Shown piece after piece: positions 1 to 32,285 of a stretch of DNA of 32,285 bases (position 1 is the stretch's first letter; each line of letters starts with the position of its first letter). A model generated the notes under the pieces. That model was given only the letters and a program-made list of their open reading frames with translations. It searched no databases and was not told the DNA's origin. The stretch spans positions 7,824,322 through 7,856,606 of the forward strand of contig NZ_CM002285.1 in assembly GCF_000497445.1 (NCBI RefSeq), read 5' to 3'. The translations under genes were made by a program, and so were the position numbers. The stretch comes from Streptomyces roseochromogenus subsp. oscitans DS 12.976 (lineage in GTDB: Bacteria > Actinomycetota > Actinomycetes > Streptomycetales > Streptomycetaceae).

Positions 1-64
1 CGACCTGGCACTGCTGCCGGCCGGGACCACGCCTCCGGGCGAGCCCCTGTACGTGAAGGGATGA
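1..64 (+). CDS. C-terminal end of an upstream gene, possibly SseB family
   Basis: Only the last 20 codons and the TGA stop lie in the window, read in the frame that starts at base 2. The tail reads DLALLPAGTTPPGEPLYVKG. The codons have the strong G/C third-position bias of the genes nearby, so this is a real gene end. A tail of the type ALLP-G-PPGEPLY resembles the C-terminus of SseB-domain proteins found near infC in Streptomyces, but 20 residues cannot prove the family. It converges on the DUF1844 gene with 1 base between the two stop codons. Confidence 0.5.
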   Translation, partial: DLALLPAGTTPPGEPLYVKG

Positions 65-65
65 C

Positions 66-434
66 TCAGCCGTAGACCGGGCCGGTGTACTTCTCGCCCG
101 GCCCCTGGCCCGGCTCGTCCGGGACGATCGACGCCTCGCGGAACGCCAGCTGCAGCGACTTCAGGCCGTCGCGCAGCGGGGCCGCGTGGAAGGAGCTGAT
201 CTCGGTCGCGCTCGCGTCCAGCAGGCCGGCGAGCCCGGTGATCAGCTTGCGGGCCTCGTCCAGGTCCTTGTACTTCTCGCCCTCCTCGCTCAGCCCGAGC
301 TTCACGGCGGCGGCGCTCATCAGGTTGACGGCGACCGTCACGATCACCTCGACGGCGGGGACCTCGGCGATGTCCCGGGTCATCGCGTCGAAGTCGGGAT
401 TGTCAGCGGGGTTCTCAGGAGGGGTCTGGCTCAT
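66..434 (-). CDS. DUF1844 family protein
   Basis: A 122-residue acidic soluble protein. The region from about residue 15 to 90, with a helix of the type EVIVTVAVNLMSAAAVKLGL followed by KDLDEARKLITGLAGLLDA, matches the DUF1844 pattern of a short helical domain of unknown function. I chose the ATG at 434 (MSQTPPENP). The frame stays open upstream to 788, but that extension is Arg/Pro/Gly-rich, antisense to the infC leader, and looks non-coding. The gene is divergent from infC, and DUF1844 genes commonly sit beside infC in actinobacteria. The function is not known. No signal peptide or membrane segment is seen apart from the hydrophobic helix, which looks like a buried helix. Confidence 0.85.
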   Translation of the reverse strand: MSQTPPENPADNPDFDAMTRDIAEVPAVEVIVTVAVNLMSAAAVKLGLSEEGEKYKDLDEARKLITGLAGLLDASATEISSFHAAPLRDGLKSLQLAFREASIVPDEPGQGPGEKYTGPVYG

Positions 435-699
435 GCCCCACACGATAAGCGGTGCGGGCTCACGTCCTCCGATTAGCCCTTCCTGGACGGTGCTGCTAAC
501 CTTTTGTAACGACCGGCTGGACATGCCCTGTGAACAACTGGGCGTCCGGCCCACAAGTGGAGGCTCCGATCTCCCACCTGACCGTCCTCCGGGACGGCGG
601 GTCACCCGGTCAGGCGGCCACCATCGTTCCGTACGGACGATGGAGTCGCCCGAAAGCGCGCCCCGCGGCATCGCGGCGGTGCTCCGGTAGTGTGTTGGA
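435..699. other. Gene-free divergent region upstream of infC, rich in hairpins
   Basis: No coding frame with convincing start and codon use was found here. The region separates the minus-strand DUF1844 gene from the plus-strand infC operon and must hold promoters for both. A 6-bp hairpin lies at 582-597 (CCGTCC, loop TCCG, GGACGG), and a larger inverted repeat lies at 621-643. A TAGTGT hexamer at 688-693 fits the Streptomyces -10 pattern TANNNT for an infC promoter, but no good -35 box stands 17-18 bases upstream. If transcription starts further upstream, these hairpins belong to a structured infC leader RNA. Confidence 0.5.
621..643. repeat. 23-base inverted repeat in the infC leader region
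   Basis: CCATCGT (621-627) pairs with ACGATGG (637-643), and the centre CCGTACGG (629-636) is itself a perfect palindrome, leaving only T628 unpaired. It could be an RNA hairpin in the infC leader, a terminator of something upstream, or a protein-binding site between the two divergent genes. The sequence does not decide. Confidence 0.7.
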
Positions 700-730
700 G
701 CCCCGCCTGTGATCGTCCGGGGCATTTTTT
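700..730 (+). terminator. Attenuator-like intrinsic terminator in the infC leader
   Basis: GCCCCG (700-705) pairs with CGGGGC (718-723) around a 12-base loop and is followed by A and six T (725-730). A run of six T is unusual in this GC-rich genome. It lies 85 bases before the infC start, so most transcripts entering the operon would meet it. IF3-L35-L20 operons are classically controlled by L20 in their leaders; attenuation at this hairpin is my inference. A perfect palindrome GTTAGGTCTAAC (744-755) follows and may take part in an alternative fold. Confidence 0.6.
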
Positions 731-814
731 GTGCTTCGGCGCGGTTAGGTCTAACGAAAAGAGACATACGCGGCTGTCCGCCAGACAACCGTGTGGTGCT
801 ACCGAGGAGGATCC

Positions 815-1453
815 ATCAGCGCCGAGCCCCGCATCAACGACCGGATTCGCGTTCCCGAGGTGCGACTTGTCGGTCCCAGTGGCGAGCAGGTGGGCATTGT
901 CCCGCTCGCTAAGGCACTGGAGCTTGCGCAGGAGTACGACCTGGACCTGGTCGAGGTCGCGGCGAACGCCCGTCCGCCCGTGTGCAAGCTCATGGACTAC
1001 GGGAAGTTCAAGTACGAGTCGGCCATGAAGGCCCGTGAAGCGCGCAAGAACCAGGCGCACACGGTCATCAAGGAGATGAAGCTCCGGCCGAAGATCGACC
1101 CGCACGACTATGACACCAAGAAGGGTCACGTCGTACGGTTCCTCAAGCAGGGCGACAAGGTCAAGATCACGATCATGTTCCGTGGTCGCGAGCAGTCCCG
1201 GCCCGAGCTGGGCTACCGACTGCTGCAGCGCCTCGCGGAGGACGTCCAGGACCTCGGTTTCGTCGAGTCGAACCCGAAGCAGGACGGCCGCAACATGATC
1301 ATGGTCCTCGGTCCGCACAAGAAGAAGACCGAGGCCATGGCCGAGGCCCGACAGGCGCAGGAAGCCCGCAAGGCGGAGGCGAAGGCCAACCCCGGTCGTT
1401 CGCAGAACCCTGCCGAGGCTGAGGCGTCCGCCGAGGAGCCCGCCGAGGCGTGA
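815..1453 (+). CDS. infC: Translation initiation factor IF-3, ATC start codon
   Basis: IF-3 binds the 30S subunit, checks the start codon-anticodon match in the P site and keeps subunits apart. The N-terminal domain begins [15 protein letters not shown] and contains [22 protein letters not shown] basic linker [21 protein letters not shown] joins it to the C-terminal domain, which ends near residue 180. An Ala/Glu-rich tail of about 30 residues follows, as in other actinomycetes. I chose the ATC at 815 (ISAEPRIND...): GAGGAGGA at 804-811 stands just before it, and IF-3 genes are known to use rare start codons for self-regulation. The GTG at 791 in the same frame would place the ribosome site inside the gene and add eight non-conserved residues. 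First gene of infC-rpmI-rplT. With the ATC start the protein is 212 residues. Confidence 0.95.
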
Positions 1454-1564
1454 TCCCGGGGGACCCCGGTCCCCAAGGATGTAATCGATACAAGAGCGAC
1501 GCTCCACCGTGCCCGGTTTCGCGACCGGGCACCGGAGCGCCACCGACGAGGAGATAACGGCGCT

Positions 1565-1759
1565 ATGCCGAAGAACAAGTCGCACAGCGGTGCCAGCAAG
1601 CGCTTCAAGATCACCGGCTCCGGCAAGGTGCTGCGCGAGCGCGCCGGCAAGCGCCACCTGCTCGAGCACAAGTCGTCCCGCGTCACGCGTCGCCTCACCG
1701 GCAACGCCGAGATGGCCCCGGGCGACGCCGCGAAGATCAAGAAGCTTCTCGGCAAGTGA
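1565..1759 (+). CDS. rpmI: 50S ribosomal protein L35
   Basis: A 64-residue very basic protein of the large ribosomal subunit. [20 protein letters not shown] is the classic L35 opening, and [14 protein letters not shown] is the conserved middle. The length is the normal family length. The ATG at 1565 is preceded by GAGGAG at a suitable distance. It lies 111 bases after infC and 106 bases before rplT in the usual order. No separate terminator is visible in either gap, so the three genes are probably cotranscribed. Confidence 0.98.
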
Positions 1760-1865
1760 TGTACCCGGCGCTCGTCACCCTCTGAGCGCCGTACGTCAGG
1801 ACCGGGACCCAGTCGTTTCCGGGTCGTGTGAGCACCCCCACGACCCCGCTACAAGGAGTTAACAA

Positions 1866-2249
1866 GTGGCACGCGTCAAGCGGGCAGTCAACGCCCACAA
1901 GAAGCGCCGGGCGATCCTCGAGCAGGCCTCCGGCTACCGCGGTCAGCGTTCGCGTCTGTACCGCAAGGCCAAGGAGCAGGTCACCCACTCGCTGGTCTAC
2001 AACTACAACGACCGCAAGAAGCGCAAGGGCGACTTCCGTCAGCTGTGGATCCAGCGCATCAACGCCGCTGCCCGCGCCAACGGCATCACCTACAACCGCT
2101 TCATCCAGGGCCTGAAGGCCGCGAACGTCGAGGTCGACCGCAAGATCCTGGCCGAGCTGGCCGTGAACGACGCGAACGCGTTCGCCGCGCTCGTCGAGGT
2201 CGCGCAGAAGGCGCTGCCGTCGGACGTCAACGCGCCGAAGGCAGCGTGA
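1866..2249 (+). CDS. rplT: 50S ribosomal protein L20
   Basis: A 127-residue basic protein that binds 23S rRNA early in large-subunit assembly. In other bacteria it represses its own operon by binding the leader mRNA. The family signatures are [20 protein letters not shown] at the start, then [16 protein letters not shown] and [17 protein letters not shown]. The start is GTG at 1866, with AAGGAG just upstream. An Ala/Lys tail follows the globular core. It is the last gene of the operon, since a strong hairpin begins 31 bases after the stop. Confidence 0.98.
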
Positions 2250-2279
2250 CGCTGCGCTGGCTTCAGCCGACGTGACTGT

Positions 2280-2320
2280 AGGACCCGCAGGCTTTCATGG
2301 CTTGCGGGTCCTGTTGTTGG
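2280..2320 (+). terminator. Intrinsic terminator of the infC-rpmI-rplT operon
   Basis: A 13-bp stem (2280-2292 with 2300-2312, one G-T pair) closes a loop of seven bases, TTTCATG. The right arm is followed by GTTGTTGG, a modest T-rich tail. Its position just after rplT and its strength make it the operon terminator. Confidence 0.85.
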
Positions 2321-2330
2321 GGGCCCTCCG

Positions 2331-2420
2331 TAGTCGCTCGGCTGCGGGTGCGTGGGGGCTTGTCGCGCCCACGCGGCGGAGCCGCACATTGACACCGTCC
2401 CGCGCCCCTCAGCGGGGCGC
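2331..2420. repeat. Palindromic intergenic element of a kind common in Streptomyces
   Basis: The stretch begins TAGTCGCTCGGCTGCGGGTG, contains a hairpin GCGGC-GGA-GCCGC (2373-2385) and ends in a 7-bp hairpin GCGCCCC-TCAGC-GGGGCGC (2402-2420). From memory, near-identical wording (CGCTCGGCTGCGGGT..., CACGCGGCGGAGCCGCAC..., CCGCGCCCCT) recurs in intergenic gaps of many Streptomyces chromosomes. It codes for nothing I can support. It could act as an extra terminator between rplT and the methylase gene. Confidence 0.6.
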
Positions 2421-2470
2421 TGCAGCTCAGCGGCGTCACTTAAGAGAAGACTTTGAAGGTGAAGGACAGG

Positions 2471-3325
2471 ATGCCCACCCCTGAGCTGATCTCCCCCCGC
2501 TCCGCCCGTGTCAGCGCAGCGCGGCGGCTTGCCAAGCGGAACTTCCGGGGGAAGGACCGGCTGTTTCTCGCGGAGGGGCCGCAGGCCGTCAGGGAGGCGG
2601 CTGGGCATCAGGCCGGTGGCATCCCCACCCTGGTCGAACTGTTCGCCACGGTCGAGGCCGCGGAGCGGTACGCCGACATCATCGGCGAGGCCCGCACCGC
2701 CGGCGCCCGGGTGCATCTCGCCTCCGAGGACGTCATCGCCGACATCTCCACCACCGTCACCCCGCAGGGGCTGGTCGGGGTGTGCCGGTTCCTGGACACG
2801 CCGTTCGAGGAGATCCTCGCCGCCCGGCCGAAGCTGGTCGCCGTGCTGGCCCATGTGCGCGACCCCGGCAACGCCGGGACCGTGCTGCGGTGTGCCGACG
2901 CCGCCGGTGCCGAGGCCGTCGTACTCACCGACGCCTCCGTCGACCTCTACAACCCCAAGGCCGTGCGCGCCTCCGTCGGCTCCCACTTCCATCTGCCCGT
3001 CGCCGTCGGTGTGCCCGTCGAGCGGGCCGTGGCCGGGCTGAAGGGCGCCGGCGTGCGGATCCTCGCCGCCGACGGTGCCGGGACCGACGATCTGGACGAC
3101 GAACTCGACAAGGGCACCATGGGCGGGCCGACCGCCTGGCTGTTCGGCAACGAGGCCTGGGGGCTGCCGGAGGAGACCCGCGCGCTCGCCGACGCCGTCG
3201 TCCGCGTGCCCATCCATGGAAAGGCCGAGAGCCTGAACCTGGCGACGGCCGCCGCCGTATGTCTTTACGCATCGGCCCGTGCACAACGCGCCAACGGAGG
3301 GTGCCGCACCGTCACCCAGAGCTAG
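2471..3325 (+). CDS. RNA methyltransferase, TrmH/SpoU family
   Basis: A 284-residue S-adenosylmethionine-dependent RNA methylase, probably acting on a ribose 2'-oxygen of rRNA. The first 105 residues form the SpoU substrate-binding domain. The SPOUT knot domain carries all three motifs: HVRDPGNAGTVLRCADAAGA, WLFGNEAWGLPEE and VRVPIHGKAESLNLATAAAV. I chose ATG 2471 (MPTPELISP), preceded by AAGG-rich sequence. GTG 2459 and TTG 2453 are alternatives that add four to six residues. Position after rplT and before a kinase gene is the conserved Streptomyces order. The exact rRNA target cannot be read from the sequence. Confidence 0.92.
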   Translation: MPTPELISPRSARVSAARRLAKRNFRGKDRLFLAEGPQAVREAAGHQAGGIPTLVELFATVEAAERYADIIGEARTAGARVHLASEDVIADISTTVTPQGLVGVCRFLDTPFEEILAARPKLVAVLAHVRDPGNAGTVLRCADAAGAEAVVLTDASVDLYNPKAVRASVGSHFHLPVAVGVPVERAVAGLKGAGVRILAADGAGTDDLDDELDKGTMGGPTAWLFGNEAWGLPEETRALADAVVRVPIHGKAESLNLATAAAVCLYASARAQRANGGCRTVTQS

Positions 3326-3334
3326 TAGGGTGAC
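3311..3334 (+). promoter_or_regulatory. Inverted repeat over a -10 box before the sensor kinase gene
   Basis: GTCACCC (3311-3317) and GGGTGAC (3328-3334) form a perfect 7-bp inverted repeat with a 10-base gap, spanning the stop codon of the methylase gene. TAGGGT (3326-3331) fits the -10 consensus and would place the transcript start about 38 bases before the kinase start. No clear -35 box is seen. It may be an operator or a short terminator hairpin. Confidence 0.45.
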
Positions 3335-3375
3335 CAGCTCGGGGCCCTGCGCCGTCTGAGAGGTGGGGTACGGGG

Positions 3376-4518
3376 ATGAGTGTGGCCGGCATGAGCACCG
3401 CGCCGGGGGGACCGGAGGGACGGGACGCGCGGCGGGTATCCGTGTCCCGGTACGGCGATCATGCGGAGCTCGACCCCGACCAGCTGCCCGACGGCCTCGT
3501 CGTCGCCGACGAGCACGGCCGGGTCGTCTGCTTCAACGCCGCCGCCGGCCGGATCACCGCCGTACGCGCCGCCGACGCCCTCGGGCAGCCGCTGGAGAAG
3601 GCGCTGCCGTTAGAGGATCTGGAGGGGCGGCGGTGGTGGCAGCTCACCGATCCCTATGGGGGGCTCGCCATCCGGGTACGGCAGCCGGAGCGGAATCTGC
3701 TGCTGCCGGGAGGGCGGGAGGTGCTCGTCTCCGCCCGGTACATCCGGGCCGAACCCCTCGGGCCGGTCCAGCGCGTCGTCGTCTGTCTGCGGGACACCGA
3801 GGCCCGCCGCCGTACCGAGCGCAGCCACGCCGAGCTGATAGCGACGGTCGCCCATGAGCTGCGCTCGCCCCTCACCTCCGTGAAGGGCTTCACCGCCACG
3901 CTCCTCGCCAAGTGGGAACGCTTCACCGACGACCAGAAGCGGCTGATGCTGGAGACCGTCGACGCCGACGCCGACCGGGTCACCCGCCTCATCGCCGAGC
4001 TGCTGGACATCTCCAGGATCGACAGCGGACGGCTGGAGGTGCGCCGGCAGCTCGTCGACATCGGGGCCGCCGTCTCCCGGCACATCCAGGCCTACGTCGC
4101 CGCCGGCCAGCCCGCCGACCGCTTTCTGCTCCGCATCGAACAGCCGCTGCCCGCCCTGTGGGCCGACCCCGACAAGATCGACCAGGTCCTCAGCAACCTC
4201 ATCGAAAATGCCGTGCGGCACGGCGAAGGAACCGTCACCATGGACGTCACACCCTGCGCATCCCCGCGCGAGGGCGAGGAAACCGGCACATCGGTCACGG
4301 TGAGCGACGAGGGTCCCGGCATCCCGGAGGAGTCCATGAACCGCGTCTTCACCCGCTTCTGGCGGGGCAGCAAGCGCGGCGGCACCGGCCTCGGGCTGTA
4401 CATCGTCAAGGGCATCGTCGAAGCCCACGGCGGCACCATCACGGTCGGCCGCGCCCCCGGCGGCGGCGCCGAGTTCCGATTTACGTTGCCCGTGGGGGCC
4501 CCCGCGTACCTCGCCTGA
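3376..4518 (+). CDS. Soluble PAS-domain sensor histidine kinase
   Basis: A 380-residue two-component sensor kinase. Residues about 35-140 form a PAS domain (LPDGLVVADEHGRVVCFNAA), and 145-215 form the HisKA dimerization domain with the H-box TVAHELRSPLTSVKGF and phospho-acceptor His160. The rest is the HATPase domain, with N-box DQVLSNLIENAVRHG, G1 box DEGPGIP and G2 box GTGLGLYIVKGIVEAHGG. There is no signal peptide or membrane segment, so it senses something in the cytoplasm. No response regulator gene is adjacent, so it is an orphan. It lies between the rRNA methylase and pheS, and this place is conserved in Streptomyces. Signal and partner are unknown. Confidence 0.93.
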   Translation: MSVAGMSTAPGGPEGRDARRVSVSRYGDHAELDPDQLPDGLVVADEHGRVVCFNAAAGRITAVRAADALGQPLEKALPLEDLEGRRWWQLTDPYGGLAIRVRQPERNLLLPGGREVLVSARYIRAEPLGPVQRVVVCLRDTEARRRTERSHAELIATVAHELRSPLTSVKGFTATLLAKWERFTDDQKRLMLETVDADADRVTRLIAELLDISRIDSGRLEVRRQLVDIGAAVSRHIQAYVAAGQPADRFLLRIEQPLPALWADPDKIDQVLSNLIENAVRHGEGTVTMDVTPCASPREGEETGTSVTVSDEGPGIPEESMNRVFTRFWRGSKRGGTGLGLYIVKGIVEAHGGTITVGRAPGGGAEFRFTLPVGAPAYLA

Positions 4519-5790
<1,272 letters not shown>

Positions 5791-5791
<1 letters not shown>

Positions 5792-8319
5792 TGCGGGTCC
5801 CGCTTTCTTGGCTGCGGGAGTACGTCGACCTGCCGGCGACGGAAACCGGCCGCGACGTCCAGGAGAAGCTCGTGTCGGCCGGCCTGGAGGTCGAGACCGT
5901 CGAGCAGCTCGGCGCCGACCTCAAGGGCCCGCTGGTCGTCGGCCAGGTGCTGACCATCGAGGAGCTGACGGAGTTCAAGAAGCCGATCCGCTTCTGCACC
6001 GTCGACGTCGGCCAGGCCAACGGCACCGGCGAGCCCCAGGAGATCGTCTGCGGCGCCCGCAACTTCGCCGTCGGCGACAAGGTCGTCGTGGTCCTGCCCG
6101 GCGCCACGCTGCCCGGCGGCTTCTCCATCGCCGCCCGCAAGACGTACGGCAAGACGTCCCACGGCATGATCTGCTCCGGCGACGAGCTGGGCATGGGCGA
6201 CGACGGCACGCACGGCATCATCGTGCTGCCGCCGGAGACCGAGGTCGGCAAGGACGCCATCGAGCTGCTGGAGCTGGTCGACGAGGTCCTGGACATCGCC
6301 GTCACGGCCAACCGCGGCGACTGTCTGTCCATCCGCGGCGTCGCCCGCGAGACCGCCATCGCCTACGGCCTGCCGCTGCGCGACCCGGCCCTGATCGACG
6401 TACCGGCCCCGAACGCATACGGCTACCCGGTCCAGGTCACCGACCCGTTCGGCTGCGACCGCTTCACCGCGCGCACGGTCACCGGCCTGCGCCCCGAGGC
6501 ACGCTCCCCGATCTGGCTGCAGCGCCGGCTGCAGAAGGTCGGCATGCGCCCGATCTCGCTCGCCGTCGACATCACGAACTACGTGATGATGGAGCTGGGC
6601 CAGCCCCTGCACGCCTACGACCGCTCCCTGGTCCAGGGCACGATCGGCGTGCGCCGGGCTGCGGAGGGCGAGAAGCTCGTCACCCTCGACGGCGTCGAGC
6701 GCAAGCTGCACGCCGAGGACCTGGTCATCACCGACGACCGGGGCCCGATCGGCCTCGCCGGCGTGATGGGCGGCGCGAACACGGAGATCGCGGACCACGA
6801 GGTCACCGAGAACGGCGTGAACGGCACCACCGACGTGGTCATCGAGGCGGCTCACTTCGACGCCGTCGCGATCGCCCGTACGTCCCGTCGCCACAAGCTG
6901 CTGTCCGAGGCGTCCCGCCGCTTCGAGCGCGGTGTCGACCCGCAGGCCGCCGCGGCCGCCGCGCAGCGCACGGTGGACCTGCTGGTCCTCCTCGCGGGCG
7001 GTACGGCGGAGGCCGGGGTCACCGAGGTCATCGCGCCCTCGGCCCCGCACACCCTCACCGTCCCGGCCGACCACCCGGACAAGGTGGCGGGCGTCGACTA
7101 CGGCCGCGAGACGGTCGTCCGCCGCCTCCAGGAGGTCGGCTGCGACGTCTACGGGCAGGACGAGCTGATCGTCACCGTCCCGTCCTGGCGGCCCGACCTC
7201 GTCGACCCGAACGACATCGCCGAGGAGGTCATCCGCCTGGAGGGCTACGAGAACCTGCCCTCCACGCTGCCCAAGCTCCCCTCGGGCCGAGGCCTGACCC
7301 ACCGGCAGCGGCTGCATCGCCGGGCCGGCCGGACGCTGGCCGGCGCGGGCTACGTCGAGGCGCCCACCTACCCCTTCGTCAGCGAGCAGATCTTCGACCA
7401 GCTCGGCCTGGAGTCCGACGACCCGGCCCGCCGTGTCGTCAAGCTGGTCAACCCGCTCAGTGACGAGGAGCCCGCGCTCCGTACGACGCTGCTGCCGGGT
7501 CTGCTCGGTGCGCTGCGGCGCAACGACGGCCGGGGCAGCCATGACCTGGCGCTGTTCGAGACGGGTCTGGTGTTCCACCCCCGGCAGGAGCAGGAGCGGG
7601 CAGTCGCCACGCACCTGCCCGTCGACCGGCGTCCTACCGACGAGGAGATCGCCGCGCTCAACGCCGCGCTGCCCGAGCAGCCGCGGCACGTGGCCGTCGT
7701 CCTCAGCGGCGCCCGCGAGCAGGCCGGCTGGTGGGGTCAGGGCCGTCCGGCCGGGTGGGCCGACGTCGTCGAGGCAGCGCGTGCCGTCGCCCGTGAGGCC
7801 GGTGCCGAACTGATCGTCCGCAAGGGCCAGTACGGTCCATGGCACCCCGGCCGGTGCGCCGAGCTGGTGATCGCCGCCGACGGCACGGACCGGGTCGTGG
7901 GCCACGCGGGAGAACTGCACCCGCGGGTGTTGAAGGCCCTTGGTCTGCCCGAGCGCACCTGTGCGATGGAGCTGAACCTGGACGCCCTGGAGGCGGTGGG
8001 TGACGGCACCCCGCAGGCGCCGCGGATCTCCACGTTCCCGGTCGCCACGCAGGATGTCGCCCTCGTGGTCGACAAGCCGGTCCCCTCCGGGGAGGTCGAG
8101 GCGGCGCTTCGCGAGGGCGCGGGCGAACTCCTCGAGTCCATCCGGCTGTTCGACGTGTACGAGAACGCCGAGCAGCTGGGCGACGGCAAGAAGTCCCTGG
8201 CGTACGCGCTCCGCTTCCGCGCGGGTGACCGGACGCTGACGGTGGACGAGGCGTCGGCGGCCCGGGACGCGGCGGTCGCCCTCGCGGGCGAGCGGACGGG
8301 AGCCGTTCTGAGGGGCTGA
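5791..8319 (+). CDS. pheT: Phenylalanine-tRNA ligase beta subunit
   Basis: An 842-residue subunit with full bacterial domain order. It opens [15 protein letters not shown], then an EMAP/OB tRNA-binding domain (about 42-150), the B3/B4 editing domain that hydrolyses mischarged Tyr ([20 protein letters not shown]), and the B5 domain. A catalytic-like core ([21 protein letters not shown]) follows, and the protein ends in the anticodon-binding FDX-ACB domain ([20 protein letters not shown]). It starts at ATG 5791, overlapping the pheS stop by one base, so the partners are made in equal amounts. Nothing is truncated. Confidence 0.97.
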
Positions 8320-8357
8320 TCGCCCTGGGCGGTTTCGGGGGCACCCCTTCGGCGAGC

Positions 8358-8369
8358 TGCATAAATGCG
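8358..8369. promoter_or_regulatory. Short A/T-centred palindrome after pheT
   Basis: TGCAT-AA-ATGCG contains the perfect palindrome GCAT-AA-ATGC (8359-8368). It recalls an ARG-box half-site pair, but the gap is 2 rather than 4 bases, so I do not call it an ArgR site. It is followed at once by TTGACC (8372-8377), a good -35 box without a matching -10 box at 17-18 bases. It stands 155 bases before the phosphatase start. Confidence 0.3.
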
Positions 8370-8512
8370 AGTTGACCGACTCGGGCTCACTCGATCGGGT
8401 GGGAACTCATGGCGATCTGGTCTCTTCGGGCCATGGCGTCGACAGAATCGGACCGGCCTTTCGGGGTCGGTCCGTCTGCTCTGTCAGGGACTCTCCATGG
8501 GGGACCAGAGGC

Positions 8513-9610
8513 ATGATCCGCATCAAGGCACGGGCACCCACCACTCGGGGAGCCGTACTGCCCACGCTCTGGGGAGCCGTGGCGGTCGCCTACAAGTACG
8601 GCTGCCCGCTGGCCCAGCAGACCGGGCTCGGGGCGCGCATCGTCACCAGCGCCGTCTTCCTCGCCGTCGGCACCGGGCTCATCCTCCATGTCCGGCGCGC
8701 GCTGCTGCGTGAGCTGCGCCAGGCCCGCCGGGTGGCACGGGCCGCGCAGAGCGTCGTACTGCGTCCGCCGCCGCCGCGCCTCGACGGGCTGAACGTCGCC
8801 GCGGCCCAGCTGTCCGCCGATCGCGGGGCGAGCGTCGGCGGCGACCTGTACGAGGCGATCGCCACCGAGTACGGGGTGCGGGTGGTGATGGGTGATGTGC
8901 GCGGGCACGGTCTGGCCGCCCTCGGCACCGTCGCCGCCGTCCTCGGCAGCTTCCGCGAGGCGGCTCATGACGAGCCCGAACTCGGCGGCGTCCTGCGCCG
9001 GCTGGAGCGCGCCCTCGCCCGGCACCTGCGCGAGCGGGCCCATGCCGAACACCCGGCCCACGGCAGCGCGGACCCCGACCACCCGGTCGCCGAGGAGTTC
9101 GTCACGGTCCTGCTCCTGCAGATCGGCCGGGACGGCGAGCTGCACGCCCTCAACTGCGGCCATCCATGGCCGTATCGGATCAGCGGCGCGAGGGTCGAGC
9201 CGCTGGCGCGTGTCGATCCGCTGCCTCCGCTGGGGCCGTTTCCGCTCCCGGCCGAGCTGGAGGCGGAGTCCTGTGGCCAACTGGCCCCGGGTGACTCCCT
9301 CGTCCTCTTCACGGACGGCGTGGAAGACGCACGGGACGGCCGGGGCCGCTTCTTCTCGCTGCCGAGGACGCTGCGCGAAGCCGCACGGGATCACCCTGTC
9401 TCTCCCCAGACGGTTCTGCGCACCCTCTTCGCAGCGCTCTTGCACCACACGGGCGGCAAGCCCACGGATGACATAGCGCTACTGGTCCTACGGAACGACC
9501 GGGCGCGGGGCAAGCTGCCTCACCCCGCAGCCGCCCCTCGCCTGGCCAAGCCACCGCTTTTCGAGGGGGAGCCGGTGGCTTGGCCAGTCTCTTGCGAGGA
9601 CTCCCAGTGA
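8513..9610 (+). CDS. Membrane-anchored PP2C/SpoIIE-type serine phosphatase
   Basis: A 365-residue metal-dependent Ser/Thr phosphatase of the RsbU/SpoIIE type, which usually dephosphorylates anti-anti-sigma proteins. Two hydrophobic segments near the N-terminus (residues about 12-30 and 40-60) should anchor it in the membrane with the enzyme inside the cell. The PP2C aspartates are present in SVGGDLYEA, VMGDVRGHG, LFTDGVEDARD and KPTDDIALLVL, so it should be active. I chose ATG 8513 (MIRIKARAPTTRG). An in-frame TTG at 8372 would add 47 residues without hydrophobic or conserved sequence. No sensor domain is seen. The last 25 codons overlap a 15-bp inverted repeat. Confidence 0.9.
   Translation: MIRIKARAPTTRGAVLPTLWGAVAVAYKYGCPLAQQTGLGARIVTSAVFLAVGTGLILHVRRALLRELRQARRVARAAQSVVLRPPPPRLDGLNVAAAQLSADRGASVGGDLYEAIATEYGVRVVMGDVRGHGLAALGTVAAVLGSFREAAHDEPELGGVLRRLERALARHLRERAHAEHPAHGSADPDHPVAEEFVTVLLLQIGRDGELHALNCGHPWPYRISGARVEPLARVDPLPPLGPFPLPAELEAESCGQLAPGDSLVLFTDGVEDARDGRGRFFSLPRTLREAARDHPVSPQTVLRTLFAALLHHTGGKPTDDIALLVLRNDRARGKLPHPAAAPRLAKPPLFEGEPVAWPVSCEDSQ
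9542..9587 (+). terminator. 15-bp perfect hairpin inside the 3' end of the phosphatase gene
   Basis: CTGGCCAAGCCACCG (9542-9556) pairs perfectly with CGGTGGCTTGGCCAG (9573-9587) around 16 bases, followed by TCTCTTGCG. It has the strength of a Streptomyces terminator, yet it lies 21 bases before the stop codon. The coding tail RLAKPPLFEGEPVAWPVSCEDSQ is therefore probably a read-through extension beyond the conserved domain. Confidence 0.65.
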
Positions 9611-9666
9611 ACCGGGCTCGCCACGCTGCGCGACAGTGCGCGTACGCTGCGGATGCGGGCACTCCG

Positions 9667-9700
9667 TTCACACCCCGTGTGAAGGCGGAGTCACTACGCT
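9667..9700 (+). promoter_or_regulatory. Promoter of the HTH-TPR regulator with a 17-base operator palindrome
   Basis: A perfect palindrome TTCACAC-CCC-GTGTGAA (9667-9683) stands 11 bases before TACGCT (9695-9700), a good -10 box. The palindrome covers the place of the -35 box, which itself has no consensus match. The transcript would start near 9707, about 25 bases before the ATG. The layout suggests a regulator binding over the -35 region, possibly the encoded protein itself. Confidence 0.55.
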
Positions 9701-9731
9701 GAACCGCACCAGGCCACCCGGGGGGCATCCC

Positions 9732-11072
9732 ATGCAGCCCAACACTCTGCTCGACGCGATCCTGGACGAGGCGGGGATCTCGCACGCCGGTCTCGCCGCC
9801 CATGTGAACCAGGCCGGCAGGCGGCGGGGCCTCGTGCTGCGGTACGAACACACCGCCGTGGCACGCTGGTTGAAGGGCCAGCGGCCGCGCGGCCAGGTGC
9901 CCGACCTGATCTGTGAAGTGCTCGCCGCCCGTCTGCACCGCCCCGTCACCCTCGACGACATCGGCCTCGGTGTACCCGGCGAGCCCAGCACCCCGCACGT
10001 CGGCTCGCTGAACGGCTTCGTGGAGCGGGCCACCGCCCTGTGGCGCTCCGACGAACAGCAGCGGCCGCATGTGCTGGGCGCTCCCGCCGTCACCGGGACC
10101 CCGGCCGTCATGCCGGTGTGGGAGTGGGAGAACCCGCCCGAGGACGTCGACGTCTCGCGCGGCGGCCGGCACCGGGTCACCGCGGCCGACATCGAGATGC
10201 TGCGGGCCGCGCGGACGCACTACGAGCAGATGTACCGCAAGGCCGGCGGCATCGCGACCCGCACCAGAATCGTCGGCTTCCTCAACGCCGAGGCGGCGCC
10301 GCTGCTGCGCGGCAGCTACACCGACGCAACCGGACGCCAACTGCACCGGGCGACCGGCGGGTTGGTCGCGATCGCCGGGATCTGTGCGTACGACTCCGAC
10401 GCCCACGGTCTGGCCCAGCGCTACTTCCACCAGGCGCTCAGGCTGGCAAAGGCCAGCGGGGACCGGGGACTTGGGGCGTATGTGATAGCGCTGCTGGTCA
10501 ACCAGTCGCTGTACATGCGCGAGTACCGGCAGGCCGTCGCCTTCGCCGAGGCCGCACTGCGGACCGCCGGCAAGCACATCACGCCTGCGCTCGCTTCGGA
10601 CCTGTACGCGATGCAGGCCAAGGCCTACGCCCACCTCGGCGACTCCGCGGCGGCCCTGTCCTGTATCCGGCGCGCGGAGACGGCCGCCGACCGGATCCGG
10701 CGCGGCTACGAGCCCGACGAGACCGGCTATGTCCAGCCCGGCCTGGTCAATGTGCAGGTGGCCGAGGCGCTGCTGAGCCTCGGCGAGCTGGCCGCCGCCC
10801 GGGAGCATGCCGCGGCCGCGGTCGACAACCCCGCCCACGACCGGGGGCGGGTGCACCGGCTCGCCATGCTCAGCACCATCGAGCTGCGCCAGGGCAACGC
10901 GGACAAGGCGGTGGCCACCGCCGTGCAGATGGCCGAGCAGGCCCGCGGGATGGAGTCGCAGCGGCTGCGCGACAGACTCCGCGCGGTACGCGAACACCTG
11001 GTGCGCTGTGGCTCGGCCGGGACCGCCGAGGCCGCCGAACTCATCGACGGAGCACTGCGCGTACCGCTGTAG
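9732..11072 (+). CDS. HTH regulator with C-terminal TPR-like repeats
   Basis: A 446-residue soluble protein. Residues 1-75 resemble an XRE-like DNA-binding domain (LLDAILDEAGISHAGLAAHV ... HTAVARWLKGQRPRGQVPDL). Residues about 155-445 are Ala/Leu-rich helical pairs of tetratricopeptide type (LAQRYFHQALRLAKASGDR, YRQAVAFAEAALRTAG, AALSCIRRAETAADRIRRG). This architecture is typical of Streptomyces developmental and antibiotic regulators such as NsdA. The assignment to that wider type is from architecture, not from proven orthology. I chose ATG 9732 after GGGGGG; upstream in-frame codons overlap the promoter. The Nudix gene follows after 65 bases and may be cotranscribed. Confidence 0.8.
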   Translation: MQPNTLLDAILDEAGISHAGLAAHVNQAGRRRGLVLRYEHTAVARWLKGQRPRGQVPDLICEVLAARLHRPVTLDDIGLGVPGEPSTPHVGSLNGFVERATALWRSDEQQRPHVLGAPAVTGTPAVMPVWEWENPPEDVDVSRGGRHRVTAADIEMLRAARTHYEQMYRKAGGIATRTRIVGFLNAEAAPLLRGSYTDATGRQLHRATGGLVAIAGICAYDSDAHGLAQRYFHQALRLAKASGDRGLGAYVIALLVNQSLYMREYRQAVAFAEAALRTAGKHITPALASDLYAMQAKAYAHLGDSAAALSCIRRAETAADRIRRGYEPDETGYVQPGLVNVQVAEALLSLGELAAAREHAAAAVDNPAHDRGRVHRLAMLSTIELRQGNADKAVATAVQMAEQARGMESQRLRDRLRAVREHLVRCGSAGTAEAAELIDGALRVPL

Positions 11073-11137
11073 GCCCTCTGTAGGTGCACAGTCCCTGCTG
11101 CGATATTGCCACTTACTCGGCGGAAGGTGGCAGAACC

Positions 11138-11674
11138 GTGCAGTGGACGAAACAGAGTGAACAAACTGTGTATGCAAACCGCTGGTTCAGCGTCAATCTC
11201 GCTGATGTCGAGCTGCCGGACGGCCGGCATCTCGACCACTTCCTGATCCGGCTGCGGCCCGTGGCCGTGGCCACCGTGGTCAACGACGCCAACGAGGTGC
11301 TGCTGCTGTGGCGGCACCGCTTCATCACCGACAGCTGGGGGTGGGAACTGGCCGCCGGGGTCGTGGAGGACGGCGAGGACATAGCGCGCGCGGCCGCCAG
11401 AGAACTGGAGGAGGAGACCGGCTGGCGGCCGGGGCCCCTGCACCACCTCATGAGCGTGGAGCCGTCCAACGGCCTCACCGACGCCCGGCACCACATCTAC
11501 TGGTCCGACCGGGGCGAGTACATCGGGCATCCCGTGGACGACTTCGAGTCGGACCGCCGGGAATGGGTCCCCCTCAAGCTCGTCCCCGACATGATCGCCC
11601 GTGGGGAGGTCCCGGCCGCCAACATGGCGGCCGCGTTACTCCTGCTGCACCACCTCAGGCTCGCCGACGGCTAG
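11138..11674 (+). CDS. Nudix hydrolase, ADP-ribose pyrophosphatase-like
   Basis: A 178-residue hydrolase of nucleoside diphosphates linked to another group. The Nudix box is complete: G-VVEDG-E-DIARAAA-REL-E-EE-T-GW, with the metal-binding glutamates in place. N-terminal strands (YANRWFSVNLADVELPDG) and a conserved PSNGLTDARHHIYW loop resemble ADP-sugar pyrophosphatases. I chose GTG 11138 (MQWTKQSEQ), with AAGGTGG seven bases upstream. An upstream in-frame GTG at 11084 adds 18 residues but has no ribosome site. It follows the HTH-TPR regulator in the same direction. The substrate is not known. Confidence 0.9.
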   Translation: MQWTKQSEQTVYANRWFSVNLADVELPDGRHLDHFLIRLRPVAVATVVNDANEVLLLWRHRFITDSWGWELAAGVVEDGEDIARAAARELEEETGWRPGPLHHLMSVEPSNGLTDARHHIYWSDRGEYIGHPVDDFESDRREWVPLKLVPDMIARGEVPAANMAAALLLLHHLRLADG

Positions 11675-11707
11675 CCGAAGGCCGGGGCCGCCCGAAGAGC
11701 CCGTGGT

Positions 11708-11968
11708 CTAATGGGCGGCCAGCGCCTGCCAGATCGTCACCACGAGCGCGCCCAGTGCTGTCAGCGCGGCGAGCGAGGGCAGCGGCCAGCGTGCGTGCTC
11801 CAGCGAGACCATACGGGAGTTGAGCTCGTCCAGCTCCTTGGCGGTCTCCTCGGTGCGATGACTGAGCAACGCCAGTCCGCCCTCGACGCGGGCGTAGGCC
11901 ACGTCGAGGCGACGCCGTAACTCTGCGAGTTCTCCGTGGACCACGGGATGCTCCGGTTCGGCGGTCAC
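11708..11968 (-). CDS. Small coiled-coil membrane protein
   Basis: An 86-residue protein. Residues 13-62 form a charged helix with heptad-like spacing (LAELRRRLDVAYARVEGGLALL and TEETAKELDELNSRMVSLE), followed by one C-terminal membrane segment (SLAALTALGALVVTIWQALA). The start GTG 11968 is chosen because AAAGGAG stands seven bases before it. ATG 11995 in the same frame has no ribosome site. The layout of a coiled coil then one membrane helix near the C-terminus resembles XhlA-type holin-associated proteins, but there is no phage gene nearby and no firm match. It is more likely a small membrane-bound scaffold of unknown role. It is convergent with the Nudix gene. Confidence 0.75.
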   Translation of the reverse strand: MTAEPEHPVVHGELAELRRRLDVAYARVEGGLALLSHRTEETAKELDELNSRMVSLEHARWPLPSLAALTALGALVVTIWQALAAH

Positions 11969-12111
11969 GAGTCCACTCCTTTCGGTAGTCGGCATGGATG
12001 GTTCCGCATCCCTTGCATGCGCATGAGGAGTCAACTCGCCTGGTGGGCGCGTGGGGAGCGTGTGCGACGGGCATATGCGTGCCCGGCGCGCACACGGGGA
12101 GTGAAACAGAT

Positions 12112-12141
12112 GGGCCCGGCACCGAGTGCGGTGCCGGGCCC
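12112..12141 (-). terminator. Terminator of the 3-hydroxyacyl-CoA dehydrogenase gene
   Basis: A perfect 12-bp stem GGGCCCGGCACC / GGTGCCGGGCCC encloses a 6-base loop. On the minus strand it starts 21 bases after the dehydrogenase stop and is followed by ATCTGTTTCACT. It separates this gene from the small membrane protein gene on the same strand. Confidence 0.85.
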
Positions 12142-12162
12142 GTAAGTCGTAGCTCTGTGTGG

Positions 12163-13038
12163 TCAGCCGTAGGTGTAGAACCCCGAGCCGGTCTTCCGGC
12201 CCAGCCGGCCCGCCTCGACCATGCGCTGCAGCAGCGGGGGAGCGGCGTACAGCGGCTCCTTGTACTCGGCGTACATCGAGTTGGCGATGGAGACGATGGT
12301 GTCCAGGCCGATCAGGTCGGACAGCTTGAGCGGGCCCATCGGGTGGGCACAGCCCATCTCCATGCCGTTGTCGATGTCCTCGCGGCTCGCGATGCCCGAC
12401 TCGAACATCCGGATCGCGGAGAGCAGATACGGCACGAGCAGCGCGTTGACCACGAAACCGGAGCGGTCCTGAGCGCGGATGGCGTGCTTGCCGAGCACCT
12501 TCTCGGCGAAGACCTGGGCGCGGCTGAGGGTGCCCTCGGAGGTGGTGAGCGCCGGGATCAGCTCGACCAGCTGCTGCACCGGGGCGGGGTTGAAGAAGTG
12601 GATGCCGACCACGTGGTCCGGGCGGGAGGTGGCGACCGCCAGCTTCACCAGCGGGATCGAGGAGGTGTTGGAGGCGAGGATCGCGTCCGGGCGGGTCACC
12701 ACCTGGTCGAGCACCTGGAAGATCTCCGTCTTCACCGGCTCGCTCTCCACGACGGCCTCGATCACCAGATCGCGGTCGGCGAACTCGCCCAGGTCCGTGG
12801 TGAAACTCAGCCGCGCCTGCGTCTCGTCCCGCTCCTCCTCGGTGATCTTCCCGCGCTCGGCGGCCTTGGTCAGGGAGTTGAACAGCCGGGTACGGCCGAT
12901 CTCCAGGGCCTCGCCGGTGGTTTCGGCGACCTTCACGTCCAGTCCCGCGCGGGCGCACACCTCGGCGATCCCCGCGCCCATCTGGCCGCAGCCCACGACT
13001 CCGACGCGCGCAATATCTCCCGATGGGAAGCCTGTCAC
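12163..13038 (-). CDS. 3-hydroxybutyryl-CoA (3-hydroxyacyl-CoA) dehydrogenase
   Basis: A 291-residue NAD(P)-dependent enzyme that interconverts 3-hydroxyacyl-CoA and 3-ketoacyl-CoA in fatty acid or butyryl-CoA metabolism. The Rossmann motif is GVVGCGQMGAG (residues 13-23). The catalytic part shows NTSSIPL (Ser126), GIHFFNPAP (His147, Asn150) and a Glu at about 160. The C-terminal domain carries DRSGFVVNALLVPYL and GCAHPMGPLKLSDLIGLD. This is the single-function length, not the long FadB fusion. Start GTG 13038 has AAGGGG six bases upstream. The gene stands alone on the minus strand, divergent from the GHL10 gene. Confidence 0.93.
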   Translation of the reverse strand: MTGFPSGDIARVGVVGCGQMGAGIAEVCARAGLDVKVAETTGEALEIGRTRLFNSLTKAAERGKITEEERDETQARLSFTTDLGEFADRDLVIEAVVESEPVKTEIFQVLDQVVTRPDAILASNTSSIPLVKLAVATSRPDHVVGIHFFNPAPVQQLVELIPALTTSEGTLSRAQVFAEKVLGKHAIRAQDRSGFVVNALLVPYLLSAIRMFESGIASREDIDNGMEMGCAHPMGPLKLSDLIGLDTIVSIANSMYAEYKEPLYAAPPLLQRMVEAGRLGRKTGSGFYTYG

Positions 13039-13209
13039 ATCGACCCCTTCGCTGGTTCTCCGGCTCGCTGGCAGGTCCTCCGGGTTCGGCGCCTGCTCCG
13101 ATCGTGCACGTTACCGCCAAGTATCGATGATCGATCGCCCGGGTGGGGGCATCCTGGGGCGCGAAACGATCCGTGACGGAGCGGATCCGGAGCGTATGGG
13201 GGTGTGCAG

Positions 13210-14433
13210 ATGGGGCAACTGTCACGGCGGGCCTTCACGTTGGCGGCGCTGTCCACGCTGGCCACGGTGCCGGGCGCGGCGGCAGCGGATCGCCGGCCCC
13301 GCACGGCCATCGAGATGCGGGGCGTGTGGCTGGCCACGGTGTCCAACCGGGACTGGCCGTCCCAGCCCGGCCTGACGGCCGCCGCGCAGCGCAGGGAGCT
13401 GGTCGCCCTGCTCGACAAGGCGGCCCGCAGCCGGCTCAACACGGTGATGTTCCAGGTACGGCCCTCCGCCGACGCCCTGTGGCCGTCACCGTACGAGCCC
13501 TGGTCCGAGTACCTCACCGGCACCCAGGGCCGCAGCCCCGGCTGGGACCCGCTGGGCACCGCGGTGAAGGAGGCCCACGCCCGGGGCCTGCGGCTGCACG
13601 CCTGGTTCAATCCGTACCGCATCGCCAACCACACCGACCGCGGCCGGCTCGCCCCCACGCACCCGGCCCGCAAGCACCGCGACTGGGCGGTGTCGTACGG
13701 CGGGAAGCTCTACTACAACCCCGGCCTGCCCCAGGTCCGTGCCTTCGTCCAGCGGGCGATGCTGGACGCGGTCGCCAAGTACCCCGTTGACGGCGTCCAC
13801 TTCGACGACTACTTCTACCCGTATCCGGTCGCCGGGCAGACCTTCGACGACGACGCCGCGTACGACCGCTACGGCGGCGCCTTCGACAGCCGGGCCGCAT
13901 GGCGGCGGGACAACATCGACAAGCTGGTCAAGGAGATGGCGGCCGGCATCAGACGGGTCCGGCCCGGCACCCGCTTCGGGATCAGCCCCTTCGGGGTGTG
14001 GCGCAACGCCTCGCGCGACCCACGCGGCTCGGACACGCGGTCGGGCGTGCAGGCGTACGACGATCTGTACGCGGACACCCGTACCTGGGTGCGCCGCCAC
14101 TGGATCGACTACATCGTCCCGCAGCTGTACTGGAACATCGGCTTCGCCGACGCCGACTACGCGAAGCTCGTCAACTGGTGGGCGGCGGTCGCCCAGGGCG
14201 GCAGGACACAGCTGTACATCGGCGAGGCCCTGTACAAGGCGGGGGCGGCCGGGCAGCCCTCGGCCTGGCACGACCCGGTCGAGCTGTCCCGGCACCTCAC
14301 CCTCGCCGCCCGGCACCCGCAGGTGCGCGGGCATGTGTTCTTCGCCGCCAAGGATGTGGCGGCCGATCCGATCGGGGCGATGTCACGCGTGATCGCCGAT
14401 CACTACGGGCGATCGGCGAGGCCGCCGCGGTGA
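13210..14433 (+). CDS. Secreted GHL10 (DUF187) glycosyl hydrolase-like protein
   Basis: A 407-residue exported protein. The N-terminus MGQLSRRAFTLAALSTLATV ending in AAAAD is a twin-arginine (Tat) signal peptide, with RR at 6-7 and likely cleavage near residue 27. The rest is one (beta/alpha)8 GHL10 domain, shown by EMRGVWLATVSNRDWP, LHAWFNPYRI, DGVHFDDYFYPYP (acidic pair in the active-site region), RFGISPFGVWRN and DYIVPQLYWNIGF. Members are thought to cut bacterial surface glycans; the substrate here is unknown. ATG 13210 has GGGGG seven bases upstream; GTG 13204 is an alternative. One base separates its stop from the convergent DUF1918 gene. Confidence 0.9.
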   Translation: MGQLSRRAFTLAALSTLATVPGAAAADRRPRTAIEMRGVWLATVSNRDWPSQPGLTAAAQRRELVALLDKAARSRLNTVMFQVRPSADALWPSPYEPWSEYLTGTQGRSPGWDPLGTAVKEAHARGLRLHAWFNPYRIANHTDRGRLAPTHPARKHRDWAVSYGGKLYYNPGLPQVRAFVQRAMLDAVAKYPVDGVHFDDYFYPYPVAGQTFDDDAAYDRYGGAFDSRAAWRRDNIDKLVKEMAAGIRRVRPGTRFGISPFGVWRNASRDPRGSDTRSGVQAYDDLYADTRTWVRRHWIDYIVPQLYWNIGFADADYAKLVNWWAAVAQGGRTQLYIGEALYKAGAAGQPSAWHDPVELSRHLTLAARHPQVRGHVFFAAKDVAADPIGAMSRVIADHYGRSARPPR

Positions 14434-14434
14434 G

Positions 14435-14632
14435 CTACCGCTGGTCTTCTTTCCTGTGATCCACCAGGCAGTCGGGCCCCGGGGACATGATCGTCTCGTG
14501 CCCGTTCTCGGCTCGGACGCGATAGGGCGGGTTCCCCTCGGGACCGAGTACTTCGACGACTTCCACGACATGGTCGTGCTGCCCCACCACCCTGCCGTGC
14601 TGGACCAGCCTGTCGCCCTTTTTGGCCCGCAT
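14435..14632 (-). CDS. DUF1918 small protein
   Basis: A 65-residue protein that opens MRAKKGDRLV and contains GNPPYRVRAENGHETIMSPGPD, the typical pattern of DUF1918, a small beta-barrel-like domain common in actinobacteria. AGGAGGG stands seven bases before the ATG, a very strong ribosome site. It lies 18 bases downstream of the EamA gene on the same strand, so the two may share a transcript. The function is not known. Confidence 0.9.
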   Translation of the reverse strand: MRAKKGDRLVQHGRVVGQHDHVVEVVEVLGPEGNPPYRVRAENGHETIMSPGPDCLVDHRKEDQR

Positions 14633-14650
14633 GTCAGGCCCTCCTCACGA

Positions 14651-15562
14651 TCACGACCGCTGTGTGACGGCGATGCACACGAGCACGGCGACAGCGGTCA
14701 AGGGAGCGGCCGCCGTGAAGTGCTCGCCGAGCAGCAGCGCCGACCACACCAGTGTGAGCAGCGGCTGGGCCAACTGCAACTGGCTCGCCTTCGGGATGCC
14801 GATGGCCGCCATACCCCGGTACCAGACGAGCAGCCCGAGGAAGGTCGAGCACAAGGCGACCCACACCACACCCACCACACCGTGGACGGTGAGCCGCACG
14901 GGCTCGTACGACAGCGCCAGTACGGCGGCCGGCAGGGTCAGCGGCAGACACAGCACCAGCGCCCAGCCGATGACCTGCCAGCCCGGCATCACCCGGGCCA
15001 GCCGGCCGCCCTCGGTATATCCGGCCGCGCACACCAGCAGGGCCGCGAACAGACAGCCGTCCGCCGCCGTGAGAGCACCCCCGCTCTGGGCGATGGTGAA
15101 GGCGAGCACGGCCGCCGCGCCCGTAACGGCCGCGAGCCAGAACCGGCGCGAGGGCCGGGTGCCGGTGCGCAGTGCCGAGAACACGGCCGTGGTCAGCGGC
15201 AGCAGACCGACCACGACGGCCGCGTGCGCGGTGGTCGAGGTCTCAAGGGCGAGCGTGGTCAGCATCGGGAAGCCCAGCACCACGCCGACGGCGACGACGG
15301 CCAGCCCCGGCAGATGGCGCCGCACGGGCAGTCGTACGCGCAGTGCCAGCAGACAGCCGCCCGCGACGAGCGCGGCCAGCACACTGCGCACGGCCACCAG
15401 GGACCAGGGGCCGAAGCTCTCCAGTGCCCACGCGGTGGAGGGGAAGGTCAGCGAGAAGGCGGCCACACCGAGGGCGGCCTGGGCGGTGCCGAGGGCCCGG
15501 TGATTCCGGCGAGTGGTGACTGCTATCGGGCTTACGGCAGTAGCGCTACTCTGTGTTCTCAT
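14651..15562 (-). CDS. EamA/DMT family transporter
   Basis: A 303-residue membrane protein with about ten hydrophobic helices in two EamA halves, each roughly 135 residues. Examples are AALGVAAFSLTFPSTAWALE, LVAVRSVLAALVAGGCLLAL and, in the second half, LCSTFLGLLVWYRGMAAIG and QPLLTLVWSALLLGEHFTAA, the conserved end motif. Such proteins export amino acids or other small metabolites. The ATG at 15562 overlaps the ATG of the divergent MocR regulator, and there is no ribosome site. A TACTCT box ends six bases before the start, so the mRNA is probably leaderless. The neighbour likely controls it. Confidence 0.9.
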   Translation of the reverse strand: MRTQSSATAVSPIAVTTRRNHRALGTAQAALGVAAFSLTFPSTAWALESFGPWSLVAVRSVLAALVAGGCLLALRVRLPVRRHLPGLAVVAVGVVLGFPMLTTLALETSTTAHAAVVVGLLPLTTAVFSALRTGTRPSRRFWLAAVTGAAAVLAFTIAQSGGALTAADGCLFAALLVCAAGYTEGGRLARVMPGWQVIGWALVLCLPLTLPAAVLALSYEPVRLTVHGVVGVVWVALCSTFLGLLVWYRGMAAIGIPKASQLQLAQPLLTLVWSALLLGEHFTAAAPLTAVAVLVCIAVTQRS

Positions 15563-15575
15563 GCAGCAGAGTAGC
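15539..15575. promoter_or_regulatory. Shared operator/promoter of the EamA and MocR genes
   Basis: The site holds a perfect 12-base palindrome AGTAGCGCTACT (15539-15550) and a third AGTAGC at 15570-15575. GCTACTCTG (15545-15553) and CAGAGTAGC (15567-15575) form a 9-bp inverted repeat with a 13-base gap, so the layout is nearly symmetrical around the two start codons. TACTCT lies at 15547-15552 on the plus strand and at 15573-15568 on the minus strand, each a fair distance to give a transcript starting at or next to the ATG. Binding of the MocR protein here would control both genes. Confidence 0.6.
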
Positions 15576-16994
15576 AGTGTGAAGGACCTGGCAGAACACC
15601 TCCGGCGGGAGCTGGACCGCTACTCTCCAGGTGGAAAGCTGCCCTCAAGCCGAGCCCTGGTCGAGCGGTTCCATGTGAGTCCGGTGACCGTCTCGCGGGC
15701 CCTCGCCCAGCTGGCCGCCGAGGGGCTGGTGGTCACCCGGCCCGGCGCCGGAGCCTTCCGGGCCCGGCCGCGCACGACGGAGGCCCCGACCGGGGACACC
15801 TCCTGGCAGGAGGTCGCGCTGAGCGCCGACGGCGCCGCCGACCTCGTACCGCGCACCGTGGACGCCTCCGGGGTCACGGTCTCGCTGGCCGTGCCGCCGC
15901 CCGGTGTGCTGGAGTTCAGCGGCGGCTATCCGCATCCCTCCCTGCAACCGGAGCGGGCCATGGCGGCGGCCCTGGCCCGGGCCGGGCGGCGGCCCGGCGT
16001 CTGGCAGAGGCCACCGCTGGAGGGGCTGCCAGAGCTGCGGGAGTGGTTCGCGCGCGAGATCGGCGGGGCCGCCACCGCCGCCGAGGTGCTGATCGCGGCG
16101 GGCGGCCAGTCTGCGCTGGCCACCGCCCTGCGCGCGCTCGCCCCGCCCGGCGCCCCGGTCCTCGTCGAGTCGCCCACCTACCCCGGCATGCTGGCCCTCG
16201 CCCGCGCCGCCGGACTGCGCCCGGTGCCGGTGCCCATCGACCCCGACGGCGTACGGCCCGACCTGCTCTCCGACGCCTTCCGGGCCACCGGTGCCCGGGT
16301 GTTCGTCTGCCAGCCCCTGTTCCAGAACCCGACCGGCGCGGTTCTCGCCGCCGGCCGCCGCGCCGAGGTGCTGCGCATCGCGCGCGCCGCGGGCGCGTTC
16401 GTCATCGAGGACGACTACGTACGACGTCTCGTGCACGCCGACGCGGGCCCGCTGCCCCGCACCCTGGCCGCCGACGACCCCGACGGCGTCGTCGTCCACG
16501 TCTGTTCGCTGACCAAGGCGACCTCGCCCAGCTTCCGGGTGGCCGCGCTGGCCGCGCGCGGACCCGTGCTGGAACGCCTGCGCGCCATCCAGGTCGTGGA
16601 CAGCTTCTTCGTCCCGCGCCCCCTCCAGGAGGCCGCCCTGGAACTCGTCGGCTCCTCGGCCTGGCCCCGCCACCTGCGGGCCCTGTCGGCCGAGCTGAAG
16701 ACCCGCCGCGACACCATGACGACCGAACTCGCCCGCCACCTTCCCGAACTCGCCCTGCCGCACATCCCGTCCGGCGGCTACCACCTCTGGCTCCGCCTCC
16801 CCGACGGCACCGAGGAGACCGCCCTCACCGCGGCCGCCCTCCGCGCCGGCGTCGCCCTCACCCCCGGCCGCCCCTACTTCAGCGCCGAACCCCCCGCCGC
16901 CCACCTCCGCCTGAGCTTCGCCGCGGTCGCCGGCACCCGGGAGATCACGGAGGGCGTACGGCGGCTGCGGGCGGCCTGTGACGAGGTGCTCTGA
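15561..16994 (+). CDS. MocR-type regulator (GntR HTH fused to aminotransferase fold)
   Basis: A 477-residue fusion. Residues 5-70 are a GntR winged helix (GGKLPSSRALVERFHVSPVTVSRALAQLAAEGLVVTRPG). Residues about 115-475 are a class I aminotransferase fold that binds PLP, with FQNPTG (Asn257), VIEDDY (284-286 region) and SLTKATSPSFR carrying the PLP lysine Lys319. These proteins use PLP or an amino-acid adduct as signal rather than as catalysts. ATG 15561 is chosen because MQQSSSVKDLAEHLRREL begins the conserved HTH; upstream codons lie in the divergent gene. The mRNA is probably leaderless. The C-terminus ends in a 13-base tandem duplication that supplies the stop codon. Confidence 0.93.
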   Translation: MQQSSSVKDLAEHLRRELDRYSPGGKLPSSRALVERFHVSPVTVSRALAQLAAEGLVVTRPGAGAFRARPRTTEAPTGDTSWQEVALSADGAADLVPRTVDASGVTVSLAVPPPGVLEFSGGYPHPSLQPERAMAAALARAGRRPGVWQRPPLEGLPELREWFAREIGGAATAAEVLIAAGGQSALATALRALAPPGAPVLVESPTYPGMLALARAAGLRPVPVPIDPDGVRPDLLSDAFRATGARVFVCQPLFQNPTGAVLAAGRRAEVLRIARAAGAFVIEDDYVRRLVHADAGPLPRTLAADDPDGVVVHVCSLTKATSPSFRVAALAARGPVLERLRAIQVVDSFFVPRPLQEAALELVGSSAWPRHLRALSAELKTRRDTMTTELARHLPELALPHIPSGGYHLWLRLPDGTEETALTAAALRAGVALTPGRPYFSAEPPAAHLRLSFAAVAGTREITEGVRRLRAACDEVL

Positions 16995-17004
16995 CGAGGT
17001 GCTC
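16979..17004 (+). repeat. 13-base tandem duplication at the MocR gene stop
   Basis: TGACGAGGTGCTC occurs twice without a gap (16979-16991 and 16992-17004). The second copy is shifted by one base in frame, and its TGA is the stop codon of the MocR gene. With a single copy the frame would stay open to a TGA at 17090-17092, through codons with good G/C third positions. Confidence 0.9.
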
Positions 17005-17190
17005 CAGGGCAGCGTCACCAGCGCGCAGTCGAACTCCGGCGGCGCGAACGCGGCCACGGGGTCATGGGTGCAGGATGCCAGCCGCCACTGACAACGGCCT
17101 GCCAGGCCAACGGCCCTGCCGGGCTTGGTGCATCGCGGGCCGGTCAAAACGATTCGACGCCCACCCCCGGGGCCTGTGAGGATCCGGAGC

Positions 17191-17628
17191 ATGATCGAGA
17201 CACCCACCCTGCCCGAGGGTTACGAGTTCTCCGCCGACACGGCCCGCGTCGACGTGGACCGCGTCCATGGCTGGCTGTCGGCCGACGCCTACTGGGCGAT
17301 CGGCCGGCCCCGCGAGCAGCACGAGCGCGCGATGGCGTCCTCGCTGAACTTCGGGGTGTACGAGACGGCCTCCGGGGAGCAGGTGGCGTACGCGCGCGTG
17401 GTCACCGACCACGCCCTGTTCGCCTGGCTCGCCGATGTGTACGTGGACCCCTCGGTGCGCGGCAAGGGCGTCGGCACGGCCTTCGTCGGGCGCATCCGCG
17501 ACCACCTGAAGCCGTACGGACTGCGCCGCATGCTGCTCGCCACCGAGGACGCGCACGGGGTGTACGAGAAGGTGGGCTTCCGGCCGCTGGACCGCCCCGA
17601 CCAGTGGATGATCCACCTCTTCGAGTAA
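17191..17628 (+). CDS. GNAT family N-acetyltransferase
   Basis: A 145-residue acetyltransferase using acetyl-CoA. The fold signatures are FGVYETASGEQVAYARVVTD, LADVYVDPSVRGKGVGTAFV (the R/Q-x-x-G-x-G/A acetyl-CoA loop as RGKGVG) and LATEDAHGVYEKVGFRPL. The early YWAIGRPREQHERAMASSLN stretch is typical of one small GNAT subgroup of about this length. ATG 17191 has GAGGA eight bases upstream; an in-frame GTG at 17125 adds 22 unconserved residues. It stands alone between MocR and the phosphatase-fold gene. The substrate is unknown. Confidence 0.9.
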   Translation: MIETPTLPEGYEFSADTARVDVDRVHGWLSADAYWAIGRPREQHERAMASSLNFGVYETASGEQVAYARVVTDHALFAWLADVYVDPSVRGKGVGTAFVGRIRDHLKPYGLRRMLLATEDAHGVYEKVGFRPLDRPDQWMIHLFE

Positions 17629-17701
17629 GCAGCCGCTTACCCGTCGTAGCTCACAGGGGTCACCCCTTGACCTGCACTCACTCGCGGCACACCATCACCG
17701 C

Positions 17702-18295
17702 ATGCCACTGAGGGTGACGTTCGTCGCAGCCGCGCGCAGTGCCCCGCTGCTCGCCGAGCGCTTCGAGGACGACCGGCCGCTGGACCAGGCCGGCTGGGAC
17801 GAGGTACAGCGTGTCGCCGGGGACCTGCTGCCGCTGGCGGCCGCCGAGCTGCGCTACTGCTCGCCGACCCCGCGCAGCCGGGCCACCGGCGAGGCGCTGG
17901 GGTATGCCCCGCTGGTCCAACTGGCGCTGCGGGACTGCGACATGGGCCGCTGGCGCGGACTGACGCTGGGCGAGGCGATGGCCCGCGAGCCGGAGGCGGT
18001 GGACGCCTGGCTCGCCGACCCGCGCGCCACCCCGCACGACGGCGAGTCCCTGCTGGCCTTCATCTCCCGGGTAGGCGGCTGGCTGGACACCCGGCCGGCG
18101 GAGGACGGCGGCCGGATCGTCGCCGTCGCCGAGCCCGCCGTGATCCGCGCGGCCCTCGTCTACGCCCTGAAGGCGCCGCCCAGCACGTACTGGAACATCG
18201 ATGTGCGCCCGCTGTCCATGTCCACCGTCACCGGCCGCGCCGGCCGCTGGAACCTCCGTCTCGACGGTGGCTCGCCTCAGTCCTCGCGCTCGTAG
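17702..18295 (+). CDS. Histidine-phosphatase-fold protein lacking catalytic histidines
   Basis: A 197-residue protein with the order of parts of the histidine phosphatase (phosphoglycerate mutase-like) family: a first strand followed by an Arg loop, YCSPTPRSRATGEALG, DCDMGRWRGLTLGEAM, HDGESLLAFISRVGGWLD and a last strand IVAVAEPAVIRAALVYAL. The normal LxRHGxT is here TFVAAARSAPLL, so the RHG histidine is gone. The second histidine, normally (S/T)HG in the last strand, is replaced by EPA. The protein is therefore unlikely to use the usual phospho-histidine mechanism and may bind rather than cut its ligand. No clear ribosome site precedes ATG 17702. Its 3' end overlaps the convergent DUF6314 gene by 19 bases. 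Confidence 0.8.
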   Translation: MPLRVTFVAAARSAPLLAERFEDDRPLDQAGWDEVQRVAGDLLPLAAAELRYCSPTPRSRATGEALGYAPLVQLALRDCDMGRWRGLTLGEAMAREPEAVDAWLADPRATPHDGESLLAFISRVGGWLDTRPAEDGGRIVAVAEPAVIRAALVYALKAPPSTYWNIDVRPLSMSTVTGRAGRWNLRLDGGSPQSSRS

Positions 18296-18729
18296 TCCGT
18301 GGTCAGCACCAGATCCTTCGCCGGGCCGCGGACCCGCCACACCGAGCGCCAGTGGTCGGCGTCCCGGACGGTGAACTCGCCCCGGTAGAGGTCCGCCGCG
18401 CACGGGTGATCGGCGACATACCGCCCCGAGGTCAGGTCCAGCGCGTGGAAGGGCCGCCCGTCCTCGAACCGCACATCCGCCGTGCCCGGAGCGGACCCCG
18501 GCAGAAATCGCAGCGTCCGGGTCGCGGGCCGCGCCACGCCCTGCCAGGTGAACGTGCCGGACTCCTCGTGCAGCAGCCCGCCGCCCGCCGGCGCGCTGAA
18601 GAGGGCCGCCCCTGAGAAGCACCCGTCATCCCCGCTCGCCAGATCCCGCACGCTCCGTTCCACGCGCCAGCGTCCGGCCAGAAACGCCAGGACATCGGCG
18701 ACCGGCCAGTACTGCGGCTGCACATCCAT
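18277..18729 (-). CDS. DUF6314 family protein
   Basis: A 150-residue soluble protein. VLAFLAGRWRVERSVRDL at the start, then a series of short strands (ALFSAPAGGGLLHEESGTFT, ADVRFEDGRPFHALDL), and at the end YRGEFTVRDADHWRSVWRVRGPAKDLVLTTDY. The W-rich strands, the final GPAKDLVL-T-Y and the length fit DUF6314, a small beta-barrel family of unknown function. There is no ribosome site, and TAAGCT lies six bases before ATG 18729 on the minus strand, so the mRNA may be leaderless. Its last 19 bases overlap the phosphatase-fold gene. Confidence 0.8.
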   Translation of the reverse strand: MDVQPQYWPVADVLAFLAGRWRVERSVRDLASGDDGCFSGAALFSAPAGGGLLHEESGTFTWQGVARPATRTLRFLPGSAPGTADVRFEDGRPFHALDLTSGRYVADHPCAADLYRGEFTVRDADHWRSVWRVRGPAKDLVLTTDYERED

Positions 18730-18871
18730 GAGTCGAGCTTATTTCGAACGGCCTGCCCTTCGGACAAGGCGGTCGTGCGGGGCGAGCCCGGGACGGTCAT
18801 CGAGTCGACGACGCGCTGCCCGCTCATGATCGGAACAGGAGGAGTCGGAGCACACTCCAACGCGAGCCCGG

Positions 18872-20110
<1,239 letters not shown>

Positions 20111-20115
20111 TCACC

Positions 20116-20191
20116 TCTCACGGTCTCGTCTCACGGTTTCTGGATAGTTTCTCCGTGAGGCACGCTAAGCCCTCCTCACGGAGAATCGCAA
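20116..20191. promoter_or_regulatory. Divergent promoter/operator between the SufS-like and CGNR genes
   Basis: On the minus strand TTGCGA (20191-20186), 18 bases, then TAGCGT (20167-20162) makes a good promoter for the SufS-like gene. On the plus strand TAGTTT (20145-20150) is a likely -10 box for the CGNR gene. A perfect 12-bp inverted repeat TTCTCCGTGAGG (20149-20160) / CCTCACGGAGAA (20174-20185) spans both. TCTCACGGT is repeated directly at 20116-20124 and 20129-20137. The core TCACGG thus occurs four times, three forward and one inverted, as expected for a multi-site operator. Confidence 0.65.
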
Positions 20192-20199
20192 GGATTACC

Positions 20200-20802
20200 A
20201 TGAGGTCCGTGGATCAAGAGGCCCCCGTCTACCTGCATCAGCTACCGGTCCCCGGTGAGGACCGGTATGTCTCGCTGGCACTGGTCAACACGCGTTTCAC
20301 CGTCAGCCACGGCCAGGTCGACCTGCTCGACGACACCGAGGCCGCGCACCTGTGGCTGGTCCGGCACGGGCTGCTGCCCGACCAGGTGGAGCTGAACGGC
20401 AGGCAGTCCGGCCGGCTGCGCACCCTGCGCGAGGCGCTGCGCGCTCTGTTCGAGGCCCGCGAAGCGGGAACGCCTCCGGCCGACGGCGCCCTCGACACCC
20501 TGAACACCGCCCTCGCGGCCGCCCCCGCCACCCCCCGGCTCGCCTGGACCGCCGACGGCCCCCACCGCGCCGACGTCCCCGACACGGGAAACCCGGCCGC
20601 CGCCGCGCTGTCGCTGCTCGCGGAGGACGCCACCGACCTGCTCACCGGCGCCGACGCGGGCCAGCTCACCGCCTGCGCCGCCCAGGGCTGCGCCCGCTGG
20701 TTCCTGCGCTCCCACGGCGCCCGCCGCTGGTGCACGACCAAGTGCGGCAACCGGGTCCGGGCGGCCCGCGCCTACGCGTCCCGCAAGGCCGGTTCACCGT
20801 AA
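20200..20802 (+). CDS. CGNR zinc-finger regulator with ABATE domain
   Basis: A 200-residue regulator. The first 150 residues form an ABATE-type ligand domain (LALVNTRFTVSHGQVDLLDD, LRTLREALRALFEAREAG). The end is a CGNR zinc finger with cysteines 159, 164, 178 and 182 in CAAQGCARWFLRSHGARRWC...KCGNR, which gives the family its name and binds DNA. ATG 20200 has AAGGA five bases upstream. It is divergent from the SufS-like gene across a repeat-rich operator, so self-control and control of the neighbour are likely. Its stop codon TAA lies inside the first unit of a 16-base tandem repeat. Confidence 0.88.
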   Translation: MRSVDQEAPVYLHQLPVPGEDRYVSLALVNTRFTVSHGQVDLLDDTEAAHLWLVRHGLLPDQVELNGRQSGRLRTLREALRALFEAREAGTPPADGALDTLNTALAAAPATPRLAWTADGPHRADVPDTGNPAAAALSLLAEDATDLLTGADAGQLTACAAQGCARWFLRSHGARRWCTTKCGNRVRAARAYASRKAGSP

Positions 20803-20851
20803 AGCCGATTCGCCGTAAAGCCGATTCGCCGTAAAGCCGTTTCACCGTAAA
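20788..20851 (+). repeat. Four 16-base tandem repeats
   Basis: Units GCCGGTTCACCGTAAA, GCCGATTCGCCGTAAA (twice, identical) and GCCGTTTCACCGTAAA run without gaps. The first unit contains the end and stop codon of the CGNR gene. The repeats lie between that gene and a gene remnant. GTAAA every 16 bases is AT-rich for this genome. Confidence 0.95.
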
Positions 20852-20863
20852 GACGAGCCGGGA

Positions 20864-20968
20864 GTGATCGGGAACGGCGCCTGCCGCGTCTACTACGAGG
20901 TGAAGGGTCGCCCGCACGCCCTGGTGAAGGCGACCGACGTGGAACGCACGGAAGACCTCATTCATTGA
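20864..20968 (+). pseudogene. 34-codon remnant or tiny gene upstream of gtrA
   Basis: From GTG 20864 the frame reads VIGNGACRVYYEVKGRPHAL and goes on to ERTEDLIH and TGA. Codon use is fully like a real gene, with nearly every third position G or C until the last two codons. The TGA overlaps the TTG start of the GtrA gene (TTGA), the usual sign of coupled translation. It looks like the C-terminal end of a once longer gene whose front was lost at the 16-base repeats. A genuine small protein cannot be excluded. I do not recognise the family. Confidence 0.55.
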
Positions 20969-21348
20969 AGCGACAGATCGTGACCTTCGCCGTGGTCGGT
21001 GTGATGAACACCGCTGCCTACTACTGTCTTTACCTGCTGTTCCTCATATGGCTGCCCTACCTGGCCGCGCACGTTCTGGCCTTTCTGCTCAGCATGGTCG
21101 GGTCCTTCTTCCTGAACGCACGCTTCACCTACCGGACCCGGCCCACCTGGCGGAAATTCCTGCTGTTCCCGCTGACCAACGTGACCAACTTCCTGATCAC
21201 GACGGTCGGGGTGTACGTGATCGTGGACATCCTGCACGACGGCAGCCGTCTCGCCCCGCTGCTCGCCTCGGCGGCGGCGATCCCGGTGACCTTCGTGGTG
21301 TCCCGCTGGGTGATGCTGCCGGGCGCCGAGGCCGATCCGCTCGCTTAG
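20965..21348 (+). CDS. GtrA family membrane protein
   Basis: A 127-residue protein with four membrane helices, shown by IVTFAVVGVMNTAAYYCLYL, LAAHVLAFLLSMVGSFFLNA, LTNVTNFLITTVGVYVIVDI and LLASAAAIPVTFVVSRWVML. The FxxVGxxNT opening and the FxxNxxFTY motif (here FFLNARFTYRTR) define GtrA, proteins linked to flipping lipid-linked sugars for cell-surface glycans. TTG 20965 overlaps the stop of the preceding remnant. No glycosyltransferase is next to it, so a partner gene may have been lost or lies elsewhere. Confidence 0.88.
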   Translation: MKRQIVTFAVVGVMNTAAYYCLYLLFLIWLPYLAAHVLAFLLSMVGSFFLNARFTYRTRPTWRKFLLFPLTNVTNFLITTVGVYVIVDILHDGSRLAPLLASAAAIPVTFVVSRWVMLPGAEADPLA

Positions 21349-21351
21349 TCG

Positions 21352-21386
21352 TTGCATAAAACTGCGGCGCTACGTATAGTCATGCC
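21352..21386 (+). promoter_or_regulatory. argC promoter overlapped by two ARG-box-like sites
   Basis: TTGCAT (21352-21357), 17 bases, TATAGT (21375-21380) is the best promoter in the window. The start of transcription would be near 21387, leaving a leader of about 18 bases. TGCAT-AAAA-CTGCG (21353-21366) and CGTAT-AGTC-ATGCC (21373-21386) resemble paired ARG boxes (TGCAT-N4-ATGCA in Streptomyces form) with centres 20 bases apart. They cover the -35 and -10 boxes, so ArgR with arginine would block polymerase. Confidence 0.85.
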
Positions 21387-21392
21387 ATCTAG

Positions 21393-22433
<1,041 letters not shown>

Positions 22434-22521
22434 GCGACGCACGTGCAGCCACCGGGCCGCAGACGACGACGAAAGCCGCACCGGCGCGCTGCACGGGCGG
22501 AGAAGCGAACGAGGAGATGCA

Positions 22522-23700
22522 GTGAGTGTCACGGCAGCCAAGGGATTCACGGCGGCGGGCATCGCCGCCGGGATCAAGGAGAACGGCAACCCCGACCTGG
22601 CCCTCGTGGTCAACGACGGGCCGCGCCGTGCCGCCGCGGGCGTCTTCACCTCCAACCGCGTGAAGGCCGCGCCGGTGCTGTGGTCCGAGCAGGTCCTCAA
22701 AGGCGGCGAGCTGACCGCCGTCGTCCTGAACTCCGGCGGTGCCAACGCCTGTACGGGCCCCAAGGGCTTCCAGGACACCCACGCCACCGCGGAGAAGGTC
22801 GCCGAGTCGCTCAACACCGCAGGCCACGAAGCGACCGGCGGCCACGCCCCGGGCCAGGTCGCCGTGTGCTCCACCGGTCTGATCGGCGTGCTGCTGCCGA
22901 TGGACAAGCTGCTGCCCGGCGTGGACAAGGCGGTGGCCCAGCTCAGCCCGCACGGCGGCGAGAAGGCCGCCATCGCCATCAAGACCACCGACACCGTCCA
23001 CAAGACCTCCGTCGTGACCAAGGACGGCTGGACCGTCGGCGGCATGGCCAAGGGCGCCGGCATGCTCGCGCCCGGCCTCGCCACCATGCTCGTCGTCCTC
23101 ACCACCGACGCCGACCTCGACAGCGAGATCCTGGACAAGGCCCTGCGCGCCGCCACCAAGGTCACCTTCGACCGCGTCGACTCCGACGGCTGCATGTCCA
23201 CCAACGACACCGTCCTGCTGCTCGCCTCCGGCGCCTCCGGCATCACCCCGGAGTACGCCGCGTTCGCCGAGGCCGTGACGAAGGTCTGCGACGACCTCGG
23301 CCGGCAGCTCATCGGCGACGCCGAGGGCGCCGGCAAGGACATCAAGGTCGAGGTGATCAACGCGGCCAGCGAGGCGGACGCCGTCGAGGTGGGCCGCTCC
23401 ATCGCCCGCAACAATCTCCTCAAGTGCGCCATCCACGGCGAGGACCCCAACTGGGGCCGCGTCCTCTCCGCGATCGGCACCACGAGCGCCGCCTTCGAGC
23501 CGGACCAGCTCAACGTCGCCATCAACGGCGTCTGGGTGTGCAAGAACGGCTCGGTCGGCGAGGACCGCGAACTGGTCGACATGCGCTACCGCGAGGTGCG
23601 CATCACCGCCGACCTGGCCGCGGGCACCGAGACCGCGACGATCTGGACCAACGACCTCACGGCAGACTATGTCCACGAGAACAGCGCGTACTCGTCATGA
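22522..23700 (+). CDS. argJ: Glutamate N-acetyltransferase / ornithine acetyltransferase
   Basis: A 392-residue enzyme that moves the acetyl group from N-acetylornithine to glutamate, making the pathway cyclic. The precursor cuts itself between Ala187 and Thr188 in [14 protein letters not shown], and Thr188 becomes the nucleophile of the beta chain. [11 protein letters not shown] and [15 protein letters not shown] are also conserved. Start GTG 22522 has GAGGAG a few bases upstream. The gap to argC is 88 bases without a terminator. The stop overlaps the argB start (ATGA). Confidence 0.97.
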
Positions 23701-24599
23701 CCCCCACGCGTAAACACACCGCGCTGCCCAAGGCCCAGATCCTCATCGAGGCGCTGCCCTGGCTGACCCGGCACAACGGCAAGACCGTCGTCATCAAGTT
23801 CGGCGGCAACGCCATGGTGAACGAGGAGCTGAAGGCCGCCTTCGCCCAGGACGTCGTCTTCCTGCGGCAGGCCGGCCTCAAGCCGGTCGTCGTGCACGGC
23901 GGCGGCCCGCAGATCAGCGCCGCCCTCGACCGGCACGGCATCGTCAGCGAGTTCAAGGCCGGCCTGCGCGTCACCACCGAGGACGCCATGGACGTCGTAC
24001 GGATGGTGCTCGCCGGGCAGGTGCAGCGTGAACTGGTCGGCCTGCTCAACCAGCACGGCCCGCTCGCCGTCGGCCTGACCGGTGAGGACGCCCACACCAT
24101 CACCGCCACCAAGCACCGGCCCGAGATCGACGGCGAACGCGTCGACATCGGACGGGTCGGCGAGATCACCGCGATCGACACGGGCGCGATCGAGGCCCTG
24201 CTGGCCGACGGCCGTATCCCGGTCGTGTCGTCGATCGCCCGCTCCCAGGATGACGGACATGTCTACAACGTCAATGCTGATACGGCGGCTGCGGCACTCG
24301 CTGCGGCCCTGGGCGCCGAAACCCTCATGGTCCTCACCGACGTCGAGGGCCTCTACGAGGACTGGCCCCACTCCGACGAGGTGATCAGCCGCCTCACCGC
24401 TTCCCAACTGGAGAAGCTGCTGCCGGAGCTGAGCGCCGGCATGGTGCCGAAGATGGAGGGCTGTCTGCACGCCGTACGCAACGGCGTGACGACCGCCCGC
24501 GTCATCGACGGCCGGGTCCAGCACTCGATCCTGCTGGAGATCTTCACCGACGAAGGCATCGGCACGATGGTCGTGCCCGACGAACAGGGGGAGTCATGA
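23697..24599 (+). CDS. argB: Acetylglutamate kinase
   Basis: A 300-residue kinase of N-acetylglutamate. [12 protein letters not shown] (phosphate binding), [11 protein letters not shown] and the end [13 protein letters not shown] define the family. About 28 residues precede the first strand and include an amphipathic helix ([15 protein letters not shown]). This extra helix is the mark of the arginine-inhibited hexameric type, which fits a pathway with ArgJ where this is the control step. It overlaps argJ and argD by ATGA junctions on both sides. Confidence 0.97.
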
Positions 24600-25801
24600 G
24601 CAACCAGGAGCTGACCCAGCGCTGGCAGGGCGCGCTCATGAACAACTACGGCACCCCGCGGCTGCCCCTCGTGCGCGGCGCGGGTGTGAAGGTGTGGGAC
24701 GCCGAGGGCCGCGAGTACCACGACTTCGTCGGCGGCATCGCCACCAACGCCCTCGGCCATGCGCACCCGGCGATCGTCGAGGCCGTCAGCCGGCAGATCG
24801 GCCAGTTGGGCCACATCTCCAACTTCTTCATGGCCGAGCCCACCGTCGCCCTCGCCGAACGGCTGCTCCAGCTCTTCGGCCGGGAGGGCAGGGTCTTCTT
24901 CTGCAACTCCGGCGCCGAGGCCAACGAGGCCGCCTTCAAGATCGGCCGGCTCACCGGGCGCACCCACATGGTCGCCACCGACGGCGGTTTCCACGGCCGT
25001 ACGATGGGCGCCCTCGCGCTCACCGGCCAGCCCGCCAAGCAGGACCCGTTCCGGCCGCTGCCCGCCGACGTCACGCACGTGCCCTACGGCGACGCCCAGG
25101 CGCTCGCCGCCGCGGTCACCGAGGAGACGGCCCTGGTGATCATCGAGCCGGTCCAGGGCGAGAACGGCGTGGTCGTACCCCCGGCCGGCTACCTCAAGGC
25201 CGCCCGCGCCATCACCGCCGCCACCGGTGCCCTGCTGGTCCTGGACGAGGTGCAGACCGGCATCGGCCGTACCGGGACCTGGTTCGAGTACCAGGCCCAC
25301 GAGGGCGTGCTCCCCGATGTCGTCACCCTCGCCAAGCAGCTCGGCGGCGGACTGCCGCTCGGCGCCACCGTGGCCTTCGGCCGGGCCGCCGAACTCCTCC
25401 GGCCCGGACAGCACGGCACCACCTTCGGCGGCAACCCGGTCGCCTGCGCCGCCGGACTCGCCGTCCTCGACACCATCGCGGGCGACGGACTGCTGGAGAA
25501 CGTCAAGCGGCAGGGCGAGAAGCTCCGCGAGGGAATCGAGGGCCTTGGCCACCCGTTGATCGATTATGTGCGGGGTGCCGGCCTGCTCCTGGGTATCGTG
25601 CTCACCGGGCCGCGCGCGCAGCAGGTGCAGCAGGCGGCCCAGGAGGCCGGGTTCCTGGTGAACGCGCCCGCTCCCGACGTCGTACGGCTGATGCCGCCGC
25701 TGAATCTGAGCGACGCCGAGACAGGCGCCTTCCTCGGGGCGCTGCCCGGCATCCTCGACGCAGCGCACCCAGTGGCCGGGGACGGACGATCCGGAGAATG
25801 A
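24596..25801 (+). CDS. argD: Acetylornithine aminotransferase
   Basis: A 401-residue class III PLP aminotransferase making N-acetylornithine from the semialdehyde and glutamate; such enzymes often also serve lysine synthesis. [18 protein letters not shown] binds the PLP phosphate, [15 protein letters not shown] carries the PLP aspartate (Asp217), and Lys247 in [11 protein letters not shown] forms the Schiff base. [14 protein letters not shown] follows. The start overlaps the argB stop by four bases. argR follows after 7 bases. Confidence 0.96.
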
Positions 25802-25808
25802 GACGACG

Positions 25809-26354
25809 ATGAGCCAGGCGCAGGACCAGGAGCAGGCCGCGGGTGCCGGAGCCGCCGTGCCGCAGACGCGTACCGCGCGGCACCGCCGGATCGTGGACAT
25901 CCTCAACCGGCAGCCGGTGCGGTCGCAGAGCCAGCTCGCGAAGCTGCTCGCCGACGACGGGCTGAGCGTCACCCAGGCGACGCTCTCCCGGGACCTCGAC
26001 GAGCTGAACGCGGTGAAGATCCGCAACACCGACGGCGAACTGATCTACGCGGTGCCGAGCGAGGGCGGCTTCCGCACCCCGCGCGCGCCGTTGGGGGAGT
26101 CGGCGAAGGAGGAGCGGATGCGGCGGCTCTCCCAGGAACTGCTGATCTCCGCCGAGGCCTCCGCCAACCTCGTGGTCCTGCGCACCCCGCCGGGGGCGGC
26201 CCAGTTCCTGGCCTCGGCCATCGACCAGGCCGAACTGCACGACATCCTGGGCACCATCGCCGGTGACGACACGCTGCTGCTGATCAGCCGGGAGCCGACC
26301 GGCGGCCAGGCCCTGGCGGACCACCTGCTGCGGCTGGCGCAGAACGGGCACTGA
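25809..26354 (+). CDS. argR: Arginine repressor ArgR
   Basis: A 181-residue hexameric repressor with arginine as co-repressor. The N-terminal winged helix is [20 protein letters not shown] ... [18 protein letters not shown], with SRDL in the recognition helix. The C-terminal arginine-binding/oligomer domain has [20 protein letters not shown] and [17 protein letters not shown] disordered Gln/Ala-rich tail of about 20 residues precedes the HTH. As the last gene of the operon it should be controlled by its own product at the argC promoter. Confidence 0.97.
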
Positions 26355-26374
26355 CGGCACAGAACGGCCACTGA
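26340..26374 (+). repeat. Imperfect duplication at the argR stop
   Basis: CAGAACGGGCACTGA (26340-26354) and CAGAACGGCCACTGA (26360-26374) differ at one base and are 20 bases apart. Each ends in TGA; the first one is the argR stop. Confidence 0.85.
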
Positions 26375-26415
26375 GCGGGCATGCGGCGCCCCGCCGGGCG
26401 GCGGAGAATGGGAAT

Positions 26416-27072
26416 GTGATCTTCCGCGGCGGGGGGTCGGGTGGGCGGGCAATCCCCTGGCGGGCGTCGACCGTATACAGAGGTGTGTCGGGTTTCCGGT
26501 TCCCCGTGGGCCGCCTCCCGGACGAGGCTCTGCTGTCCGGGCTGGCCACAGGTGATCCGGAACTCGCGGTCGTCTTCGTACGAAGGTTCCAGCACCGGGT
26601 CTTCGGGGTCGCCATGGCCGTCACCGGGGATGAACAACTCGCCGAGGATGTCGCCCAGTTGACCTTCGAGCGGGCGTGGCGTCATGCCCAGATCTACGAC
26701 TCGCGCCGCGGCTCGGTCACCACCTGGCTGACGACCATCGCACACAACCTCGCCGTCGACGCCGTCCGCGCCCGGCGGACCGAGCCGGTGGCACCGGAAG
26801 ACCTCGACGCTCTCCTCGGCGTGGTCACCGAGACCCCCGAGCGGTGGGCGCTGGCCGACGAGACCTCCTCCCAGCTGCGGGCCGCCGTGGCCCGGCTGCC
26901 CCGCGAACAGGCCCGGGCCCTGGTGATGGCGGGCATCTACGGCATGACCGCCCAGCAGATCGCCGACGCGGAGCAGATTCCGCTGGGCACCGCCAAGACC
27001 CGGATCAGGGCCGCCATGGCGAAACTGCGGACCACATTCGCGGCTCCGAAGCGAGGCGACCATGTCCAGTGA
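26416..27072 (+). CDS. ECF-type RNA polymerase sigma factor
   Basis: A 218-residue sigma factor with only the two core regions. Region 2 runs from about residue 45 to 120 (VTGDEQLAEDVAQLTFERAW, then GSVTTWLTTIAHNLAVDAVR), and region 4 from about 155 to 210 (LPREQARALVMAGIYGMTAQ, then IPLGTAKTRIRAAMAKLR). GTG 26416 is a tentative start; the first 35 residues are Gly/Arg-rich, and an internal GTG cannot be excluded. It overlaps the anti-sigma gene by 11 bases, so the pair is cotranslated. The exact ECF group and target promoters cannot be told from this sequence. Confidence 0.92.
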   Translation: MIFRGGGSGGRAIPWRASTVYRGVSGFRFPVGRLPDEALLSGLATGDPELAVVFVRRFQHRVFGVAMAVTGDEQLAEDVAQLTFERAWRHAQIYDSRRGSVTTWLTTIAHNLAVDAVRARRTEPVAPEDLDALLGVVTETPERWALADETSSQLRAAVARLPREQARALVMAGIYGMTAQQIADAEQIPLGTAKTRIRAAMAKLRTTFAAPKRGDHVQ

Positions 27073-27826
27073 CATGAAATGCGACAAGCTCCGGGAGATC
27101 GCCGCCGAGCTGGCACTGGGCGTGCTGAACGGCCGGGAGCGCGCCGAGGCAGTCGCCCATCTGGACCGGTGCGCGGACTGCCGGGAGTACGTCCGCCAAC
27201 TCACCCTGGTCGGCGACCGGCTGATCGGCCTGCTGCCGGACAGCGAGCCACCGCTCGGCTTCGAGACCCGGGTGGCGCGCACGCTGGCCCAGCAGGCATC
27301 GGCGTCCGAGGCTCCCACGGGCGTCTCCGGCCGTACGTCGCCAAGCCTCCGCGGGCGGGCGCGGCGAGCCCGGCTGCGCCTGGCGGCCGTCGCCACCGCG
27401 GTCACCGTGGCCATCGGGCTCGCCGGCTGGGGGATCGGCACCGCCGTCGAGCAGGTCCTCGCCTCGTCCGCGCCCGCCACCGCGTCCGAGCCCATGCTGA
27501 TCGGGGACATGACCTCGGCCCCGAGCGGCGGCACCGTCGGCGAGGTCTACGCCCACCCCGGAACCCCCGGCTGGATCTTCGTGTCCGTCGATCTCGCCGG
27601 CCCGCACGCCGCGTACACCGGCAAGGTCACCTGCCTCCTCGAACACGCCGACGGTACGACCGTGCGCGTCGGCGACTTCACCCTGACCGGCGGACACGGC
27701 GAGTGGGGCGTGGCCGCACCCGGCGACCTCTCGACCCTCTCCGGCGCCCGGCTGACGGCGCCCGACGGCACGGTCCTCGCCACGGCCCACCTGGCGAAGG
27801 GCCGGGTCGTGGAGCCGGTGCAGTGA
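27062..27826 (+). CDS. Membrane zinc-finger anti-sigma factor
   Basis: A 254-residue inhibitor of the sigma factor encoded just upstream. Residues 1-60 are a ZAS domain with AHLDRCADC, that is His33-x3-Cys37-x2-Cys40. One membrane helix (RLAAVATAVTVAIGLAGWGI, residues about 102-125) follows. The outer C-terminal part of about 125 residues is an RskA-like beta domain (GWIFVSVDLAGPHAAYTGKV ... LTAPDGTVLATAHL). Release of sigma would come by a signal at the cell surface or by loss of zinc. It converges on the kinase gene with 33 bases between stops. Confidence 0.92.
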   Translation: MSSDMKCDKLREIAAELALGVLNGRERAEAVAHLDRCADCREYVRQLTLVGDRLIGLLPDSEPPLGFETRVARTLAQQASASEAPTGVSGRTSPSLRGRARRARLRLAAVATAVTVAIGLAGWGIGTAVEQVLASSAPATASEPMLIGDMTSAPSGGTVGEVYAHPGTPGWIFVSVDLAGPHAAYTGKVTCLLEHADGTTVRVGDFTLTGGHGEWGVAAPGDLSTLSGARLTAPDGTVLATAHLAKGRVVEPVQ

Positions 27827-27830
27827 ACCG

Positions 27831-27861
27831 GAGCCGGATACGGCCCGGCCTGGTACGGCTC
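27831..27861. terminator. Possible bidirectional hairpin between convergent genes
   Basis: GAGCCG (27831-27836) pairs with CGGCTC (27856-27861), and GGCCCGGCC (27842-27850) in the loop is itself a palindrome. It sits between the anti-sigma gene and the kinase gene and touches the kinase stop. There is no T-run. Confidence 0.35.
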
Positions 27862-28795
27862 AGGAGCGCTGCGGCAGGGTCGCTTCCAGGGCCGCGGCCA
27901 GCTCGGCGACCGTGGGCCGCGCCGCCGGGTCGGCCCGCAGACAGGCGTCGACGGCGGCGGCGAGCGCGGGCGGCAGCCGCCTCCGGGACGCGATGGGCGG
28001 GGCCGCCTTCTCTGCCTGCGGATACCGGTCCTTCATCCGCGGATGCCGGTCGTCCGTCTGTGGACACCGGTCGTTCGCCTGCGAGGAGGAGCCGCCCATG
28101 CCCTCGCCGCCCTCGTCGGACTCCGCTCCGGTCGCGCCGCAGTCGAAAGGCACGTCACCGCACGCGACCTCGTACAACGTGACGCCGATGCCCCACACGT
28201 CGGCGGCGGCCGTGAGCGGATCGCCCCGGGCCTGCTCCGGAGCGAGGTAGCAGCACGTGCCCAGCCCGGCGGGCGCCGGTCCGGGCGGCCGGGCGACGCT
28301 CAGGTCCAGCACCTTGGCATGCCCGCGCTCCACCACCACGTTGGCCGGTTTGAGGTCCAGGTGCAGCAGACCCCGGCCGTGCAGATAGTGGACCGCCGAA
28401 CACAACTGCACGCCGAGGAGCGCCACATCGGTAGCCGCCGGCCGGCGCCGCAGCCGGTGCACGAGGTGGGACAGCGTCTCACCGGTCAGTGTCTCCAGGA
28501 TCACGAGCGGCTCGGGCGACGTGACGGTCTCGTACCCACGGACCAGGTGCGGATGGCTGAACTCCTGCAGCAACCGGCCCTCCCGCAGCAGCCGCTCGCC
28601 GAGCTGCCCCTCGCCCCGCCGGTCCGGTCGCACCACCTTGATCACGCACCGGCAGGCCCGTTCCGCACTCCACGCGTCGTACACATCGAGCCAGCCCGTG
28701 CGGGTCAGATGCCCGAGGATCTCGTACCCTCGCGCCGGCTCCGCGCCCGGCGCGAGGGGCGCGGGGCCGTTCCCGCCCGCCACCGCGGCGCTCAT
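27860..28795 (-). CDS. Soluble serine/threonine protein kinase linked to an ABC exporter
   Basis: A 311-residue Hanks-type kinase with catalytic residues in place: VIKVV (Lys53), a helix-C Glu near 72, HLDLKPANVVV (Asp147, Lys149, Asn152), VLDLSVARP (Asp164, with DLS instead of DFG) and CYLAPEQARGD. The Gly-rich loop is poor (LGHLTRTGWLDVYDAW). There is no membrane helix or sensor domain, unlike PknB types. A Ser/Asp/Pro insert (220-268) before the last lobe carries three 7-residue repeats. Its ATG 28795 overlaps the ABC transporter stop (ATGA), so it is cotranslated with the exporter. It may phosphorylate the exporter or the His-rich peptide (inference). Confidence 0.88.
   Translation of the reverse strand: MSAAVAGGNGPAPLAPGAEPARGYEILGHLTRTGWLDVYDAWSAERACRCVIKVVRPDRRGEGQLGERLLREGRLLQEFSHPHLVRGYETVTSPEPLVILETLTGETLSHLVHRLRRRPAATDVALLGVQLCSAVHYLHGRGLLHLDLKPANVVVERGHAKVLDLSVARPPGPAPAGLGTCCYLAPEQARGDPLTAAADVWGIGVTLYEVACGDVPFDCGATGAESDEGGEGMGGSSSQANDRCPQTDDRHPRMKDRYPQAEKAAPPIASRRRLPPALAAAVDACLRADPAARPTVAELAAALEATLPQRS
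28020..28082 (-). repeat. Three 21-base tandem repeats in the kinase gene
   Basis: Imperfect units 28020-28040, 28041-28061 and 28062-28082 share GGAT/CxCCGGTC. They keep the frame and encode ANDRCPQ, TDDRHPR and MKDRYPQ, a (D)DRxPx unit three times in the insert before the kinase C-lobe. Confidence 0.85.
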
Positions 28796-30606
28796 GACGG
28801 CACCGCGCCCATGCTCAGCCGGTGCAGCCGGGCGTACGTGCCCTGGCCGCGGAGCAGGTCGTCGTGGGCGCCGTCTTCCACGACCCGGCCGTGGTCCAGC
28901 ACCACGATCCGCGTGGCATCGCGCACGGTCAGCAGGTTGTGGGAGATGACGACGGTCGTCCGCCCGGCCATGAGCCGGCGCAGCGGGTCCATGATCCGCC
29001 GGCCCGACCGCACGTCCAGCCCCGTGGTCGGCTCGTCCAGCAGCAGCACGGGCGCGTCCCTGATCATCGCGCGGGCGATCGCCAGCCGCTGGCACTGCCC
29101 GCCGGACAGGGTCCGGCCGCGCTGCCCGACCAGCGTGTCGTAGCCCTCCGGGAGCCGCTCGATGAACTCGTGGGCGTCCGCCGCGCGCGCCGCCGCGACG
29201 ATGTCCGCCTCGCTCGCCCCCGGCCGCCCGTAGGCGATGTTCTCGCGTACCGTGCCGTGGAAGACGAGGGTCTCCTGCAGCACCACCGCGATGTTCTCCC
29301 GTACGTCGCACAGCCTCAGGTCCCGCAGATCGGTGCCGCCGAGCAGGACCGCGCCGCGCTCGGGGTCGTAGAAGCGCAACTGGAGTCTGGCGGCCGTGGA
29401 CTTGCCGGCCCCGCTCGCCCCGACCAGCGCCAGGGTCTCCCCGGGCGCGACATGGAACGACACGTCCGACAGCGCCCAGGAGGATGCGCCGGGGTAGCGG
29501 AACCAGACCCCGTCGAACTCCACCTCGCCCCGCGCCCGGCCGATCCGCCGGGCGCCCGGAGCCTCGACGACCTGCGGCCGCTGGTCCAGCAACTCGATGA
29601 TCCGTTCGGCGGAGGCGGAGGCGGCGTAGAAGGTGGTGCCGAGCCCGGAGAGGCCGTGGACCGGGCCGTACAGCTTGCCGATGAGCGCCAGGAAGACCAG
29701 CAGACCGCCCAGCGTGAGCTGTCCCCGGGCCAGTTGCCAGGTGCCGAGGCCCAGCACCGCGAGGCCGCCGGTCACCTCGATGATCTCGACGACGGGCCCG
29801 TAGACGGCGCGGATCCGGGCCGAGGCCATCGCCGCCCGGAACCTGCCCGCGTTCTCCCGCTCGAACCGGCGCTCCTCCCACTCCTGCCGGTTGTACGCCT
29901 GCACCAGCGCGACATTGCCGAGCACCTCCTCGGCGATCGCGCTGAGCGAGCCGCTGCGGCGCCTGCGCTCCCGCGACGCCGTTTTGAGCAGCCGCGCGAA
30001 GTGCCGCGCGGCAGCCCAGAACAGCGGCACGATCACGAGGGCCAGTAGGGTCAGGTCCCAGCGCAGATAGAACAACAGGCCCAGGAAGAAACCCAGTTGG
30101 ACGACGTAGTAGAGGACATCCGCCACTCCCGAGAGCAGAAACGTCTCGACCGCGTCGACGTCCCCCGTGATGCGGGACAGCACGTCCCCGAGCCGCCGGC
30201 GTTCGAAGAAGCCGAGCGACAGCCCCTGGACATGCCGGAACACCTCGGAGCGCAGCGAGAGCAGAAAGCTCTCGCCGACCCAGGTGGACGTCACCTCGTC
30301 GGCGAACCCGAGCACCCCGGAGCAGACGATGAGTCCCGCGTAGGCCGGTGCGATCCACAGCAGCGGCCGCAGGTCGCGGGGGACGAGCACGCCGTCCACG
30401 ACGGTCTTGAAGAGCCAGATCTCCGCGGCGTCGACGGCCGGTCCGGCCAGGCTGAAGAGCAGAACGGGGACGAGCCAGCGGCGGCCGCCGCGCGTGTACG
30501 GCCAGAACCGCCGGAACACCGCACGCGGCGAGACGGCGGGCGCGGCCGCGACGACGCCGTCGGAGGCCTCGCCCACCGAGAGCAGACGCCGCAGGACGTG
30601 CACCAT
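28792..30606 (-). CDS. ABC exporter half-transporter (membrane plus ATPase)
   Basis: A 604-residue fused exporter. Residues about 40-335 hold six membrane helices, including LVPVLLFSLAGPAVDAAEIW, GLIVCSGVLGF, VLYYVVQLGFFLGLLFY and LTLLALVIVPLFWAA. The ATPase follows with Walker A GASGAGKST (396-404), the signature TLSGGQCQR, Walker B VLLLDEPTTG and the H-loop VISHN. There is no C39 peptidase domain, so it would not trim a leader peptide. It should work as a homodimer because no second half is nearby. GAGGAA stands upstream of ATG 30606. It lies 75 bases after the His-rich peptide gene and overlaps the kinase gene. The substrate is unknown. Confidence 0.95.
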   Translation of the reverse strand: MVHVLRRLLSVGEASDGVVAAAPAVSPRAVFRRFWPYTRGGRRWLVPVLLFSLAGPAVDAAEIWLFKTVVDGVLVPRDLRPLLWIAPAYAGLIVCSGVLGFADEVTSTWVGESFLLSLRSEVFRHVQGLSLGFFERRRLGDVLSRITGDVDAVETFLLSGVADVLYYVVQLGFFLGLLFYLRWDLTLLALVIVPLFWAAARHFARLLKTASRERRRRSGSLSAIAEEVLGNVALVQAYNRQEWEERRFERENAGRFRAAMASARIRAVYGPVVEIIEVTGGLAVLGLGTWQLARGQLTLGGLLVFLALIGKLYGPVHGLSGLGTTFYAASASAERIIELLDQRPQVVEAPGARRIGRARGEVEFDGVWFRYPGASSWALSDVSFHVAPGETLALVGASGAGKSTAARLQLRFYDPERGAVLLGGTDLRDLRLCDVRENIAVVLQETLVFHGTVRENIAYGRPGASEADIVAAARAADAHEFIERLPEGYDTLVGQRGRTLSGGQCQRLAIARAMIRDAPVLLLDEPTTGLDVRSGRRIMDPLRRLMAGRTTVVISHNLLTVRDATRIVVLDHGRVVEDGAHDDLLRGQGTYARLHRLSMGAVPS

Positions 30607-30681
30607 GGGACGCGTTCCTCGGGGGCCGGCGGAGCGGACCGGGTCCTCCGGTCACCGGTCCGCTCAGCCCTGATGTGCGAT

Positions 30682-30855
30682 TCAGAAGTCATCGCGGCCG
30701 TGGCGGTCGCCGTGGTCGTGGCGGTCGCCGTGGTCGTGATCGTGGCGGTGCCCGTGCCGGTGGCCGTGGTCACTGTGGTCGCCGTGGTCGTGATGCGACG
30801 TGTGCCTCCGGTGGTCATGGCGGCTGGCCGGCACAAGACTGACGAAGATAGCCAT
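30682..30855 (-). CDS. 57-residue histidine/aspartate-rich peptide
   Basis: The peptide begins MAIFVSLVPASR, a short nonpolar lead, and then turns into runs of HDH, HGH, GDRHDH and GDRHGR up to a final DDF. Seventeen of 57 residues are His, and Asp, Gly and Arg make up most of the rest; there is no Cys. GGAGG lies six bases before ATG 30855, as good a ribosome site as any in the window, which argues that it is a real gene in spite of its simple sequence. Such peptides bind Zn, Ni, Co or Cu. It is too short for a standard Sec signal. It leads the group peptide-ABC exporter-kinase. I do not recognise a named family. Confidence 0.75.
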   Translation of the reverse strand: MAIFVSLVPASRHDHRRHTSHHDHGDHSDHGHRHGHRHDHDHGDRHDHGDRHGRDDF

Positions 30856-30876
30856 TCCGTTCCTCCCGAAACTTGC

Positions 30877-30905
30877 TGTATATGGGATACGTCCCGGAGC
30901 GGAAA
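30877..30905 (-). promoter_or_regulatory. Possible promoter of the His-rich peptide operon
   Basis: On the minus strand TTTCCG (30905-30900), 17 bases and TATACA (30882-30877) form a modest promoter starting about 15 bases before the peptide start. The spacer contains GGGA-N4-TCCC (30884-30895), an inverted repeat well placed for a repressor or a metal sensor. Confidence 0.4.
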
Positions 30906-30933
30906 CGGGATGGCTCTCCGGCGAAAAAAGCCG

Positions 30934-30993
30934 CTCGAAAAACTCACTCGAAAAACTCACTCGAAAAACGCGGTCGAAAAACGCGCTCGAACG
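30934..30993 (-). repeat. 4.6 copies of a 13-base tandem repeat
   Basis: Units (plus strand) CTCGAAAAACTCA, CTCGAAAAACTCA, CTCGAAAAACGCG, GTCGAAAAACGCG and a partial CTCGAACG run without gaps. On the minus strand they give four TTTTTCGA tracts between ApbE and the His-rich peptide gene, with self-pairing CGCG before T5 runs, so they may stop transcription coming from ApbE. The A5 tracts recur every 13 bases, slightly longer than one helical turn. Confidence 0.95.
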
Positions 30994-31002
30994 AAATCGC
31001 TG

Positions 31003-31806
31003 TCAGCCCAGCCTCGCCGCCAGCCCCCCGGTGCACCGCACCTCGTCGCCCGCGGTGATCAGCAGGCCCTCCACGTCCGGCAGGGACTCCAGCCAGGCCA
31101 GCCCCGCCCGCGAGCCCATCGCGAACGCCGCCGTGGCCCAGCAGTCCACCCATGTCAGCCGCGGCCCCACCACCGTCACGGCGACCAGATCCGTCACCGC
31201 CGACTTCCCCGTCCGCGGATCCACGATGTGCGCACCCCGCTCGGCCGTACCCGAGGTCGCCACCGACAGCTCGGACACCCCCGCCGCCGAGATCACCGCC
31301 GCCAGCCCGCCCGGCCGGAGCGGATCGGCCACCCCCACCCGCCACGGCCGCTGCTGCTCCGGCGAACCGAGCAACTGGACGTCCCCGCCCCCGTTGACGC
31401 TCACCCCGCACACCCCGGCCACCCCCGCCAGCAGCCGCGCCGCCCGCTCGGCGGCCCAGCCCTTGACGATGCCGGTGGGATCCAGCGAGCCCCGATAGCG
31501 GCTGCTGAACCAGCCCTCGCTCACCCGCTCCGCCTCCGCCGCGAGCTCCAGCACCTCGGCCACCTCGGGCGCGCACCGGTCCACGGCCAACTCGCCCCGC
31601 GCCAGCCGCGACACCTCGCTGTCCTCGCGGTAGGTGCTGAAGACCGCGTCCGCCGCGTGCAGACCCGCGACCGCCTCGGCCAGGGACTCGCGCACCGCAC
31701 GGGGTTCCCCGCCGCGGACGTCGAAGGAGAAGACCGTCCCCATGACCTCCTCCGCATGACGCACCGCGGCGGGAGCTTCGGCCGGCTCGGCCACCGTGTC
31801 AGCCAC
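31003..31806 (-). CDS. apbE: FAD:protein FMN transferase
   Basis: A 267-residue enzyme that splits FAD and joins FMN to a threonine of a target protein. EEVMGTVFSFDV (the MGT motif), DAVFSTYREDSEVSRL, DPTGIVKGWAAERAA, VNGGGDVQLLG and TSGTAERGAHIVDPRTGK are family signatures, and the metal-binding DxxxT/S part TWVDCWATAAFAMG is present. No lipoprotein signal is seen, so it works in the cytoplasm or is moved with its target. Start GTG 31806 overlaps the upstream gene stop by eight bases. ATG 31743, after GGAGGAGG, is an alternative but would remove residues before MGT. Its target should be the FMN-binding protein next to it. Confidence 0.94.
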   Translation of the reverse strand: MADTVAEPAEAPAAVRHAEEVMGTVFSFDVRGGEPRAVRESLAEAVAGLHAADAVFSTYREDSEVSRLARGELAVDRCAPEVAEVLELAAEAERVSEGWFSSRYRGSLDPTGIVKGWAAERAARLLAGVAGVCGVSVNGGGDVQLLGSPEQQRPWRVGVADPLRPGGLAAVISAAGVSELSVATSGTAERGAHIVDPRTGKSAVTDLVAVTVVGPRLTWVDCWATAAFAMGSRAGLAWLESLPDVEGLLITAGDEVRCTGGLAARLG

Positions 31807-32285
31807 CGGCCTGGTCCAGCGCCGACTGCAGGGACTGCCGGTAGCCGGTGCTGGTGTAGGTGGCGCCGGAGACGGCGTCGATGTGCGCGCTGCCGGCCGC
31901 TACGGCCTCCTGGTTGAGCTTGGGGACGGCCATCGCGGTCTTCTGGTCGCTGAGTCCGCCCTTGGGCGCCTGGACGGCCTCCGCCTTGGTGATCTTGCCG
32001 GCGCTGACCGTGATCCGTACCTGGACCGGGCCGTACTGGGTCTGCGCGACCTGCCCGGTCACCGTACGAGCCTGAGCAGAACCGGACGACGAGGAGCCAC
32101 CGGAGGAGGAGCCGCCGGAGGAAGACCCCGGGGAAGCCTTCATCCTGTCCAGCGCCGACTGCAGCGACTTCTTGTAGCCGTTGCTCGTGTACGTCGCCCC
32201 GGACACCGCGTCGATCTGCGCGCTCTGCGGCGCTACGGCCTCCTGGTTGAGCTTGGGGACGGCCATCGCGGTCTTCTGGTCGCTG
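31799..32285 (-). CDS. Tandem FMN-binding domain protein (5' part outside window)
   Basis: The last 161 codons of a flavoprotein; the front lies beyond the window end. Two FMN-binding domains are seen, each ending in DAVSGATYTS, where the Thr of SGAT (codons near 32194 and 31861) is the site at which ApbE links FMN. A Ser/Gly linker (PGSSSGGSSSGGSSSSGSAQ) joins them. The repeat period is 111 residues. Such proteins carry electrons across or outside the membrane, usually with a membrane ferric-reductase-like partner. It is followed by apbE with an 8-base overlap (GTGGCTGA). Confidence 0.92.
   Translation of the reverse strand, partial: SDQKTAMAVPKLNQEAVAPQSAQIDAVSGATYTSNGYKKSLQSALDRMKASPGSSSGGSSSGGSSSSGSAQARTVTGQVAQTQYGPVQVRITVSAGKITKAEAVQAPKGGLSDQKTAMAVPKLNQEAVAAGSAHIDAVSGATYTSTGYRQSLQSALDQAGG
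31899..31952. repeat. 54-base direct repeat, copy 1
   Basis: Identical base for base to 32232-32285, 333 bases away. It encodes the LSDQKTAMAVPKLNQEAVA part of the second FMN-binding domain. Confidence 0.95.
32232..32285. repeat. 54-base direct repeat, copy 2 (runs to the window edge)
   Basis: Identical to 31899-31952 and cut by the window end, so the identity may go further. It encodes the same part of the first FMN-binding domain. Exact DNA identity points to recent duplication or gene conversion. Confidence 0.95.

What the first reader, a model, noticed from the sequence alone, without database searches (positions are those of the whole stretch)
27860..30855. His/Asp-rich mini-peptide, ABC exporter and soluble kinase as one compact unit
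Seen: a 57-residue peptide with 17 His and a near-perfect ribosome site, 75 bases later a fused ABC exporter without peptidase domain, then a membrane-free Ser/Thr kinase overlapping the exporter stop by ATGA. Known: His-rich peptides bind Zn, Ni, Co or Cu; exporter plus modifying enzyme plus small peptide is the layout of many secreted-peptide systems, and the peptide has Ser/Thr at 6, 11, 19, 20 and 28. Inference: either a metal-handling export system with a peptide chaperone, or an exported metal-binding peptide whose traffic is set by phosphorylation. I know of no described system with exactly this set.
Basis: partly seen in the sequence, partly recalled or inferred. Interest (0 to 1): 0.8.

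Follow-up and report, generated by a model that had tools for sequence, protein, structure and literature searches.

The report
Exported low-complexity peptide with dedicated kinase
A small bacterial peptide, the pump that probably exports it and a kinase that probably phosphorylates its tail form one unit seen in Streptomyces and in a few distant Gram-positive bacteria, which would be a new way for bacteria to make secreted phosphopeptides.

Summary
In detail: the 57-residue His/Asp peptide, the exporter and the soluble Ser/Thr kinase lie as described. The peptide is a real family: a short ORF with a hydrophobic start (mostly MAIFxxLxPA) and a fast-changing low-complexity tail lies upstream of 79 of 80 related exporters; Bacillota relatives have Ser-rich tails. 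The key finding is co-variation of kinase and tail: 71 of 71 loci with an intact kinase have at least 2 tail Ser/Thr; 23 of 26 without have at most 1. On the exporter tree 9-10 of 12 independent contrasts agree, none oppose (p 0.002-0.004); other cut-offs are weaker. So the kinase most likely phosphorylates the tail. Kinase-less loci keep peptide and exporter, so export probably does not need phosphorylation. His-richness is not universal; a metal role is at best clade-level. A neighbouring ECF sigma/anti-sigma pair shares a promoter motif with the peptide. Closest known: LPP linear phosphopeptides, with HprK-type kinase, RRE and leader peptidase. Export, phosphorylation and sigma control are inferred.

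The parts
30682..30855 (-). Precursor peptide, 57 aa: hydrophobic start MAIFVSLVPA, then His/Asp-rich tail with Ser11, Thr19, Ser20, Ser28
   Evidence: family; codon variation in leader
28792..30606 (-). MsbA-like fused ABC exporter, 604 aa, no peptidase domain
27860..28795 (-). Soluble Hanks-type Ser/Thr kinase, 311 aa, ATGA overlap with exporter stop; K53, E72, H145, D147, K149, N152, D164 kept in 54 of 54 kinases aligned
30887..30913 (-). Promoter-like site CCATCC-N16-CGTAT upstream of the peptide
30862..30867 (-). Ribosome binding site GGGAGG of the peptide ORF
30607..30681 (-). Peptide-exporter gap with predicted stem-loop (possible expression step between peptide and exporter)
   Evidence: -36.1 kcal/mol in the window; mean z -2.3 over 65 loci against mononucleotide shuffles
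26416..27072 (+). ECF sigma factor (SigK-like); the promoter-like site lies inside the 5' end of the listed ORF, so the true start is further in
27062..27826 (+). Anti-sigma factor with zf-HC2-like N-terminus (Pfam match just under cut-off)
26450..26476 (+). Promoter-like site CAATCC-N16-CGTAT upstream of the sigma factor, same motif as at the peptide

Best explanation
The unit makes an exported phosphopeptide. An anti-sigma factor holds a dedicated ECF sigma factor; on an envelope signal the sigma factor transcribes its own operon and the peptide-exporter-kinase operon (inferred from a shared promoter motif and co-location). The peptide is probably made in excess because of the stem-loop behind its gene (inferred). 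The soluble kinase phosphorylates Ser/Thr in the low-complexity tail (inferred from co-variation; active site intact). The MsbA-like exporter takes the peptide out by its short hydrophobic start, F-x-x-[IL]-x-P, without cutting it itself (inferred). Outside, the tail acts as a charged, metal- or wall-binding polyelectrolyte; in this clade phosphate, His and Asp together could bind divalent metals (speculative). Phosphorylation tunes the product and is not needed for export.
For:: 71 of 71 kinase-intact loci have >=2 tail Ser/Thr, 23 of 26 kinase-less have <2; 12 independent contrasts, 9-10 same way, 0 opposite, p 0.002-0.004; His, Gly, Asp, Arg (coded above/below median) not significant at the median pairing; exporter Ser/Thr alike (0.105 vs 0.106). 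The idea came from the first set (53 and 23 loci); the 20 new loci all fit (17 of 17, 3 of 3). Ser/Thr doublets in 61 of 65 kinase-intact actinobacterial tails vs 2 of 26 without kinase. Six Bacillota loci, all with kinase, have Ser-rich tails, (SSA)n in three. Catalytic residues kept in 54 of 54 kinases, fold nearest PknB. In 295 Streptomyces genomes (kinase E <= 1e-60) the 28 with the kinase also have the exporter: 26 are listed; in G077 and G191 it lies beside the kinase (a 65% relative and a fragment cut by the locus end). Promoter-like site upstream of 69 of 80 peptides and 60 of 62 sigma genes, shuffles about 0.3; 5 sites in the whole genome, 2 of them these. Sigma pair in 61 of 80 loci in three arrangements.
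Against: No export or phosphorylation was shown. Three kinase-less loci (L074, L083, L096) keep 3 tail Ser/Thr; two with broken kinases (L038, L055) keep 2 and 5. Counting broken kinases as absent gives 5 exceptions of 28 (p 0.002-0.008). With cut-offs of 1 or 3 Ser/Thr p is 0.06 and 0.03, or 0.03 and 0.016 with broken kinases as absent; never an opposite pair. Without tree correction Gly, Asp, Lys and Tyr of the tail also differ between the groups, and leader Ser/Thr go the other way. A kinase acting in trans is not excluded. The sigma pair was not found in 19 of 80 loci (flank limits included), L116 among them. The peptide of L166 was picked by eye and lacks the common leader. The exporter could serve another substrate.
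Confidence: 0.7

Rival explanations
1. Metal handling: the His/Asp peptide is a metal chaperone or exported metallophore, the exporter removes metal-peptide complexes, and the kinase only regulates the exporter.
For: 17 His and 11 Asp of 57 residues; many members of the window's clade are His/Asp-rich.
Against: His is 0-33% across 70 members; Arg-, Lys/Thr-, Gly/Tyr- and Ser-rich tails go with the same type of exporter. Regulation of the exporter alone does not predict that tail Ser/Thr disappear with the kinase. Neighbours of the relatives were not annotated for metal genes, so context is untested.
Confidence: 0.15
2. Signalling kinase: it phosphorylates other proteins in an envelope response, and the peptide is an extracellular signal. 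Tail Ser/Thr track the kinase because both mark an older form of the system.
For: Hanks kinases usually signal (general knowledge); ECF sigma pair nearby.
Against: 10 and 13 changes of kinase state on the two trees with no opposite contrast do not fit one shared ancestral form; at E 1e-60 the kinase was not seen apart from the exporter in 295 genomes.
Confidence: 0.1
3. Secreted antimicrobial or membrane-active peptide (hydrophobic start, cationic tail in some clades), with the kinase neutralising it before export.
For: Poly-Arg or Lys tails in some members; tandem copies in Bacillota.
Against: Window and Bacillota tails are not strongly cationic; kinase-less producers exist.
Confidence: 0.05

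Closest known systems
LPP linear phosphorylated peptides of Bacillota (PMC13381572; passages found by term)
   Same: Ribosomal peptide, dedicated kinase, MsbA-like transporter; the product is a linear peptide with phosphates
   Different: LPP uses an HprK-like kinase, a discrete RRE, an SpI-type leader peptidase and an NTP transferase, and phosphates are put on one Ser. Here a Hanks-type kinase, no such genes inside the unit, several possible Ser/Thr in a low-complexity tail
Phosphorylated lasso peptides (paeninodin, pseudomycoidin; PMC9266682, passages)
   Same: A kinase acts on the precursor peptide
   Different: C-terminal Ser is the site and lasso genes are required; none in this unit
Class III/IV lanthipeptide synthetases (LanKC, LanL)
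   Same: Contain a kinase domain acting on precursor Ser/Thr (general knowledge); the NCBIfam LanL model matches the kinase at 80.7 bits
   Different: Far below the 650-bit cut-off and below the PknB match (111.3 bits); no lyase or cyclase domain found; few Cys in the peptides
SigK-RskA ECF systems of Mycobacterium (PMC7509140, passages)
   Same: ECF sigma with anti-sigma partner, autoregulated
   Different: No Cys in this sigma ORF; here linked to a peptide-exporter-kinase operon
Peptidase-containing bacteriocin exporters (general knowledge)
   Same: Fused ABC exporter beside a small peptide gene
   Different: No C39 peptidase domain, no double-glycine leader

Membership tests
LPP linear phosphopeptide RiPP (HprK type) | HprK-like kinase | tested here: not met
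   Kinase is Pfam Pkinase, nearest PknB by profile and fold
LPP linear phosphopeptide RiPP (HprK type) | RRE and SpI-type leader peptidase | tested here: inconclusive
   No room for them inside 27860-30855; neighbours were not scanned for RRE or peptidase
LPP linear phosphopeptide RiPP (HprK type) | MsbA-like transporter | tested here: met
   Best NCBIfam match MsbA_lipidA 466.6 bits, under its 602-bit equivalog cut-off; ABC_membrane + ABC_tran
LPP linear phosphopeptide RiPP (HprK type) | Linear peptide carrying phosphate | not testable with these tools
   Needs mass spectrometry; only co-variation supports it
Class III/IV lanthipeptide | Lyase and cyclase domains with the kinase | tested here: not met
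   311 aa, kinase domain only
Class III/IV lanthipeptide | Cys in the core peptide | tested here: not met
   0 Cys in the window peptide; 8 of 70 relatives have one
Peptidase-containing bacteriocin exporter | C39 peptidase domain | tested here: not met
Hanks-type Ser/Thr kinase | Catalytic Lys, Glu, HxD, Asn and Mg-binding Asp | tested here: met
   54 of 54 kinases; DL[S/G/N] in place of DFG; HLD in place of HRD in the window kinase
ECF sigma with anti-sigma | Sigma regions 2 and 4; zf-HC2 anti-sigma | tested here: met
   Sigma70_r2 and Sigma70_r4_2 above cut-off; zf-HC2 20.2 bits, just under its 22.2 cut-off; NCBIfam antisigma 59.6 bits, under its cut-off of 100
SigK-RskA (ECF18/19) | Conserved Cys pair in sigma | tested here: not met
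   No Cys in the translated ORF; per the paper the pair is kept in 94% of ECF18 and 56% of ECF19
Metal-handling export system | Metal-binding residues kept across the family | tested here: not met
   His 0-33%; at most one His in the Bacillota peptides shown

The most novel reading that the evidence does not exclude
A new class of ribosomal peptide systems: MsbA-like exporters secrete disordered, low-complexity polyelectrolyte peptides with a short F-x-x-[IL]-x-P start, and plug-in enzymes decorate the tail. Here a Hanks-type kinase phosphorylates several Ser/Thr; in relatives a flavin monooxygenase goes with Trp-rich tails, or no enzyme goes with Gly/Tyr, His/Asp or Pro/Lys tails. It is shared by two phyla and, in Streptomyces, run by its own ECF sigma factor.
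Probability: 0.45. Interest if true: 0.9.

Novelty: new variant of a known kind. Interest (0 to 1): 0.78.

Why it matters
It would give bacterial Hanks kinases a role as dedicated tailoring enzymes of secreted peptides and reveal a family of exported phosphopeptides that the protein search lists mostly as hypothetical proteins. The co-variation makes the enzyme-substrate pair directly testable, with natural kinase-less relatives as controls, and the few sites of the ECF promoter motif in the genome give a clean entry to the inducing signal.

Tried and rejected
Metal handling as the shared function: rejected because His varies from 0 to 33% and does not track the kinase. ApbE and FMN-binding genes as parts of the unit: rejected; found in 33 and 32 of 80 loci, all inside one 38-row clade of the tree. 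A wider sigma regulon: 5 sites in the genome, reversed-pattern control 1. Of the three further sites one lies upstream of a likely secreted protein (L184), one upstream of an ORF that reads like a Fem-type ligase (L182, name recalled), one inside a reading frame (L183); not followed up. Paper searches listed no description of this set of parts; I saw listings, and passages of three papers; the library holds open-licence papers only.

Sampling limits: L081 (kinase side beyond the contig) and L040 (no clean peptide) were left out of counts; L038 and L055 (partial kinases) stand apart and were left out. L148, with a kinase remnant only, counts as kinase-less and as partial. The 20 replicate loci are those whose exporter was not contained in the first set, less L165 (contig end) and the own-genome paralogues L167-L169; Streptomyces ones had to pass E 1e-190, so G077 and G191 are not among them. 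In Bacillota loci with two peptides the copy next to the exporter was counted. Peptides of L041, L094, L095, L103, L105, L107, L112-L114 and of L160-L164 and L166 were chosen by eye among upstream ORFs.
Full report
Observation. Pfam gives ABC_membrane and ABC_tran for the exporter, Pkinase for the kinase, nothing for the peptide.

Family. One scan of genome contigs with the exporter kept the best 80 of 140 relatives: mostly Streptomyces and close kin, a few further Actinomycetes and one Jeotgalicoccus. Upstream of 79 of 80 lies a short ORF: 70 by a leader pattern, nine more by eye; L040 has no clean one. Among 69 pattern-found actinobacterial members Pro9 (demanded by the pattern) uses four codons; Phe4 is kept in 63, Leu7 in 67, Ala10 in 61. 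After residue 10 the sequence is low-complexity: His/Asp/Gly-rich in the window's clade, Arg-, Lys/Thr- or Gly/Tyr-rich elsewhere. A profile search found 45 proteins, none with a Pfam domain, nearly all the named ones 'hypothetical protein'.

Second phylum. In Jeotgalicoccus and five of its family the exporter (74-83% to L116) is followed by the kinase (65-73%) and preceded by one or two small ORFs such as MSYFEDIQPAASNDFSSDSFSSASSASSASSASSVSSD. At E 1e-140 the exporter is in 6 of 33 genomes of that family and in the same 6 of 157 of the order. In the class of the window it is in 5 of 296 genomes at E 1e-175, the window's own included.

Kinase and tail. In the first set (76 loci with a clear state) all 53 with an intact kinase have at least 2 tail Ser/Thr; 20 of 23 without have 0 or 1. 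Without tree correction Gly, Asp, Lys and Tyr also differ between the groups, His and Arg do not, and leader Ser/Thr are higher without kinase. New loci were then collected: 42 of 392 Streptomyces genomes have the exporter at E 1e-190. After removal of loci already seen, 14 Streptomyces, 5 Bacillota and 1 other actinobacterial locus remained; all 20 fit. Total: 71 of 71 and 23 of 26. On an exporter tree of 101 rows kinase state changes 13 times; of 12 independent pairs on well-supported branches 9 or 10 agree, 0 oppose, 2 or 3 do not differ (p 0.002-0.004). Without Bacillota and L112-L114: 7 or 8 of 10 agree, 0 oppose (p 0.008-0.016). His, Gly, Asp and Arg, coded above or below the median, are not significant at the median pairing, though single pairings of Gly reach 0.03. 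With broken kinases left out p is 0.004-0.008, counted as absent 0.002-0.008; cut-offs of 1 or 3 Ser/Thr give medians of 0.06 and 0.03, or 0.03 and 0.016. The trees are quick searches with long branches at the base.

Kinase. All 54 kinases aligned keep the catalytic residues. The model (mean pLDDT 80.8) is closest to PknB. At E 1e-60 the kinase was not seen without the exporter among 295 genomes; in G071 the two lie on different contigs.

Control. C[AC/A variants]ATC[CT]-N14-18-CGTA lies upstream of 69 of 80 peptides (79 loci and the window), in 68 with exactly 16 bases between, and upstream of 60 of 62 sigma genes; block shuffles gave 0.26 and 0.36 on average. The 11 without it are L052, L093, L116, L094, L095, L103, L105, L107, L112, L113, L114. 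The stricter CMATCC-N16-CGTAT occurs 5 times in the 9.78 Mb genome, reversed control 1; two are the sigma and peptide sites. The sigma pair lies in 61 of 80 loci, convergent, co-directional or upstream divergent. That M. tuberculosis SigK uses a CCATCC-like -35 is recalled, not from a call.

Expression step. The peptide-exporter gap folds more stably than mononucleotide shuffles (mean z -2.3 over 65 loci, z below -1.5 in 71%); in L116 it holds a long stem followed by T residues.

Wider picture. Two paralogous exporters of the same genome also have small ORFs upstream, Pro/Lys- and Lys/His-rich, and no kinase was found there. The Pro/Lys type was found in 9 of 11 loci of that exporter, own locus L170 included; L174 and L180 lack it. 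That exporter was in 7 of 61 genomes at E 1e-200. Its leaders (MSFHKIAPV, MSFKKLAPL) resemble those above. The leaders of L041, L094, L095, L103, L105, L107, L112-L114 and L166 do not fit the common pattern.

What is shown and what is inferred. Shown: gene layout, family, co-variation, intact active-site residues, shared promoter motif. Inferred: phosphorylation of the tail, export by this exporter, sigma control. Speculative: metal or wall binding outside.

Noticed in passing
L112 7103-8479, L113 6830-8059, L114 7085-8404: Three kinase-less relatives with Trp-rich peptides have an FAD_binding_3 gene downstream of the exporter: perhaps another tail-modifying enzyme. One clade only.
   Followed up: partly
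L167 about 1824-1955; L178: Pro/Lys-rich small ORFs with MSFKKLAP- or MSFHKIVP-like starts upstream of a paralogous exporter type; three in tandem in L178.
   Followed up: partly
L168 about 1988-2110: Lys/His-rich small ORF upstream of a third exporter; at E 1e-200 that exporter was found in 1 of 61 genomes, the window's own.
   Followed up: no
L094, L095, L103, L105, L107: Kitasatospora-like loci carry Gly/Tyr/Asp-rich tails and no kinase.
   Followed up: partly
window 27860-28795: Cys48 near the catalytic Lys is invariant in 16 aligned kinases, Cys50 nearly so; role unknown.
   Followed up: no
L040 about 4730-4925: Peptide region without an ATG start and with a broken tail frame, next to a partial kinase: the system seems to be decaying there.
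   Followed up: partly
window 31003-32266 and L158 6602-10000: ApbE and FMN-binding genes, and further up, by reading only, a second FMN-binding-like protein and two ferric-reductase-like flavoproteins, all on the same strand as the unit; not a constant neighbour.
   Followed up: partly
L182, L184 (own genome C1:4773235 and C1:5302007): Two further sites of the promoter motif lie upstream of an ORF that reads like a Fem-type ligase and of a likely secreted protein: possible further targets of the sigma factor.
   Followed up: no
P0038: A member of the peptide family carries the UniRef name 50S ribosomal protein L35, probably a misnomer.
   Followed up: no
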